A stretch of 64,000 nucleotides of DNA. Origin: Leisingera aquaemixtae (GTDB lineage Bacteria; Pseudomonadota; Alphaproteobacteria; Rhodobacterales; Rhodobacteraceae). Shown here piece after piece: positions 1-64,000 of the stretch (positions are counted from its first letter, which is position 1; every line of letters starts with the position of its first letter). The stretch covers positions 434,001-498,000 of the forward strand of contig NZ_JAHVJQ010000003.1 in NCBI RefSeq assembly GCF_019801145.1, given 5' to 3'. The translations under genes and the position numbers were made by a program. Under the pieces are notes generated by a model. The model was given only the letters and a program-made list of their open reading frames with translations. It was not told the DNA's origin and did not search any database.

Positions 1-186
1 ACAAGCGGCATCGCCTCCAGCGGCAGCTGGGATGCTGCCGCGCTGCTGCTGGCCGGCCCGACCCAGGTCAAACACCTGTTTGTCGAAGGCAGGCAGATCA
101 TCCGCGGCGGCGAGCTGGCGACTTTGGACCTGCCGCGGCTGCTGGAGCGCCATCGCGGCCTGGCGCACAAGCTGATGCAGGGGTGA
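1..186 (+). CDS. Amidohydrolase-family deaminase, C-terminal fragment
   Basis: The window begins inside this gene; only the last 61 codons and the TGA are visible. The reading frame is open from base 1. The tail carries a strand-rich stretch (VKHLFVEGRQII) followed by a helix (LERHRGLAHKLM). This is the usual end of cytosine-deaminase-like amidohydrolases such as 8-oxoguanine deaminase or hydroxydechloroatrazine ethylaminohydrolase, where the C-terminus closes the composite beta-sandwich beside the TIM barrel. No catalytic residue is in view. A guanine deaminase on the opposite strand lies 450 bp away, which fits a purine-deamination neighbourhood. The family call is moderate and the exact substrate is unknown. 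Confidence 0.6.
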   Translation, partial: TSGIASSGSWDAAALLLAGPTQVKHLFVEGRQIIRGGELATLDLPRLLERHRGLAHKLMQG

Positions 187-190
187 CGCC

Positions 191-631
191 ATGAAGAAAC
201 GGCGGCTTGCCGCGGCCTTCCTCCTCCTGTGGGCCGTCGAGGCCCAGGCGGAAGATGTGGACCGCTCCGCCGCCGTGGCCGGCGTCAATGGCTTGCGTGC
301 AGGCTCCGGCCTGCCGCCGCTGGCTTATTCCGCCGGGCTGGAACAGGCCGCGCAGGCCCATGCCGGGGACATGGCGCGCAAAGGGTTCTTTTCCCACACC
401 GGCAGCGGCGGCAGCAGTCTTGGCACCCGCCTGAAGCGTGCTGGCTATGGCTGGTGCGCGGCTGCCGAGAACATTGCCAAGGGCCAGCCCGGGCTGGCCG
501 AGGCGATGGCCAGCTGGCAAGCCTCCCGCGGCCACCGCAGAAACATGCTCAGCCGCGAGGTGACCGAATTCGCCGTCGCCCGCGGCGCGGGCAATATCTG
601 GGTGATGGTGCTGGCCCGGCCGGGCTGCTGA
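191..631 (+). CDS. Secreted CAP-domain (SCP/PR1-like) protein
   Basis: A 146-residue exported protein. Residues 1-20 form a signal peptide (KKRR, hydrophobic core, AQA cleavage site). The rest is one CAP domain: HAGDMA (57-62), FFSHT (66-70), AENIA (92-96) and GHRRNML (114-120). These motifs hold the two His and two Glu-type cavity residues of bacterial SCP-like proteins. Bacterial CAP proteins are extracytoplasmic; some bind lipids or peptidoglycan, but most have no known activity. The start lies 4 bp after the upstream amidohydrolase stop, so the two are probably co-transcribed. The gene converges on guanine deaminase with an 11-bp gap. Confidence 0.85.
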   Translation: MKKRRLAAAFLLLWAVEAQAEDVDRSAAVAGVNGLRAGSGLPPLAYSAGLEQAAQAHAGDMARKGFFSHTGSGGSSLGTRLKRAGYGWCAAAENIAKGQPGLAEAMASWQASRGHRRNMLSREVTEFAVARGAGNIWVMVLARPGC

Positions 632-641
632 TCCGGCGCTG

Positions 642-1937
642 CTAGCTGCGCTTGACCGGCTTGCCGCCGATCCAGACCTCGGCAATGGCGCGGTCATCGC
701 CCATCATGATGGTTGGGAACACCGCTTCCCACACATCTCCGGCCCGCTCGGACCTCTGGGTGATGGCCGGGGTGGAGGCCAGGTTCAGCACCACCAGATC
801 CGCGTCCATGCCTGCCGCGATGTTCCCGATCTTCCCTTCCATCCGCAGCGCCGTGGCAGAGCCCTGGGTCGCCAGCCACAACAGCTGCGCCGCGTGCAGC
901 GGGGTGCCGCGCAGCTGGCCGATTTCATAAGCCGCCGCCATCGTGCGCAGCATCGAAAAGCTGGAGCCGCCGCCGGTGTCGGTGGCAAGGCCGATGCGCT
1001 GGCCTTCGGCCATCAGCCCGGCCATATCGAACAGGCCGGAGCCGATGAAGGTATTCGACGTCGGGCAATGGATCAGCGCCGCGCCGAATTCCCGCAGCCG
1101 GTGCCGCTCGCGCTCCTCCAGGTGGATGGCGTGGCCGTAAAGCCCCTTGGCCCCTAAAAGACCGAATTCTTCATAGGTGTCCAGGTAATCGCGGGCCTGC
1201 GGGAACAGCGATTTCACCCACTCGATCTCATCCGTCTGCTCGCTCAGATGCGTCTGCATCAGGCATTCCGGGTGCTTGGCCCAAAGCGCGCCCATTGCCT
1301 CCAGCTGTTCGGGTGTCGAGGTAGGGGAGAACCGTGGTGTGATCGCATATTCCAGCCGGTCCACCCCGTGCCAGCGCGCAATCAGCGCCTCGCTGTCGTC
1401 ATAGGCCGACTGCGGGGTGTCGCGCAGCCCGTCGGGCGCGTTGCGGTCCATGCAGGTCTTGCCCGCCGCCACCCGCTGCCCGCGCGCCTGCGCCGCGGCA
1501 AAGAACGCATCCGCGCTTTCGGGGTGGATGGTGCAATAGCTGCAGACCGTGGTGGTGCCATGGGCCGCGGTCAGGTCCAGGTAGCGGTTTGCGATTTCAT
1601 CGGCATACCCGCGGTCGCCGAACCGCATTTCCTCCGGGAAGGTGTAGCTGTTCAGCCAGTCGATCAGCCGTTTGCCCCAGCTGGCAATGATGGCGGTCTG
1701 CGGGTAATGCACATGGGCATCGACAAACCCCGCCAGGATCAGCTTGCCGGAGTGGTCCACGGTCTCCGCCTCCGGCAGCAGCGCCTGCATTTCCGCCAGC
1801 GTGCCGGCGCCGGCAATCCGCCCGTCCTGCACCGCAACCGCCTCCTGCAGCCGGGCCGCGTCTTCCGGTCGCTCCGAGGCAAAGGGAGAGGCGGAAAAGG
1901 CAAGAACCTGCCCGTTCAGGATGTAACCGGTGCCCAT
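642..1937 (-). CDS. guaD: Guanine deaminase
   Basis: Hydrolyses guanine to xanthine and ammonia in the cytosol (purine salvage/catabolism). The 431-residue length fits GuaD. Key motifs are HVH at residues 75-77 in VDAHVHYPQT (zinc ligands), the GuaD-type run WLNSYTFPEE, a THLSEQ segment (zinc His) and ATDTGGGSS (zinc Asp). The open frame extends 41 codons further upstream, but I place the start at 1937: the upstream codons lack family similarity, and AAGGAAAGGG lies about 8 nt before this ATG. Its start diverges from mgtE 143 bp away. Confident call. Confidence 0.93.
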   Translation of the reverse strand: MGTGYILNGQVLAFSASPFASERPEDAARLQEAVAVQDGRIAGAGTLAEMQALLPEAETVDHSGKLILAGFVDAHVHYPQTAIIASWGKRLIDWLNSYTFPEEMRFGDRGYADEIANRYLDLTAAHGTTTVCSYCTIHPESADAFFAAAQARGQRVAAGKTCMDRNAPDGLRDTPQSAYDDSEALIARWHGVDRLEYAITPRFSPTSTPEQLEAMGALWAKHPECLMQTHLSEQTDEIEWVKSLFPQARDYLDTYEEFGLLGAKGLYGHAIHLEERERHRLREFGAALIHCPTSNTFIGSGLFDMAGLMAEGQRIGLATDTGGGSSFSMLRTMAAAYEIGQLRGTPLHAAQLLWLATQGSATALRMEGKIGNIAAGMDADLVVLNLASTPAITQRSERAGDVWEAVFPTIMMGDDRAIAEVWIGGKPVKRS

Positions 1938-2080
1938 GCGTCCAACCCTTTCCTTGCAAAATTGCTCGGCGCAGGATACCCGCCGAAAGGGCGCGGGTAA
2001 ATTGCGGCATTGGCATTGTTTTCCGGTGGCGGCGTCATCTATTTTGCACGCAAAGACCAAGAAAATCCGGGGGGCATCAG

Positions 2081-3469
2081 ATGAGCAGCGGCGACAACAT
2101 CACCGGCGACCAGCCTCAGGAAGACGCCTACGACCTCGACCGCAAGCTGGTCGCGCAGGTTCTGGAGGCAGTGGAGCAGGGCGACCAGCAGACCCTGACG
2201 GAGCTGCTGGAAGACCTGCACGCGGCCGACATCGCCGACCTTCTGGAACAGATCGATTCCGATGACCGGACCAGCCTGATCCGGCTTTATGACCGGGAGT
2301 TCGACGGCGAGATCCTGTCGGAACTGGACGAGAGCATCCGTGAAGAGGTGATCTCGATCCTGAACCCGATGGTTCTGGCCGACGCGGTGCGGGAACTGGA
2401 GAGCGACGACGTCGTCGACCTTCTGGAAGACCTGGAGGTGCCGCAGCAGGAAGCCATCCTGGACGCGCTGGAAGACGCCGACCGGGTTGCGGTCGAACAG
2501 TCGCTCAGCTACCCGGAAAACTCCGCCGGCCGCCTGATGCAGCGCGAGGTGGTGATGGCGCCCGAGCACTGGAACGTCGGGCAGGCCATTGATTTCATGC
2601 GCAACTCCGACGATCTGCCGGACCAGTTCTACCATGTGGTGCTGGTCGACCCGCGCCTGCATCCGATCGGCAACGTCACCCTGGGCCGGATCATGGGCGC
2701 CAAGCGCCATGTGCCGCTGACCAGCCTGGTCGAGGACACGTTCCAGGTCATTCCCGCCGATCAGGACGAGGAAGACGTGGCCTATGCCTTCAACCAGTAC
2801 CACCTGATTTCGGCCCCGGTGGTTGATGACGAGGGGCGGCTGGTCGGCGTCATCACCATCGACGACGCGATGATCGTGCTGGACGAGGAGCACGAGGAGG
2901 ACATTCTCCGCCTCGCCGGTGTAGGCGAGGAAAGCTCGCTTGCCGACCGGGTGATCGAGACCACCAAGCGCCGCTTCCCCTGGCTGGCGGTGAACCTGGT
3001 GACGGCGGTGCTGGCCTCGCTGGTGATTGCCCAGTTCGAGGACACCATCGCCAAGTTCGTGGCGCTGGCGGTGCTGATGCCGATTGTCGCCTCCATGGGC
3101 GGCAACGCGGGCACTCAGTCGCTGACGGTTGCGGTGCGGGCCATCGCCACCCGGGACCTCACCGGCTCCAACGTCTGGCGGGTGATCCGCCGCGAAGTTC
3201 TGGTGGGGCTGGTCAACGGGGTGATCTTTGCCATCGTCATGGGGCTGGTGGGGTTGGCGTGGTTCGGCTCGCCGATGCTGGGCGTGGTGATTGCCGTCGC
3301 TATGGTGGTCAATCTGGTCGTGGCGGGACTGGCGGGCACGGTGATCCCGGTTCTATTGGAGAAAACCGGAATTGACCCGGCACTGGCCTCCGGCGCCTTT
3401 GTGACCACTGTGACCGATGTGGTGGGCTTTTTCGCCTTCCTGGGCCTTGCGGCCGTTCTATTGCTCTAG
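2081..3469 (+). CDS. mgtE: Magnesium transporter MgtE
   Basis: A 462-residue inner-membrane Mg2+ channel/transporter. Domains run in MgtE order: an acidic superhelical N domain (about 20-145, rich in DLLE repeats), a tandem CBS pair (about 150-275), a connecting helix with TKRRFPWL, then five membrane helices (about 300-462). The pore-region motif SMGGNAGTQ is present in the TM2/3 area. The N and CBS domains gate the channel by sensing cytosolic Mg2+. The next gene starts 9 bp downstream, so co-transcription with the folate gene is likely. No M-box or other Mg2+ riboswitch is apparent in the short upstream region. Confidence 0.95.
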   Translation: MSSGDNITGDQPQEDAYDLDRKLVAQVLEAVEQGDQQTLTELLEDLHAADIADLLEQIDSDDRTSLIRLYDREFDGEILSELDESIREEVISILNPMVLADAVRELESDDVVDLLEDLEVPQQEAILDALEDADRVAVEQSLSYPENSAGRLMQREVVMAPEHWNVGQAIDFMRNSDDLPDQFYHVVLVDPRLHPIGNVTLGRIMGAKRHVPLTSLVEDTFQVIPADQDEEDVAYAFNQYHLISAPVVDDEGRLVGVITIDDAMIVLDEEHEEDILRLAGVGEESSLADRVIETTKRRFPWLAVNLVTAVLASLVIAQFEDTIAKFVALAVLMPIVASMGGNAGTQSLTVAVRAIATRDLTGSNVWRVIRREVLVGLVNGVIFAIVMGLVGLAWFGSPMLGVVIAVAMVVNLVVAGLAGTVIPVLLEKTGIDPALASGAFVTTVTDVVGFFAFLGLAAVLLL

Positions 3470-3478
3470 GAGACCGCC

Positions 3479-4036
3479 ATGACGGATCTGACCGAAATCA
3501 AAGCCGCCGCCCGCAAGGCCGCCTTTGCCCGCCGCAAGGAGGCGCATGCCCGCAACATCCCCGGTGCCGCAGGCCACCTGTCGGAGGTGCTGGCCGGCTA
3601 CCGCGGCGTGCCGCTGTCGGGCTACATGCCGATCCGCACCGAAATCGACCCGCTGCCCGCGATGGCCGAGGCCGCGGCGCACGGCCCCGTCGGCGTGCCG
3701 GTGATCATGGCTGCGGGGCAGCCCTTGAAATTCAGCCGCTGGCAGCCCGAAGGCGCGCTGCGCGAAGGCCCTTTCGGCGCCATGGTGCCTGAGGTGGATG
3801 ACTTCTTTGAGCCGGAAATCCTGGTGGTGCCGCTGGTCGCCTTCGACACCAAGGGCGGGCGGCTCGGCTATGGCGGCGGTTTCTACGACCGCACGCTGGA
3901 ACTGTTGCGCGGCAAGCGGGGCACTTTGGCGATCGGCTTTGCCTTCGACGCGCAGGAGGCAGAGGGCCTGCCACTGGAACCCACCGACCAGCCGCTCGAC
4001 ATGGTCGTCACCGAAAGCCGCATTCTGCAGTTCTAA
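3479..4036 (+). CDS. 5-formyltetrahydrofolate cyclo-ligase
   Basis: Converts 5-formyl-THF to 5,10-methenyl-THF with ATP hydrolysis, rescuing a dead-end folate (YgfA/MTHFS family). The 185-residue length is normal. The family signature GGRLGYGGGFYDRTL lies at about 136-150, and the substrate/ATP-binding basic segment RKAAFARRKEAHAR is at the N-terminus. AGGAG lies just upstream of the ATG. The gene is 9 bp behind mgtE on the same strand. Its last 4 bp overlap the end of the convergent LysR gene. Confidence 0.9.
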   Translation: MTDLTEIKAAARKAAFARRKEAHARNIPGAAGHLSEVLAGYRGVPLSGYMPIRTEIDPLPAMAEAAAHGPVGVPVIMAAGQPLKFSRWQPEGALREGPFGAMVPEVDDFFEPEILVVPLVAFDTKGGRLGYGGGFYDRTLELLRGKRGTLAIGFAFDAQEAEGLPLEPTDQPLDMVVTESRILQF

Positions 4037-4920
4037 TCCGCCAGCCGGGCGCAGGTACTGCGGATTGCGGCTTCGAAGAAGGCGAGGCGCGCCGGAGGCG
4101 CGTCCTGCCGCTGCCGGACCAGCCACAGGTCATCCTCCAGCGGCGCCTTCAGCGCCGCGGTGCGGAAGCTCCCCTGGCCCTGCTGCGCCAGAACAGCGCT
4201 TTGCGGCAGGATGGTGTAGCCGGCTCCGGCAGACACCGGGCTCAGGATTTGGCCGATCTGGTTGAGGAAGGCGCGCCTGCGCAACCCGGCGGAGCCGCGA
4301 TAGTCAGGATAGTTTGCCGCCAGCAGCCGGTCTGCCAGGGCGGCGGCGTCAGGGTGGTCTACCAGCCCAAGTTTCTGCAGCGTTTCAAAATCCGGCCTGT
4401 CCGCCGCATCTGACGGCAGGATCAGGTTCAGCGGGTCGCGCCCCAGCCGCTCCGCCATCAGCCGCGGCGCGTCCAGCTTGCGGTGCAGGATGCCCAGATC
4501 CAGCTCCCCGGACAGCAGCTGCGCTTCGATGGACGCTTGCGGTGCCGCCTGCAGCGACAGCGTCAGTTCCGGCCAGCGCGCCAGATGCGCCTCCACCTCG
4601 GCGTAGATCAGAACCGCCAGCCCGCCGGGGCAGGCGATGCGCACATGGCCGCGGCCGGGATTATCCTGCCCCAGGTCCTGGCGCAGCGCTTCTTCTTCAG
4701 CCTGGCGCCTGCGGCCGAGGGCGGCCAGCGCAACGCCTGCATCCGTCAGGCTGAAGCTTTTGCCGTGGCGGACCAGCAGCGGCCTGCCCACCTGCTGCTC
4801 CAGCTTTTTGACGTGCTGGGTGACCCCGGGCTGGGTCATGTTCAGCCGCGCTGCGGTGCGCGTGAAACTGCCCAGCCCGCTCAGCACAGTAAAGGTTTCC
4901 AGCCAGGTGGCATTCAGCAT
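4033..4920 (-). CDS. LysR-family transcriptional regulator
   Basis: A 295-residue LTTR. The N-terminal winged HTH covers residues 4-63 (FTRTAARLNMTQPGVTQHVKKLEQ), followed by the effector-binding periplasmic-binding-protein fold from about 90. It is transcribed divergently from the VOC-domain gene at 5030. A perfect 9-bp inverted repeat with a 5-bp spacer lies in the shared intergenic region, 11 nt upstream of this start. That is a standard LTTR layout, so the VOC gene is its likely target. The effector is unknown. Confidence 0.9.
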   Translation of the reverse strand: MLNATWLETFTVLSGLGSFTRTAARLNMTQPGVTQHVKKLEQQVGRPLLVRHGKSFSLTDAGVALAALGRRRQAEEEALRQDLGQDNPGRGHVRIACPGGLAVLIYAEVEAHLARWPELTLSLQAAPQASIEAQLLSGELDLGILHRKLDAPRLMAERLGRDPLNLILPSDAADRPDFETLQKLGLVDHPDAAALADRLLAANYPDYRGSAGLRRRAFLNQIGQILSPVSAGAGYTILPQSAVLAQQGQGSFRTAALKAPLEDDLWLVRQRQDAPPARLAFFEAAIRSTCARLAD

Positions 4921-4931
4921 CGGTGGGCCAT

Positions 4932-4954
4932 TTCATTATGGATCGCATAATGAA
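4932..4954. promoter_or_regulatory. Inverted repeat, candidate LysR operator
   Basis: TTCATTATG, 5-bp spacer GATCG, then CATAATGAA: a perfect 9-bp dyad between the divergent LysR and VOC genes. It contains a T-N11-A-type core, as LysR-family sites do. It starts 11 nt upstream of the LysR ATG, consistent with autorepression plus control of the neighbour. The repeat is seen directly; its function is inferred. Confidence 0.6.
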
Positions 4955-5029
4955 TGATAATTTTTCTTTCTTCTCCTGCAACCTTATCTCCGGGTGGCAA
5001 CAAGCAAAACACCCTTCAAGGAGACTATG

Positions 5030-5527
5030 ATGCTGACCGCTCCGCGCAGTTTTTCCCACATTGGCCTGTCGGTTCCGGATCTGGAAGCCGCAGTGAAATT
5101 CTATTCAGAAGTCATGGGTTTCTACGTCATCATGGATCCAACCGAAGTGGTCGAAGACGACAGTGACATCGGCCGTATGTGCACGGATGTGTTTGGTGCC
5201 GGCTGGTCGCGGCTGCGCATCGCCCACCTGTCCACCGCCGACCGGGTCGGCATCGAACTGTTCGAATTCGATGGAAATTACGCCCCGTCCGACAATCTGG
5301 ACTACCGCCGCCACGGCGTTTTCCATTTCTGTGTGCAGGACCCCGACGTCGAGGGCCTGGCTCAGAAAATTGTCGCGGCCGGAGGCAAGCAGCGGATGCC
5401 GGTGCGGGAATATTTCCCAGGCGAGAAACCCTATCGCATGGTCTATGTCGAAGACCCGTTCGGCAACGTGTTCGAGATCTATTCGCACGGTTACGAGCTG
5501 ACGTATTCGGCGGGCGCCTACAGCTGA
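5030..5527 (+). CDS. VOC-family (glyoxalase/dioxygenase-fold) protein
   Basis: A 165-residue single-chain VOC protein. It begins SHIGLSVPDLEAAVKFY (beta-alpha-beta with a metal-ligand His) and ends with DPFGNVFEIYSHGYE (the metal-ligand Glu position). A second His lies in RRHGVFHFCVQD. The family includes glyoxalases, fosfomycin-resistance enzymes and ring-cleavage dioxygenases; nothing here decides among them. The open frame begins at a GTG at 4994, but AAGGAG at 5018-5023 sits 6 nt before the second of two adjacent ATGs, so I start at 5030 (5027 is also possible). It is divergent from a LysR regulator and probably controlled by it. Confidence 0.85.
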   Translation: MLTAPRSFSHIGLSVPDLEAAVKFYSEVMGFYVIMDPTEVVEDDSDIGRMCTDVFGAGWSRLRIAHLSTADRVGIELFEFDGNYAPSDNLDYRRHGVFHFCVQDPDVEGLAQKIVAAGGKQRMPVREYFPGEKPYRMVYVEDPFGNVFEIYSHGYELTYSAGAYS

Positions 5528-5601
5528 GCCCGGCGCCACACTGCCGCGAAAACGCACTGCGGGGCCTTGCTCTTTGGCGCCGCGTTGCCTACCAGCCGGG
5601 C

Positions 5602-6414
5602 ATGCGTATTCTTTTCCTTGGCGATGTGATGGGCCGCGCCGGGCGCCGCGCCATCACCGAAACCCTGCCGCGTCTGCGGCAGGAGTGGCGGCTCGATTTT
5701 GTGGTGGTGAACGGCGAAAACGCCTCCAACGGCATGGGGCTGAGCGGGGAGCACGCCAAGCTGCTGCTGGATGCGGGCGTCGACTGCCTGACGCTGGGCG
5801 ATCATGCCTTCGATCAGAAGGACATGCTGCAGTTCATCGAGAAGGAACAGCGCATCATCCGGCCTCTGAACTTTGCCAAGGGCGCGCCGGGCCGCGGTTT
5901 CCGGCTGTTCAATGCGCCGGGCGGGCGCAAGGTGCTGGTGGTGCAGGCGCTCGGGCAGGTGTTCATGAAACGCGCCTTCGACGACCCCTTTGGCGCGGTG
6001 GAGGCGGTGCTGAAGTCGCACCCGCGCGGCGGGCTGGCGCAGGCGGTCATCGTCGATATGCACTGCGAAGCCACCTCCGAGAAGATGGCGATGGGCCATT
6101 TCTGCAACGGCCGCGCTTCGCTGGTGGTGGGCACCCATACCCATGTGCCGACGGCGGATGCGCAGATCCTTTCTGAGGGCACCGGCTATCTGACCGACGC
6201 CGGCATGTGCGGCGACTACAATTCGGTGATCGGCATGGATAAGGCCGAACCGATGCGCCGGTTCCTGACCGGGATGCCCAAGACCCGGTTCACCCCGGCA
6301 AACGGCGAGGCGACCCTGTCGGGTGTCTTTGTCGAAACCGATGACCGCACCGGGGCGGCCAAGCAGATTCGCATGGTGCGCAATGGCGGGCTGCTGCAGG
6401 AAGCCGGCGTCTGA
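5602..6414 (+). CDS. YmdB-family metallophosphoesterase
   Basis: A 270-residue dinuclear-metal phosphoesterase (TIGR00282/YmdB family). Motifs in order: FLGDVMG at the N-terminus, NGEN, GDHAFDQ, and VGTHTHVPTADAQ, with metal-binding Asp, Glu, Asn and His residues. Bacillus YmdB acts on 2',3'-cyclic nucleotides and influences the switch between motility and biofilm. The role in alphaproteobacteria is less clear. The open frame extends far upstream, but only the part from MRILFLGD shows family similarity, so I start at 5602. It follows the VOC gene after 74 bp. Confidence 0.88.
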   Translation: MRILFLGDVMGRAGRRAITETLPRLRQEWRLDFVVVNGENASNGMGLSGEHAKLLLDAGVDCLTLGDHAFDQKDMLQFIEKEQRIIRPLNFAKGAPGRGFRLFNAPGGRKVLVVQALGQVFMKRAFDDPFGAVEAVLKSHPRGGLAQAVIVDMHCEATSEKMAMGHFCNGRASLVVGTHTHVPTADAQILSEGTGYLTDAGMCGDYNSVIGMDKAEPMRRFLTGMPKTRFTPANGEATLSGVFVETDDRTGAAKQIRMVRNGGLLQEAGV

Positions 6415-6624
6415 ACCGGGCCTGCCGTCCTTGCGGGCGGCGGCCGGGCAGGAGGATTGTCCGGTGAACCCCCGGTTCTCCGGGCAAAACGCCCTTTCCG
6501 CGTCTCAGACCGGCTGCGGTTCCGGAAGTCCTTGCTCAGCCATGTGGTTTCGGGGAAACTGCGCGATGGCGGAGTGCCTTGCGTGCTGACCCCGCCTTGA
6601 ACAACATGGGCAAAGTCACGGTTT

Positions 6625-8403
6625 ATGCAGTACTTCCAATTTGGTGACACCGGCAGCGCGTTTCTGGCGCTTGCAATTGTCCTGGCCATGTTCGTGGCGT
6701 TCCTGCGGGAAACCTATCCGACCGAGGTGGTGGCGCTGACCGGCGTGGCAGCGATGCTTGCCACCGGCGTGCTGCCCTATGGCGAGGCGCTGCCGGTGCT
6801 GGCCAACCCGGCGCCGTGGACCATTGCGGCGATGTTCATCATCATGGGGGCGCTGGTGCGCACCGGTGCGCTGGACGCCTTTACCCAGATCGCCAAGAAA
6901 CAGGCCGAGGTGAACCCCAAGCTGGCGGTGGCCCTGCTGATGGCTTTTGTCGTCACCGCCTCTGCCGTGGTCTCCAATACGCCGGTGGTGGTGGTGATGA
7001 TCCCGGTCTTCATCCAGATCGCCCGCACCATGAAAGTCTCCGCTTCCAAGATGCTGATTCCGCTCAGCTATGCGGCGATCCTGGGCGGCACCCTGACTCT
7101 GATCGGCACCTCGACCAACCTCTTGGTGGACGGTGTCGCCCGGGCGCAAGGTTTGAAGCCCTTCACCATTTTCGAGGTCACGCCGCTGGGCCTGATCCTG
7201 GTCGCCTACGGCATGGTCTACCTGCGCTTCATCGCACCGCGGCTTCTGCCCGCCCGCGACAGCATGGCCGAAATGCTGAGCGACCGGTCAAAGATGAAAT
7301 TCTTTACCGAGGCGGTGATCCCGCCGGAAAGCAACCTCATTGGCCGCGAAGTGACCGGGGTGCAGCTGTTCAAGCGTCCCGGCGTGCGGCTGATCGACGT
7401 AATCCGCGGCGATGCCTCGCTGCGCCGCAACCTCGAGGGGGTGGAACTGCAGGTCGGCGACCGCGTGGTGCTGCGGACCCGGATGACAGAGCTGCTGAGC
7501 CTGCAAACCAACAAGGAGCTGAAGCGGGTGGACCAGGTGTCGGCGGTGGAAACCCAGACCGTCGAAGTGCTGATCACCCCCGGCTGCCGGATGGTGGGGC
7601 GCAGCCTTGGCGCCATGCGCCTGCGCCGCCGCTACGGCGTCTATACCCTGGCGGTGCACCGGCGGAACCAGAACATCGGCGTTCAGCTGGATGATCTGGT
7701 GGTGCGCATCGGCGATACCCTGCTGCTGGAGGGCGCGCCCGCCGACATCCAGCGGCTGGCCGCCGACATGGACCTGGCCGACGTCTCGCAGCCGACCCAG
7801 CGCGCCTACCGCCGCAGCCACGCGCCGATCGCGGTTGCCGCGCTTCTGGGCATCGTTCTGCTGGCCGCCTTCGGCGTGGCGCCGATCCTGATGCTGTCGG
7901 TGCTGATGGTGTCGCTGGTCTTTGTCACCCGCTGCATCGACGCGGATGAGGCGTTCTCCTTTGTCGACGGGCGCCTGCTGGCCCTGATCTTCTCGATGCT
8001 GGCCATTGGCGCGGCGCTGGAAAGCTCCGGCGCGGTGGCCTTGATCGTCAACGCCATTGCGCCGGCCCTGTCGATGCTGCCGCCGTTCCTGCTGGTCTGG
8101 GCGGTCTACCTGCTGACCTCGGTGCTGACGGAACTGGTGTCCAATAACGCGGTGGCGGTGGTGGTGACACCCATTGCCATCGGCCTGGCCCAGGCGATGG
8201 GCGTCGATCCGCGTCCTCTGGTGGTGGCGGTGATGGTGGCGGCCTCGGCCTCCTTTGCCACCCCGATCGGCTATCAGACCAACACGCTGGTTTACGGCCC
8301 CGGCGGCTATAAATTCACCGACTTCCTGCGCGTCGGCATTCCGCTGAACCTGACCGTCGGCATGGTCGCATCGGCGATCATCCCCTTCATTTGGCCGCTC
8401 TGA
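6625..8403 (+). CDS. SLC13/DASS-type permease with TrkA-C (RCK_C) domains
   Basis: A 592-residue inner-membrane transporter of the divalent anion:Na+ symporter/CitT-like superfamily. An N-terminal membrane block (about 1-190) contains SNTPVVVVM and GTSTNLLVDG. Two cytosolic RCK_C/TrkA-C-like domains follow (about 210-385), then a second membrane block with SNNAVAVVVTPIA and ATPIGYQTNTLVYGPGG. The paired SNT and ATPIG-type motifs form the substrate and Na+ site in this fold. Homologues move sulfate or dicarboxylates; the substrate here cannot be read from sequence. It faces a paralogue of the same layout at 8690-10465, with a tiny exported-peptide gene between them. Confidence 0.88.
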   Translation: MQYFQFGDTGSAFLALAIVLAMFVAFLRETYPTEVVALTGVAAMLATGVLPYGEALPVLANPAPWTIAAMFIIMGALVRTGALDAFTQIAKKQAEVNPKLAVALLMAFVVTASAVVSNTPVVVVMIPVFIQIARTMKVSASKMLIPLSYAAILGGTLTLIGTSTNLLVDGVARAQGLKPFTIFEVTPLGLILVAYGMVYLRFIAPRLLPARDSMAEMLSDRSKMKFFTEAVIPPESNLIGREVTGVQLFKRPGVRLIDVIRGDASLRRNLEGVELQVGDRVVLRTRMTELLSLQTNKELKRVDQVSAVETQTVEVLITPGCRMVGRSLGAMRLRRRYGVYTLAVHRRNQNIGVQLDDLVVRIGDTLLLEGAPADIQRLAADMDLADVSQPTQRAYRRSHAPIAVAALLGIVLLAAFGVAPILMLSVLMVSLVFVTRCIDADEAFSFVDGRLLALIFSMLAIGAALESSGAVALIVNAIAPALSMLPPFLLVWAVYLLTSVLTELVSNNAVAVVVTPIAIGLAQAMGVDPRPLVVAVMVAASASFATPIGYQTNTLVYGPGGYKFTDFLRVGIPLNLTVGMVASAIIPFIWPL

Positions 8404-8421
8404 GCCCGCCCGGGCCAGGAA

Positions 8422-8444
8422 AAGGCGGCGAAAAGCTGCCTTCT
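8422..8444 (+). terminator. Hairpin after the SLC13-type permease
   Basis: AAGGCGGC, GAAAA loop, GCTGCCTT (8-bp stem with one G-T pair), starting 19 nt after the permease stop. Only a short T/C tail follows, so it may be a weak intrinsic terminator or an mRNA-end structure. Confidence 0.4.
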
Positions 8445-8519
8445 GTGATCCCGGTTACATGAAACTGTTAAAGTCTTGCCCATATGTAGAGCAGCAGGTT
8501 CTTCATAAGGTCAAAGGCC

Positions 8520-8645
8520 ATGAGTTTCAGGAAAGTGTTTTTGTGTGTTGTCCTTGCCGGCTCGACAGCGATTGCGCTTGTGTCGCAAGTGCAGACCAGC
8601 GGCGCCGCGCGCGCGCTCCCGGTTGAGGAACAGCAGGCGCAATAG
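8520..8645 (+). CDS. Small exported peptide, 41 residues
   Basis: A complete 41-codon ORF, MSFRKVFLCVVLAGSTAIAL..., ending LPVEEQQAQ then TAG. The N-terminus has Arg/Lys followed by a hydrophobic core of about 15 residues and small residues suitable for signal peptidase. That predicts export or a single membrane anchor and leaves a mature tail of about 20 residues. TAAGG lies 8-9 nt before the ATG. It sits alone between two convergent SLC13-type permeases. I do not recognise a family. The signal-peptide character and clean start and stop argue for a real gene, but its size limits confidence. Confidence 0.55.
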   Translation: MSFRKVFLCVVLAGSTAIALVSQVQTSGAARALPVEEQQAQ

Positions 8646-8689
8646 GCAGGCAGCCTCCCGCTGCCGCCGCGCGGTTTTGGCGGCGCCAG

Positions 8690-10465
8690 TTACAAGGGCC
8701 AGAATACCAGGATTGCCGGGATCGACACCGCGATGATCAGCGCCTCCAGCGGCAGCCCCATCCGCCAGTAATCCCCGAAATGGTAGCCGCCGGGCCCCAG
8801 CACCAGGGTGTTGTTCTTGTGCCCGATCGGGGTCAGGAACGCGGCTGAAGCGGCAACCGCCACCGCCATCAGGAACGGATCGGGCGAAACCCCCAGCGTC
8901 TCTGCCATCTGAATGCCGACAGGGGCAGCAACAATTGCCGTGGCGGTGTTGTTCAGCACATCCGACAGAGTCATGGTGACCACCATCAGCACCGTCAGCA
9001 CCGCCCAGGCGGGCAGCCCTGCAGTCAGGCCGGTCAGCGCGTTGGCGATCAAGGCCGTGCCGCCGGAGCTGTCCAGCGCCGCCCCCAGCGGGATCATCGA
9101 CCCCAGAAGAACCACCACCGGCCATTCCACATGGTCATAGATTTCTGCCACCGGCAGGATCTTCAAGAGCACATAGCCGATGGCCACCAGCCCCAGCGCC
9201 ACCGGCAGGTAGATCAGCCCCAGCGACGCCGCCAGAACTGCAGCGGCAAACAGGCCGATGGCGGCCCAAGTCTTGTCATTTGCCGTCACGGCCAGCCCGC
9301 GCGCGGCCAGCGGCAGGCAGCCCAGCCAGTCCGCCACATCGGCGCTGCGCCCGCGCGGGGACAGCAGCAGCAGGATGTCGCCCGCCTGAACCTCGGTCTG
9401 GCGGATGTGGCGGGTGATCCGCGTGCCCTGGCGGGAAATGCCCAGCAGCACCGCGCTCTGGCGCCAGGCAAGGCCGATGGATTGCGCGGTCCGGCCCCGG
9501 ATGCGGGCGGTCTCGGGAACCACCAGCTCCGTCAGTTCCAGCCCTTCGCCCGCTGCCGTCAGCTTCTCGGACCGGGCGGCATCGGCAAACTCCAGCTTCA
9601 GCGCGCTGCGGAACTCGTCCAGCGCTTCGGGCTCCGCCTCGATCACCAGCGTGTCGCCCTCGCGCAGCAGCGCGGCAACAGCCCTGCCATAGCGCCGCTT
9701 GCCGTCCCGGATCAGGCCCAGGATCGCCACATCGGCCTTCTCGGCCTCTTCATCCAGTTCCCCCAGGCGCCTGCCGGCCAGCTCGGACCCTTCGCCCACC
9801 GTCAGCTCGGCGATATAGGGCGCCAGCTGCGCCTCGGACGCGCCGGCCGCATTCTCGCGCGCCGGGATCAGCCGCCAGCCAATGAGCGCCACAAAGGTGA
9901 GCCCCGCCAGCGCTGCAACCCCGCCAACCGGCGCAAAATCGAACATCCGGAAGGGTTCACCCAGAGTTTCGCCGCGGATTGCAGCAATGATGATGTTGGG
10001 GGGCGTGCCGATAAGCGTCGCCATGCCGCCCAGGATGGTGGCAAAGGACAGGGGCATCAGGCTGAGGCCCGGCGCCCGGCCGGCCTTGCGTGCGGTCTGA
10101 ATGTCCACCGGCATCAGCAATGCCAGCGCCGCCACATTGTTCATGAAGGCCGACAGCACCGCGCCAACGCCGCCCATCAGCGCGATGTGGCCGCCCAGGC
10201 CCCGGGTGCTGTCCACCAGCGTCCGGGTGATCAGGAACACCGCGCCGGACCGCACCAGCCCGGCCGAGACAACCAGCACCAGCGCCACCACCAGCGTTGC
10301 CGGGTGGCCGAACCCGGCAAAGGCATCGCCCGCGGGCACAACCCCCAGCACCACGCCCGCCATCAGCGCAGCAAAGGCCACCAGGTCATAGCGGAAACGG
10401 CCCCACAGCAGCAGGCCAAAGACGGCAGCAAATAACCCAAACAAAACGGCTTGATCATATGTCAT
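8690..10465 (-). CDS. SLC13/DASS-type permease with TrkA-C (RCK_C) domains (second copy)
   Basis: A 591-residue paralogue of the 6625-8403 permease with the same order: membrane block (about 1-190, with MNNVAALALLMPV and GTPPNIIIAAIRG), two RCK_C/TrkA-C-like domains (about 210-390), membrane block (LNNTATAIVAAP, LTPIGHKNNTLVLGPGG). The paired N-N/P-I-G motifs mark the anion/Na+ site. It is oriented towards the first copy (tail to tail), and the two differ widely in sequence, so this is not a recent tandem duplication. The substrate is unknown; sulfate or a dicarboxylate is plausible from the family. Confidence 0.88.
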   Translation of the reverse strand: MTYDQAVLFGLFAAVFGLLLWGRFRYDLVAFAALMAGVVLGVVPAGDAFAGFGHPATLVVALVLVVSAGLVRSGAVFLITRTLVDSTRGLGGHIALMGGVGAVLSAFMNNVAALALLMPVDIQTARKAGRAPGLSLMPLSFATILGGMATLIGTPPNIIIAAIRGETLGEPFRMFDFAPVGGVAALAGLTFVALIGWRLIPARENAAGASEAQLAPYIAELTVGEGSELAGRRLGELDEEAEKADVAILGLIRDGKRRYGRAVAALLREGDTLVIEAEPEALDEFRSALKLEFADAARSEKLTAAGEGLELTELVVPETARIRGRTAQSIGLAWRQSAVLLGISRQGTRITRHIRQTEVQAGDILLLLSPRGRSADVADWLGCLPLAARGLAVTANDKTWAAIGLFAAAVLAASLGLIYLPVALGLVAIGYVLLKILPVAEIYDHVEWPVVVLLGSMIPLGAALDSSGGTALIANALTGLTAGLPAWAVLTVLMVVTMTLSDVLNNTATAIVAAPVGIQMAETLGVSPDPFLMAVAVAASAAFLTPIGHKNNTLVLGPGGYHFGDYWRMGLPLEALIIAVSIPAILVFWPL

Positions 10466-10520
10466 GGCGCCAGCTTATCCCTGAAACCCCGCGGAACAAG
10501 GGCAAAGCGGGGCAGGGCGC

Positions 10521-10549
10521 TTGAAAGCCCCCGCCTTGCGGGGCTATAT
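10521..10549 (+). promoter_or_regulatory. Candidate promoter of yebC
   Basis: TTGAAA, a 17-bp spacer, then CTATAT, ending 37 nt before the yebC ATG: a good match to a housekeeping promoter. The spacer and its flanks contain AGCCCC...GGGGCT, a short dyad that could be an operator or simply chance in GC-rich DNA. Confidence 0.5.
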
Positions 10550-10586
10550 GGGCGCCAATTCAAAGTTACAGCAGCAAGGATGCACC

Positions 10587-11327
10587 ATGGCAGGCCATTC
10601 AAAATGGGCTAACATTCAGCACCGCAAGGGCCGTCAGGACGCGGCGCGGTCGAAACTGTTTTCCAAGCTGGCCAAGGAGATCACCGTGGCCGCCAAGATG
10701 GGCGACCCCGATCCCGACAAAAACCCGCGCCTGCGCCTGGCCGTCAAAGAGGCCAAGTCGCAGTCCGTCCCCAAGGACGTGATCGAACGCGCGATCAAGA
10801 AGGCCATCGGCGGCGACGCCGAAAACTATGACGAAATCCGCTACGAGGGCTATGGTCCCAACGGTGTCGCGGTGATCGTCGAGGCGATGACCGACAACAA
10901 GAACCGCACCGCCTCCAACGTGCGCTCCACCTTCTCCAAGAACGGCGGCAACCTGGGTGAAACCGGTTCGGTCGGATTCATGTTCGACCGCAAGGGCGAG
11001 GTGACCTATCCGGCCTCCGTGGGCGATGCCGACACCGTGATGATGGCAGCGATCGAAGCCGGCGCCGAGGATGTCGAAAGCTCCGAGGACGGCCACATCA
11101 TTTATTGCGCCGATACCGACCTAAACGATGTGTCGAATGCGCTGGAGGCCGAACTGGGCGAATCCGAGTCGACCAAACTGGTCTGGAAACCCAGCACCAC
11201 CACCGAGCTGGACCTGGAAGGCATGCAGAAGCTGATGAAGCTGGTCGATGCGCTGGAAGACGACGACGACGTGCAGCGCGTCACCACCAACTTCGAGGCC
11301 AGCGACGAGGTCATGGCGCAGCTCTGA
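10587..11327 (+). CDS. YebC/PmpR-family DNA-binding/translation protein
   Basis: A 246-residue YebC-family protein starting with the invariant [20 protein letters not shown]. The three-domain layout is normal, with an acidic C-terminal domain ([10 protein letters not shown]). Members are annotated as transcriptional regulators (PmpR). Some bacterial YebC proteins also help ribosomes through proline-rich stretches, so the long-used name may be misleading. The open frame reaches 22 codons further upstream, but MAGHSKW at 10587 is the family start. An intrinsic terminator follows 24 bp after the stop. Confidence 0.95.
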
Positions 11328-11351
11328 TCTGCCGCTTGACGCGATTTTCAA

Positions 11352-11376
11352 GGCCCGCCAGCCCGGCGGGCCTTTT
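11352..11376 (+). terminator. Intrinsic terminator of yebC
   Basis: GGCCCGCC (11352-11359), AGCCC loop, GGCGGGCC (11365-11372), then TTTT: an 8-bp perfect GC stem followed by a T run directly after yebC. Confidence 0.8.
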
Positions 11377-11415
11377 GCTTTCAAACTCTCGGAAATTTCC
11401 AAACAAGGGCCGCCG

Positions 11416-11889
11416 ATGCAGATCAGAGAGTTCCGCCCCGACGATGCCGCAGCGCTGGCGCAGATATTCCATGCCGCGGTTCATGGTATCGGCGCCCGGG
11501 ACTACAGCCCCGAACAGCTCAAGGCCTGGAGCCCGGAACCCGCCCCGGCAGAGGTCTGGTCCAGCCGCGCCGCCGACGGCCGCCATGTCTTTGTTGCCGC
11601 GGACGCCGGCAACCAGCCGCAGGCCTTCATTGAGCTTGAGATGGACGGCCATATCGACTGTTTCTACTGCCACCCGCAGGTTGCGGGCACCGGCACGGGT
11701 GCCGCGCTTTATGAACGGCTTGAGGCCGAAGCCCGCAGCCTCGGCCTCAGGTCGCTTTATGTGGAGGCCAGCGAGGCCGCCCGGCGGTTCTTCCTACGCC
11801 AAGGCTTCACCATCGAGACCCGGCGCGAAATCGAACGCCGCGGGGTTGTGCTGCATAACTACCGGATGACAAAGACGCTGGCCGGCTGA
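11416..11889 (+). CDS. GNAT-family N-acetyltransferase
   Basis: A 157-residue single-domain acetyltransferase. It begins MQIREFRPDDAAALAQIF (alpha1 of the fold), the acetyl-CoA loop is VAGTGTGAALYERLE (the Q/RxxGxG/A-type turn), and it ends with EASEAARRFFLRQGF (the usual 'A..FY...GF' element). The length and YSPEQLKAW segment resemble the YafP/PA-type small GNATs. The substrate is unknown. The open frame begins further upstream within yebC, but the terminator in between and the family start favour 11416. Confidence 0.85.
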   Translation: MQIREFRPDDAAALAQIFHAAVHGIGARDYSPEQLKAWSPEPAPAEVWSSRAADGRHVFVAADAGNQPQAFIELEMDGHIDCFYCHPQVAGTGTGAALYERLEAEARSLGLRSLYVEASEAARRFFLRQGFTIETRREIERRGVVLHNYRMTKTLAG

Positions 11890-11913
11890 CCTGCTTCGTC
11901 GCAGCGCCGGCGT

Positions 11914-12777
11914 TCAGCGCGGCTCCGGCCCGATCAGCCCGGCAGCGTGCAATTCGCCGCTGCCCGGCAGCCACAGCTCCGCGCTTGGCACTGAAAATAT
12001 CCTGTCGGTAAATTCGGCACTGACGCCTTGTTGCAGCAGGAAGGCGCGGTCTTTTTCCTGTTCCCGCTGCAGGTCGATTTGCGGCAGGCCGCTCTCGAAC
12101 TGCAGCGCATAGCTGTGAAAGCCCAGCTGCCCGTCCGGCCCAAGGCTGCGTTCCGCGCCGGCGGCAAACATCAGCGTGCAGGCCGAGGCGCACAAACCGG
12201 CGGCGCGGGTGTCCCAGCCGTTCTGCCGGATCAGCCGCGCGGCGCCGCGCGCCTCGGCGATCAGCCCGCCGGGTCCGGCCAGCGCAACCTGATCCACGCC
12301 GGGGTTCTCCTCTGCCAGCTTCCGCATCCGCTTGGTCAGGCCAAAGGTGATTTCGCCGTCAAAGATCAGCGCCCGGCCATCCGCGGACACAAACAGGCGG
12401 TAAAGTGCCTCGCGCTCCTTCCGCCGCTGTTCGGCATAGGCGGGCTCCTCCACCGCCCGGGCAATCAGCAGCGCATCCCACCACTGCGTCAGCGCGGCAA
12501 AGCCCGCAAACAGCAGCAGCAGGTAGCCGCCCCAGACCGGCGCCATCGCGCCGGTGCTCTGCACATGGGCGTCCGCGCTGCGCAGAAAGGCCCGCGCCTG
12601 CCACAACAGGAACAGCCCGTCCGCAGCCATCAGAACAAAGGCCAGCGGCACCGGCAGCCGGATCCAGTGGTTGAGCGCCAGCCATCCCAGCAGCACAGCC
12701 GCCCGCGGCAGCACCACCTGCAGCGCCAGGCTGCGGGGCAGGGACAGCGGGGCAGGCGGCGGAGTGCAGTCAGACAT
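11914..12777 (-). CDS. Membrane-anchored ClpP/crotonase-fold periplasmic protein
   Basis: A 287-residue protein with about three N-terminal membrane helices (19-35, 42-60, 82-98), then a soluble domain of the ClpP/crotonase fold. That domain has an oxyanion-type GPGG at 168-171, a candidate nucleophile Ser198 inside CASAC, and a candidate catalytic His221 in LGFHSY. This arrangement matches COG3904-like predicted periplasmic proteins. Two Cys flank the Ser (196, 200), unlike cytosolic ClpP, and could form a disulfide outside the cytoplasm. It lies 27 bp downstream of argP on the same strand, so the two may share a transcript. Protease activity is inferred. Confidence 0.65.
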   Translation of the reverse strand: MSDCTPPPAPLSLPRSLALQVVLPRAAVLLGWLALNHWIRLPVPLAFVLMAADGLFLLWQARAFLRSADAHVQSTGAMAPVWGGYLLLLFAGFAALTQWWDALLIARAVEEPAYAEQRRKEREALYRLFVSADGRALIFDGEITFGLTKRMRKLAEENPGVDQVALAGPGGLIAEARGAARLIRQNGWDTRAAGLCASACTLMFAAGAERSLGPDGQLGFHSYALQFESGLPQIDLQREQEKDRAFLLQQGVSAEFTDRIFSVPSAELWLPGSGELHAAGLIGPEPR

Positions 12778-12804
12778 CGGTGCGGGCCTTTCTGGCGGGG
12801 CGGG

Positions 12805-13689
12805 TCAGGGCTGCGTCAGATACTGTCTTGCCGATTTCTGCACGGCGCGGGTCACCTCGGCAAGGGCCGGGGCCATCACCCGCGCCACCTGCCAGGTGAG
12901 CGGCACCGGCAGCGTTGTGTCCGGGATCAGCGGCACCAGGCGGCCCGTTCGGATGTCCGCCTCCACCATCGCCAAGGGATTCATGCCCCAGCCCAGTCCC
13001 GCAGCGGCGGCATCAATGAACGCCTGGGTCGAGGGCAGGTAATGCGCAGGCGGCGCCAGCCCGGAGGCCACATTGCGCTCCAGCCACAGCCGCTGCAGGT
13101 TGTCCTTGGCGTTGAAGATCAGGCAGGGCGCGCGGGCGGCGGCCTTGGGCGTCACCCCGTCAGGAAACCAGCGCGCCATGAAATCCGGGCTGGCGGTTGC
13201 CGCATAGTCCAGCGTGCCCAGCGGGTGGGCGTCAAACCCGGTCACCGGCTTGGAGCTGGCGGTGACTGCAGCCGAAACCTCGCCGCGCTTCAGCCACTCG
13301 GCGCTGTGGTCCTGGTCATCGACCAGCAGGTCGAACAGCACGCCGTCCACGGCGGCCATCGCATCGATGAACCAGCTCGCCAGGCTGTCGGCATTGACCG
13401 CAATCCGCAGCCGCACCGGGCCGTGATCCGCCTCCAGCGCCAGTTCCCGCGCCAGCTGCGCCTCCAGCAGGCCAATATCTTCAGCGTGTTTGGCAATCCT
13501 GAGGCCGGCCGCAGTTCCGGTGCAGGGCGACCCGCGCAGCACAAGCGCAGTGCCGGTCCGGTCCTCAAGCGCCTTGATCCGCTGCGAAACGGCCGAGGGG
13601 GTCACCGCCAGCGCATGCGCCGCCGCCTCGAACGTGCCGAGACGCAGCACCGCGCTCAACGCTGCCAGCTGGCTGGGATCCATCTGCAT
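12805..13689 (-). CDS. argP: LysR-family regulator ArgP (LysG-type)
   Basis: A 294-residue ArgP/LysG-type LTTR. The HTH occupies about residues 5-60 (GTFEAAAHALAVTPSAVSQRIKALED), with the effector domain after residue 90. In E. coli and Corynebacterium this regulator senses basic amino acids and activates the exporter argO/lysE. Here an argO gene lies divergently 90 bp away, the same arrangement. A TTG at 13695 and ATGs at 13689 and 13683 are possible starts; I use 13689. ATTAG-N5-CTAAT overlaps the start region and may be part of the control site. Confidence 0.85.
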   Translation of the reverse strand: MQMDPSQLAALSAVLRLGTFEAAAHALAVTPSAVSQRIKALEDRTGTALVLRGSPCTGTAAGLRIAKHAEDIGLLEAQLARELALEADHGPVRLRIAVNADSLASWFIDAMAAVDGVLFDLLVDDQDHSAEWLKRGEVSAAVTASSKPVTGFDAHPLGTLDYAATASPDFMARWFPDGVTPKAAARAPCLIFNAKDNLQRLWLERNVASGLAPPAHYLPSTQAFIDAAAAGLGWGMNPLAMVEADIRTGRLVPLIPDTTLPVPLTWQVARVMAPALAEVTRAVQKSARQYLTQP

Positions 13690-13779
13690 TAGCAACTCTA
13701 ATCTGACCTAAAACTCTTTAACTGGATTAATGCGGGGGCGGGCGGTAGTCAAACCTCAGACGCACACGAGGAGACACAC

Positions 13780-14382
13780 ATGCCCCCCAGCCTGATTGCC
13801 GGATTTGCCCTTGGCCTCAGCCTGATCATGGCCATTGGCGCCCAGAACGCCTTTGTCCTGCGCCAGGGGCTGCGGCGCCAGCATGTGTTCTGGATCTGCC
13901 TCACCTGCGCCGGCTCCGATGCGGTGCTGATCACCGCGGGCGTTTTCGGCTTTGGCTCCCTGGCGGTAGCGCTGCCCTGGTTCGAGCAGATGATGCGCTG
14001 GGGCGGCGCGGCCTTCCTGGTCTGGTACGGCGCCCGCGCCCTGCGTGCTGCCTGGCAGGGCGGTGAAACGCTGGAAGCCGCGCAGGAGGGAGCAGGCAGG
14101 GCGCTGATGCCGGTGCTGGCCACGGTGCTGGCGCTCACCTGGCTGAACCCGCATGTCTATCTGGACACGGTGGTGCTCTTGGGGTCGATCTCCGCCCAGT
14201 ACCCGCAGCCGCTGGTCTTTGCCGCCGGGGCCGCGATTGCCAGCTTCACCTTCTTCTTCTCGCTTGGCTATGGCGCCAGCCTGCTGGCCCCGGTCTTTGC
14301 CCGCCCGCGCGCCTGGCAGGTGCTCGACGCCCTTGTCGGACTCACCATGTGGGCGATTGCCGCCAAGCTCCTCCTGATGTGA
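13780..14382 (+). CDS. argO: LysE/ArgO-family amino-acid exporter
   Basis: A 200-residue inner-membrane exporter of arginine and possibly lysine. It has six predicted hydrophobic segments and the LysE-family signature GAQNAFVLRQGLRR near residue 22. The motif TWLNPHVYLDTVVL (about 118-131) is the second conserved block. AGGAG lies upstream of the ATG. It diverges from argP, which probably activates it when basic amino acids or dipeptides accumulate. Confidence 0.9.
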   Translation: MPPSLIAGFALGLSLIMAIGAQNAFVLRQGLRRQHVFWICLTCAGSDAVLITAGVFGFGSLAVALPWFEQMMRWGGAAFLVWYGARALRAAWQGGETLEAAQEGAGRALMPVLATVLALTWLNPHVYLDTVVLLGSISAQYPQPLVFAAGAAIASFTFFFSLGYGASLLAPVFARPRAWQVLDALVGLTMWAIAAKLLLM

Positions 14383-14466
14383 CGAACAGCGCCTGTGCGG
14401 GGGCAGGGCTAACGCCTGCGCAGAAATGCCCTACCTTTCCCCCATGACAGCAGACAGGAGGGAAGG

Positions 14467-15411
14467 ATGAGCTGGAATCCGGCACTGGAACCGCAATGCC
14501 CCGATGCGGGCAGCCTCGACGCCATCGAGACGGTGATCATTCCGCGCGCCCGCGACATCGGCGGCTTTGAGGTCCGCCGCGCGCTGCCCGCGCCGCGCCG
14601 CCAGATGGTCGGGCCGTTCATCTTCTTCGATCAGGCCGGGCCTGCCGAATTCCTGACCGGCCAGGGCATCGACGTGCGTCCGCATCCCCATATCGGCCTC
14701 GGCACGGTCACCTACCTCTATCAGGGCGAGTTCGAGCACCGGGACTCCCTCGGAACCCACCAGATGATCTACCCGGGCGAGGTGAACTGGATGGTGGCCG
14801 GCCAGGGCGTCACCCACTCCGAGCGCACCTCTGCCGCAACCCGCCAGGGCAAAAGCAGCCTGTTCGGCATCCAGACCTGGATCGCGCTGCCGGACAGCCA
14901 CGAGGACGTGCCAGCCGCCTTTGAGCACCACGGCAAGGAGGCGCTGCCGGTGCTGGAGGGCGAGGGCAAGACCGTGCGCCTGATCCTTGGCAGCGCCTGG
15001 GGTGAGAAAGCCCCCGCAACCCTTTATTCCGAAACCTTTTATGCCGATGTGGTGCTGCACCCGGGCGCCAAGCTGCCGCTGCCTTCCGACCACGAGGACC
15101 GCGGGCTTTATGTCACGCAAGGCTCGGTGGAGATCGCGGGTGAGACCTTTGAAGCGGGCCGCATGATGGTGTTCCGCCCCGGCGATGAGATCACCGTGAC
15201 CGCGGGTGCCGAGGGCGCCCGGCTGATGGCGCTGGGCGGCGAAACGCTGAACGGGCCGCGCTACATCTGGTGGAACTTCGTCGCTTCCTCCCGCGACCGG
15301 ATCGAGGCCGCCAAGGCATCCTGGGCCGCGGGGGACTGGCAGCATGGCCGCTTCCAGCTGCCGCCCGGCGATGACCAGGAATTCATCCCGCTGCCCGAAC
15401 GGCGGAAATAA
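14467..15411 (+). CDS. Pirin-family bicupin protein
   Basis: A 314-residue pirin. The N-terminal cupin carries the metal ligands His73 and His75 (RPHPHIGL) and His117 and Glu119 (QGVTHSE). The C-terminal cupin lies at about 190-285 (GLYVTQGSVEIAGE). Bacterial pirins bind Fe or another metal; some have quercetinase activity and others modulate metabolic enzymes, so the role is uncertain. It is preceded by a 78-bp gap after argO and followed within 50 bp by a transporter gene on the same strand. Confidence 0.9.
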   Translation: MSWNPALEPQCPDAGSLDAIETVIIPRARDIGGFEVRRALPAPRRQMVGPFIFFDQAGPAEFLTGQGIDVRPHPHIGLGTVTYLYQGEFEHRDSLGTHQMIYPGEVNWMVAGQGVTHSERTSAATRQGKSSLFGIQTWIALPDSHEDVPAAFEHHGKEALPVLEGEGKTVRLILGSAWGEKAPATLYSETFYADVVLHPGAKLPLPSDHEDRGLYVTQGSVEIAGETFEAGRMMVFRPGDEITVTAGAEGARLMALGGETLNGPRYIWWNFVASSRDRIEAAKASWAAGDWQHGRFQLPPGDDQEFIPLPERRK

Positions 15412-15461
15412 TTCACATGTGAAGTCTTGCGCCGCCGCCCGAACGGGTGTTCTGTCTGCCC

Positions 15462-16382
15462 ATGAGCCAATCCGCCGCCCCCGTCCAGTATGCGCAGAAC
15501 CCCTTGAAGGGGGTGTTCTGGATGGTGGTGACCGGTCTTTGCTTCGTGGCGGTGACGGCGCTGGTCAAATCGCTTGGTACCCGCATCCCGCCCGCCGAGA
15601 GCGCCTTCTTGCGGTATCTTCTGGGGCTGGTGTTCCTGATCCCGATGGCAGGCGCGCTGCGCAGGGCGCATCTCACCCCGCGGCTCTGGGCGCTGTTTGC
15701 AGGCCGCGGCGTTGTGCATACGGCGGGTGTGATCCTCTGGTTTTACGCGATGACCCAGATCCCGCTGGCCGAGGTCACGGCGATGAACTACCTGTCGCCG
15801 GTCTATGTCACCCTGGGCGCGGCGCTGTTCCTCGGGGAGAAGCTGGCCTTCCGCCGCATCACCGCCATTGCCGTTGCCCTGATCGGCGCGCTGATCATCC
15901 TGCGCCCCGGCTTCCGCGAAGTCTCGCCCGGCCATGTCGCCATGCTGTTCACCGCGGTGTCCTTCGGCGCCTCCTACCTGATTGCCAAGTTCACCGTCGG
16001 CAGCAACAGCCCGGCGGTTGTTGTGGGGATGCTGTCGATCTTTGTCACCATCGGCCTGGCCCCCTTTGCCCTGGCGGCCTGGGTCACGCCGACGCTGGCA
16101 GAAACCGCAATCCTGTTCGGCGTTGCCTGCTTTGCCACCGCGGGCCACTACACCATGACCCTGGCCTTCGCCGCGGCGCCCGTGGCGGTCACCCAGCCGG
16201 TCACCTTCCTGCAGCTGGTCTGGGCCACCCTTCTTGGGGCGCTGGCCTTTGGCGAGCCTGCCGATATCTGGGTGATCTCCGGCGGCGGCCTGATTCTGGC
16301 GGCGGTCAGCTTCATTTCCTGGCGTGAAGCCAGGGTAAAAAGGAGAAGTCTTTCATCTTCCGGTAATGCGGCTGGCGTTTGA
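15462..16382 (+). CDS. EamA/DMT-family permease
   Basis: A 306-residue inner-membrane protein with ten hydrophobic segments arranged as two EamA repeats (about 20-145 and 160-290). Family features include YLSPVYVTLGAALFLGEKL at the end of the first repeat and the matching PVTFLQLVWATLLGALAFGE at the end of the second. DMT exporters move amino acids, nucleosides or vitamins; no substrate can be assigned. A GTG at 15447 would add five residues. I use the ATG at 15462 (MSQSAAP), because the first repeat starts about 20 residues later in either case. Confidence 0.85.
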   Translation: MSQSAAPVQYAQNPLKGVFWMVVTGLCFVAVTALVKSLGTRIPPAESAFLRYLLGLVFLIPMAGALRRAHLTPRLWALFAGRGVVHTAGVILWFYAMTQIPLAEVTAMNYLSPVYVTLGAALFLGEKLAFRRITAIAVALIGALIILRPGFREVSPGHVAMLFTAVSFGASYLIAKFTVGSNSPAVVVGMLSIFVTIGLAPFALAAWVTPTLAETAILFGVACFATAGHYTMTLAFAAAPVAVTQPVTFLQLVWATLLGALAFGEPADIWVISGGGLILAAVSFISWREARVKRRSLSSSGNAAGV

Positions 16383-16448
16383 TCGTCTTATGGATGTTAC
16401 ACGCCCGGGTTAAACTCCCGCCTTCATGGAATCTCGCGGGGACCGTGA

Positions 16449-17489
16449 ATGAAGAATTGCCTTTGGCTGCCTGTCCTGCTTCTGGCAGCGCTCCTTGAAA
16501 CGACGGCGGCGCAGGCCGGGACCCGTATCTGCAATGATACGGAAGCTCTGCATCAGCTGGCCGTGACGCTGCACACCGGCGGCCGCTGGGTGGCGCAGGG
16601 GTGGCAGCCGTTGCTGCCGGGCGACTGCGCGGAACCGGTGCCGGAGGGCTATCACAGCAAGTTTTTCTATTTCCGCGCCGAAGGCGCCGGCTACCGTTTC
16701 CGCGACGACAGCGTCCGGTTCTGCACCGCCCCGGGCCGGTTCCGGATCGCGGACGACGGTGCTTGCGAGGTTCCGAACCAATCCCGGCAGGGCTTTGCCA
16801 AGGCGCTCACCGGAGCACGGGAGCGGACGGTTCAGCTCAGCAGCCGTTCGCATCCAGAAAGCAGCGGCGCAGCGGCTGCACCGCTGCAGGAAATCCACTA
16901 CGCCTCGGCCGATGGGGCACAGCATGCCGACCGCTCGAACTATGCGGTGGATGTGGTCTTTCAGGGCTGCACGCAGCAGGGGGAAACAGAAACGGTTACC
17001 TGCAAGTTTGTCGGCAACGGCATGGAAATCGGCGCCGAGGGCAGGGTGCAGATCTCCGATCCGGTTTTCACCTATCTGCTGGGACTGCTGCGCGGCGCCC
17101 CGCTGGCCATCGACGGGGAGATGATCACCCGCTTCGGCTCCTTCGGGGAGCTGGAGCTGCACAGCGTCACGCCGCGGGTGCCGAACCGGTTCGACAAGAT
17201 GCTGCAGCAGATGCAGGGGGAATGGCTGTCGGAACGCAATCCGAAGGACAGGTTTTCCATCTCCGGCGCGGTGCGCCGGGTCCGCTACGGCGGCGTCGAG
17301 ATGACGCCGGAATTTATCACGATCCAGGAAAGCTGCCGCGATCTTCAGGGCGCTGGCGACTACCTGATGGCCTGGGACAGCCAGCGCGGCACCAGCATGT
17401 GCTACCTGATCCAGTCCCTCGGCGCTGAGCGGATGACACTGGTCTACCTGCCGCGCGGCACCCGGCTGGATTACCGCAGGGTGCCGTAG
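16449..17489 (+). CDS. Exported DUF1036-domain protein
   Basis: A 346-residue protein with a signal peptide (1-23, cleavage after AQA). A DUF1036-like domain follows directly: RICNDTEALHQLAVTL, then GWQPLLPGDCAEPV, the paired Cys and 'GWW.I..G.C' pattern of that family. The C-terminal 150 residues are unassigned, with further Cys near the end (SCRDL, MCYLIQ). Periplasmic location is likely and the function is unknown. It is a single-gene unit between the EamA permease and convergent betI. Confidence 0.7.
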   Translation: MKNCLWLPVLLLAALLETTAAQAGTRICNDTEALHQLAVTLHTGGRWVAQGWQPLLPGDCAEPVPEGYHSKFFYFRAEGAGYRFRDDSVRFCTAPGRFRIADDGACEVPNQSRQGFAKALTGARERTVQLSSRSHPESSGAAAAPLQEIHYASADGAQHADRSNYAVDVVFQGCTQQGETETVTCKFVGNGMEIGAEGRVQISDPVFTYLLGLLRGAPLAIDGEMITRFGSFGELELHSVTPRVPNRFDKMLQQMQGEWLSERNPKDRFSISGAVRRVRYGGVEMTPEFITIQESCRDLQGAGDYLMAWDSQRGTSMCYLIQSLGAERMTLVYLPRGTRLDYRRVP

Positions 17490-17514
17490 CTGGGCAGCTG
17501 CGGGCCGGCAAAAG

Positions 17515-18090
17515 TCAGGGGATCACCAGGTCCACCACCCGGTGCGCTGCGGCGCGGGCGTCCTCCGGGTCCAGCGCTTCTTCCGACTGCGCCGCCTGCA
17601 GCCAGACCCCGTCCATATAGCACTGCAGCGCCTGGCGGGCGGTTTCCACCCGCTCGGCAGGCAAAAGCGCCCGAAGCTCGGCCAGAAAATGGCTGCGCAC
17701 CCGGGCCCGGTTGATTCGGTGCAGGCGGCTGAGACGCGGCGAATAGGGGGCATTGGCCCAGAACTGCATCCAGATGCTGCACTGGGGAACGGTGAACAGA
17801 TCGTCGGCAAAATTCGCATCCATCACGGCATAAAGCCGCTCGCGCGGGGTGCGCGCGGTGGCGTAGCCGTCGCTCATCGCGGCGCGCAGCTTGCCCAGAA
17901 GATGCAGCATGGTGGCTTCCATCAGCCCTTCCTTGGAGCCGAAATAATAGTTGATCGAGGCTGCCGAGGCGCCGGCCTCCCGCGCGATTTCCGCCATGGT
18001 TACAACGCCGTAGCCGCGCTTGTGCACGGCAACGATGGTGGCTTCGATCAGCTCTTCGTTGCGGATGTCCCGGATGCGTTTCCTGCTCAT
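17515..18090 (-). CDS. betI: TetR-family choline-sensing repressor BetI
   Basis: A 191-residue TetR-family repressor of choline-to-betaine genes. The N-terminal HTH is at residues 10-60 (TMAEIAREAGASAASINYYFGSKEGL), and the C-terminal ligand domain contains the BetI-typical CSIWMQFWANAPYSPRLSRLHRINRAR. Choline relieves repression in known BetI systems. The frame extends 53 codons upstream but MSRKRIRDIRNE is the family start. It diverges from betT; a palindrome in the intergenic region is its likely operator. Confidence 0.93.
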   Translation of the reverse strand: MSRKRIRDIRNEELIEATIVAVHKRGYGVVTMAEIAREAGASAASINYYFGSKEGLMEATMLHLLGKLRAAMSDGYATARTPRERLYAVMDANFADDLFTVPQCSIWMQFWANAPYSPRLSRLHRINRARVRSHFLAELRALLPAERVETARQALQCYMDGVWLQAAQSEEALDPEDARAAAHRVVDLVIP

Positions 18091-18144
18091 GAATAAGTTG
18101 TGCGGCAATTGGGCCGGCGTTTCAACTGTTGTTCGCGCGATTCC

Positions 18145-18165
18145 GAATCTTGAATGACCGTTTAA
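18145..18165. promoter_or_regulatory. Candidate BetI operator
   Basis: GAATC followed by the imperfect palindrome TTGAAT-GACC-GTTTAA, just upstream of the betT -35 and within the betI-betT divergent region. The half-sites resemble the TTGAAC-type half-sites of the E. coli BetI operator. A perfect version with the same GAATC prefix occurs at 56759-56779. Confidence 0.6.
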
Positions 18166-18173
18166 AAAACTGT

Positions 18174-18201
18174 TTGGCGCATCAGCCTGCTGTGGTATGT
18201 A
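18174..18201 (+). promoter_or_regulatory. Candidate betT promoter
   Basis: TTGGCG, 16-bp spacer, TATGTA. It lies 8 bp downstream of the operator palindrome and 49 nt before the betT ATG, whose ribosome site is GGGAGG. A small GGGCG...CGCCC dyad lies in the leader. Confidence 0.4.
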
Positions 18202-18249
18202 CTCCTCCCATGTCTTAGGGCGGACACCGCCCGGAAATGGGAGGGACAT

Positions 18250-19458
18250 ATGACTTCAATCATCTCGTTCGGGATTCTGCTGGCCTTTGCGCTGGTGGCG
18301 TTCTGCGTGATCAAGTGGTGGAACGTCCGCAACGTCGGCGTGACCCCCGTTCACCTTTTCACCTTCATCGCAATCCTGTTCACCTCCGGTCTGGACGTGG
18401 GCCTGATCATGTTCCCGCTGGCCTGGGACTTCCCGCTTTATGCGGACACCGCGGCGGAACCGGCCTATGCCTTCACCAACCCGCTGGCGCTGGAGTTCGG
18501 CTTCTGGGGCTTCCTGATCTGGGGCTTCTACTTCCTGACGACCTTCTATTTCTGCGTGGTTGAGCCGCGGGTGAAGTTCTTTGAAATCCCGCTGGTGAAG
18601 TGGATCAACAACATCGTGATCATCGGCACCTGCGCCTTTACCGGCGCGCTGTTCCTGATCTACCTGCCGTATTACGCCACCTTCATGGGTGACGGCGAGA
18701 CGGTGATCCCGGCCTTCTATGTCATCACCTTCCTGGTGATCCTGTTTGCCGCCTTCTCCTCCACCGACATCAAATACGTGCGTATCCTGTCGGTCGGCTC
18801 CACCGTGCTGTTCCTGGCGCTGATCCTGGGCATGTGGGCCTATGCAGGCATGGGCCTGGGCGCCTTTGCCGACACTGCAGGCAACATCGGCGGCTATTTC
18901 GCCAACATCCACAAGTTCATCCTGCCGCTGACCGACTACCATGAGTTCTACCTGTTCTGGTGGTTCGCATGGTCGATCATGATCGGCCAGTTCACTTCCC
19001 GCTTTGTCGGCGGCCTGCGCACCTGGCAGGTTCTGGCAGCGCTGCTGATCTTCCCGTCGATCCCGCTGGGTGTGTGGTTCTCGGTCCTGTACTATTACCA
19101 CCTGAACAGCATCGAAACGACGCTGCTGATCAACGTCTCCATGGTCGCGGTGGGCATCATCTTCGTGGTCAACTCCTTTGACTCGCTGATCCGCCTCTAC
19201 ACCGACAACCTGAACCTGACGGCCAAGCGTTTCGGCACCATTCCCTACGTGCTCGGCAACGCGGTTGTGCTCTTCGGCCTGACCCTGGCCTTCCAGAGCC
19301 AGTGGCTGCAGATCCAGTGGATCGGCACCATCGTGATCGCCATCTACGTGGCCTGCCTAGCCTACATCGTGGCCTTCAAGCGCAGCGAAGTCATGAGCAT
19401 CGACGCCTCGCCCGAGGAAAACACGCTCGACTTCGAAAAGATCAAGACAGCCCACTAA
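18250..19458 (+). CDS. betT: BCCT-like choline transporter, short form
   Basis: A 402-residue inner-membrane protein with about 10-11 hydrophobic segments. It is first in the bet operon and divergent from betI. The aromatic stretch FYLFWWFAWSIMIGQFTSRF corresponds in position and character to the Trp-rich TM8 signature of betaine/choline/carnitine transporters. PVHLFTF and the YADT...AFTN region also suit that fold. BCCT proteins are normally about 500-680 residues with 12 helices, so this is a reduced, divergent member. Choline (or choline sulfate) uptake is inferred from operon position. High hydrophobicity and unbroken conserved ends argue against a broken gene. Confidence 0.7.
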   Translation: MTSIISFGILLAFALVAFCVIKWWNVRNVGVTPVHLFTFIAILFTSGLDVGLIMFPLAWDFPLYADTAAEPAYAFTNPLALEFGFWGFLIWGFYFLTTFYFCVVEPRVKFFEIPLVKWINNIVIIGTCAFTGALFLIYLPYYATFMGDGETVIPAFYVITFLVILFAAFSSTDIKYVRILSVGSTVLFLALILGMWAYAGMGLGAFADTAGNIGGYFANIHKFILPLTDYHEFYLFWWFAWSIMIGQFTSRFVGGLRTWQVLAALLIFPSIPLGVWFSVLYYYHLNSIETTLLINVSMVAVGIIFVVNSFDSLIRLYTDNLNLTAKRFGTIPYVLGNAVVLFGLTLAFQSQWLQIQWIGTIVIAIYVACLAYIVAFKRSEVMSIDASPEENTLDFEKIKTAH

Positions 19459-19582
19459 GGGCGGTCTCCCGGCTGGCCCCCAAGTTTCCCCGAATGAGGG
19501 GACCAGCCTTTAACTGCCTGGCAGCGCTTTCGGGCCTGCCAGGCGCCTTTGCAAAGCATCGCCTTATACTGGGAGGTCCGCG

Positions 19583-21091
19583 ATGAGTGCCCCGAATATC
19601 CTGATCCTGATGGTTGACCAGTTGAATGGGACGCTTTTCCCGGACGGCCCTGCCGAGTGGCTGCATGCTCCGAACCTGAAAAAGCTGGCGGACCGCTCGA
19701 CCCGCTTCAAGAACGCCTATACCGCGTCGCCGCTCTGCGCCCCGGGCCGCGCCTCCTTCATGTCCGGCCAACTGCCCTCGCGCACCGGCGTCTATGACAA
19801 CGCCGCCGAATTCCGCAGCGACATCCCGACATATGCCCACCACCTGCGCCGCGCGGGCTACTACACCTGCCTCTCGGGCAAGATGCACTTTGTCGGCCCC
19901 GACCAGCTGCACGGGTTCGAGGACCGGCTGACCACCGACATCTACCCGGCCGATTTCGGCTGGACCCCGGATTACCGCAAGCCGGGCGAACGCATCGACT
20001 GGTGGTACCACAACATGGGGAGTGTCACCGGGGCAGGGGTGGCAGAGACCTCTAACCAGATGGAATACGACGACGAGGTCGCCTACAACGCCACCGCCAA
20101 GCTTTATGAGCTGTCGCGGGGGCTGGACGACCGCCCCTGGTGCGTCACCGTCTCCTTCACCCATCCGCACGACCCCTATGTGGCGCGCCGCAAGTACTGG
20201 GACCTCTACGAGGACTGCGAGCACCTGCTGCCCGAAGTCCCGGCCAAGGCCTACGAGGACCACGACCCGCACGCGCAGCGGATCTTTGACGCCAACGACT
20301 GGCGCAGCTTCGACATCACCGAAGAAGACATCAAACGTTCCCGCCGCGCCTATTTCGCCAATATTTCCTATCTGGATGACAAGATCGGCGAGATCCTGAA
20401 CGTGCTGGAGACCACCCGGCAGGAGGCGATCATCCTGTTTGTCTCCGACCACGGCGACATGCTGGGCGAGCGCGGCCTTTGGTTCAAGATGAACTTCTAC
20501 GAGGGCTCGGCCCGGGTGCCGCTGATGATCTCCGCCCCGGACCTGCCTGCGGGCCGCATCGACACACCGGTTTCCACCATCGACGTGACCCCGACGCTGG
20601 GGGCGCTGGCCGGTGTCGACATGGGCGAGATCGAGCCCTGGACCGACGGCCAGAACCTGGTGCCGCTGGCCACCGGAACCGAACGCAGCGCGCCGGTGCT
20701 GATGGAATACGCGGCAGAGGCGTCTTACGCGCCGCTGGTCTCCATGCGCTACGGCAAGTGGAAGTACAACCGCTGCGCGCTGGACCCCGATCAGCTGTTC
20801 GACCTGGAGGCCGACCCGCACGAGCTCAACAACCTGGCAGAGGACCCGGCCCATGCCGGCACGCTGGAGTCTTTGCGCGCCAAGTCGGAGGCGCGCTGGG
20901 ATCTGGAGGCCTTCGATGCAGATGTGCGCGCCAGCCAGGCCCGCCGCTGGGTCGTCTATGAGGCGCTGCGCCAGGGCGGCTACTACCCCTGGGATTACCA
21001 GCCGCTGCAAAAGGCCTCCGAGCGCTACATGCGCAACCACATGAATCTCGACAACCTCGAGGAAAGCAAACGCTTTCCCCGCGGCGAATAA
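19583..21091 (+). CDS. betC: Choline-sulfatase
   Basis: A 502-residue type I sulfatase that hydrolyses choline-O-sulfate to choline and sulfate. The formylglycine site CAPGR is at residues 52-56 (C-x-P-x-R, Cys52 converted to formylglycine). The metal-binding DQ is in MVDQLNG at the N-terminus, and the second metal site is in VSDHGDMLGERGLW. The C-terminal choline-sulfatase extension (ARRWVVYEALRQGGYYPWDYQP) is present. It lies between betT and betB, as in many rhizobia and roseobacters. Confidence 0.95.
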   Translation: MSAPNILILMVDQLNGTLFPDGPAEWLHAPNLKKLADRSTRFKNAYTASPLCAPGRASFMSGQLPSRTGVYDNAAEFRSDIPTYAHHLRRAGYYTCLSGKMHFVGPDQLHGFEDRLTTDIYPADFGWTPDYRKPGERIDWWYHNMGSVTGAGVAETSNQMEYDDEVAYNATAKLYELSRGLDDRPWCVTVSFTHPHDPYVARRKYWDLYEDCEHLLPEVPAKAYEDHDPHAQRIFDANDWRSFDITEEDIKRSRRAYFANISYLDDKIGEILNVLETTRQEAIILFVSDHGDMLGERGLWFKMNFYEGSARVPLMISAPDLPAGRIDTPVSTIDVTPTLGALAGVDMGEIEPWTDGQNLVPLATGTERSAPVLMEYAAEASYAPLVSMRYGKWKYNRCALDPDQLFDLEADPHELNNLAEDPAHAGTLESLRAKSEARWDLEAFDADVRASQARRWVVYEALRQGGYYPWDYQPLQKASERYMRNHMNLDNLEESKRFPRGE

Positions 21092-21148
21092 CCTTAGCAA
21101 CCTTTCAGCATCTCCCCCTGCTGAAGACCCCCGCTGGAGACACACAAC

Positions 21149-22606
21149 ATGACACATCCCGCACAGCCCAAGGCCAGCCATTTCATCAACGGCGAATACG
21201 TCGAAGACACGTCCGGCACGCCGATTCCTGTGATCTATGCCGCGACGGGTGAGCAGATTGCCACCGTCTACGCCGCCACCCCGGCAATCGTCGAACAGGC
21301 GCTGTCCACCGCCAAGGAAGCGCAAAAGGCCTGGGCCAAAATGACCGGCACCGAGCGCGGCCGCATCCTGCGCCGCGCCGCCGATATCATGCGCGAGCGC
21401 AACCATGAACTCAGCGTTCTGGAAACCTACGACACCGGCAAGCCGCTGCAGGAAACCCTGGTGGCCGACGCCACCTCCGGCGCCGACGCGCTGGAATATT
21501 TCGGCGGCCTGGCAGGCTCCCTGACCGGCGAGCACATCCCGATGGGCGAGGACTGGGTCTACACCGTGCGCGAGGCGCTGGGCCTGTGTGTGGGCATCGG
21601 CGCCTGGAACTACCCGACCCAGATCGCCTGCTGGAAAGGCGCACCGGCGCTGGCCTGCGGCAACTCGATGGTGTTCAAACCCTCCGAGACCACCCCGCTC
21701 TGCGCCCTGAAGGTGGCCGAGATCCTGCACGAGGCGGGCGCCCCGGCCGGCATCTACAACGTCATCCAGGGCATGGGCGAGGTCGGCGGCGCGCTGGTCA
21801 CCGATCCGCGCGTCGACAAGGTCTCGCTCACCGGCTCGGTGCCGACCGGCAAGAAGGTCTATGCCGCCGCCGCGGCAGGCATGAAGCACGTCACCATGGA
21901 GCTGGGCGGCAAGTCGCCGCTGATCATCTTTGACGACGCCGATGTGGAAAACGCCGTCGGCGGCGCCATCAACGGCAACTTCTACTCCTCCGGCCAGGTC
22001 TGCTCCAATGGCACCCGCGTGTTCGTGCAGAAGGGCATCAAGGAGAAATTCCTGGCCCGCCTGGCGGAGCGTACCGGCAACGCCATCCTGGGCGACCCGA
22101 TGGATGAGGCCACCAGCTTCGGCCCGATGGTCACCGAGAACCAGATGAACATCGTGATGGGCTACATCGAAAAGGGCAAAGAGGAAGGCGCCCGCCTGGT
22201 CTGCGGCGGCAACCGCGCCGACATGCCGGGCTTCTTCGTTGAGCCGACCGTCTTTGCCGATGTGACCGACGACATGACCATCGCCCGCGAGGAGATCTTC
22301 GGCCCGGTGATGTCCGTTCTCGACTTCGACACCGAGGAAGAGGTGATCGCCCGCGCCAATGACACCGAGTTCGGTCTGTCCGCCGGCGTTTTCACCAACG
22401 ACTTCAGCCGCGCCCACCGGGTGATCGGCCAGCTCGAGGCCGGCAGCTGCTTCATCAACTCCTACAACGACGCGCCGGTCGAGGCGCCGTTCGGCGGCGT
22501 GAAGGCGTCTGGTGTTGGCCGCGAGAACTCGAAAGAGGCGATCAAGCACTTCAGCCAGGTGAAGTCGGTCTACGTCCGCATGGGCGACGTCGAAGCGGCG
22601 TTCTGA
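21149..22606 (+). CDS. betB: Betaine aldehyde dehydrogenase
   Basis: A 485-residue NAD(P)-dependent aldehyde dehydrogenase that oxidises betaine aldehyde to glycine betaine. General base Glu251 lies in MELGGKSP and catalytic Cys285 in [10 protein letters not shown]. The cofactor-binding GAWNYP and [10 protein letters not shown] are present, and the end [14 protein letters not shown]...[12 protein letters not shown] is BetB-typical. It is 57 bp behind betC and 107 bp before betA. Confidence 0.96.
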
Positions 22607-22713
22607 TCGGCGCTGCCTGAAAGCAACGGCCGGGCAGGGCGCCCCGCGCGCCCGCCCAATCTGAAGAAAACGGCAGCAGTCCAGATCTTCCGGCTGCCGG
22701 ATGGAGAATGGAA

Positions 22714-24369
22714 ATGAACGCGGATTATGTGATTGTCGGGGCCGGCTCTGCCGGCTGTGCCATGGCCTACCGGCTCAGCGAGGCCGGCAAGAAGGTCCTG
22801 GTGATCGAACACGGCGGCACCGATGCCGGGCCGTTTATCCAGATGCCGGGCGCGCTCAGCTACCCGATGAACATGCCGCTTTACGACTGGGGCTACAAAT
22901 CCCAGCCCGAGCCGCACCTGGGCGGCCGCGAACTGGTCTGCCCGCGCGGCAAGGTGATCGGCGGCTCCTCCTCGATCAACGGCATGGTCTATGTGCGCGG
23001 CCACGCGGGCGACTACAACCACTGGGCCGAGTCGGGCGCCGCCGGCTGGTCTTATGCCGACGTGCTCCCGTACTTCAAACGCATGGAAACCTGGAACGAC
23101 CGCGGCCACGGCGGCGACCCGGACTGGCGCGGCAAAGACGGCCCGCTGCACGTGACCCGCGGCCCCCGCGACAACCCGCTGCATGACGCCTTCGTCAAGG
23201 CAGGCGAGCAGGCGGGCTATCCGGTCACCTCCGACTACAACGGCGAGCAGCAGGAAGGCTTCGGCCCGATGGAGATGACGGTCTACAAGGGTCGCCGCTG
23301 GTCCGCCGCCAACGCCTATCTGAAGCCTGCGCTCAAGCGTGAAAACTGCGACCTGATCCGCGCCTTCGCCCGCAAGGTGGTGATCGAGGACGGCCGCGCC
23401 GTGGGCGTCGAGATCGAACGCGGCGGCAAGGTCGAGGTGATCCGCGCCAATGCAGAGGTGATCCTGGCGGCCTCCTCGCTGAACTCCCCCAAGATGCTGA
23501 TGCTGTCCGGCATCGGCCCGGCCAAGCACCTGGCCGAGCACGGCATCGAGGTGGTCGCCGACCGCCCCGGCGTCGGCCAGAACCTGCAGGACCACCTGGA
23601 ATTCTACTTCCAGTTCGCCTGCAAGCAGCCGATCACCCTGTTCAAATACTGGAACCTGCTGGGCAAGGGCCTGGTCGGGGCCCAGTGGATGTTCACCAAG
23701 ACCGGCCTGGGCGCCTCGAACCAGTTCGAAAGCGCCGCCTTCATCCGTTCCGACAAGGGCGTCGACTACCCGGATATCCAGTACCATTTCCTGCCGATCG
23801 CGGTCCGCTATGACGGCCAGGCGGCGGCAGAGGGGCACGGCTTCCAGGCCCACGTCGGCCCGATGCGCTCGCCTTCGCGCGGCGAGGTCACCCTGGCGTC
23901 GAAAGATCCCAAAGACGCGCCGAACATCCTGTTCAACTACATGTCGACCGAGCAGGACTGGATCGACTTCCGCAAATGCGTGCGCCTGACGCGGGAGATC
24001 TTTGCCCAGGACGCGATGAAGCCGTTCCTCAAGCATGAGATCCAGCCCGGCGACCACCTGCAGACCGACGACGAAATCGACGGCTTCCTGCGCGAGCATG
24101 TGGAAAGCGCCTATCACCCCTGCGGCACCTGCAAGATGGGCGCGGCGGAGGATCCGATGGCCGTTGTCGATCCGGAATGCCGGGTGATCGGCGTTGACGG
24201 CCTGCGCGTTGCCGACAGCTCGATCTTCCCGCGGATCACCAACGGCAACCTCAACGGCCCCTCGATCATGACCGGCGAGAAGGCCTCCGACCACATCCTG
24301 GGCCGCCGCCTGCCGTCCTCCAACGCAGAGCCGTGGTTCAACCCGAACTGGCGCGAAGCGCAACGCTGA
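22714..24369 (+). CDS. betA: Choline dehydrogenase
   Basis: A 551-residue GMC-family flavoprotein, membrane-associated in known cases, that oxidises choline to betaine aldehyde. The FAD dinucleotide motif VGAGSAGC is at the N-terminus, GMC signature 1 is [15 protein letters not shown], and the active-site His468 is in [12 protein letters not shown]. Codons for Met at 22708 and 22714 are both in frame. GGAG at 22703-22706 is 7 nt before 22714 but only 1 nt before 22708, so I use 22714. It is the last gene of the bet operon; an intrinsic terminator follows. Confidence 0.95.
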
Positions 24370-24389
24370 TCCTGTTGCGTTGCCAGCAA

Positions 24390-24430
24390 GCCGCCCGCCA
24401 CCTCCCCTTTGTGCGGGCGGCTTACTTTTT
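24390..24430 (+). terminator. Intrinsic terminator of the bet operon
   Basis: GCCGCCCGC (24390-24398) pairs perfectly with GCGGGCGGC (24413-24421), followed by TTACTTTTT. It begins 21 nt after the betA stop. Confidence 0.8.
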
Positions 24431-24533
24431 GCCTGGAAACCAGCGCCTTTCCCGCATCTTTTGATCCGCGTCAAAGTCGCCGGCCAGGGCAGGCAATAAC
24501 CTGCAACCGACCCTAGGAAGAAGGAGCGAGCAG

Positions 24534-24773
24534 GTGTCCAACACTCCCCATGAACTGGCCGAGGAATTCCCGGAAAAAGCGGCGCTGATGAGCCAGCTGA
24601 AACAGTCCGACGCGCATTTCGCCAAACTGTCGGATGAATACCACGCGGTGAACCGCGCCGTGCACCGGGCAGAAACCAACGTGGAACCCGTCAGCGCCCA
24701 GGCCGAAACCGAAATGCGCAAACAGCGCGCCGCGCTGAAAGACGAGATCTGGGGGATCCTGTCGAAGGCGTGA
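24534..24773 (+). CDS. DUF465/YdcH-family small protein
   Basis: A 79-residue helical protein: HELAEEFPEK then SDAHFAKLSDEYHAVNRAVHR, the YdcH/DUF465 signature, predicted as a helical hairpin/coiled coil. Function is unknown in the family. The start is GTG with AGAAGGAG 8 nt upstream. A strong terminator follows. A decayed second copy of the C-terminal half lies about 850 bp downstream. Confidence 0.88.
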   Translation: MSNTPHELAEEFPEKAALMSQLKQSDAHFAKLSDEYHAVNRAVHRAETNVEPVSAQAETEMRKQRAALKDEIWGILSKA

Positions 24774-24798
24774 ATTTTTCAGGCCGAAGGAAAATGCA

Positions 24799-24826
24799 GG
24801 GGGCACCGATGGTGCCCCTTTTTTTT
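24799..24826 (+). terminator. Intrinsic terminator of the DUF465 gene
   Basis: GGGGCACC, GAT loop, GGTGCCCC, then eight T: a textbook rho-independent terminator 26 nt after the stop. Confidence 0.9.
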
Positions 24827-24871
24827 GCATAGCCCCATTGCGCATTCCAAGCAGCGGGGCGCTCGCGCACG

Positions 24872-25351
24872 TTAAGCGCGCGTGAAATCCATGGTCCAAT
24901 TTGTCTCCCAGGTCTTGCCGCCGTCCCGGGACATCGCTTGCTCCCAACGGGGCGTCTCAGTTCCGGTGTTCAGCCAGAGGAACCTGACAGTTACGGGTTC
25001 ACCGCGCAGAGTGTCCTCTGCAAAGAAAGATCCGGTGCCGTCCTCGAACCGGCCAACCACAGGGACGTCCAATTGGTGCGGGGCGTTTGCCGACAGCCAC
25101 CATATTGCCCAGGCCTGGCTGGCAGGATCAAAAGACCGCAGCGCAATGGCGCGGTACGCTCCGTCGGGGAAATTGAGAAAGTTGTCTTCTACGTTTCCAT
25201 TGCCGCCAAGAACCGCCCGGGTTTCCGAGGTGCCTTCGAACTCTTCCCAATCATCGCAGCCTGCCAGCCGCTCTTTCAGCCTGCGGTGACGCACGTTCCA
25301 GCGGCCGAACTCAAAATCGAAATCCCGGGATATGCTGTTTTTCTCTTCCAT
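24872..25351 (-). CDS. DUF1579-like protein
   Basis: A 159-residue soluble protein with no signal peptide. The pattern DFDFEFGRWNVRHRRLKERL...WEEFEGTSETR and the end W.QAMSRDGGKTWETNWTMDF are typical of the DUF1579/lipocalin-like beta-barrel group. Function is unknown. It lies alone on the minus strand between the DUF465 gene and its decayed copy; the reverse complement of AAGGATACC sits before the start (AAGGATACCTTC-type ribosome site is weak). Confidence 0.75.
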   Translation of the reverse strand: MEEKNSISRDFDFEFGRWNVRHRRLKERLAGCDDWEEFEGTSETRAVLGGNGNVEDNFLNFPDGAYRAIALRSFDPASQAWAIWWLSANAPHQLDVPVVGRFEDGTGSFFAEDTLRGEPVTVRFLWLNTGTETPRWEQAMSRDGGKTWETNWTMDFTRA

Positions 25352-25457
25352 GAAGGTATCCTTTTGCGGCGTGTCAAATTAACATGTTCTTGTTTTGTTC
25401 GTGGGCGGCCGCCAAGTCAAGGAAGAAACCCCGCTGCCTGGCGCATGGCACTTCGCG

Positions 25458-25613
25458 AGGTGCATTTAGCAGTTTTTCCAGTTCGTTACCGCCATGGTGC
25501 GTCCCGCCCGCTGTGGCCAAAATCAACGTCGTGCCTTCCAGCGGCCAAGTCGTGACCGGTATGGGCAAACAGCGGGCCGCGCTGAAGGACGGGGTGCGGG
25601 GGCTGTCAAAGGG
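25458..25613 (+). pseudogene. Decayed second copy of the DUF465/YdcH gene
   Basis: Aligns codon by codon with the C-terminal half of the intact gene at 24534. Intact NVEPVSAQAETEM / RKQRAALKDE corresponds to NVVPSSGQVVTGM / GKQRAALKDG here, and the DNA for KQRAALKD differs at only a few third positions. Upstream, the DNA for AHFAKLSDEYH is recognisable (GTGCATTTAGC onwards) but one base out of register, so a frameshift separates the two halves. One codon is lost near the end, and no stop follows in frame where expected. No ribosome site or start survives. Confidence 0.65.
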
Positions 25614-25643
25614 GAGGAGGCCGGCAGGAACCCGTTTAGGAGA

Positions 25644-25667
25644 GGGGCGCCAAGGTCGCCCCTATTT
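25644..25667 (+). terminator. Degenerate terminator of the DUF465 relic
   Basis: GGGGCGCC-AA-GGTCGCCCC then TATTTGC, at the same relative place as the intact copy's GGGGCACC-GAT-GGTGCCCC-T8. The stem is bulged and the T run interrupted, as expected of a decaying duplicate. Confidence 0.45.
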
Positions 25668-25913
25668 GCTTCCGGGCGGATGGTCCTGCCTGTGCCGGGA
25701 CGTCACTGCGACTCGCGGCTGGATTGATCCTGATGCGGCAACAAAGGCTGTGCGGCCGTTTTAATGTCCAGTAAATCACCCTGGAAGTGAGGGGAATTTG
25801 GTTAATTTAAGGCAAGTTCGTCAAAATTGTGACCAAGGGCGCTATTTGTAGCCTGCAGCCGGAGTCCGGCTTTTACACCGCCGCAGCGGAGTGTTTTGCG
25901 AAGGAGCAACCAA

Positions 25914-26174
25914 ATGGGACAGATCTATCAGCCGGGGCGCTGGCAGGAGATCGAGGGCGTGCCCGACGAAACCTCTGACGCGGAAATGCTTGCGGCGATC
26001 CGGAACGTGGTCAGGGCGGATACCGCGGTCCGAACAGAGGCGGAAGTACCCGCGCCTGTCCGGGTGCGGCAGTGGCAGCCTGCCCCGGCAGAGCAGCCCA
26101 AACATCCGCCGGAAGCGGCGGTCAAGGCTGAACGCGCACTCGTGGCCCGCCTGCTGGACCGTCTGCGCGGTTGA
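25914..26174 (+). CDS. Hypothetical 86-residue protein
   Basis: An unrecognised small soluble protein, MGQIYQPGRWQEIEG..., with an acidic first half (DETSDAEM), a proline-rich middle (VPAPVRVRQWQPAPAEQ) and a basic C-terminal helix (KAERALVARLLDRLRG). There is no signal peptide or membrane segment. AAGGAG at 25901-25906 sits 7 nt before the ATG, which is good support for translation. It faces the sulfotransferase-like gene tail to tail with a 25-bp gap. Function is unknown. Confidence 0.65.
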   Translation: MGQIYQPGRWQEIEGVPDETSDAEMLAAIRNVVRADTAVRTEAEVPAPVRVRQWQPAPAEQPKHPPEAAVKAERALVARLLDRLRG

Positions 26175-26199
26175 ACTTTCTGCCTGCTTTTCGTCTGGC

Positions 26200-27264
26200 C
26201 TAGCTGCCGCCGGTTTCCGGAATTCTCGCAATGAATTCCGAGAGTTTCTTCCATGCAGCAATGTCTGCTTGCTCGGGATCATCTGCCCGGTGCTCGGGCT
26301 TTCCGCCTTCCAGCACGGGAGCAAAGGCTGCTGCGGCAAGTTTCAGATCCGCATCGCTGCCGATCCGGCAGGTGTCGCCTGCGGGCTGCTGTGGCGGAGA
26401 ATCCAGCTTCTGGCCGATCCGCGCTTCAACCCAGGCGAGATCATCAGCGTTTGCAGAGATGATGCCGGCGGCCAGATCCGGGCATAGTTCAAACCGCGGG
26501 CCGGGCAGCTCCATCAGCGCATTGACGATCCTGCGGTCTCTTCGGACAAGGGCGGGCGTGCCAAGCCGGATATCGCTGTTCCGGCGGTAGCAGGAAATGA
26601 GAGCCAGGGCCGTTGCCGTCATGCTGATGTTTCGGGTTTCATGGGCACCCGTGACCGGCGCTAGGCCGGCCCAGTCCGTGAAATCCTGCACGACGTCTCC
26701 CCCGATGAAACCGCTGGGCGCATAGACGCGCAGCCGGACGTTTTCCGGTCCGAAGACGCGGTCAATTGTCTCAAAGCGGTTCCGGTATTCAGGCCACCGG
26801 GGTGCGAATTTCGCTGCGCCTGTCTTGATGTCTTGCTGCAGAGAGCTCCGGAGGTAGTCTGCAGGCGGGCGCACATAGGCATAGACAGCGGTTTCCTTGA
26901 AATGCGGGCTGAACCGGTCGCGCATCCGTGTCAGTGCCGCTTCGCCTGCTATGGAAAACCACTCCGCAGACAGAATGAAGGTATCCTCCGGCCGGTTGCG
27001 CAGCTGGCGCCTGACCCGCATTTCCAGTTTCTTGCGTTTTTCCGCCAGGTCAGCTGCGCTCAGCCCCTGCTGTTTGAAGGCAATGTACTGCTCCGGTTGA
27101 TCGTCAAACAGCATTCTGCAAGGTGCCGAATGGTTCGGACGGCCAAGCCGCATGGCATGGGCACCTTCAGACTGTCCGGCGGCGAGCGCAGCTTGAATGG
27201 AGGTGGTGCCGGTCTTGTGCATCCCGGCGTGGATAATCAAACGTTTCCTGCTGCGCGGCGGCAT
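26200..27264 (-). CDS. Sulfotransferase-like P-loop protein
   Basis: A 354-residue protein with an N-terminal nucleotide loop HAGMHKTGTTSIQ (residues 12-24). This has the form of the 5'-phosphosulfate-binding loop of PAPS-dependent sulfotransferases, with the usual Lys. A later segment, YAYVRPPADYLRSSLQQD, resembles the 3'-phosphate-binding 'R....S' motif. Such bacterial proteins often modify capsule, lipid or exported polysaccharide, but no glycan genes are adjacent. It lies 38 bp downstream of pccR on the same strand. Confidence 0.75.
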   Translation of the reverse strand: MPPRSRKRLIIHAGMHKTGTTSIQAALAAGQSEGAHAMRLGRPNHSAPCRMLFDDQPEQYIAFKQQGLSAADLAEKRKKLEMRVRRQLRNRPEDTFILSAEWFSIAGEAALTRMRDRFSPHFKETAVYAYVRPPADYLRSSLQQDIKTGAAKFAPRWPEYRNRFETIDRVFGPENVRLRVYAPSGFIGGDVVQDFTDWAGLAPVTGAHETRNISMTATALALISCYRRNSDIRLGTPALVRRDRRIVNALMELPGPRFELCPDLAAGIISANADDLAWVEARIGQKLDSPPQQPAGDTCRIGSDADLKLAAAAFAPVLEGGKPEHRADDPEQADIAAWKKLSEFIARIPETGGS

Positions 27265-27302
27265 TGGTCAGACCTCGTTCCTGCAATCAGTCGTGCAGTG
27301 CA

Positions 27303-28691
27303 TCAGTTAACCTCATAGGGCAACACGCCGCGCTGGTCGGTGTTGATGGTCAGCCGCCGCTCCAGCGGCGGCACCGAGCGCTGGTGGCAATCCTTCCTCT
27401 CGCAGATCCGGCAGGAAATGCCGATCGGCTCATAAGCGCTGTCTTGGTTCACATCCAGCCCGTCGGCATAGACCAGCGCATCGGCATGGCGCACCTCGCA
27501 CCCCAGCGCAATGGCATAGCGGCGCACTGGCGCGCCGAAGGAACCGCCCGGCTTCGACACATCGCGGGCCAGCGAGATATAGCGCACCCCGTCCGGCGTC
27601 TCCGCCAGCTGGCGCAGGAACCGGCCCGGGGTCTCGAACGCCCGGTGCACGTTCCACAGGGGGCAGGCGCCGCCAAAACGGGCAAACTGCAGCCGCGTGG
27701 CCGAGTGCCGCTTGGTGATGGTGCCCGCCTGATCCACCCGCACGAAAAAGAACGGCACCCCCTTGGCGCCGGGCCGCTGCAGGGTCGAGAGCCGGTGTGC
27801 GATCTGCTCGATCGAGGCGCCAAAGCGGATCGCCAGCAGCTCCAGGTCATGGCGGCAGGCCTGCGCCGCCTCCAGGAACCGCCCGTAGGGCATCAGCGCC
27901 GCGCCCGCAAAATAGTTGGCGAGGCCGATCTTGGCGATGGCGCGGGCCTCCTCGCTCTGGAACTTTGCAAAGTCCAGCGTCGCCTCCAGCAGGGTGTTCT
28001 GCCGCAAAAGCGCCACCTGCAGCAGCATCTGGAACAGCTGCGTCTGCGGTGCGGAGCGGTTCGACAGATGCAGCACCTGCGCCTCGGCGTCGTAATGGCG
28101 CAACCCCTCCATCTCGGTCTGGCGCACCTTGATGCCGCCGCGCTCCAGCTCGGCGATGGCGGCGGCGCGGATGTCGCTGGTGGCGGCAAAGCGCTCCGCC
28201 GCGTGGTCCACCGCGTCGATGTAGTTGTCGCAGTAATGGAAGAAATCGCGCACTTCCTCCCAAGGCGACGCCTGAATGCGGGCATCCTCCCGTCCCAGCG
28301 CTTCATCCAAGGAAGCCAGGCGTTCATGGGTCTGCCGGTAGGCCCGGTGCAGCGCCAGAAAGGCCCGCGCCAGCGCCGGGGCGTTTGACGCCGTGAGGCG
28401 CAGGTCCGCCAGGGGCGGCGCATCATCGGCAAACACCGGATCCGCCATCGCCTCGCGCATGTCGCTGACCAGCCGCTCGCTGTCGCCCGCGCTCAGCTCG
28501 GTCACATCCATGCCGAACTCCTGCGCCAGCGCCAGCACCACCGTGGTCGACACCGGGCGGTTGTTGTTCTCCATCTGGTTCAGATAGGGCAGGGAGACGC
28601 CCAGCTTGGCGGCGAAATCCTTCTGCGTCAGGTCCAGCCGCTGCCGCATCTCGCGCAGCTTGGCGCCGGCGTAAAGTTTCTGGGTGGCCAT
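27303..28691 (-). CDS. pccR: ScfR-family short-chain acyl-CoA regulator, PccR-like
   Basis: A 462-residue regulator. An XRE-type HTH covers residues 8-65 (LDLTQKDFAAKLGVSLPYLNQMENN), a DUF955/ImmA-IrrE-like middle domain without HExxH spans about 180-300, and the DUF2083-type C-terminus has a Cys cluster (CRICERKDC). This is the ScfR architecture. In Rhodobacter sphaeroides PccR activates pccB in response to propionyl-CoA and binds TTTGCAAA half-sites. Here similar sites occur upstream of this gene and of pccB (34694). The assignment to PccR rather than another ScfR rests on that linkage. Confidence 0.85.
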   Translation of the reverse strand: MATQKLYAGAKLREMRQRLDLTQKDFAAKLGVSLPYLNQMENNNRPVSTTVVLALAQEFGMDVTELSAGDSERLVSDMREAMADPVFADDAPPLADLRLTASNAPALARAFLALHRAYRQTHERLASLDEALGREDARIQASPWEEVRDFFHYCDNYIDAVDHAAERFAATSDIRAAAIAELERGGIKVRQTEMEGLRHYDAEAQVLHLSNRSAPQTQLFQMLLQVALLRQNTLLEATLDFAKFQSEEARAIAKIGLANYFAGAALMPYGRFLEAAQACRHDLELLAIRFGASIEQIAHRLSTLQRPGAKGVPFFFVRVDQAGTITKRHSATRLQFARFGGACPLWNVHRAFETPGRFLRQLAETPDGVRYISLARDVSKPGGSFGAPVRRYAIALGCEVRHADALVYADGLDVNQDSAYEPIGISCRICERKDCHQRSVPPLERRLTINTDQRGVLPYEVN

Positions 28692-28701
28692 GGGGCGCGC
28701 C

Positions 28702-28739
28702 TTTGCAAATCCATTTTCTGCGAATGGTATAATTGCAAA
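28702..28739. promoter_or_regulatory. Candidate PccR sites upstream of pccR
   Basis: TTTGCAAA (28702-28709), a weaker TCTGCGAA (28717-28724) and ATTGCAAA (28732-28739), within 48 bp upstream of the pccR start. They overlap a possible minus-strand -10 (TATACC on that strand). They suggest autoregulation. Confidence 0.5.
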
Positions 28740-28766
28740 CCCGTACCCGCAAGCCTGTGGCCGGGA

Positions 28767-29978
28767 TTATGCGCCGATCTGACGCTCCCGCAGCACCACC
28801 AGCAGGATCGCAATCAGCCCGCACAGGGCGGTTCCGAACATGATCGCCAACAGCGGCACCGCGGTTGACCCCGGCACTAGCAGCATCCCCGCAAAGGCGC
28901 TGAGCGCGGCACCCGCGCCGATCATGATCGCGCCGCTGAGGCCCGAGGCGGTGCCCGCCAGATGCGGCCGCACCGAAATCGCGCCGGCGGTGGCATTGGG
29001 GATCGCCATGCCGTTGCCCAGGCCGACAAAGCACATGAGGCCGAAGAAGGTGAACACGCTGTCTGCGCCTGCCACCGCGACCAGCAGCGACAGCAGCACG
29101 CCGCCGCCATTGATCACGCAGCCCCACAGCACCATGCGGTTGACCCCCAGCCGGGTGGAATACCGCCCCGACACGAAATTGCCGGCGAAATACCCCACCG
29201 CAGGCGCCGAGAACCAGACGCCCAGCTCCGCGGTGCTGAGGCCGTAGACCTCGGTGCCGACAAAGGGCGCGCCGCCCAGGTAGGCAAAAAACGCCCCTGA
29301 GGAGAGGCCGGAGGACAGCGAGTAGCCCCAGAACCGGGGCGAGCGCAGCAGCTCCGGGTACTCGCGGAACTGCGCCACCAGCGTCTTGCCGCTCTTGTGC
29401 GCGGTCTCGCCGAAATCGGTGAAAGTGATCAGCAGCGTCGCCGCGCCAACCAGGAACAGCAGCCAGAAGTTGGCGGTCCAGCCCATCCACTGGTCCAGGA
29501 AGCCGCCGATTGCCGGGCCGATCATCGGCACCACCGCCATGCCCATGGTGACATAGCCGATCATGCTGGCGGCCTCGTTGGTGTCATACATGTCGCGCAC
29601 CGCGGCGCGGCTCAGCACCATGGTCGCGGCCACCGCTGTCTGCGCCACCCGGAACATCAGGAACAGCTCCGCTGTCGGCGCATAGATGCAGCCCAATGTG
29701 GCCAGCAGGAACAGCACGATGCTGCCCAGGATCACCGGCCGCCGCCCCATCTGGTCGGAAATCGGGCCGACAAAAATCTGCACCACCGCATTGCCGGCCA
29801 GATACAGCGCCACCGACAGCTGCATCACCCGGTAGTCGACCGCATAATACTCTGCCATCCCCGCCAGCGACGGCAGGTGCAGGTTCATGCCAAGCGCCGA
29901 CAGGCCTGCCAGCAGGATCAGGGTGAAAATGCGCGGAGGCGTCCGCTGGCCGGCGGCCCGGGTATCATATGTGGACAT
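28767..29978 (-). CDS. Bcr/CflA-type multidrug MFS exporter
   Basis: A 403-residue, 12-helix major facilitator transporter. Motif A-like GPISDQMGRRPVI is in loop 2-3 (about 71-83), and the family segment GMNLHLPSLAGMAEYY is in TM1. DHA1-type Bcr/CflA proteins export antibiotics or dipeptides in exchange for protons. It lies 75 bp upstream of pccR on the same strand. Its start region is divergent from the large cassette gene at 30155. Confidence 0.9.
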   Translation of the reverse strand: MSTYDTRAAGQRTPPRIFTLILLAGLSALGMNLHLPSLAGMAEYYAVDYRVMQLSVALYLAGNAVVQIFVGPISDQMGRRPVILGSIVLFLLATLGCIYAPTAELFLMFRVAQTAVAATMVLSRAAVRDMYDTNEAASMIGYVTMGMAVVPMIGPAIGGFLDQWMGWTANFWLLFLVGAATLLITFTDFGETAHKSGKTLVAQFREYPELLRSPRFWGYSLSSGLSSGAFFAYLGGAPFVGTEVYGLSTAELGVWFSAPAVGYFAGNFVSGRYSTRLGVNRMVLWGCVINGGGVLLSLLVAVAGADSVFTFFGLMCFVGLGNGMAIPNATAGAISVRPHLAGTASGLSGAIMIGAGAALSAFAGMLLVPGSTAVPLLAIMFGTALCGLIAILLVVLRERQIGA

Positions 29979-30154
29979 ACCATCCGGTTAGAGCAGTCGG
30001 CCCGCGTTGTCCATCAGTCCTCTGTGCGGCGGCGCACAGGGGTGACGCCGCGTCAAAAGTTCCTTGCGTGAAAAACAAGGCGTCTCCTATGGTTGGTCAG
30101 GCAATAGATTTTTGTGCGTTTTCAAGGCCGCCCCAAGCCCGGATGAGGTGACAA

Positions 30155-32923
30155 ATGGCCAATACCCCAGACCCGCTTGCCAACAACCCGGCCGTCCGGC
30201 AATGGGCCGAACGCTTCTATACGGTCAAGGCCTGGGCCATGCCGGACCTGCCCGGCGGCGGCGATGAGGCCGCGGAGCAGCGGCGCGCGGCCGCGCTTGC
30301 GGCGCTTGGCAAGATCGCCATCCCCGCCGCGCTCAGCTCCGGCGCGCGGCGCAGCCTGGCAGGCGGGCGCAAGGCGCTGAAGAAGGAAATCCTCAGCGCC
30401 GGCGCGGCAGAGGCCTTTGACAAGATCGACAATGATATCAAAGAGCTGGAAACCCGGATCGCCTCGCAGCTGGGCGTCGCCGCCGCCCGGGCCAAGGCGC
30501 AGGCAGCCCTTGCCGCAGCAGAGGACAGGTTCAAGGCGGTGCGCGACAGCCTCGATCAGGGCGCCTTCACCCATCTGGAGGGGCTGATCAAGGCGGCGCA
30601 GAAAGCGATGGCAGCGGCGGTCTCCGCCAGCGACTTCGAGGCGGTGGAAGCTGCGGCCAAGGATGCCGCCGCCAAGGCGGAGGACGCCAATACCTACGGC
30701 CGGTTCTTCGACAGCTGGACCCGCGGCACCCTGGCGCTGATTGCAGCGATGAACGGCGGCGCCAAGGACGCCGCCGAGGCCGACCGCAGCGCCCGGATGA
30801 AAACCGCCGCAGGCCATTCCAAGGCGGGGGACTTCGGCGCGGCAAAGGCGGCGCTGGAGGGCTGGAAGGCCAACCTCGGCGACGGGGGCGACCTTGCCAA
30901 GGCGCTCAGCTTTGACGCCAAACTGGCGGAATACATGGCAACCGCCCATGACCGCTGCGAATTCATCCTCGCCAGCGCGGTGCCGGATGCCGGCAGCTAC
31001 CGCAACCATCTGAAGAACGCCAAGAAGAAGGCCTACAAGGAGCAGAAGTTCACCGAGGCCGAGGCGCTGGTGCAGGAGCTGATGGATTACAGCTCCAAGG
31101 ACCGCGGTGCGCTGGCCCGCTACATGCGCAGCTTCGACGGCTCTCTGCGGGCCGACAAGGGATTCCGCGATGCGCTGGCGGCGGCGGATACCAAGCAGGA
31201 GTTCAAGGGCGCCAACAACCCCTCAGGCGCGATGGCGGATCTCAAGGCCTGGGAAAAGGCCAACAAGGCGCTGATGCGCAAGAGCCTGTCCAAGCAGATC
31301 GTCAAGGCATTGGCGAAGAAGTACGAAGCGCTGAGCAAGGTGCTGGCAGACCCGGAGCTGAGCGACCTGAAAGACACCTGGGACAGGCACAAGGCGCTGG
31401 CGGATGCGGACAACTTCGACAAGGACGCCGGCGCGCCGCAGTACCACGCCAAGCTCGACCAGCTGTTCAAGCTGGAGAAGGTGGTGGACGAGCGTCGCGA
31501 GATGGCGCTGATCCTGCAGCGCTATCCGGCCGCCGCGGCCTACGGTTTCCAGAACCCGGTCGCGGATGCCCTGACTGCGCAGAAATACCCGGAGGCGGTG
31601 GCCGCGGTGCCGGGCGCTCTGGCGCTGCTGCGCGCGATGCCCGCCTATCTGGACACCCGGCAGGCCGCACAGGACCTGCTGGCGGCGCTGCCCGGCGGTG
31701 CGGATGGGCTGACCGGCCCGCTGGACGCGGCAATTAAGGCGGCGGAGGCTACTGCGCGCGGCGGCGATCCGGCCAAGGCAGCGGCGGATCTGCAGGCAGT
31801 GCTGGACGGTACCGATTACCTGGACATGGTGCTGGCGATGGCCGACTACCGCGCCAAGCTCGCCAGGGTCGAAAAGGAACACAGCCGCACCAAGGCATAC
31901 CTCAAGCTGCCGGAGGCCGAGGCCGCGCTGGATGCCTCGCTGAAGACCGCCACGGACCGGGCGGACAACGACAGGGAATACGGCGACGCCTTCCTGATGC
32001 TGGACGCGCATCAGAAGCTGCTGGCAGAGGCCAAGCCGATGGCGACGGCCCGCTATCAGGTGCAGGGCATCCTCAAGGCGCTGAAACGGGCCGGCGCGTC
32101 CCAGGATGAGCTGGACGCCTTTGAAGTCAAGGTTTCAGCGGCAGAGGCCGAGGCAAAGATACCGGATTTTGCCAAGGCCAAATCCGCCTTTGACCAGGTC
32201 CGCAAGGAGCTGGAAAAGCTCAGCGCCGAGGCGGCGGAAGCTTATGAAATGGTGGACGGAGTTGACAGCAACGCTGGCCACTCGCTCGACCGCCACGGCC
32301 CCGGTGTCAGCGACGAGGACCTGATCATCCGGCTCAAGACCGGCAAGCCGCCCAATGCGCACTCCGATGATGAGCGCTCCTATACCGGAGCCTCATCCAA
32401 GTTCCACAGCCCGCAGGACTGGCTGGCGGGCCGCGAACTGGCGGCGCAGGCGGCGCTGGCCAAGGGCATCGATATCGGCGAAAAGGAGATGGACGTCTCC
32501 GGAGATCCGCTGACCTGGCCGGAAGAAAACGCCGATTTCACCGTCGAGCACGGCCGCCCGATCGACAAGGCCTATATCGGCCACAAGAAACACGTCCGCA
32601 TGGATGAGGAGCCGGTCCCGGACAAGACCTATGAAACCTTCGAAGAGGTCGAGGGCCTGACCCGCGCCTATGTGAACTTCATCTGGGAGCCGGAGAAGCT
32701 GCCGGATGAGACGACGGACCATCCCAACCCCGGCACGCACCATGCCGGGGAAAAAGCCCAGGACAACGCCGACTACGTCGAGAAATACAAAACCCGGCAC
32801 GGCGGCGCCCCGGCCAAGATCCCGGGGCGCTGGGTGATGATGCAGCAATACCCGGTCGCCGACGGCTGGGACAATGAAACCAAGACCTACACCAGTGGCA
32901 ATCCGGACAATATGATCCCATGA
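30155..32923 (+). CDS. Large helical-repeat protein with candidate C-terminal RNase-A-like toxin domain
   Basis: A 922-residue protein with no signal peptide or membrane segment. Residues about 1-700 are Ala/Lys/Asp/Glu-rich helices, with repeated helix-turn-helix units broken by GD/GG turns (for example AARGGDPAKAAADLQAVLD-like). From about 705 the composition changes to a mixed domain: GHSLDRHG (708-715), DLIIRL, then ASSKF, and near the end GRWVMMQQYPV and TKTYTS. The order His, Arg-Leu, 'AS.(S/T)F', and C-terminal Thr/Tyr is that of bacterial CdiA-CT RNase-A-like toxin domains; I cannot confirm it without a search. No VgrG, PAAR, Hcp or filamentous-haemagglutinin region is visible, so delivery is unexplained. 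The next gene overlaps by 4 bp. Confidence 0.6.
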   Translation: MANTPDPLANNPAVRQWAERFYTVKAWAMPDLPGGGDEAAEQRRAAALAALGKIAIPAALSSGARRSLAGGRKALKKEILSAGAAEAFDKIDNDIKELETRIASQLGVAAARAKAQAALAAAEDRFKAVRDSLDQGAFTHLEGLIKAAQKAMAAAVSASDFEAVEAAAKDAAAKAEDANTYGRFFDSWTRGTLALIAAMNGGAKDAAEADRSARMKTAAGHSKAGDFGAAKAALEGWKANLGDGGDLAKALSFDAKLAEYMATAHDRCEFILASAVPDAGSYRNHLKNAKKKAYKEQKFTEAEALVQELMDYSSKDRGALARYMRSFDGSLRADKGFRDALAAADTKQEFKGANNPSGAMADLKAWEKANKALMRKSLSKQIVKALAKKYEALSKVLADPELSDLKDTWDRHKALADADNFDKDAGAPQYHAKLDQLFKLEKVVDERREMALILQRYPAAAAYGFQNPVADALTAQKYPEAVAAVPGALALLRAMPAYLDTRQAAQDLLAALPGGADGLTGPLDAAIKAAEATARGGDPAKAAADLQAVLDGTDYLDMVLAMADYRAKLARVEKEHSRTKAYLKLPEAEAALDASLKTATDRADNDREYGDAFLMLDAHQKLLAEAKPMATARYQVQGILKALKRAGASQDELDAFEVKVSAAEAEAKIPDFAKAKSAFDQVRKELEKLSAEAAEAYEMVDGVDSNAGHSLDRHGPGVSDEDLIIRLKTGKPPNAHSDDERSYTGASSKFHSPQDWLAGRELAAQAALAKGIDIGEKEMDVSGDPLTWPEENADFTVEHGRPIDKAYIGHKKHVRMDEEPVPDKTYETFEEVEGLTRAYVNFIWEPEKLPDETTDHPNPGTHHAGEKAQDNADYVEKYKTRHGGAPAKIPGRWVMMQQYPVADGWDNETKTYTSGNPDNMIP

Positions 32924-33300
32924 AGATACGCAAGGAACTGATTGAAGGCTACACGCGGCTCCTGACCATGGGCCGGGCGGTCAACGCGCCCGATCCGATG
33001 GCGGATCTGGCGCAATTCGACGCCGACATCCGCGCCATGCACAAACGCGCCCACAAGGAGGGCAACCTGGACTGGCTGCGCCTGGCGCTGGATTCGCTGA
33101 TCGCCAGCCCGGGCGGCCGCATCAGCCAGTTTGCAGGCCAGCAGTACCCGTTCGACGACGCGGAACTGGCGGCGCTGTTCCGCCGCGCCTACGGGATGAT
33201 CTGGCCGGATCAGCCGCTCTCCGAACCGGGGGAGGAGGCCGATCTGGAGTTTGCCGAGATGAGCGCAGAGGAATGGGCCGCCGCCACCGGCGCCAGCTAG
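32920..33300 (+). CDS. Small acidic protein, immunity candidate
   Basis: A 126-residue acidic, helical protein beginning MKIRKELIEGYTRLL, with a long acidic tail (PGEEADLEFAEMSAEEWAA). Its ATG overlaps the stop of the 922-residue gene (ATGA), so translation is coupled. Small size, acidity, immediate position and coupling fit an immunity protein for a toxin domain. I recognise no family, and the role is inferred from context alone. A third cassette gene starts 9 bp downstream. Confidence 0.6.
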   Translation: MKIRKELIEGYTRLLTMGRAVNAPDPMADLAQFDADIRAMHKRAHKEGNLDWLRLALDSLIASPGGRISQFAGQQYPFDDAELAALFRRAYGMIWPDQPLSEPGEEADLEFAEMSAEEWAAATGAS

Positions 33301-33309
33301 GAGGATGCC

Positions 33310-34524
33310 ATGCCTGACCAGGCTTTTGACGCCGACGCCGTCCTGAAACTGCTGAAGAAGTCCAAGGCGTCCGGCAACGAACTGCCCTTTGCCTTCGGGC
33401 TTGCAGGCAAGCCGGAAAACTGCGGCCTGATGGTCGACCTGCGCAAGCCCGGCAAGGTGCTGCGCGGCGATCTAAAGAAGATGCCTGGCATCAAGAAAAC
33501 CTGTTTCGGCACCCTGCGGGTGGAGGAGAACGAGGTCTTTCTGCAGCCGGAGAAGCCGGTGAAGGGTATCGTCAAGCAGCTGAAGAAGCGGTTCAAGGCC
33601 GAAGGCATGGTCAAGTTCAAGCCGGTGCTGGTCGGCCCCGACGGCAGCATCATCGACGAGGACAGCCTGCCGGATGACGACGCGGAAGAGCTTGAAACCA
33701 GCGCGCCTGCGCAGGCAGAGGATGGCGCCGCCGCCGCTCTGAAACAGCGCATCGCCGCCGCTGCGGAGGCGGTGAAGGCGCTGGGCAACCCGGAGCTTGC
33801 GGGCAAGCTGGCGCCGGAAATCAAGGCTAGCGCCAAGCTGCTGGGGCAGGGCGACCACGACGGCTGCGCCGCGCGCATCGCCCGGCTGGAGGCGGCGCTG
33901 GCCAAGCTGCAAAGCCAGCCCAAACCCGCCTCGGCCGATGCGGAGCAGGCGGCCAAGCTCTCCAAGCTGCTGGCGGCGCAGGCGGCAAGGATCAAGGCGC
34001 TGCCGCCGGAACAGGCGGCGCCGCTGGCCGAGCAGGCCCGCGCCGTTGCGGCCAGCCTCAAGTCCGGCGCGCTGCCGCAGGCCGCAGAGGGCCTGAAGGC
34101 GCTGATCAAGGCGCTCGACGCCCCGGCAGGGACGGAGACGGAGGCGCCGCAGGCGGACGTGATGGAAATCTGGCAGGCCGCCAAGGAGCAGGTGGACGGC
34201 GGCATCTCCGAATTGCAGGCGGCGCTGCGGTCGCAGAACCACCCGGTGCTGGCGCAAATCGCCGATGCCGGGCTGGCCGGAGCCACCGACGGCAACCAGA
34301 CCGCGCTGATGAAGGCCCTGTTTGAGATGAAATCCGCCACCGGCGAGGCCCGCAAGGCAGCAGCCCAGGCGCTGCTGGCGCAAATTGCCGCGTATCTGAA
34401 GTTCCTCAAGGACGACCCGGTGATCGCCCTGGTGGAGGACAACCCCTTTGGCATCTCCGCCCCGGTGAAGGCGCCGCTGACCAGCGCCCTGCGGCAGATG
34501 GCCGAGATCGCCAAGGCTGCCTGA
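33310..34524 (+). CDS. Helical-repeat accessory protein of the cassette
   Basis: A 404-residue protein. Residues 1-115 form a mixed alpha/beta domain with FAFGLAGKPENCGLMVD and GTLRVEENEVFLQPEKPV. An acidic linker (DEDSLPDDDAEELE) follows, then about 270 residues of Ala/Lys-rich helical units resembling those of the 922-residue protein (LKSGALPQAAEGLKALIKALD; LLGQGDHDGCAARIARLEAAL). The shared repeat style suggests that the two interact or share descent. No signal peptide or membrane segment. AGGAGG lies before the ATG. Function is unknown; a carrier, chaperone or delivery adaptor is possible. Confidence 0.6.
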   Translation: MPDQAFDADAVLKLLKKSKASGNELPFAFGLAGKPENCGLMVDLRKPGKVLRGDLKKMPGIKKTCFGTLRVEENEVFLQPEKPVKGIVKQLKKRFKAEGMVKFKPVLVGPDGSIIDEDSLPDDDAEELETSAPAQAEDGAAAALKQRIAAAAEAVKALGNPELAGKLAPEIKASAKLLGQGDHDGCAARIARLEAALAKLQSQPKPASADAEQAAKLSKLLAAQAARIKALPPEQAAPLAEQARAVAASLKSGALPQAAEGLKALIKALDAPAGTETEAPQADVMEIWQAAKEQVDGGISELQAALRSQNHPVLAQIADAGLAGATDGNQTALMKALFEMKSATGEARKAAAQALLAQIAAYLKFLKDDPVIALVEDNPFGISAPVKAPLTSALRQMAEIAKAA

Positions 34525-34588
34525 CCCGGCCTCTCCGGCCCCGCAAAAAGGGGCCGGACGCCATGCCTGGATTTTGCTGATTTACAAC

Positions 34589-34628
34589 TTTGCTAACCTC
34601 ATATGCAAACGGTTTGCAAATTTGCGAA
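34589..34628. promoter_or_regulatory. Candidate PccR sites upstream of pccB
   Basis: A run of four related octamers: TTTGCTAA (34589), TATGCAAA (34602), TTTGCAAA (34613) and TTTGCGAA (34621), 66-105 bp upstream of pccB. The middle pair forms the palindrome GCAAAC-G-GTTTGC. PccR of R. sphaeroides is reported to bind paired TTTGCAAA sites, so control by the pccR product is likely. Confidence 0.65.
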
Positions 34629-34693
34629 AATTACCTTTGGCTCAGCGCCCGCGCAATATATGGTCCCGGTGAAATCTACAGGGGACATGAGCC

Positions 34694-36226
<1,533 letters not shown>

Positions 36227-36240
36227 CGGCGGAGGTTGCC

Positions 36241-36294
36241 GGGGGGGCTGTCTGCCCCCGCACCCCCGAGGATATTTTTAGCCTGATGAAGAGG
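36241..36294 (+). repeat. Hairpin plus AT-rich tail after pccB
   Basis: GGGGGC-TGTCT-GCCCCC (36243-36259), then CACCCCCGAGGATATTTTT AGCCTGATGAAGA. I recall near-identical 'CCCCGAGGATATTTTT..(C/G)AGATGAAGA' tails at many gene ends in Rhodobacteraceae, so this is likely a dispersed repeat that may also act as a terminator. Only this one copy is in the window. Confidence 0.5.
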
Positions 36295-36305
36295 AAACCG
36301 GGAGC

Positions 36306-36746
36306 TTGACCCGCAGCTGTTGGCATATCACCCGCACGGACAGCAGCCTGACGCTGTCGCGCCGCGTGCCTGCACGTTTCGACGTGGCGGCGGAAACGGT
36401 GCTGCCCGCGGGTGATCCCCTGCGGCTGGCGCATCAGATCCGTCAGGACATGTGGCGGCGGCTACAGTCCCTGCGCGGCTTCTCCCCGGTTGTTGAAATC
36501 ACTGCCCTGGGTCACGGGCAGGCGCAGGGGCTGCGGGTGCGCGCGGGCGGCCAGGTGACGGGCCGGGTGCCCGCCAATGCTGCTGCGCAAATCACTGAAG
36601 TTCTGGAAAATCCCGCCTGCCGTGCCCGCTGGGTCCGCCATGCCGCGCGGGGGCAGGCGCGCACGCTGCGCGATTCCCGTGCAGATGCGAAGGATTCGCA
36701 TAGATTCGCGGCAAAAATTGACATGGAGGCCGAATCAGCGTCATGA
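36306..36746 (+). CDS. Conserved hypothetical protein between pccB and pccA
   Basis: A 146-residue soluble basic protein starting at TTG (MTRSCWHITRTDSSLTLSRRVPARFDVA). GGGAG lies just upstream, and no ATG or GTG fits better. Blocks RLAHQIRQDMWRRLQSLRGFSPVVEI and LRVRAGG look like a compact conserved fold. I recall such genes at this place in related genomes but know no function. The last 4 bp overlap the next start (ATGA), so the pair is translationally coupled. Confidence 0.65.
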   Translation: MTRSCWHITRTDSSLTLSRRVPARFDVAAETVLPAGDPLRLAHQIRQDMWRRLQSLRGFSPVVEITALGHGQAQGLRVRAGGQVTGRVPANAAAQITEVLENPACRARWVRHAARGQARTLRDSRADAKDSHRFAAKIDMEAESAS

Positions 36747-37237
36747 TCCGCGCCAGCCGATATCAGACAGCGCGCGCCACTTGCGCAGCGCCTGCAGCTC
36801 CGGCCGGAGGAGCCTGGTTCGCCAGGGGCCGGGGCTGCGGATATCTGGCCGCCATCCCCTTTGCCTTCTGTGCCCTGGCCGCCGCAGCGGCGGATGCGAT
36901 TGCGGTGCCCTCGGGCCAGACCGTGACGCTGGCAGAGGTGCTCCTGGACGACGCCCCCGGCCAGCCTGGGGAAACCTGGGCGCGGTTCCGCTTCCTGGCG
37001 CCGCAGATCGCCCGCGGAACCGGCACTGTCAGCTATGAGACGGCGGCCCCCGACATGGACCACCTCTGCGGCGCCATCGCGCTGCCTTATCTGGCCGAGC
37101 ACGGGCTGGCGCCTGCGCGGGTGGTGATCTCGCTCTCCGACCGGATGGTGCCCTTTGGCGCCCAGGACCCCGCTGCGACGCAGTATTTCGAAGCTTACCG
37201 CCCCGAGGGCGCGGCCTGCATGTGGGAGGCTTTCTGA
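36743..37237 (+). CDS. Exported conserved hypothetical (DUF6497-like)
   Basis: A 164-residue protein with an unusual basic N-terminus of about 35 residues before a hydrophobic segment (YLAAIPFAFCALAAAAADA), then IAVPSGQTVTLAEVLLD. The later core ARFRFLAPQIARGTG, MDHLCGAIALPYL, VVISLSDR and ATQYFEAYRPEGAACMWEAF matches what I remember of the Rhodobacteraceae DUF6497 family. Two Cys could pair in the periplasm. It is coupled to the upstream gene by a 4-bp overlap. Function is unknown. Confidence 0.65.
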   Translation: MIRASRYQTARATCAAPAAPAGGAWFARGRGCGYLAAIPFAFCALAAAAADAIAVPSGQTVTLAEVLLDDAPGQPGETWARFRFLAPQIARGTGTVSYETAAPDMDHLCGAIALPYLAEHGLAPARVVISLSDRMVPFGAQDPAATQYFEAYRPEGAACMWEAF

Positions 37238-37451
37238 TGCATCCACAATATCTTGCGGACCATGAGCGGGACCGGCGGATTCTTGCGGCATTGCAGCCAC
37301 AGCGCCGCCGATTGCAGCGATTTGCATGTGACTTGGCGGCAAACCCGGCTATCCTTGGCGCGGGCAGTCACAAGGCTGCCTTCGCATTGAGGTTGAGGCA
37401 CGCGGACGGCGCAGCCGCCGCAGGTTTCACACATTTTATCAGGAGACAGAA

Positions 37452-37586
37452 ATGTCCAAGAGCATCAAGCTTCTCGCCCTGGCCGGCCTGCTGGCCGCCG
37501 TCACCGCCTGCGCCCAGCAGGAAGAAGAATTCGTCGTTGTCGAGCCGGTCTCCGAAGAGCCGGTATTCACCGGCAAGTACAACTAA
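37452..37586 (+). CDS. Small lipoprotein, 44 residues
   Basis: MSKSIKLLALAGLLAAVTAC... : a short basic start, a hydrophobic core and a lipobox-like VTAC with Cys20 as the lipidation site. The mature part is about 25 residues, strongly acidic (QQEEEFVVVEPVSEEP), ending TGKYN. AGGAG lies 6-7 nt before the ATG. Probably outer-membrane anchored; function unknown. Confidence 0.75.
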   Translation: MSKSIKLLALAGLLAAVTACAQQEEEFVVVEPVSEEPVFTGKYN

Positions 37587-37655
37587 TCACTTCAGGGGTC
37601 CGGCCCTGCGGCCGGCCCCCGCCGCCCCGTGGGGTGCCGGACCGGAGGCACCCAA

Positions 37656-38000
37656 ATGCTGAAACACCGCGGGTTCCCGGGCCGTATGCCCGGCACTGAT
37701 TTCCAATTCACCATCCGCCGCCCCAACCCCAAGGGGGTGACGCCGCTGATCCGGCGCGAGCGCTTCCGCGACCGCAAGAACGTCGACAAGCGTGTCGACC
37801 AGATGTTCATGCAGTCCCTGTGGGAGCATTTTGGCGACCAGCCGTTTGAGCGCGGCAACCTGGATGCAGGCCGCCTCAGCTGGCTGTTCGGCCGCGAGGT
37901 GGTCCCGGCCGAGGATCCGTTTGATCCCGAAAGCTACGAGGCGCTGCTGGTCATTGACGAGGCGGTTGCCCGCGCCTCTTTCCCGGAAGCGTTTGACTGA
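37656..38000 (+). CDS. Conserved hypothetical protein, 114 residues
   Basis: A soluble, arginine-rich N-terminus (GFPGRMPGTDFQFTIRRPNPKGVTPLIRRERFRDRKN) followed by an acidic C-terminal half. There is no signal peptide. A GTG at 37629 is in frame, but GGAGG at 37644-37648 sits 7 nt before the ATG at 37656, so I start there. No family is recognised. It lies within the series of small genes between pccB and pccA. Confidence 0.7.
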   Translation: MLKHRGFPGRMPGTDFQFTIRRPNPKGVTPLIRRERFRDRKNVDKRVDQMFMQSLWEHFGDQPFERGNLDAGRLSWLFGREVVPAEDPFDPESYEALLVIDEAVARASFPEAFD

Positions 38001-38472
38001 TGGCGCGGCCCCGGACGCATATCAGGGTCCAGGCGGCGCGGGTCTGTGCGCGCGGCCTTGCCCGGCGTCCGGGGCGCCGCTGTGCGGCCCGGCTGGCGGC
38101 CACCCGCAATTTCGGCGTGAACTTGCACACGGCCATTCCGGTTCAGCAGGAATCTGCCCAAATCCGCGGCGTTGGATTTCACGGGCTTACAGGGGCATCC
38201 GCAGAGTGCATCGTGGGTCAAGCAGCGCAGCCACGCTGCTGTGCCGAGCATCTGTTCCGGCCCCTTCGCCTGAACGGGCAGGTTCGCGACCCCATCCGCG
38301 GCCTGCCCGTCTTTTACCCCTTTCAGGCACCGGCGGAAGCTTGCCGTATGCCCCCCCTGATGCGGCAAGCGTCCGCCGAACCGGCAGCCGGTTTCCATGC
38401 AGCGTTGCGCGGGGCTTGCAAGCCTGCAATTCCGGCCCGGACAAAAGCGTCCCCGGAAGAAGGATACTGGAC
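38001..38472. other. 472-bp intergenic stretch, possible small RNA
   Basis: No convincing protein gene: the only long forward frame runs on through the lipoprotein gene and has no ribosome site. A good terminator hairpin with a T run lies at 38274-38315, 274 bp after the preceding stop, which may mark the end of a small RNA or of a long 3' untranslated region. The rest shows no clear feature. Confidence 0.4.
38274..38315 (+). terminator. Intrinsic terminator in the pccB-pccA interval
   Basis: ACGGGCAGG (38274-38282) pairs with CCTGCCCGT (38302-38310), followed by CTTTT. The stem is a perfect 9 bp with a 19-nt loop. It is well separated from any recognised gene end. Confidence 0.6.
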
Positions 38473-38676
38473 ATGCGGGCAAAAACTCTCATCGCGGCGC
38501 TCTCGCTCTGCGGCTTCGCGGCGGCTTGCGGCGACACCACCGGCGAGCGCGTCGTTTACGGTGCAGGCGCAGGCGCTCTCGGCGCCGCGGTGCTTGATGC
38601 CAACCTGGTCACCGGCGCAGCCGTCGGCGTGGCCGCAAACCTGGTCTACTGCCAGCAAAATCCCCGCAAGTGCTGA
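38473..38676 (+). CDS. Small glycine-zipper lipoprotein, 67 residues
   Basis: MRAKTLIAALSLCGFAAAC : signal sequence with lipobox FAAAC and Cys19. The mature part GDTTGERVVYGAGAGALGAA...LVTGAAVGVAANLVYCQQNPRKC has glycine-zipper repeats, as in small 17-kDa-antigen-like or YMGG proteins that insert into membranes, and two C-terminal Cys. AAGAAGGA lies upstream. Probably outer-membrane associated. Confidence 0.7.
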   Translation: MRAKTLIAALSLCGFAAACGDTTGERVVYGAGAGALGAAVLDANLVTGAAVGVAANLVYCQQNPRKC

Positions 38677-38733
38677 GGCCCCGGCCGCAGCTCTGACCCT
38701 CCGGTCCGCAGGGGCCGCACATCATATCGCGCA

Positions 38734-38770
38734 AACGCCGTGCCCGGGTTTCCCCCGGGTGCGGCGTTTT
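38734..38770 (+). terminator. Intrinsic terminator upstream of pccA
   Basis: AACGCCG-TG-CCCGGG, short loop, CCCGGG-TG-CGGCGTT then TT: two stacked perfect helices (7 and 6 bp) separated by a TG/TG mismatch. It closes the small lipoprotein gene 58 nt earlier, implying that pccA has its own promoter or depends on read-through. Confidence 0.65.
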
Positions 38771-38804
38771 GCATTCCGGAATACCAAGGAACAAGGGACT
38801 GCCT

Positions 38805-40850
38805 ATGTTTGATAAGATCCTGATCGCCAACCGGGGCGAGATCGCCTGCCGCGTGATCAAAACCGCGCGGAAAATGGGTATCAAGACCGTTGCCATCTAC
38901 TCCGACGCCGACAAGCAGGCTCTGCATGTGCAGATGGCTGACGAAGCAGTCCACATCGGCCCGCCGCCCGCCAACCAGTCCTATATCGTCATCGACAAGG
39001 TGATGGAGGCAATCCGCCAAACCGGCGCGCAGGCGGTGCACCCGGGCTACGGCTTCCTGTCCGAGAATTCGAAATTCGCCGAGGCGCTGGAGGCCGAAGG
39101 CGTTGCCTTCGTCGGCCCCCCGAAAGGCGCGATCGAGGCGATGGGCGACAAGATCACCTCCAAGAAAATCGCCCAGGAGGCAGGCGTCTCCACCGTGCCC
39201 GGCTACATGGGCCTGATTGCAGATGCCGACGAGGCGGTGAAGATCTCAAATGAGATCGGGTATCCGGTGATGATCAAGGCCTCCGCCGGCGGCGGCGGCA
39301 AGGGCATGCGGATCGCCTGGAACGATGAAGAAGCCCGCGAAGGCTTCCAGTCCTCCAAGAACGAGGCTGCGAATTCCTTCGGCGACGACCGGATCTTCAT
39401 CGAGAAATTCGTCACCCAGCCACGCCACATCGAAATCCAGGTGCTCTGCGACAAGCACGGCAACGGCATCTACCTGGGCGAGCGCGAATGCTCGATCCAG
39501 CGCCGCAACCAGAAAGTCGTGGAAGAGGCGCCGTCGCCGTTCCTCGACGAGGAGACCCGCAAGGCGATGGGCGAGCAGGCCGTCGCACTGGCCAAGGCGG
39601 TGGGTTACTCCTCTGCCGGCACCGTGGAATTCATCGTCGACGGCGACAAAAACTTCTATTTCCTGGAAATGAACACCCGCCTGCAGGTGGAGCACCCGGT
39701 CACCGAGCTGATCACCGGCGTCGACCTGGTGGAGCAGATGATCCGCGTCGCCGACGGGGCGGAGTTGCCGCTGCGCCAGGAGGATGTGAAGCTCACCGGC
39801 TGGGCCATCGAGAACCGCCTCTATGCCGAAGATCCCTACCGCGGCTTCCTGCCCTCGATCGGCCGCCTGTCGCGCTACCGCCCGCCGGCGGAAACCGCCG
39901 CAGGCCCGATGCTGGTGAACGGCAAATGGCAGGGCGACGCCCCCGCAGGCGAGACCGCGGTGCGCAACGACACCGGCGTCTATGAGGGCGGCGAGATCTC
40001 GATGTACTACGACCCGATGATCGCCAAGCTGTGCACCTGGGCGCCGACCCGCGAGGATGCGATCGACGCCATGCGGACCGCCCTCGACAGCTTCGAGGTG
40101 GAGGGCATCGGCCACAACCTGCCGTTCCTGTCGGCGGTGATGGACCACCCGAAGTTCATCTCCGGCGACATGACCACTGCCTTCATCGCTGAGGAGTACC
40201 CGGACGGCTTCGAAGGCGTCGAGCTGCACAGCGACGACCTGCGCAAGATCGCTGCCGCCTGCGCCGCGATGCACCGGGTTGCCGAAATCCGCCGCACCCG
40301 CGTGTCGGGCCGGATGGACAACCACGAGCGCAAGGTCGGCACCGACTGGGTTGTCACCTTGCAGGGTCAGTCCTTCGCCGTGGTGATCGACGCCGACCGC
40401 GAAGGCGCAACCGTCAACTTCGAGGGCGGCGGCAGCTACCGCGTCACCTCCGACTGGACCCCGGGCGACCAGCTGGCCACCGTGAACGTGAACAGCGAGA
40501 CCCTGGTGCTGAAGACCGGCAAGGTGACCCAGGGCTTCCGCATCCGCTCCCGCGGCGCCGACCTGCAGGTCAAGGTGCGCACCCCGCGCCAGGCCGAACT
40601 GGCCGCGCTGATGCCGGAAAAGGTCGCGCCCGACACGTCCAAGATGCTGCTCTGCCCGATGCCCGGCCTCATTGTGAAGGTCGATGTCGAAGTGGGGCAG
40701 GAAGTCCAGGAGGGCCAGGCGCTCTGCACCGTCGAGGCGATGAAGATGGAAAACATCCTGCGCGCCGAGAAGAAGGGCGTGGTGTCCAAGATCAACGCAA
40801 GCGCCGGCGACAGCCTGGCGGTTGATGAAGTGATCATGGAATTCGAATAA
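38805..40850 (+). CDS. pccA: Propionyl-CoA carboxylase alpha chain (biotin-containing)
   Basis: A 681-residue subunit: biotin carboxylase N-domain (MFDKILIANRGEIACRVIKT), ATP-grasp with GGGGKGMR, catalytic-region EMNTRLQVEHPVTE, a BT linker domain (about 500-600), and a C-terminal biotinyl domain with Lys647 in EAMKMEN. It carboxylates biotin with bicarbonate and ATP, and PccB then transfers CO2 to propionyl-CoA. The frame begins 12 codons earlier; the family start is at 38805. It is separated from pccB by 2.6 kb of small genes. A nested palindrome follows immediately after the stop. Confidence 0.95.
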   Translation: MFDKILIANRGEIACRVIKTARKMGIKTVAIYSDADKQALHVQMADEAVHIGPPPANQSYIVIDKVMEAIRQTGAQAVHPGYGFLSENSKFAEALEAEGVAFVGPPKGAIEAMGDKITSKKIAQEAGVSTVPGYMGLIADADEAVKISNEIGYPVMIKASAGGGGKGMRIAWNDEEAREGFQSSKNEAANSFGDDRIFIEKFVTQPRHIEIQVLCDKHGNGIYLGERECSIQRRNQKVVEEAPSPFLDEETRKAMGEQAVALAKAVGYSSAGTVEFIVDGDKNFYFLEMNTRLQVEHPVTELITGVDLVEQMIRVADGAELPLRQEDVKLTGWAIENRLYAEDPYRGFLPSIGRLSRYRPPAETAAGPMLVNGKWQGDAPAGETAVRNDTGVYEGGEISMYYDPMIAKLCTWAPTREDAIDAMRTALDSFEVEGIGHNLPFLSAVMDHPKFISGDMTTAFIAEEYPDGFEGVELHSDDLRKIAAACAAMHRVAEIRRTRVSGRMDNHERKVGTDWVVTLQGQSFAVVIDADREGATVNFEGGGSYRVTSDWTPGDQLATVNVNSETLVLKTGKVTQGFRIRSRGADLQVKVRTPRQAELAALMPEKVAPDTSKMLLCPMPGLIVKVDVEVGQEVQEGQALCTVEAMKMENILRAEKKGVVSKINASAGDSLAVDEVIMEFE

Positions 40851-40858
40851 TGCAGCTT

Positions 40859-40920
40859 GGGGCAGGCACATATGCACGCGGGCAGGCGGGTTTTCCCGCC
40901 TCCGCAGCCGTGCCTGCCCC
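40859..40920. repeat. Nested palindrome after pccA
   Basis: Outer arms GGGGCAGGCAC (40859-40869) and GTGCCTGCCCC (40910-40920) pair perfectly. Inside lies GGCGGG-TTTT-CCCGCC (40885-40900). It starts 8 bp after the pccA stop and has no T run. The structure resembles the elements at 54277 and 63062. Confidence 0.6.
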
Positions 40921-40997
40921 GCACCGCATGGTGCCGTGCACCAAATCTTCAGTTTTTTCTGCGACACTGGTGCCGTTTGACGATCCCAAGGTGCCGC

Positions 40998-41501
40998 ATG
41001 ACCCGTCTTCTCGCCTGTCTCTTGTCCGCTCTGGCACTTTTGTCCGCCTGCGCGCTGGACAAGGAAGAGGCGCTGCGCGCCCAGCTTTCCGCCTGGGTGG
41101 AACTGGGGGAGACGTTCTTCTTCCAAAGCTCGATGAGCTGCACCGCAGCGGTGTTCCACACCGCGGAAAACCCGCGCATCACGTCCCTGGTGGACCGCGC
41201 CCGCTCGCTCAACACCGGCATGAAGATGCTGGAGGCCGGCCAGCCGGTGATGTTCGCGGTCTCCGGCAAGTCCCCCAATGCGGTGACAGAGGACATCATG
41301 TCCCGCGATCTGCCGCAGGGGCTGGGGGTTCTGAATTCGGGGCTGGCGGGCGTCAGCTGCATGACCGATCTGGTCAAATCCGTCTACTACCAGGCGATCC
41401 GCAATCCCGCCTCCAGCCTGGTCTTCGTGCCGGAAACAGGCGCGATGGTGGTGTTGGACAAACAGGCGATGGCGCTGATCTACGTCCGCGGCAACGGCTG
41501 A
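40998..41501 (+). CDS. Predicted lipoprotein
   Basis: A 167-residue protein with a lipoprotein signal (MTRLLACLLSALALLSAC, Cys18) and then ALDKEEALRAQLSAWVELGETFFFQSS. The remainder is mixed alpha/beta with SCTAAVFH and SCMTDLV, so two Cys could pair in the periplasm. The frame is open much further upstream but only the lipoprotein start at 40998 is meaningful. I recall similar proteins next to pccA in relatives; function unknown. Confidence 0.75.
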   Translation: MTRLLACLLSALALLSACALDKEEALRAQLSAWVELGETFFFQSSMSCTAAVFHTAENPRITSLVDRARSLNTGMKMLEAGQPVMFAVSGKSPNAVTEDIMSRDLPQGLGVLNSGLAGVSCMTDLVKSVYYQAIRNPASSLVFVPETGAMVVLDKQAMALIYVRGNG

Positions 41502-41520
41502 CCGGACCTGCCGGGCGGGC

Positions 41521-41955
41521 TCAGCCGCCGCGCCGCTCTTCCACTTCGCGCAGCCGTTCCGGGAACTTGTCGATGGTGCGGGACAGCTCGCGCACCGTCC
41601 AGGGGTGCGGCTTGCGCAGCTTGACGCCGCCGTCTTTGCCCACCAGCACCAGCATGAAACCGCGCGGCCGCAGCTTCTTGCGCAGGGCTGATTTGGCGGC
41701 CGGATCGGTATCGGTCAGCACCACCACATCGCGCTCCTTCAGCGCCTCAATGCCCTCCATCAGCCGCTCCATCTGCTCATGGAACCGCGGGTCCTCGGGG
41801 CTGTCGGCAAACACCACCACCGGGCGGTGGGTCCACTGGAATTCGTCCAGCTCCACATCATACCCGGGCTGTATCAGTTCAGGGGCACTGCCATCCGCCG
41901 CAACAGCCGCCAGCGGCAGGAAACCTGCCAAAACAACGCTTAGGATTGCTCTCAT
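41521..41955 (-). CDS. Exported DUF4174-family protein
   Basis: A 144-residue protein with a signal peptide (MRAILSVVLAGFLPLAAVAA). The core LDEFQWTHRPVVVFADSPEDPRF...EQMERL, VVLTDTDP and LRPRGFMLVLVGKDGGVKLRKP is the DUF4174 signature, a thioredoxin-like fold without a CxxC. The function is unknown; it is periplasmic. Upstream frame extension was rejected because the signal peptide begins at 41955. It converges on the lipoprotein gene (19-bp gap) and diverges from the sulfotransferase-like gene. Confidence 0.85.
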   Translation of the reverse strand: MRAILSVVLAGFLPLAAVAADGSAPELIQPGYDVELDEFQWTHRPVVVFADSPEDPRFHEQMERLMEGIEALKERDVVVLTDTDPAAKSALRKKLRPRGFMLVLVGKDGGVKLRKPHPWTVRELSRTIDKFPERLREVEERRGG

Positions 41956-43030
41956 GATCTCTCCTGTTGTGTTGAATATATGTGCGCAGGCGGCAAATGC
42001 GACTGTGAAATCCGCAGCTTGGCGAAAAAACATTATCGTTAACGGGATAATGAGGGGTTACCGGCCATGATCGTGCCATTCCCCTTGACCGGGCTGCGGC
42101 CTGCGGCCCTCCAGCAGAGGTCCCGAAGCACGATGAAAGTGATCCTTCACACCGGCGCGCACCGCTGCGCCACCACTTCGTTTCAGGAATACATGCGCCA
42201 GAACGCGCAGCCGCTGGCCCGCCAGGGCATCGGCTTCTGGGGGCCGCACCGCACCCGCGGCGGGCTGTTCCACGGCATCCAGCCGGGCCCGGCGCCGGCC
42301 AACGGCCGCGATCTGGTGCAGCGCGCCCAGGGGCGGCTGCAGATCCAGATGGCATCCTGCCGCGAACGGGGCGTCCAGCAGCTGCTGGTCAGCGAGGAGA
42401 ACATGCTCGGCTCGGTCCGCGCCAACCTGCGCATCGGCGATCTCTACAGCGGCGCGGGAGAGCGGATGGCGCGGATGTTCCAGGCCTTCGGCGGCGCGGT
42501 CACGGATGCGGCGCTCTCGATCCGCAGCCTCGACAGCTACTGGACCTCGGCGCTGGCCTATGCGGTGGCGCGCGGCCACAAGCTGCCGTCCGCGGGTGGG
42601 CTGGACCGGCTGGCGCAGGCGCCGCGCAGCTGGCGCGACGTGATCACCGACATCGCCTGCGCGATGCCCGGCGTGCGCCTGCACGTGCTGCCGTTCGAAA
42701 CCTTCGGCTCCCGGCCCGAGGCGGCGCTGGCCGCCGTGACCGGCATCGAGGCGCCGCGCACCCATGCCCGGGTGCGCCTCAATGCCTCGCTCTGCCTGCA
42801 GGACCTGCGCGCCAGCGTGCCGTCCGCTGTGGCGGCAGACCTGCCGCAGGGCAGCGGCCGCTGGCGCCCCTTCGACGACGCGCAAACAGCCTCCCTGCGC
42901 GAGGCGTATGCCGACGACATCATGTGGCTGGCTGCCGGGGCGGACGGCCTCGCAACGCTGGTGCATGACCCGGATAAACAGGCGGCGGGCACGAACCCGC
43001 CCGATATCGGACTGACAAGAGGAAGACCTG

Positions 43031-45160
<2,130 letters not shown>

Positions 45161-45222
45161 GCAAGCACAGCTTCTGCGGGGCAGGGGAGGTTCTCCCGCA
45201 CCCGCAGGTGCCCGCCCTCCGG

Positions 45223-45276
45223 GCCGCCCCTTGGCGGCTTTGGGTCCGGCAGCCCGCCCCGATCGGGCGGGCTGCC
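45223..45276. terminator. Two adjacent hairpins after methylmalonyl-CoA mutase
   Basis: First GCCGCC-CCTT-GGCGGC followed by TTT (45223-45241), then a perfect 12-bp stem GGCAGCCCGCCC-CGATC-GGGCGGGCTGCC (45248-45276). The first could terminate the mutase transcript. The second lacks a T run and resembles the palindromic intergenic elements elsewhere in the window. Confidence 0.5.
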
Positions 45277-45451
45277 TGCATCGCGCGGAGGCGTGATACC
45301 GCGCCCAACCGGCACGGATGTGCCGCAGGCACAGGCAGCGCCGGGCGGGAGCGCCTGTTTTCCAATAATGTGATGCCGCCAGCCGCAGCTTTCCGCCGGG
45401 GCCGCCGCGGCACGGCTTGGCAAACCGGTGACGCGGTGGTTGAGTGGCGCC

Positions 45452-45940
45452 ATGCTGCGATCCAAACGCCCCCAGATATTGACCGGCATGACCCTCGGCG
45501 CCCTTTGGGGCGTGCTGATCATCGGCCTGCCGCAATGGCTGGGCCTGCCCTATATCCCGGCGCCCATCGCCTTGCCCGGCGCCTTCCTCGCGCCGGGGCT
45601 GGTGCTGGCGCTGATGATCGGCCGTCTGGCCCAGCGGCGGTTCTTCGATGATGCCATCATCGACGGAGAGCCTTTTGCGCCCGGCTCCGCGGCAGAAACC
45701 GATCAGCGGGTGCTCACCAACACGGTGGAGCAGCTGGTGCTGGCGCTGGCCATCTGGCCGTTTGCCGCCGTCACCCTGGGCGGCGCCGTGGCCATCGCCC
45801 TCGGCCTTTCCTTCGCGCTCATGCGGCTGTTGTTTTGGGGCGGCTACCACCTGTCGCCGCCCTTGCGGGGGCTGGGTTTTGCCGGGACGTTTTACCCGAC
45901 GGTGATTGCCGGGATCTGGGCGCTGGCAGCCTGGGCCTAG
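45452..45940 (+). CDS. MAPEG-family membrane protein
   Basis: A 162-residue protein with four hydrophobic segments (about 12-30, 38-56, 82-118, 138-160). The pattern RVLTNTVEQLVLALA in the second loop and LFWGGYHLSPPLRGLGFAGTFYP near the end is typical of MAPEG proteins (membrane-associated eicosanoid/glutathione metabolism). Bacterial members have poorly known activity, often glutathione-linked. A GTG at 45428 would add eight residues before the first helix; the ATG at 45452 is preferred. Confidence 0.8.
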   Translation: MLRSKRPQILTGMTLGALWGVLIIGLPQWLGLPYIPAPIALPGAFLAPGLVLALMIGRLAQRRFFDDAIIDGEPFAPGSAAETDQRVLTNTVEQLVLALAIWPFAAVTLGGAVAIALGLSFALMRLLFWGGYHLSPPLRGLGFAGTFYPTVIAGIWALAAWA

Positions 45941-46023
45941 ATGAACAACTGCACGCGCCTGAAATCCCGCCTTGCGCCCCGCCGCTGTCCGGCTAGTCTC
46001 TGCGCCAAAAGGGGAGGGTGGAA

Positions 46024-46632
46024 ATGATACTTGATCACCTCGCGGTGGCTGGCGCAACGCTGGAAGAGGCAATTGCCCACACCGAAGACGCGCTCGGCAT
46101 CACCCTCGGCCCCGGTGGTTCCCATGCCCGCTATGGCACCCACAACCGGCTGATCGGGCTGGAGGGTGGCCTCTATCTGGAAGCCATTGCCGTCGACCCG
46201 GACGCCCAGCCGCAAGAGCAGCCGCGCTGGTTCAACCTCGACCGCTTCACCGGCCCGGCGCGGCTCAGCAACTGGATCCTGCGCAGCGAGGACCTGGCGG
46301 CAGAGATGCCTCTGCTGCCGCCCCATGCGCAGCGCCATGTCGCCATGCAGCGGGGGGATCTCCGCTGGCTGATGACGGTGCCCGCGGACGGGCTGCTGCC
46401 CTATGACAACCTGTTCCCCGCGGCTCTGCAGTGGCAGGCCGAGCCGCCAGCCGCCAAGCTGCCGCAATCACGCTGCCGCCTGACCCGCCTGACCCTCAGC
46501 CACCCTGAAGCCGCAGGCCTGCAAGCCGCGCTGAACCGCATCATCAGCGACCCGCGCATTCAGGTGGAGCAGGGCGCGCCCGCGATGATGGCGGAATTCG
46601 GCACGCCGCACGGGGCGAGGGTGCTCAGATGA
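46024..46632 (+). CDS. Glyoxalase-like (VOC, PF13468-type) protein
   Basis: A 202-residue protein starting MILDHLAVAGATLEEAIAHTEDALG, with HARYGTHNRLIGLEGGLYLEAIAVDP, the pattern of the glyoxalase_3 group. The second half is a less conserved repeat (LTRLTLSHPEAAGLQAALN). Activity is unknown. GGGGAGGG lies just before the start; a GTG at 46018 is also in frame. It overlaps the following acetyltransferase by 4 bp and starts a compact run of co-oriented genes. Confidence 0.8.
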   Translation: MILDHLAVAGATLEEAIAHTEDALGITLGPGGSHARYGTHNRLIGLEGGLYLEAIAVDPDAQPQEQPRWFNLDRFTGPARLSNWILRSEDLAAEMPLLPPHAQRHVAMQRGDLRWLMTVPADGLLPYDNLFPAALQWQAEPPAAKLPQSRCRLTRLTLSHPEAAGLQAALNRIISDPRIQVEQGAPAMMAEFGTPHGARVLR

Positions 46633-47150
46633 TCATCCGCCCGGCAACCGAGGCCGACTCTGAGGCCGTCTGCGCCATCGCCAACTGGGTGATCCGCGAC
46701 ACGCTAGCCACCTTCAACACCATTGAAAAGACGCCGCAGGACGTGCGCCGGCAGATCGCCGCCAGCAAGGGCCGGTACCTGGTGGCAGATCAGGACGGGG
46801 AGATTCTCGGCCATGCGCATTTCTTCCCGTTCCGCTCCGGCCCCGGCTACCGCTTTACGGCAGAACACACCATCCACCTGCTGCCCGCGGCGCAAGGGCA
46901 GGGCGCAGGCCGCCGCCTGATGCAGGCATTGGAGGAGAAGGCGAAAGAGGCGCAGATCCACGTGCTGATCGCCAGCGTCAGCAGCGCCAATCCCGCGGCA
47001 ATCGCCTTTCACGCCGCCTTGGGCTACGTGGAAACCGCCCGGATGCCGGAGCTTGGTTGCAAGAACGGCCTCTGGCTCGACACTGTTTTCATGCAGAAAA
47101 TCCTGACGCCCGGTATTCCCGCCCCTGACAGTGCCGGCAATCCCGGATAG
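46629..47150 (+). CDS. GNAT acetyltransferase, phosphinothricin-acetyltransferase type
   Basis: A 173-residue enzyme. MIIRPATEADSEAVCAIANWVI, then TFNTIEKTPQDVRRQI, YRFTAEHTIHLLPAAQGQGAGRRLM (the acetyl-CoA loop QGQGAG) and ASVSSANPAAIAFHAALGYVE follow the PAT/YncA pattern. Family members acetylate phosphinothricin, methionine sulfone/sulfoximine or similar amino-acid analogues. Translationally coupled to the VOC gene by ATGA-type overlap; the next gene starts 9 bp downstream. Confidence 0.85.
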   Translation: MIIRPATEADSEAVCAIANWVIRDTLATFNTIEKTPQDVRRQIAASKGRYLVADQDGEILGHAHFFPFRSGPGYRFTAEHTIHLLPAAQGQGAGRRLMQALEEKAKEAQIHVLIASVSSANPAAIAFHAALGYVETARMPELGCKNGLWLDTVFMQKILTPGIPAPDSAGNPG

Positions 47151-47159
47151 GCTGATCCC

Positions 47160-47858
47160 ATGTCGCTCTGGACCCGCATATCCGACGCGCTGGCCGCGCT
47201 TGCCGCAGGCGAAAGCCTGACGGAGGTTTTCGACCGCCTGCGCGCGCCGCCCGAACGCACCGTGGCCTTTGCCATCGCGGTGATTGCCCTTGGCGCCAAG
47301 ATGGCCAAGGCCGACGGCCAGGTCACCCGCGATGAGGTCACCGCCTTCCGCGAGGTGTTCCAGATCGCCCAGGATGACGAGGCCGGCGCTGCCCGTGTCT
47401 TCAACATGGCGCGCACCGATGTCGCGGGCTACCAGGAATACGCCCGCCGCATCCAGCGGATGTTTGCCAACGACCCGACCACGCTGTGCGACCTGATGGA
47501 GGGGCTGTTTCACATCGCCATGGCGGATGGTTTCTACCACCCCGGCGAAAACGAGTTCCTGGAGGAGGTGAGCCGCATCTTCGGCCAGACCCCGCAGCAG
47601 TTCCAGGCCCTGCGCGCCCGCTTCGTGCCGGATGCGCCCAAGGATCCCTATACGGTGCTGGGGGTCTCCCCGGACATGCCGCGGGAGGAGATCCGCAAGC
47701 ACTGGCGCAAGCTGGTGCGCGACACCCACCCGGATGCGATGATCGCCCGCGGGGTGCCGGAGGAGGCGGTGCGGCTGGCGGAGAAGCGGATGATCGACAT
47801 CAACCGCGCCTGGGACGAGATCAGCGGATGCGGCGGAAATGCGGTTCGCAACCTATAA
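47160..47858 (+). CDS. TerB/DjlA-like co-chaperone with J-domain
   Basis: A 232-residue soluble protein with an acidic TerB/DjlA-type helical domain (about 33-150, KMAKADGQVTRDEV and HIAMADGFYHPGENEFL) and a C-terminal J-domain (162-225). The J-domain has the HPD tripeptide at 190-192 needed to stimulate Hsp70 ATPase. Unlike E. coli DjlA it lacks an N-terminal membrane helix. It would partner DnaK. The last 20 bp overlap the start of the nuclease-fold gene. Confidence 0.88.
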   Translation: MSLWTRISDALAALAAGESLTEVFDRLRAPPERTVAFAIAVIALGAKMAKADGQVTRDEVTAFREVFQIAQDDEAGAARVFNMARTDVAGYQEYARRIQRMFANDPTTLCDLMEGLFHIAMADGFYHPGENEFLEEVSRIFGQTPQQFQALRARFVPDAPKDPYTVLGVSPDMPREEIRKHWRKLVRDTHPDAMIARGVPEEAVRLAEKRMIDINRAWDEISGCGGNAVRNL

Positions 47859-48834
47859 TATCGAATGGTTCGCCTATCTGTTCGACAAGAACGACAGGCT
47901 GATGCTGGACGGCAAGCCGTCCGGCGTGCACGGCGTTGACCGCTATACCCAGGGACGCGCCATCGCCCATGTGCTGCGCCGCATCGACGCCGATGCGGTG
48001 ATGGTGATCGAGGCGCCCAACACCGGCCGCACCCAGCGCACCACCCGCGCGCTGGAGGCCTTTGCGGCAGAGGCCGGCCTGCGCGCCCGCGAGGCGGTCA
48101 GCGGCTATCCCAACGACACCCATCAGGAAATCGCGCTGCTTTACGACCCGGATGTGCTGAACGCCCGCCACGATGCCCGCTCCAGCGCCGCCGCGCCGCG
48201 GTTCGACGGGGTGTTCGAGATCGACCTCGACGTGGATGAGCAGCTGGACCAGGTGGAATTCTCCAAGCCGCCGCTGGAGCTGGCGGTGACCACCAGAGGC
48301 GGCACCGCGCTGCGGATGATCGGCGCGCATCTGAAATCCAAGGCACCGCACGGGGCCAGAACCGCCGCAGAGATAACCGCCATGGCCATTGCCAACCGCC
48401 GCAAGCAGATGGCGCAGGCGATCTGGCTGCACCGCCGGGTGGCGGAGCATGCGGCCGCAGGCGAGCACGTGATGGTTCTGGGCGACCTCAACGACGGCCC
48501 CGGCCTTGACCAGTACGAACGCCTGTTCGGCCAGTCCTCGGTCGAGATCGTGATGGGGGATCTGCTGAACGACCCCCACGCGCAAGGCCTGCAGCAGCCG
48601 CGCCCGGACATTCCGCCCAGCACCTCGCGGTTCTACAACGCCGAGGACAAGCGGTTTATCCGGGCGCTGTTGGACTATGTGATGATCTCGCAAAGCCTGA
48701 TGGCGATGCGCCCCGCATGGCGCATCTGGCACCCGTTCGAGGACGGCGAATGCTTCGCGGACGAGGACATGCGTCAGGCGCTGCTGGATGCCTCGGACCA
48801 TTTTCCGGTGACGGTGGATATCGAGGTGGAGTGA
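47839..48834 (+). CDS. Endonuclease/exonuclease/phosphatase-family protein
   Basis: A 331-residue EEP-fold protein. MRFATYNIEWF begins the fold (Asn metal/phosphate ligand), VIEAPN carries the metal Glu, GAHLKSK the His-containing strand, MVLGDLNDGPG the Asp/Asn pair and LDASDHFPVTVDI the final Asp-His. All catalytic positions are present. No signal peptide. Substrate (DNA, phospholipid or nucleotide) cannot be assigned. The frame overlaps the upstream J-domain gene by 20 bp. Confidence 0.88.
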   Translation: MRFATYNIEWFAYLFDKNDRLMLDGKPSGVHGVDRYTQGRAIAHVLRRIDADAVMVIEAPNTGRTQRTTRALEAFAAEAGLRAREAVSGYPNDTHQEIALLYDPDVLNARHDARSSAAAPRFDGVFEIDLDVDEQLDQVEFSKPPLELAVTTRGGTALRMIGAHLKSKAPHGARTAAEITAMAIANRRKQMAQAIWLHRRVAEHAAAGEHVMVLGDLNDGPGLDQYERLFGQSSVEIVMGDLLNDPHAQGLQQPRPDIPPSTSRFYNAEDKRFIRALLDYVMISQSLMAMRPAWRIWHPFEDGECFADEDMRQALLDASDHFPVTVDIEVE

Positions 48835-48907
48835 GCGGGAGGGCAGTGCACCGCGCTTGCCCCTGAACACCGCGCCTTTGCTTGCTGCTCAGACGGCCCA
48901 AGCGGTG

Positions 48908-50038
48908 TCAAAGGGCCAGGGTCTCCACGGACAGGATTGTTGGCAGGTGGCGGGCGATTTCGGTCCAGCTTTCGCCTTCGTCGGCACTGGCAAAGACCGA
49001 ACCCGAATTGGTTCCGAAATAGACGCCCGCCGCTGCGTCCGTGGCCATGGACTGGCGCAGCACGGTGAAGAAACAGGCGCCCTGCGGCAGCCCATCGCGC
49101 CTGGCCGCCCAGGTTTCCCCGCCATCGGTGGACTTCCAGACGGCGGCCGAGGCGTCGGGCGGAAACCGGCCGGCCGCGTCGCCGTTCAGCGGCAGCACCC
49201 AGATCACATCCGGGTCGCGGGGGTGCATTGCAACCGGGAAGCCAAAGGTCGACGGCAGCCCGGCCGTGATATCGCTCCAGGTGCGCCCGCCATCGGTGCT
49301 GCGGTAGGTGCCATGGTGATTTTGCTGATACAGCAGATCGCCGGGGCCGCGCTGCATATTGTGGACGCAGTGGCCGGTTTCACCGTCCCGCGGGGCCGCG
49401 GGGTGGCGGTGTTCCGTGCAGACCGTGTCATTGGACAGGCGGTTGCGGCGCTCCCAGCTGTTGCCGCCGTCCTCCGTTGCAAAAACCCCCGCCGCTGAGA
49501 TGCCGAGCCAGAACTTGCCGGCGTCTGCCGGATCGCTCAGCATGGTGTGAAGAACCAGCCCGGCGGCGCCGGGGTTCCAGCTTTCGCGGGACGGATGGTT
49601 GTCGAGCGCGGTATTCCTCTCCCAGGTCCTGCCGCCGTCTTTGCTGGACAGCAATGCGGCCGGATTGGTGCCCGCATACAAAACCCCATGTGCGCGGTGC
49701 AGCGACCACACCGCCTTGAGATCGTCGAAGGGAACCTCGGCCGGCTCCCAATTGAAAAATGCTGCCGTTTCCGGGTCGGCGGCGGCCCATTCGTCGATCT
49801 GGCCATTTGACAGCTTCGACAGCTCCCAGGTCTCTCCATCCTCGCAGCGCCAGACCCCTGCACCAGGCCAATCGCCGCCGCCGCCGGCCCAAAGCGTGCC
49901 GCTGTCCGGGTCGCCTATCACATGATTGATGCACCAGCCGTCGCAGTGGGGGCCGGATACGGACCAGCCCTTGCCGTCCGGGGTCAGGACAAAGGCGCCT
50001 TTTGTCGTGCCGAGAAGAATGCGTGCAGATGCGGTCAT
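48908..50038 (-). CDS. Asp-box (BNR) beta-propeller protein
   Basis: A 376-residue soluble protein with five Asp-box repeats of the form S-x-D-x-G-x-(T/S)-W: SSKDGGRTW, ATEDGGNSW, RSTDGGRTW, KSTDGGETW and ASADEGESW. Such repeats build sialidase-like or Ycf48-like propellers; many cytosolic bacterial members have no known enzymatic role. The N-terminus (MTASARILLGTTKGAFVL) has no signal peptide. GGAGGG lies 5-6 nt before the ATG at 50038; the upstream frame extension is unsupported. Confidence 0.82.
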   Translation of the reverse strand: MTASARILLGTTKGAFVLTPDGKGWSVSGPHCDGWCINHVIGDPDSGTLWAGGGGDWPGAGVWRCEDGETWELSKLSNGQIDEWAAADPETAAFFNWEPAEVPFDDLKAVWSLHRAHGVLYAGTNPAALLSSKDGGRTWERNTALDNHPSRESWNPGAAGLVLHTMLSDPADAGKFWLGISAAGVFATEDGGNSWERRNRLSNDTVCTEHRHPAAPRDGETGHCVHNMQRGPGDLLYQQNHHGTYRSTDGGRTWSDITAGLPSTFGFPVAMHPRDPDVIWVLPLNGDAAGRFPPDASAAVWKSTDGGETWAARRDGLPQGACFFTVLRQSMATDAAAGVYFGTNSGSVFASADEGESWTEIARHLPTILSVETLAL

Positions 50039-50183
50039 ACTTGCCCTCCAGGGGCAAGGATACCACAACCCTGCAGCGATGTCGCATCTGCGGGGGCAGC
50101 CCTGCTTGCCGCGGTGCCGCCGGTTGGGCAAGGTTTCGCAGCCCCCCTGTTACCCCAATCAAACCGCCCCTATATTATCCCTC

Positions 50184-50564
50184 ATGAAACAGATCCTTCT
50201 GCCCGCCGCCCTCATTGCCCTGATGTCCGCGCCGCTTTCTGCCCAGGAAGCGGGGGAGGAGGACAGCGGCCCCTCGCTGATGGAGCGCGGGGCGGAGCTG
50301 TTCTGGGAGGGCCTGCGCCAGGAAATGGCGCCGGCGCTCGAAGACCTGCAGGGCATGATGGAGGAAATCGGCCCTTCGATGGCCGCCTTCCTGGCTGAGA
50401 TGGGCCCGGCGCTGGCCGAAATCGCCCGCGAGGTGAAGGACTGGAGCGCCTATGAGCTGCCCGAGGTGCTGCCCAACGGCGACATCATCATCCGCAAGAA
50501 GCCCAAGGACAACGCGCCCGAAGAGAAAGACAAGGGCGAAGAGGAAGGCGTCACCGAAATCTGA
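50184..50564 (+). CDS. Exported hypothetical protein, 126 residues
   Basis: Signal peptide (MKQILLPAALIALMSAPLSAQ), then an acidic amphipathic helical region with ELFWEGLRQEMAPALEDLQGMMEE, a segment VKDWSAYELPEVLPNGDIIIRKK, and a charged tail (EEKDKGEEEG). I recall relatives in this family being labelled 'AAA+ ATPase', but there is no Walker A, Walker B or any other ATPase motif here and the protein is far too short. Likely periplasmic; function unknown. Confidence 0.75.
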   Translation: MKQILLPAALIALMSAPLSAQEAGEEDSGPSLMERGAELFWEGLRQEMAPALEDLQGMMEEIGPSMAAFLAEMGPALAEIAREVKDWSAYELPEVLPNGDIIIRKKPKDNAPEEKDKGEEEGVTEI

Positions 50565-50607
50565 CGCTGCCCGGCGGTGTCCGCCGGCCCGGGCCGGCCG
50601 GGCTTGC

Positions 50608-52200
50608 TCAGCCTGCCTCGGCTTCTGCCTCCGGCGCGGGTTTGACGAAGCGCAGGTCAATCTCTGCATCCAGCGCCTTGGCCAGCGAATTCAGCCGGGA
50701 TTCTGCGACCTCGCCATACAGCGGCCGGGCCGCGTCGGGCAGGTCCACATGTAGCACCCGCTTGCGCGGCTGCCAGCGCAATGAGCCGATCTCGCCGTTG
50801 CTGGTGACCATCAGCATCGCGCCGAAGCGCATCGCCTTGCCCAGAACCTCGGCCTCGTGCTGGCCCTTTTCGTCCAAGAGGTCATAGAGATATTCGAAGG
50901 AGCTGCCGCGCCGCTTGTTGCTGTAGCGGTGCAACAGCGCCAGGCCCAGGAACACCCGTTCGGAATGCTTGAGCCCGCCCAGGTTGGCGCGGGTGGCGTT
51001 GTCGAAACAGACCTCGGCGCGGTAGTCGGGATGCGCCCGCCAGCTGACGTCGTGCAGCAGGCAGGCGGCCTTGACCAGCCGCCGCTTGCTGTGCTTGGCG
51101 CCGCTGAAGATCGGGCTCACGAAATCATAGAGCGTCTTGCCGAAGCCCGGCACCCGGGCGTCCTTCATCTCGGCAAAGCGGGAGGCCTCGACCAGCGGGT
51201 CGCGGGCGCGCAGCCGCTGCGGCATCTGCTCGTACAGGAGGCCCTCGCGGATGCCGTAGCTGGAGACCGCGATGTCCTTGGGCTTGAAGGTATGGATAAG
51301 CCGGGTCAGCACGTCGATCGCATAGGGCACCAGCGACATCCGGCTGGAGGAGATGCCGCAGGCGTCGCGCAGCTTGTCGAGATCGCGTTTCTCGATGTAG
51401 CGGGCGGTTTCACGCACGTCGCTGGCGCTCATCCGGTATTCATGCAGCACCTTCAGCGGATAGCCGCGCCGGTGCATGTCGATGCGGGCAATCGCCCGCC
51501 AGCTGCCCCCGACCAGGAACAGGCGGTCGCGCTGGGTGCCCATCTCGGATTTCAGCTGCTCCATCACCGCGCGGATGTAGTCCTTGCGGCCCTTGCGCCC
51601 GCCCTTGATGTCGCGCAGCTTCAGCGGCCCCAGCGGCGAGGTCACCCGGCGGCCGACGGAATTTTCCTGGATCTCCGCCAGTTCCATCGAAGAGCCGCCG
51701 ATGTCGCAGACCAGCCCGTAGGCGCCGGGCCAGCCCAAGAGCACACCCTGCGCCGACAGCCGCGCCTCCTCGCGGCCGTCGATGACGTGGATCCTGAGGC
51801 CGGTTTCGCGCAGAACTTCCTCGCAGAACTCCGGCCCGTCCTCGGCATCGCGCACCGCCGCGGTGGCCACCGCGGACAGGGGCGGCAGCCCCATGCCCTT
51901 GGCCAGATGCTGGAACCGGCGCAGCGCCGACAGCGCGCGGGCGCGGCCCTCGGGGTTCAGGCGGCCCGATTCCGACAGGCCCGCGCCAAGCGCGCACATG
52001 ATCTTTTCGTTGTAGAAATAGGCCGGGCTGCGGGCGGCGCCGTCGAACACCACCAGCCGGACCGAGTTGGAGCCGACATCGACCACCCCCACCCGCGACA
52101 GCGCCCGGGCCTTGGGGTCATCAAAGATCGGACGCCCGAAGGGGCCCCAATCAGTTGCGGCGGCGGTGGCAGCGGCGGCGGGGTCCTGGGACAGGTTCAT
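50608..52200 (-). CDS. Ppx/GppA-family exopolyphosphatase/pppGpp phosphatase
   Basis: A 530-residue ASKHA-fold phosphatase. Phosphate-1 loop VGVVDVGSNSVRLVVFD, ATAAVRDA, and phosphate-2 loop VCDIGGSSMELAEI lie in the N-terminal half. An HD-like helical domain (LVKAACLLHDVSWRAHPDYRAE) lies in the C-terminal third. It acts on polyphosphate or the pppGpp gamma phosphate. The frame begins earlier, but GGAG lies 6-7 nt before the ATG at 52200. The upstream hdaA and AI-2E permease genes are on the same strand. Confidence 0.88.
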   Translation of the reverse strand: MNLSQDPAAAATAAATDWGPFGRPIFDDPKARALSRVGVVDVGSNSVRLVVFDGAARSPAYFYNEKIMCALGAGLSESGRLNPEGRARALSALRRFQHLAKGMGLPPLSAVATAAVRDAEDGPEFCEEVLRETGLRIHVIDGREEARLSAQGVLLGWPGAYGLVCDIGGSSMELAEIQENSVGRRVTSPLGPLKLRDIKGGRKGRKDYIRAVMEQLKSEMGTQRDRLFLVGGSWRAIARIDMHRRGYPLKVLHEYRMSASDVRETARYIEKRDLDKLRDACGISSSRMSLVPYAIDVLTRLIHTFKPKDIAVSSYGIREGLLYEQMPQRLRARDPLVEASRFAEMKDARVPGFGKTLYDFVSPIFSGAKHSKRRLVKAACLLHDVSWRAHPDYRAEVCFDNATRANLGGLKHSERVFLGLALLHRYSNKRRGSSFEYLYDLLDEKGQHEAEVLGKAMRFGAMLMVTSNGEIGSLRWQPRKRVLHVDLPDAARPLYGEVAESRLNSLAKALDAEIDLRFVKPAPEAEAEAG

Positions 52201-52252
52201 GAGGGCTCCGTCTTGCGATCCGCGGTCAGGATGGGGCATGGGCGGGCATGGG

Positions 52253-52960
52253 TCAACCGCTTGCGGATGCGTCATTTTCCGCAGCCTCTTCGCGCACTTC
52301 CGACAGCGCCCGCACCGCCAGAGGCCGGGTCAGGCTGCGTTTTTCCGCCAGCGACAGGCGGTCCAGCCGCCGCACCATCTGCGCCGCGGCGGCAAAGGAG
52401 CGGTCCATATGCGCCACCAGATAGGGAATCACATCCGGCTTGGGGGTGATCTGGCGGTCGTTGAACAGCTTGGCCAGCACCACCGCCAAGAGCTGGTCGT
52501 CGGGCGGCTGCAGCTCCGCATGGGTGGCGGCCTGCACCCGGCTTTGCAGGTCGGGCAGCGACAGCGCCCAGAGGTTCGGCGCGCCCTGGCCGGTCATCAC
52601 GAGCGGATGGCCGTTTGCCAGCACCAGGTTGTGCAGGTGAAAGAGGGCGTTCTGCCGCGCGCTGTCGCCGGCGATCTGCGGCACGTCCTCAACCGCCACC
52701 GGGCCCTGCGCCAGCTCCGGCACGGCCTGTTCCGTCAGTTTGGCCGCGGCGATGATCCGGGCGCCGGTCTGGCTGGCCCAGACATGCGCCAGATGGGTCT
52801 TGCCCGCGCCCTTGGGGCCGGTCAGCACCAGCTTGCCGCTGGGCCAGGCGAACTGCGGGTCCAAGAGCGCCACTGCCATCGCGTTGGAGGGCGCGACAAA
52901 GAAATCCTCCCGCCCCAGCGCCGGTTTCGCCGGGAGATCAAAGCTCAGCTGCTGTGCCAT
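52253..52960 (-). CDS. hdaA: DnaA-related regulatory inactivator HdaA
   Basis: A 235-residue DnaA-paralogue AAA+ protein. The N-terminus MAQQLSFDLP contains the clamp-binding motif (Q-x-x-L/F type) used by Hda to dock on the beta clamp and trigger hydrolysis of DnaA-bound ATP. Walker A is TGPKGAGKTH, Walker B-like VAVEDV, and the C-terminal region carries the lid helices (MVRRLDRL). It limits re-initiation of replication. The family start is at 52960, 4 bp after the AI-2E permease stop, a conserved alphaproteobacterial arrangement. Confidence 0.88.
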   Translation of the reverse strand: MAQQLSFDLPAKPALGREDFFVAPSNAMAVALLDPQFAWPSGKLVLTGPKGAGKTHLAHVWASQTGARIIAAAKLTEQAVPELAQGPVAVEDVPQIAGDSARQNALFHLHNLVLANGHPLVMTGQGAPNLWALSLPDLQSRVQAATHAELQPPDDQLLAVVLAKLFNDRQITPKPDVIPYLVAHMDRSFAAAAQMVRRLDRLSLAEKRSLTRPLAVRALSEVREEAAENDASASG

Positions 52961-52964
52961 GGGA

Positions 52965-54053
52965 TCACTCCGCCCCCGCGTCCCGCTTTTCAGCACTGGG
53001 ATGGCTCTGGCCCTGGTATAGGCGGCTGTCCAGGTACTGCTCGGTGACGAAGCGCGCGATCACCCCAAGCGCCGCCGCAACCGGCACCGCGACCAGCATG
53101 CCGACAAAGCCGAACAGCGCGCCGAACACCGACAGCGCCAGCAGCAGCCAGACCGGGTGCAAGCCAACCGAGCCGCCCACCAGCTTGGGGGTCAGGACGT
53201 TGCCCTCTGCCACTTGGCCGATGGCAAAAATTACCGCCACCAGCCCGATCGACACCCAGTCGCCCCAGAACTGGAACAGCGCCAGGCCGATGGCCAGCGC
53301 GCCGCCGATCAGGGCGCCGAGGTAGGGAATGAAGGTGACGAGGCCTGCGATGAAGCCGACCGCCAGGCCGAAGTTCAGCCCTACCAGCATCAGCGCCACC
53401 GCGTAATAGGTGCCGAGGATCAGGCAGACGGTGCCCATGCCGCGGATGAAGGAAGCAAGCACCGCGTCGATTTCACCGGCCAGGCGGCGGATCACCGGCT
53501 GGTGGTCGCGCGGCAGCAGCTCATCAATGCGGGCGACCATGCGGTCCCAGTCGAGCAGCAGGTAGACCGCCACCACCGGCACGATGACCAGCAGGATGAC
53601 GATGTTCAGGAAAGACGCCGCGCCGCCCAGCACTGATTGCAGCACCTCCATCGCGCGGGACTGCAGCGTCTGCATAAAGGAGGTCACCGCCTGGTGAATG
53701 CGGCTGTTTTCCTCGAAGACAGAGGGGAAATGCTCGGTCGCAAAGGTGCGGGCATCGCGCACCAGCTGCGGCAGCACCTGGGCGAGGTCGATCATCTGCG
53801 AAATCAGTGTCGGTACCACCACAACAAGCAGCAGCAGGAAGATCAAGAGCGCCCCCACGGTGATGGTGGCGGTGGCGCCTGTGCGGCTCATGCCCCAGGC
53901 TTCCAGCCGGTCGGCCACCGGGTCGATCAGATAGGCGATGGCGGCGCCCAGCACGAAGGGCATCAGCACATTGCCAAGCGCCCACATCACCACCGCAAAG
54001 ACAATGGCTGCGAGGCCCCAGTATTTCAGCTGCTGTTTTGCTGGTAGCGCCAT
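52965..54053 (-). CDS. AI-2E/PerM-family permease
   Basis: A 362-residue inner-membrane protein with about seven or eight helices. The amphipathic middle (VRDARTFATEHFPSVFEENSRIHQ) and the end segment with GNVLTPKLVGGSVGLHPVWLLLAL are typical of the PerM/AI-2E exporter family. Functions in the family range from Na+/H+ antiport to autoinducer-2 export; none is proven here. It starts the minus-strand unit with hdaA and ppx. Confidence 0.88.
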   Translation of the reverse strand: MALPAKQQLKYWGLAAIVFAVVMWALGNVLMPFVLGAAIAYLIDPVADRLEAWGMSRTGATATITVGALLIFLLLLVVVVPTLISQMIDLAQVLPQLVRDARTFATEHFPSVFEENSRIHQAVTSFMQTLQSRAMEVLQSVLGGAASFLNIVILLVIVPVVAVYLLLDWDRMVARIDELLPRDHQPVIRRLAGEIDAVLASFIRGMGTVCLILGTYYAVALMLVGLNFGLAVGFIAGLVTFIPYLGALIGGALAIGLALFQFWGDWVSIGLVAVIFAIGQVAEGNVLTPKLVGGSVGLHPVWLLLALSVFGALFGFVGMLVAVPVAAALGVIARFVTEQYLDSRLYQGQSHPSAEKRDAGAE

Positions 54054-54366
54054 GGTCCGCGTGCCGCCCTTGGTCCGTTTGCATCAGGATCTTGGCGCCA
54101 GTCTTCCCTGATGGGGCAGTGGCTTGCAAGGGGCGCGCGCGATTCCCCTGTGGGCAAGGCGGGGATAAGGCGGAAAAGGCCGGGGGCAAGTGGGGGATAG
54201 GAACTGCACCAACCCGTAAGCGCGCGCTTTGGTTTTTTGGTTCAGATCAGAAACCGAAGGGAAAGCGAAGTACCGAGGGCAGCGCCCGATCCTCGGGGCG
54301 GGTGCTGAAAGCGCCCTCCCCGTGGGGGAGGGGCAGGCGCTGCCCGGCCTTTCGGCCGTGCGGAAC
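54054..54366. other. 313-bp intergenic stretch with palindromic element
   Basis: It lies between the 2-oxoglutarate oxygenase stop and the AI-2E permease start. The half near the oxygenase holds the nested palindrome at 54277-54345. The half near the permease is presumably its promoter region, but I do not see a clear -35/-10 pair. No ORF is supported. Confidence 0.55.
54277..54345. repeat. Nested palindrome downstream of the 2OG oxygenase
   Basis: Outer arms GGGCAGCGCC (54277-54286) and GGCGCTGCCC (54336-54345) pair perfectly over 10 bp. Inside lies CCCTCCCC-GTGG-GGGAGGGG-like pairing (54314-54332). This GC-rich, T-run-free structure resembles the elements after pccA and after lolD. Confidence 0.6.
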
Positions 54367-55344
54367 CTAGTTATGAAGGGTCCCCAGCTCCGGCGTGTCC
54401 GCGCCGGCGTCTTCATCCGGCCAGTTGGTGCGCCAGATCTCCGCGGACCAGTGGCCGCAATGCACCGAAGGCCGGTCAAAGCATTCAACCGGCGGCAGCA
54501 GCGGCGCCACTACCACGTCATGGCGCGGCACTGCGAAATAGGGGAAGGAGTAGCGCTCCTGCCCGGTCTTGTTCACCACCCGGTGCGGGGTGGAGACCAG
54601 CCGCCCGCCGGACCACAGCTCAAGCATGTCGCCGATATTGACGACAAAGCCGCCGGGCGGGCAGTCCGGGGTGATCCAGCCGCCGTCCCGCGTCTGCACC
54701 TCCAGGCCCCCGACCGGGTCCGGCGCGATGATGGTCAGCGCGTCGGTGTCCTTGTGCGGGTGAATGCCAAAGCCGTCCTCCTCCGGCGCCTGCGGCGGAT
54801 AGTGCAGCAGGCTCATGTTGGTGAGCGGTTTCTCGAACGGCGCCTGAATCGCGGCCGGATCCAGCCCCAGCCCCTCTGCCAGCGCACCCAAGAGCAGGTG
54901 AAAGACGCCGTCCAGTTCTGCCCAGTAGCCGAGGATCACCTCGCGCGCCTCAGGCACCTCAACAGGCCAGCGGTTGGGGCCGTAAAGCGGGCAGGCGGCG
55001 CGGATGGGGTCATCCGCCGCTACCTCATGGTGCAGCTTGTAGCCCTCGTATTTGTCCGCCGTTCCCGATCCGTCGTTCGGGGTGAAGAACCCCATCGGGA
55101 TATAGCCGCGGTAATTCTTCCGCGTAATCGCCTGATCCCACTTGGATTTCTCGGACACGGCAAAGATCGCCCGCACAACGCTGCGCACCCTCTCCACCGT
55201 TCCTGGCTGAACGCCGGTGCCGGTGATCGACAGAAAGCCGATGTCCTCAGCCGCCGCCAGAATGGCTGCGACGGATTCCTGCCGCTGCGGGTGGCCATCC
55301 TCCCGCAGCGGCGTGATGTCGATGGTGGGGATGGCTTGTGTCAA
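54367..55344 (-). CDS. 2-oxoglutarate/Fe(II) oxygenase, isopenicillin-N-synthase-like
   Basis: A 325-residue cupin-fold oxygenase. Iron ligands: His and Asp in HPHKDTDAL, and His in VSTPHRVVN about 50-60 residues later; the R-x-S (RYSFPYF) for the 2-oxoglutarate carboxylate follows. The N-terminal DIOX domain (IPTIDITPL) is present. Such bacterial enzymes hydroxylate or oxidise small molecules; substrate unknown. The first 4 bp overlap the end of the FAD oxidoreductase, so the two are one translation-coupled operon. Confidence 0.85.
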   Translation of the reverse strand: MTQAIPTIDITPLREDGHPQRQESVAAILAAAEDIGFLSITGTGVQPGTVERVRSVVRAIFAVSEKSKWDQAITRKNYRGYIPMGFFTPNDGSGTADKYEGYKLHHEVAADDPIRAACPLYGPNRWPVEVPEAREVILGYWAELDGVFHLLLGALAEGLGLDPAAIQAPFEKPLTNMSLLHYPPQAPEEDGFGIHPHKDTDALTIIAPDPVGGLEVQTRDGGWITPDCPPGGFVVNIGDMLELWSGGRLVSTPHRVVNKTGQERYSFPYFAVPRHDVVVAPLLPPVECFDRPSVHCGHWSAEIWRTNWPDEDAGADTPELGTLHN

Positions 55345-56705
55345 TGGATCCGCACCCCCTGGCGCTTCAGCTCAGCCTGCACGGCGGAGATATCTACCGC
55401 GTCGAACTCGCAGCCCGATTTCACCGACAGCGCCGCGGCGACACCCGCGCCTTGTCCCGCCACGGCGCAGCAGGCCATGTTGCGGGTGGCGGCATGGGCG
55501 ATCTTGTCACCGCCGATGGCGCGGCCGGTGACCAAGAGGCCCTGAACCCCCTTGGGCAGCATTGAGCGGTAGGGGATCTGCATGTAGCGCCCGGTGGTGG
55601 GCAGGATCAGCACCCCGTAGCCGTCGATGAACTCCGGGTAGATGCCGATGGTGTCCTCAAAGCGGCCCTGGTTGCGGGTTTCCTCCTCGGTGATGTTGTG
55701 AAAAGCGTCGATCTTGCGGGTGTCGCGGATGCCGATGGTCATGCCGAAGTTCCGCAGGCGTGCCCCCTCGCAGCCCGGGGTATAGGCGCGCAGGGCCTCA
55801 ATCGCGTGCATCGCCTGTTTGCGCCCCTCGATCTCGCCCCGGGTCATGCTGTCGGGATCGGTGCCGTCGATGCCTGCCAGATGCACCAGGTTCATATAGG
55901 TCATCTCGCCACTGTCATGCACCGCGCCCCAGGTGCCGCCGATGGTGTTCAGATGCGCCGGGATCACCCCGTCGCGAATGGCCTGGCGGAACGGCTTGGC
56001 CAGAAAGGGGGAGAACATGTCGTCCTCCTTGCCGGAGGTCTCCACCTGCCATTCGCCGGTCGACCAGTTGGCATAGGTCTGCGGATCGGCCTTCACGCCG
56101 TCCATGAACTTCTGCTTGTCGACGCCCGCGATGTGGAACATCACGCTGGCCGCCTGCATCTGCTCCACCGGGGTCTTGAGGGTGGGCGCACCCATCATGT
56201 GAGCGATATCGGCGTCGCCGGTGGCGTCGACCACCCGTTTCGCCAGAATGGCCTCGCGGCCCGCCTTGCTCTCGACAATCACCCCGGTGATCCGGCTGCC
56301 CTCGCGGATCGGCGCCACGAACACCCGGTGCAGCATCGGGTGGATGCCGGCTTCCTCGACCAGCTTGTCGGCCACCAGCTTGAAGCCCTCGCTGTCCAGC
56401 TCATAGCTGAGCGACTGGCTTTCGGGCACCGCCGCGCCCATCGCCTTGGCGCGTTCTTCGAACTCCCAGCCGATGCCGCCGGCCTCCACCGTTTCTTCGT
56501 GCCGGTACCAGGCAAAGCCCTCGACCCCCACGGTGGTTATATTGCCGCCAAAGCAGCCGAAGCGGTCCATCAGCGTGACCTCCACGCCAGCCCGTGCTGC
56601 TGCCAGCGCCGCCGCCAGCCCGCCGGGGCCGGAACCCACGACCAGCACCTCGGTTTCATGAATGACCGGAATTTCCCGTGCCGGCTCAGTAATGGTCTTG
56701 GCCAC
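55341..56705 (-). CDS. FAD-dependent oxidoreductase
   Basis: A 454-residue flavoprotein of the FAD_oxidored (PF12831-type) group. FAD-binding GSGPGGLAAALAAARAG is near residue 25, followed by DRFGCFGGNITTVGVEGF. The conserved RNFGMTIGIRDTRKI and the end GVQGLLVTGRAIGGD...CCAVAGQGAG are present. The start is GTG at 56705 (VAKTITEP), preceded by GGGAG; the open frame upstream runs through the operator and is not credible. It forms an operon with the 2OG oxygenase. A perfect BetI-like palindrome lies 59-74 bp upstream of the start. Confidence 0.82.
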   Translation of the reverse strand: MAKTITEPAREIPVIHETEVLVVGSGPGGLAAALAAARAGVEVTLMDRFGCFGGNITTVGVEGFAWYRHEETVEAGGIGWEFEERAKAMGAAVPESQSLSYELDSEGFKLVADKLVEEAGIHPMLHRVFVAPIREGSRITGVIVESKAGREAILAKRVVDATGDADIAHMMGAPTLKTPVEQMQAASVMFHIAGVDKQKFMDGVKADPQTYANWSTGEWQVETSGKEDDMFSPFLAKPFRQAIRDGVIPAHLNTIGGTWGAVHDSGEMTYMNLVHLAGIDGTDPDSMTRGEIEGRKQAMHAIEALRAYTPGCEGARLRNFGMTIGIRDTRKIDAFHNITEEETRNQGRFEDTIGIYPEFIDGYGVLILPTTGRYMQIPYRSMLPKGVQGLLVTGRAIGGDKIAHAATRNMACCAVAGQGAGVAAALSVKSGCEFDAVDISAVQAELKRQGVRIH

Positions 56706-56758
56706 GTCTCTCGTCTCCCTTGTCCCTGTGTGAGAGCGGTGTTTCCGGTAACAGTTTC

Positions 56759-56779
56759 GAATCTTGAACGGCGGTTCAA
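56759..56779. promoter_or_regulatory. Perfect palindrome, candidate BetI/TetR operator
   Basis: GAATC followed by TTGAAC-GGCG-GTTCAA. The prefix, half-sites and 4-bp spacing are the same as in the betI-betT intergenic site at 18145-18165. It lies between the divergent FAD-oxidoreductase and malate/lactate-dehydrogenase genes, closer to the former. Confidence 0.65.
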
Positions 56780-56923
56780 GTTCTTTTGCGCCACGATGGC
56801 TGAAAAGCGGCATTGAGAAGGGGAAGAGGGAGGAAACCGGAGGCCATGCCGCAAACAGGTGCGGCGGGCCGGGGGCGCGGCGTACTCTGACTTGGCAGGA
56901 CAGGCCAGAGAGGATGATTCGGC

Positions 56924-57967
56924 ATGGCACGCAGCAAGTACAGCAAGGACACGCCGCGGGCGGCGGTGCCGCAGCTTGAGGCCTTCCGCATTGCCGAGGC
57001 CATCCTGATTGCCAAGGGCTGCCCCGTGGATATCGCGTCAGAGGTGGCGGCGCATCTGGTCGATTCGGATCTGTCGGGGGTGGAATCCCACGGTGTGTGG
57101 CGGATCCTGCCTTATGCCGGGTATTACGACAGCGGCTACCTGGCCGCCGAGGTGCGCCCGGAGCTGCAGCAGAACGCCCGCGGCGCCTGGAGCGTCACCG
57201 GCAACGGCGGCATCGGCATTCCGGCGATGTCGATTGCAATCCGCGATGTGGTCGCGCGGGCGCAGGAGACCGGCATCGCGGCGATTGCTGTCACTGAGGC
57301 CGGCCATACCGGGCGGCTGGGGGCCTTTGCCGAATATGCCGCCGAACAGGGCTGCCTGGCGATCATCATCGGCGGCGGCGGGCGCGAGGCCTGGCGGCTG
57401 GTGGCGCCTTACGGCGGGCGCAAGGCGCTGATGTCCACCAACCCCTATGCCATCGGCATTCCCGGCGGCAAACGCGGGCCGGTGATCGTTGATTTCGCCA
57501 CCTCGGCGGCGGCTGCGGGCTGGGTTTACGGCGCGCGGATCGCTGGCGCCAAGCTGCCGGAAGGCGTGCTGATCGACCGCGACGGCAACCCCAGCACCGA
57601 CCCGGAGGCCTATTTCGAGGGCGGCGCCATCCTGACCGCGGGCGGCGCCAAGGGCTATGCGCTGTCGGTGGCCGCCGAGATGATCGCCGAGGCGATGCTG
57701 GGGCCGGTCACCACCGAATGCAATTGGCTGATGCTGGCGATGGACTGCAGCCTGTACCAGGAGCCCAGCCGCCTGCAGGAGATCGCCGAGGGCATTCTGG
57801 ATGAATTCCGCAACTGCCCGCCGGGCCCCGGGTTCGACCGGGTCGAAATCCCCGGCGAGCGCGAGGCGGATGCGCGGGCGGAGAATGCGGAAAAGCCGAT
57901 CCTGCTGCCGGAAGCGACCTGGGCGGAGATCCGGATGCTGGCAGAGGGGGTGGGGGTGGAGGTTTAG
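56924..57967 (+). CDS. Malate/L-lactate/ureidoglycolate dehydrogenase-family protein
   Basis: A 347-residue NAD(P)-dependent dehydrogenase of the Ldh_2 family. SDLSGVESHGVWRI at about 49-62 carries the catalytic His of this family, GHTGRLGAFAEYAA the cofactor-binding region, STNPYAIGIPG and GGAKGYALS further blocks. Family members act on malate, sulfolactate, ureidoglycolate or cyclic imino acids. It is divergent from the FAD-oxidoreductase operon and shares the palindrome-containing region. Confidence 0.82.
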   Translation: MARSKYSKDTPRAAVPQLEAFRIAEAILIAKGCPVDIASEVAAHLVDSDLSGVESHGVWRILPYAGYYDSGYLAAEVRPELQQNARGAWSVTGNGGIGIPAMSIAIRDVVARAQETGIAAIAVTEAGHTGRLGAFAEYAAEQGCLAIIIGGGGREAWRLVAPYGGRKALMSTNPYAIGIPGGKRGPVIVDFATSAAAAGWVYGARIAGAKLPEGVLIDRDGNPSTDPEAYFEGGAILTAGGAKGYALSVAAEMIAEAMLGPVTTECNWLMLAMDCSLYQEPSRLQEIAEGILDEFRNCPPGPGFDRVEIPGEREADARAENAEKPILLPEATWAEIRMLAEGVGVEV

Positions 57968-58006
57968 GGGCGCACCTTCTGCACCACGAGGCCCGGGACT
58001 GACCTT

Positions 58007-58030
58007 GGGAAGGTGCGAATGCGCCTTCCC
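58007..58030. terminator. Perfect hairpin between Ldh-family gene and proS
   Basis: GGGAAGGTGC-GAAT-GCGCCTTCCC (one T-G pair), 39 bp after the dehydrogenase stop. No T run follows (GGGGGG instead), so termination would need another mechanism. Confidence 0.45.
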
Positions 58031-58197
58031 GGGGGGAAGGTCAGGCGCGGGCCGTGCCGCTGCGCGCCACGTCCCAAGGGGCACAGCCTGGCACCGTTGC
58101 CATCCAGGACACCGCAATTGGATCATCCCCTTGCCCGCACCCCCGTCACCCACTAAACCGGGCGGGAACTCGAACCCACATCACCGATGGAGCCAAG

Positions 58198-59553
58198 ATG
58201 CGCCTGTCCCGCTATTTTCTGCCGGTTCTGAAAGAGAACCCCTCGGAAGCCCAGATCGTCAGCCACCGGCTGATGCTGCGCGCCGGGATGATCAAGCAAT
58301 CCGCCGCCGGGATCTATTCCTGGCTGCCGCTTGGCTTCAAGGTTCTGAAGAAGATCGAAAGCATCGTGCATGACGAGCAGATCCGCGCGGGCCATATCCC
58401 GATGCAGATGCCGACCATGCAGTCCGCCGACCTGTGGCGCGAGTCGGGCCGGTATGAGGCCTATGGCCAGGAGATGCTGCGGGTGCAGGACCGGCACGGC
58501 CGCGACATGCTGTTCACCCCCACCGCCGAAGAACTGATCACCGACATCTTCCGCGCCCATGTCAGCAGCTACAAGGACCTGCCGCTGACCATGTACCAGA
58601 TCCAGTGGAAGTTCCGCGACGAGATCCGCCCGCGTTTCGGCGTGATGCGCGGCCGCGAATTCTACATGAAGGACGGCTACAACTTCGACCTGACCAAGGA
58701 AGACGCGCTGCACGCCTACAACCGCCACCTGGTCAGCTACCTGCGCACCTATGAGCGCATGGGGCTTCAGGCGATCCCGATGCGCGCCGACTCTGGCCCG
58801 ATCGGCGGCGACGACACCCATGAATTCCTGGTGCTGGCCGAGACCGGCGAGTCCGAGGTGTTCTATGACAGCGCCGTCACCGACCTGACCTTCGGCGACC
58901 GCGAGATCGACTATGACAGCGTCGAGCAGTGCCAGGCGGTGCTGGAGGAGTTCACCTCCAAATACGCCCGCACCGATGAGACCCACGACGAGGCCCTGTT
59001 CAACCAGATCCCCGAGGAGCGCCGCCGGGTGGCGCGCGGCATCGAGGTCGGCCAGATCTTCTATTTCGGCACCAAGTATTCCGACGCGATGGGCGCCACA
59101 GTGCAAGGCCCCGACGGCAAGAACGTGCCGGTCCACATGGGTTCCCACGGGATCGGCGTCAGCCGCCTGCTGGGTGCGATCATCGAGGCCAGCCATGACG
59201 ACAAGGGCATCATCTGGCCCGAGGGCGTGACCCCGTTCCACTGCGGCATCGTCAACCTCAAGCAGGGCGACGACGAGGCGGACGCCGCCTGCAACCAGCT
59301 CTATGCGGCGCTGACTGCCGCCGGTCTGGACCCGCTTTATGATGACCGCAACGAGCGCGCGGGCGGCAAGTTCGCCACCATGGACCTGATCGGTCTGCCC
59401 TGGCGCATCACCGTCGGCCCGCGCGGCCTGAAGAACGGCGTGGTGGAACTGACCTCCCGCCGCACCGGCGAGAGCGAGGAGCTGTCCCCGGAAGAGGCGG
59501 TGAAGAAGGTGGTCGAGGTCTACAAGGCGCACCCGACCGGGCGCGGCTTCTGA
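58198..59553 (+). CDS. proS: Prolyl-tRNA synthetase
   Basis: A 451-residue class II synthetase of the short alphaproteobacterial type. It lacks the editing insertion (INS) found in the approximately 570-residue E. coli enzyme. [50 protein letters not shown] starts the catalytic domain (written here as family landmarks R2, S25 region). Class II motif 2 is [10 protein letters not shown]-like, motif 3 the [15 protein letters not shown] stretch, and the anticodon-binding domain is C-terminal (about 355-451). The family start is 58198, not the upstream frame start. Confidence 0.95.
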
Positions 59554-59587
59554 GCTTCGCCGCGCAACGGTTTGAAAAACATGGAAA

Positions 59588-59611
59588 GGGGGCCGGGCGG
59601 CTCCCTTTTTT
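59588..59611 (+). terminator. Intrinsic terminator of proS
   Basis: GGGGGCC-GGGC-GGCTCCC with one G-T pair, then TTTTTT, 34 nt after the proS stop. Confidence 0.8.
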
Positions 59612-59663
59612 CTTGCCCGCATCCCCCGTCCGCCGCAGGGTGCCGGAAACGGGAGGATACGGC

Positions 59664-60287
59664 ATGAAACAGATTCTGGCTTTTGGCGACAGCCTGACCT
59701 GGGGCAGCGACCCGCACACCAGCGGGCGGCACCCCTATGGCGACCGCTGGCCGGTGGCGCTTGGCGCAGGCTTGGCGCAGGCCGTTGTTTTTGCCGAAGG
59801 CCTGCGCGGCCGCACCACGGTGCACGCGCGCCGCTCTGCCTGTGTCGAGATGCGCGGCGATGCGGTGCTGCCCATGCTGCTGCACAGCCACGCGCCGCTG
59901 GACCTGGCCGTGATCATGCTGGGCACCAATGACATTTACGAGGGCCACCCCAGCTATCTGATCCGCGACGGGCTGGAGCGGCTGGTGGAGATTATCCGCC
60001 ACCACCCCTGGCGGCTGCCGGAGGCGGCGGAGCCGCAGGTGCTGCTGGTCTCGCCGCCGCCCATGAGCCTGTGCGAGGATCCCGATATCACGCCCCAGAT
60101 GGTGGCGCAGTCCGAGGCGCTGGCGGAAGTGATCGAGCCGCTGGCGGACCGGCTGGGCTGCGGCTTCTTTGACGCAGCACAAGTGGCGCGGGCTTCCGAC
60201 GCCGACGGCTACCACCTGGAGGGTGCGGATTCGCGGGCCCTGGGCGCGGCGCTGCGGGCGCCGGTGGCGGCGATGCTGGCGCTCTGA
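59664..60287 (+). CDS. SGNH/GDSL-family hydrolase (arylesterase-like)
   Basis: A 207-residue hydrolase. Block I AFGDSLTWG (Ser10 nucleophile), block III GTND at 87-90, and block V with Asp/His in DGYHLEGAD are present. The length and N-terminus match bacterial arylesterase/TesA-like acyl hydrolases, although there is no signal peptide. GGGAGGA lies before the ATG at 59664; the upstream frame extension crosses the proS terminator and is rejected. Confidence 0.88.
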   Translation: MKQILAFGDSLTWGSDPHTSGRHPYGDRWPVALGAGLAQAVVFAEGLRGRTTVHARRSACVEMRGDAVLPMLLHSHAPLDLAVIMLGTNDIYEGHPSYLIRDGLERLVEIIRHHPWRLPEAAEPQVLLVSPPPMSLCEDPDITPQMVAQSEALAEVIEPLADRLGCGFFDAAQVARASDADGYHLEGADSRALGAALRAPVAAMLAL

Positions 60288-60301
60288 CTGCGCGGCCGCG
60301 C

Positions 60302-60790
60302 TCAGCCGTGTTTCAGCGGGTATTCATGGCCGGAGACACGGTGGAACAGCGCGGCAATCGCCACCAGCGCGACGGCGCCGGTCAGCACCGGGAACAGCAG
60401 GAAGGAGATGCCGGGATCGGTGGCAAAGACCACCAGCGGATCGGCGCCTGCGGGCGGGTGGGTCAGCCGCAGCGCCGCCATCAGGGCAATCGACAGGCCC
60501 ACCGCCAGTGCCAGCGCCCACCAGGTGTCCGGCAGCAGCGCGTTCAGGGCCAATGCCACGGCGGTGGCCAGAACATGGCCGCCGACCACATGCGCGGGCT
60601 GCGACAGCGGGCTGGCGGGCACCGAGAACAACAGCACGCAGCTGGCGCCGAAGGGGGCCATCAGCAGCAGGAGATTGGCGTGGGTGGTGAGCAGCGACAG
60701 CGCCGCAATTGCCAGAAATGCGCCGAGGCCTGCGGTGATCACCGTGCGCAGCGAAGGATGCGGCAGCGCGCGTTTGAAATACCTGTCCAT
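60302..60790 (-). CDS. HPP-family integral membrane protein
   Basis: A 162-residue membrane protein with four or five helices and the defining motif LTHPPAGADPLV at about 108-119. Some HPP proteins transport nitrite into chloroplasts and cyanobacteria; the bacterial role is uncertain. AAGGAC lies 4-5 nt before the ATG. It converges on the SGNH hydrolase with a 14-bp gap and diverges from the Lol genes. Confidence 0.85.
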   Translation of the reverse strand: MDRYFKRALPHPSLRTVITAGLGAFLAIAALSLLTTHANLLLLMAPFGASCVLLFSVPASPLSQPAHVVGGHVLATAVALALNALLPDTWWALALAVGLSIALMAALRLTHPPAGADPLVVFATDPGISFLLFPVLTGAVALVAIAALFHRVSGHEYPLKHG

Positions 60791-60913
60791 GTCGTCCTTA
60801 CCCGAGTTTGAAGCCGGAACCGGCCTGATAAAGCCTTGCCGGCGGGCAGATGCAAGGCAACGGGTATATGCGGCAGATCACATTGCGGTGACGCCGGGCG
60901 GGGCCTCGCTCAA

Positions 60914-60958
60914 GAGTTTTCAGAAAACTCCTGGCAAATCTTTTGACGAAAAGATTTG
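60914..60958. repeat. Two perfect AT-rich palindromes in tandem
   Basis: GAGTTTTC-A-GAAAACTC (60914-60930) and, 4 bp later, CAAATCTTTT-GACG-AAAAGATTTG (60935-60958). They form an AT-rich island in GC-rich DNA, in the divergent region between the HPP and LolC/E genes. That position is odd for ordinary terminators. They may be a dispersed repeat or a regulatory site. Confidence 0.7.
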
Positions 60959-61081
60959 AGTTCGGTGCGGCAGCCGGTTCCGGCCCCGGCAGGCGGATTA
61001 TCGGGCAGATATGCAACCGCACCTTGACCCCGGGCGTTAGGCAGCACAGTTTGCAGGCAAAATTTCCGGGCAGGACCCCAT

Positions 61082-62368
61082 ATGGCCACGACACCACCGC
61101 CGTTTTCCCGTTTCGAATGGATCATCGCCTGGCGCTACTTACGCGCCCGCAAGGCCGAGGGCGGGGTCAGCGTGATGACCTGGATCAGCCTCATCGGTAT
61201 CACTCTGGCGGTGTTTGCGCTGATTGCCACGCTGGCAGTGCGCTCCGGATTCCGCTCCGAATTTGTCGGCACCATTCTGGGCGCCAATGCCCATGTCACC
61301 GTCTATTCCTATGGCGAGGTGAATGAGGCCGGGGTGCTGGACCGCAGCCTCAAGGACTACGAGGCGCTGGCAGAGACCGTTGCCGCGGTGCCGGGCGTCA
61401 CCCGCGCCGCGCCGCTGGTCAAGGGACAGGTGATGGCAAACCTGCGCCAGCGCAATGCGGGCGTTGAGGTGTTCGGGATCTCTGCCGAGGACATTCAGGG
61501 CATCCCAGGCGTCGCGCAGAGCGAGGACGCCGTGGGCGACCTGGCGCGGTTCGGGGAGGGGATCGCCATCGGCTCCGGCGTGGCGCGGGAGCTGGGGGTG
61601 AGCGTCGGCGACAAGATCAAGCTGATCTCTCCCAACGGTGTGAAAACCGCCTTTGGCACCAGCCCGCGGGTGAATGCCTATGAGGTGGTCTATGTCTTCA
61701 CTGCGGGCCGCTATGACATCGACCGTACCCGGGTCTATCTGCCCTTTGCCGAAGCCCAGAGCTTCTTCAACCGCGAGGGTGTCGCGGATGAGATTGAGGT
61801 GATGGTGGAAGACCCTGAAAACGTGGAGGAAATTGCGCTGCCGATCCTGACCGCGGCGGGTGGCGTTGCGGGCGTCTGGACCTGGCGCGATGCCTCAGGC
61901 GGGTTCCTGCGGGCCTTGGAGGTCGAGGACAACGTGATGTTCATCATCCTGTCGATCCTTGTCTTGATCGCGGCGATGAACATCGTCTCCGGCCTCATTA
62001 TGCTGGTCAAGAACAAGGGCCGCGACATCGGCATCCTGCGCACCATCGGCCTCAGCGAAGGCTCGGTGATGCGGGTGTTCTTCATCTGCGGCGCCTTCAC
62101 CGGCGTGATCGGCACCATCTGCGGCGTGGTGCTGGGCTGCCTGTTTGCGCTTTATATCGACCCGATCTTCTCCTTCGTGAACTACGTTATGGGCGGCGGC
62201 GTCTGGGACCCGTCGATCCGCGGCATCTATGCGCTGCCCGCCGAGCTGCGGCTGGCGGATGTGGTCTCGGCCACCGCGTTGTCTTTGGGCCTGTCGTTCT
62301 TCGTGACCATTTTCCCGGCCCGCCGCGCGGCGCGCCTCAACCCGGTGGAGGCGCTGCGCTATGAGTGA
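61082..62368 (+). CDS. Lipoprotein-releasing ABC transporter permease (LolC/LolE family)
   Basis: A 428-residue inner-membrane permease. TM1 is at about 25-50 ([23 protein letters not shown]), a large periplasmic MacB/Lol domain spans 60-280, and three further helices lie at about 285-420, ending [44 protein letters not shown] is the coupling-helix region. It extracts outer-membrane lipoproteins from the inner membrane for transfer to LolA. As in many alphaproteobacteria, one permease (sometimes called LolF) may serve as both LolC and LolE. Overlaps lolD by 8 bp. Confidence 0.9.
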
Positions 62369-63044
62369 GATCACGCTGGAGCTGAAGGGGATCACCAAAT
62401 CCTACCTGACCGGCACGCCGGGGCAGGTGGATGTGCTGCGCGGTGCGGATCTGTGCCTGCGGGCAGGCGAAGTGGTGGCGCTGGTGGCACCCTCGGGCGC
62501 GGGCAAGTCGACCTTGCTGCATATCGCGGGGCTGCTGGATACGCCGGACGCAGGCGAAGTGCGGGTGGCGGGCGAGGACGTGACCCGAAAGGGCGACCGC
62601 CGCCGCACCCGGGTGCGCCGTCAGGAGGTTGGGTTTGTCTACCAGTTCCACCACCTGCTGCCGGAATTCACCGCGCTGGAGAACATCGTGCTGCCGCAGC
62701 TGGCCAATGGTGCGGGGCAAAAGGCGGCGGTAGCGCGGGCGGCGCAGCTGTTGGGCACCGTGGGCCTTGCGGGCCGCGCCGATCACCGCCCGGCGGCGCT
62801 GTCGGGCGGCGAGCAGCAGCGGGTCGCTTTCTGCCGGGCGCTGGCCAATGCCCCGCGGGTGCTGCTGGCGGATGAGCCGACCGGGAACCTCGACCCCGCA
62901 ACCTCCGACCAGGTGTTTGCAGCGCTGATGGAGCTGGTGCGCGGCACGGGGTTGTCGGCGCTGATTGCCACCCACAACCTGGATCTGGCGGCGCGGATGG
63001 ACCGGCAGGTGAAGCTGGAGAACGGGCTGCTGGTGCCGGTTTAG
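62361..63044 (+). CDS. lolD: Lipoprotein-releasing ABC transporter ATPase LolD
   Basis: A 227-residue ABC ATPase. Walker [14 protein letters not shown]-loop in [10 protein letters not shown], signature [15 protein letters not shown], Walker [13 protein letters not shown] and H-loop ATHN are all present. It powers the LolC/E permease encoded immediately upstream, whose stop it overlaps by 8 bp. The [15 protein letters not shown] segment is LolD-typical. Confidence 0.93.
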
Positions 63045-63061
63045 GCGGCTTTTGAAAGGGC

Positions 63062-63196
63062 CGGGCAGGGCCCGTCCGCGGGTGGGCGGCGCTGACTGGG
63101 TTGTATGGCAGTTTATCCCGCCTGTTCCGTAGAAGTTCTGATAGATCCGTACCGTGGCCAAAGAGCCCGCCCGAGGGGGCGGACGGGCTCTGCCCG
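63062..63196. repeat. Long inverted repeat after lolD
   Basis: The 18-bp arm at 63062-63079 (CGGGCAGGGCCCGTCCGC) is inverted at 63179-63196 with one mismatch, enclosing about 100 bp of lower-GC sequence. A smaller hairpin, GAGCCCG...CGGGCTC, lies at 63163-63190 and shares the right arm. No ORF or T run. Confidence 0.6.
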
Positions 63197-63304
63197 GCGG
63201 CGCTGCGCGCCTTGTTCCGGGCATGCGGAAACCCGGTCATTTGACCTGTGCGAACCTCCCGGTCCACTCTAACCCCTGTGTGGTTCCAGTGACGGCGGGT
63301 TCAG

Positions 63305-63949
63305 ATGCAGAAGACGGTTTCGGTCCTGAAGGATCTGGTGGTCCTGTTGCGCGACATGTCGGTGATTGCGCTGTTTGCGGTGTTCCTGCTGTTTCCGCAG
63401 AAACTGAACGCCATTCTGGTCAGCGCCGGGTTCGAGGAGGGCAGCTTTGCCGGCTTCAAGTGGAAGTCCAAGCTGGTGGAATACGATGCCACCGTGGCAG
63501 AGCTGCAGACCGCGCTGGCGGAAGCGCAGAAGGTGAACGCCCGGCTGACCCAAGCGCTGCAGGCGGCGGAGGGCGGGACCGGGGAGCTGCAGCGCGATGC
63601 GGAACTGGTGCAGCAGGACGCGGCGGCAGCGCTGGAGGCAGCGAGCAAGACGGTGGCCGGAAACCAGCAGCTGGTGGAACAGGCCCGCGCCCAGCTGCAG
63701 GAGGAGGCGGTCCGCTACTGCTACCAGGAGGACAGCGGCCAGAAGGGGCCGCAGCAATACCTGACGGCCTGCCACACCACGCCGGAGCGCTGCGAGCGCG
63801 CCAAGGTGAACCCGGCCACGCGGTCCTCTGCCTGCGCGCCGCTGGACATGAACACGGCACCCTGGCAGCCCAGCCCCGGCGGTTTCTGGGGCTCGCTGTT
63901 CCAATACAGCGCCGCCCCGCTGCCGGCACCTTTTCCGCAGGTGGAGTAG
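63305..63949 (+). CDS. Hypothetical membrane-anchored coiled-coil protein
   Basis: A 214-residue protein with one hydrophobic segment (about 20-38, VIALFAVFLLFPQKLNAI), a long Ala/Gln/Glu-rich coiled coil (about 55-135), and a Cys-containing tail (YCYQEDSG, TACHTTPERCE, SSACAPLD) that ends proline- and aromatic-rich. It is probably anchored in the inner membrane with the coil outside, where the Cys could pair. The ATG at 63305 has only a weak ribosome site. Family not recognised. Confidence 0.65.
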   Translation: MQKTVSVLKDLVVLLRDMSVIALFAVFLLFPQKLNAILVSAGFEEGSFAGFKWKSKLVEYDATVAELQTALAEAQKVNARLTQALQAAEGGTGELQRDAELVQQDAAAALEAASKTVAGNQQLVEQARAQLQEEAVRYCYQEDSGQKGPQQYLTACHTTPERCERAKVNPATRSSACAPLDMNTAPWQPSPGGFWGSLFQYSAAPLPAPFPQVE

Positions 63950-64000
63950 GCGGCAAGCGCAGCCGGGCGGCGGAACCTTGCCGGCGGATCAGGCGCGGCT

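Follow-up and report, generated by a model that had tools for sequence, protein, structure and literature searches.

Predicted BetI2-type operators precede a flavoprotein operon and a phosphodiesterase gene in Leisingera

Introduction

An inverted repeat in the genome of Leisingera aquaemixtae raises a simple question: why should the interval between betI and betT and the region upstream of a flavoprotein/2OG-Fe(II) oxygenase operon carry what appears to be the same operator? The original prediction was that BetI, or a close TetR paralogue, controls both units and possibly a divergent Ldh-family gene as well, and that the enzymes perhaps act on choline-derived or other methylated compounds. 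Here, we followed up this prediction in the window (the whole stretch of 64,000 nucleotides that was analysed, to which all plain positions below refer), in the rest of the genome and in related genomes.

Two BetI proteins have been described in Ruegeria pomeroyi (PMC12442346). BetI1 recognizes the box ATTGACG-CGTCAAT and acts on betI1C and betB. The separate BetI2 is encoded divergently from betTA, represses betTA and responds to choline, and it binds two overlapping palindromes that share AAACTTGAAC and are unlike the classical box (PMC12442346). In that 2025 paper, the only one on BetI2 that our literature searches brought up, deletion of betI2 (SPO1086) leaves betC, SPO1084 and SPO1085 unaffected and betB hardly affected, and BetI2 acts on one divergon (PMC12442346).

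Results and Discussion

A rare palindrome shared by three promoters

The 21-mer upstream of the flavoprotein operon occupies positions 56,759 to 56,779 (GAATCTTGAACGGCGGTTCAA) and agrees exactly with the earlier reading: the prefix GAATC, the half-site TTGAAC, a GGCG spacer and the half-site GTTCAA. Its partner at positions 18,145 to 18,165 (GAATCTTGAATGACCGTTTAA) is located between betI, which starts with an ATG at 18,090 on the minus strand, and betT, which starts at 18,250 on the plus strand. The claim that the bet operon and the oxygenase operon carry the same operator-like sequence therefore stands, as both 21-mers are exact and the half-sites and their 4-bp spacing are confirmed. We annotate the 16-bp palindromes TTGAAC-GGCG-GTTCAA (56,764 to 56,779) and TTGAAT-GACC-GTTTAA (18,150 to 18,165) as predicted BetI2-type operators without strand, the GAATC prefix extending the former to 56,759.

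Allowing up to two mismatches, the window contains these two sites only, and none was found in 100 shuffles. A scan of the whole genome (4,877,391 bases in 50 contigs), with the reversed pattern as control, returned two exact matches, both inside the window, one match with a single mismatch, located about 32 kb before the window (C3:402463), and nine matches with three mismatches, one of which is the palindrome at 56,759 on the opposite strand; the control gave 6 matches across the whole genome at up to three mismatches. At up to one mismatch, there are only three sites in 4.88 Mb, and each precedes a gene. A wider pattern, in which R replaces the G that opens the second half-site, likewise gave three sites in this genome at up to one mismatch and 0 in the control. 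Chance agreement had been judged improbable when the repeat was first noticed, and both the shuffles and the three sites in 4.88 Mb bear this out; the genome-wide search proposed at the time reveals a rare motif, all of whose sites at up to one mismatch stand before genes.

The third site, also a predicted BetI2-type box, corresponds to positions 1501 to 1521 of the locus opened around it (L003), in which a gene for an ENPP-type phosphodiesterase occupies 613 to 1449 on the minus strand. The palindromic core common to the sites is the 16-mer TTRAAY-N4-RTTYAA, and it is separated from the start codon by 59 bp at betI, by 58 bp at the flavoprotein gene (GTG at 56,705) and by 56 bp at the third gene. 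The 5-bp prefix belongs to a longer imperfect palindrome and reads GAATC, GAAAC, AAATC or GATTC among the genus sites detected at up to one mismatch. A promoter scan recognized no sigma-70-like promoter at either window site.

The regulator is very probably of the BetI2 type

betI (positions 17,515 to 18,090, minus strand) encodes a TetR repressor of 191 aa that matches TIGR03384 at 229.0-229.6 bits (cut-off 201.3). Divergent from it on the plus strand is betT (18,250 to 19,458), whose product, a short BCCT-type transporter of 402 aa, is assigned from its position and a weak match to PF02028 (18.9 bits, cut-off 27); a profile search gave no NCBIfam match for betT. The BetT proteins of E. coli and P. 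syringae are described as more than 100 aa longer than roseobacter BetT (PMC4744692). The cluster continues on the plus strand with genes for choline-sulfatase (betC, 19,583 to 21,091; TIGR03417, 906.1 bits, cut-off 433.45), betaine-aldehyde dehydrogenase (betB, 21,149 to 22,606; TIGR01804, 700.9 bits, cut-off 668.6) and choline dehydrogenase (betA, 22,708 to 24,369; TIGR01810, 842.1 bits, cut-off 732.1).

In R. pomeroyi DSS-3, a TetR-type BetI is divergent from betT, and a palindrome with a AAACTTGAAC arm lies between betI2 and betT (PMC12442346). The window has the same arrangement, with betI divergent from betT, as assigned from position and the weak match, and the box between them. Its copy of the arm reads GAATCTTGAAT; GAAACTTGAAT is present at betI of several genus genomes and the exact AAACTTGAAC at betI of L268. 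The two clusters differ in that betC and betB are inside the betT cluster here, unlike in R. pomeroyi DSS-3 (PMC12442346). Two overlapping boxes are described for R. pomeroyi (PMC12442346); in the window, one strong box and a weak, separate palindrome are seen. To the classical BetI/BetI1, the regulator would be similar as a choline-responsive TetR repressor of bet genes, and in R. pomeroyi BetI1 acts at a distance, on betB; however, the classical half-site is TTGACG, whereas that of the boxes reported here is TTGAAY (PMC12442346). Judged from its position and box, the regulator in the window is very probably of the BetI2 type rather than a classical BetI or BetI1.

Near betI in the window, the strong palindrome is joined by a separate weak one, which scores 9 of 12 and lies some 30 bp from that gene. 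The latter, at approximately 18,121 to 18,136 (GCGAACAACAGTTGAA when read towards betI), has a counterpart in G016, another Leisingera genome, and is possibly a relic or a form of the second R. pomeroyi betI2 box. Elsewhere in the L. aquaemixtae genome, the second-best match to the BetI profile is a BetI-like paralogue (L165, 1492-2116; G000:C5:337730) whose start is preceded, at a distance of 36 bp, by the TTGAC palindrome TTGACTCGAGTGTCAA. Given this palindrome and its different recognition helix, a two-BetI arrangement like that of R. pomeroyi may hold here.

Conservation of the three boxes within Leisingera

Upstream boxes were scored, with a maximum of 12, in 21 Leisingera genomes, the genus being assigned through the flavoprotein's best relatives in named genomes. 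The betI box is present in 21/21 (score 11-12), the flavoprotein box in all 19 genomes that hold the gene (score 10-12; the gene is absent in G005 and G016), and the phosphodiesterase box in 20 of 21 (score 10-12; missing in G016). Across the three genes, the boxes sit 51-67 bp from the start codon. As background, 201 of 6100 dinucleotide-shuffled 200-bp upstream sequences scored at least 10, with 186 at 10, 15 at 11 and none at 12.

At up to one mismatch, the wider pattern found 35 sites in 19 of the 21 genomes, compared with 2 matches for the control. Most genomes have two sites, and betI and flavoprotein sites that share a contig are about 37-43 kb apart. Every one of the 28 new genus loci that were opened (L015-L042) proved to be a betI-betT interval or a flavoprotein promoter, and among four more new sites, G020:C1:2488218 precedes the phosphodiesterase gene. 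Column conservation speaks most clearly for selection at the phosphodiesterase promoter, where the half-sites reach 97% and the flanks 75%. The contrast is moderate at the flavoprotein promoter, with 93% for the half-sites vs 83% for the farther flanks and 95% for the six adjoining bases on each side, and at betI, with 0.93 and 0.85, the support for selection is weak.

The flavoprotein box accompanies BetI2 beyond the genus

Flavoprotein loci were also collected from named genomes, the best 80 of 258 being kept. A box with a score of at least 10 is located 37-67 bp upstream in 27 of these best 80 loci, 24 of which score at least 11. Its bearers among them are Leisingera, Roseobacter SK209-2-6, Phaeobacter, Pseudophaeobacter, Zongyanglinia, Parasedimentitalea, Tritonibacter horizontis, Roseovarius MMSF_3281 (L100) and some isolates and MAGs. 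We sought BetI in the genomes of 47 of the 80 loci, leaving out, among others, L073-L078 and L080-L082 from Leisingera and near relatives. A flavoprotein box (score at least 10, 30-75 bp upstream) was found in 16 of the 17 genomes with a BetI of at least 78% identity; the exception, L088, scores 9, and Leisingera is represented among the 17 by at least L079 (L. aquimarina). Neither of the two genomes with a BetI at 58-65% identity has the box, and just one of the 28 without a BetI at E 1e-45 does (L100, score 10), which amounts to 16/17 with a close BetI vs 1/30 without. Since the sampled genomes are related, the association is strong but is not a count of independent events. The proposed comparison of related genomes thus came out in favor of the original prediction, the box being kept across Leisingera and several further genera and tracking a close BetI orthologue.

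An evenly drawn sample of 295 genomes of the family contained, at the thresholds used, the flavoprotein gene in 40, a BetI2 orthologue in 17 and the phosphodiesterase gene in 72. BetI2 occurs in 9 of the 40 genomes with the flavoprotein gene vs 8 of the other 255 (p 7e-5, kinship uncorrected). The box is rare among the 30 flavoprotein loci opened from the 40 genomes: three have one scoring at least 11 (the own genome, G312 and G220), all with BetI2. G196, with a BetI of 54% identity, has a flavoprotein box scoring 10 at 45 bp. G213 is a counterexample: it has a BetI of 81% identity and the flavoprotein gene, yet its best site, scoring 10, is 322 bp away, and none is near.

The betI-betT interval itself has a box scoring at least 10 in 16 of the 17 family orthologues, the own genome and G016 included, at 57-61 bp from the start and in one case at 74, and this box persists to about 53% identity. 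The sole orthologue without it (L188) has a changed recognition helix, ASTGSIHYYFGGK vs mostly ASAASINYYFGSK. Judged from these sequences, the betI-betT box is older than the flavoprotein box. The phosphodiesterase box was found at 0 of 28 loci outside the genus at a score of at least 10. Ruegeria keeps the flavoprotein-2OG operon without the box, and a search of 9 genomes of that genus yielded no BetI2. At zero mismatches, where diverged boxes are missed, the pattern occurs in 5 of the 295 family genomes (G000, the own genome, G016, G095, G115 and G220). The strict box of G115, GAAACTTGAACAGAGGTTTAA (L191, G115:C16:10843), stands in a genome without a BetI2 match.

What the palindrome is likely to be

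A different TetR protein, for instance another BetI-like paralogue, might bind the flavoprotein and phosphodiesterase boxes, and the genome does have nine BetI-profile matches at E 1e-10. However, the TTRAAY-N4-RTTYAA box stands at none of the eight paralogue loci (L165-L172), the recognition helices differ where aligned (for example VSKTNVLHYFG in L165 vs ASAASINYYFG), L165 has the upstream palindrome of its own described above, and outside the genus it is at betI that the same box stands; we consider binding by a paralogue improbable. That the repeat is an intrinsic transcription terminator rather than an operator is less probable still, and we rejected this reading. Plus-strand positions 56,763-56,780 do score as one terminator-like stem, followed by TTCTTTTG, where 0.3 would be expected in shuffles, yet the repeat lies between divergent genes, has just 3 G-C pairs and recurs at a constant distance from the starts of three different genes, and other copies break the stem while keeping most half-site bases (GTACAA in G002 and G013). 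Chance resemblance within related intergenic regions is the hardest to credit. Congeneric genomes share ancestry, and the flanks of the flavoprotein promoter are also fairly conserved; against this, the shuffles gave no site, the three sites in the genome all precede genes, the box persists across genera despite diverged flanks, and in the genus genomes conservation is observed at three unrelated promoters.

The sequence evidence indicates that the site at 56,759 is very probably a BetI2 operator and that BetI2 controls more than betI2-betT. In all likelihood, the BetI2 encoded by betI has three operators in Leisingera, at the betI2-betTCBA divergon, the flavoprotein(-2OG) operon and the ENPP-type phosphodiesterase gene, and the three units would be induced together by choline. 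The sites, how well they are conserved, where they stand and how closely they go with BetI2 are results of the present analysis; that BetI2 binds at the two new promoters and that choline induces them is our inference, as are the substrates. In R. pomeroyi DSS-3, control was demonstrated for the betI2-betTA divergon only, whereas in Leisingera the same box stands before two further units (PMC12442346).

Without choline, BetI2 would repress transcription by occupying the box, which would either overlap the promoter or lie upstream of it; the position of the box would fit a promoter, even though no sigma-70 match was recognized. Choline that is taken up, or freed from choline-O-sulfate or phosphodiesters, would bind BetI2, and by analogy with R. 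pomeroyi BetI2 the repressor might then be released or shifted so that the promoters open together. The outcome would be joint induction of choline uptake and oxidation, of the release of choline from a phosphodiester, and of the oxidation or demethylation of a choline-related methylated compound, with the 2OG gene co-regulated through its overlap with the flavoprotein gene. Since the box precedes both an oxidase operon and the gene for a phosphodiester-cutting enzyme, we suggest that both help in the use of choline-like compounds.

If true, three operators in one genus make BetI2 a small regulon, a modest extension of what is known of a recently described regulator. We found no report of the two further targets in the literature searched on BetI/BetI2, choline, phosphodiesterases, Phaeobacter and Leisingera. 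Membership in the regulon would offer a functional handle on two enzymes that are present in 40/295 (flavoprotein) and 72/295 (phosphodiesterase) family genomes. Marine algae and plants are said to contain choline-O-sulfate and choline ubiquitously (PMC12442346), so the predicted role of the enzymes in the use of choline or methylated onium compounds is directly testable in culturable strains.

The flavoprotein operon and its neighbors

The first gene of the operon (55,341 to 56,705, minus strand) encodes an FAD-dependent oxidoreductase of 454 aa that belongs to the PF12831 FAD_oxidored family, with 287.6 bits across the full profile. No close relative of solved structure was found for it, the matches being weak and nearly all in the N-terminal dinucleotide-binding part, and its structural model (pLDDT 73.7) resembles many FAD enzymes at Z 14-17 with no preference, a generic FAD fold that gives no substrate hint. 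The 2OG-Fe(II) oxygenase gene (54,367 to 55,344, minus strand; PF03171 plus DIOX_N) shares 4 bp with the flavoprotein gene, an overlap which suggests that the two are co-transcribed. Its product is akin to solved 2OG oxygenases (best 9ovh, E 2.4e-52). This enzyme appears to be an optional partner: it is encoded in the flank of 16 of the 19 genus flavoprotein loci and in just 4 of 17 box-bearing loci among L083-L102. The predicted control by BetI or a TetR paralogue can be sharpened to BetI2, given the arm that the operator has in common with the published BetI2 box; the pairing with the oxygenase, absent from the flank in 3/19 genus loci, holds less generally.

The Ldh_2-family dehydrogenase gene on the other side of the box (56,924 to 57,967, plus strand; PF02615) was considered as a regulon member and rejected. 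Ldh genes are in the flank of just 4 of the 19 genus flavoprotein loci, and in L075 a BCCT gene stands between Ldh and the box, with the flavoprotein gene beyond it. The Ldh gene in the window thus probably became a neighbor of the box by loss, or non-gain, of the transporter gene. With so inconstant a neighbor, control by BetI2 is doubtful; the gene probably lies outside the regulon, and this part of the original prediction is not supported. In 7 of the 19 genus genomes, the flavoprotein gene is flanked by a BCCT transporter gene of the betaine/choline type. Among the best 80 named loci, it is divergent from the flavoprotein gene in seven, six from Leisingera plus L101, directly across the box in six of them and about 2 kb off in L081. 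The BCCT protein of L073 matches PF02028 at 529.5 bits and TIGR00842 above its cut-off, and it scores 442.6 with the betaine transporter model NF047988, under the cut-off of 650. In distant genomes, many neighbors of the flavoprotein gene are housekeeping genes (ProS, gyrase B, coproporphyrinogen oxidase, URO-D) or seemingly unrelated. We also weighed, and then discarded, as a possible partner a histidine kinase encoded close to the flavoprotein gene in some related genera.

The phosphodiesterase and a methylated onium context

The product of the third-site gene has 278 aa and matches PF01663 at 62.4 bits (cut-off 23). Homologues were aligned in two sets, one of 34 and one of 26 sequences, and in the set of 26 phosphodiesterase homologues D11, S47, D171, H175, D214, H215 and H223 are invariant; these fit the nucleophile and the ligands of the two metals in the alkaline phosphatase superfamily, the allotment of residues to one metal or the other being presumed. 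The structural model (pLDDT 91.6) aligns with ENPP7, the alkaline sphingomyelinase with phosphocholine, at Z 27.8 (rmsd 2.3 over 250 residues), with Xanthomonas NPP at Z 27.5 and with the glycerophosphodiesterase ENPP6 at Z 24.1-24.2; the ENPP matches overall cover 248-250 residues at rmsd 2.3-2.6 and 16-18% identity. ENPPs that cleave nucleotides tie with ENPP7, and choline sulfatase reaches a score as high as that of ENPP6; the fold does not by itself separate a choline phosphodiesterase (ENPP6-like) from nucleotide-cleaving ENPPs. At 278 aa, the protein is also smaller than its ENPP relatives, which have some 380-800.

In 21 of 30 family loci, G016 included, which came from the 72 family genomes holding the gene, the phosphodiesterase gene is downstream of an ABC-transporter ATPase gene on the same strand. 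In L. aquaemixtae itself, some 1.8 kb with at least one other open frame separate the phosphodiesterase gene from the end of an upstream ABC operon (SBP_bac_5 protein, two permeases, ATPase), and the phosphodiesterase gene has its own box. In L115, L124 and L137, a like ABC operon, whose ATPase is 57-58% identical, runs divergently from the flavoprotein gene. In L298 (3983-13610; G063:C5), a single strand carries genes for a CoA ligase, a thiolase, the phosphodiesterase (62%), a solute-binding protein, a DmdA-like GcvT protein (NF009133, 383.6 bits, cut-off 410), the flavoprotein (80%) and a second PF12831 protein. A run of phosphodiesterase, solute-binding protein and GcvT genes similar to that of L298 is also seen in L299. 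Across the family, the phosphodiesterase gene accompanies the flavoprotein gene in 21 of 40 genomes vs 51 of the 255 others (p 3e-5, kinship uncorrected). The context of the two enzymes points to methylated onium compounds, choline first. The suggested link to methylated compounds gains indirect support from the BCCT gene that sister species carry next to the flavoprotein gene and, in another genome (G063), from the DmdA-like demethylase and phosphodiesterase beside a second copy of the flavoprotein gene.

BetI2 could also bind the sites although the enzymes are unrelated to choline chemistry, the box having been captured as a signal of algal or host contact. The flavoprotein gene occurs without BetI2 in 31 of 40 family genomes, in varied neighborhoods, and the Ruegeria operon is kept without the box, which speaks for such a capture. 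Nevertheless, a BCCT transporter gene adjoins the flavoprotein gene in sister species, the fold family of the phosphodiesterase includes choline-phosphodiester hydrolases, and in L298 the flavoprotein gene stands beside those for the DmdA-like demethylase and the phosphodiesterase, and we regard capture as rather unlikely, while giving it appreciable weight. Keeping to control by BetI2 with a role in the use of choline-like compounds, a more specific proposal can be made, which we offer as speculation with the odds clearly against it. The flavoprotein might be a new enzyme, inducible by choline, that oxidizes or demethylates a quaternary ammonium or sulfonium compound, working with a DmdA-like (folate-dependent) demethylase in some hosts and the 2OG oxygenase in others and supplied by an ABC or BCCT importer and by the ENPP-type phosphodiesterase, which would free its substrate, a catabolic module that Leisingera would have placed under BetI2.

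One further element lies in the flavoprotein promoter. Just upstream of the box, at approximately 56,780-56,815 of the window, a direct repeat containing TGNCG can be recognized, its period judged by eye to be about 19-20 bp. Many of the flavoprotein loci L073-L095, and L101, from Leisingera and some relatives, have the TGNCG repeat upstream of the gene as well, and a similar element, TGGCG-TTTTTG, occurs in Ruegeria, which is without the box. The repeat looks like the site of a second regulator.
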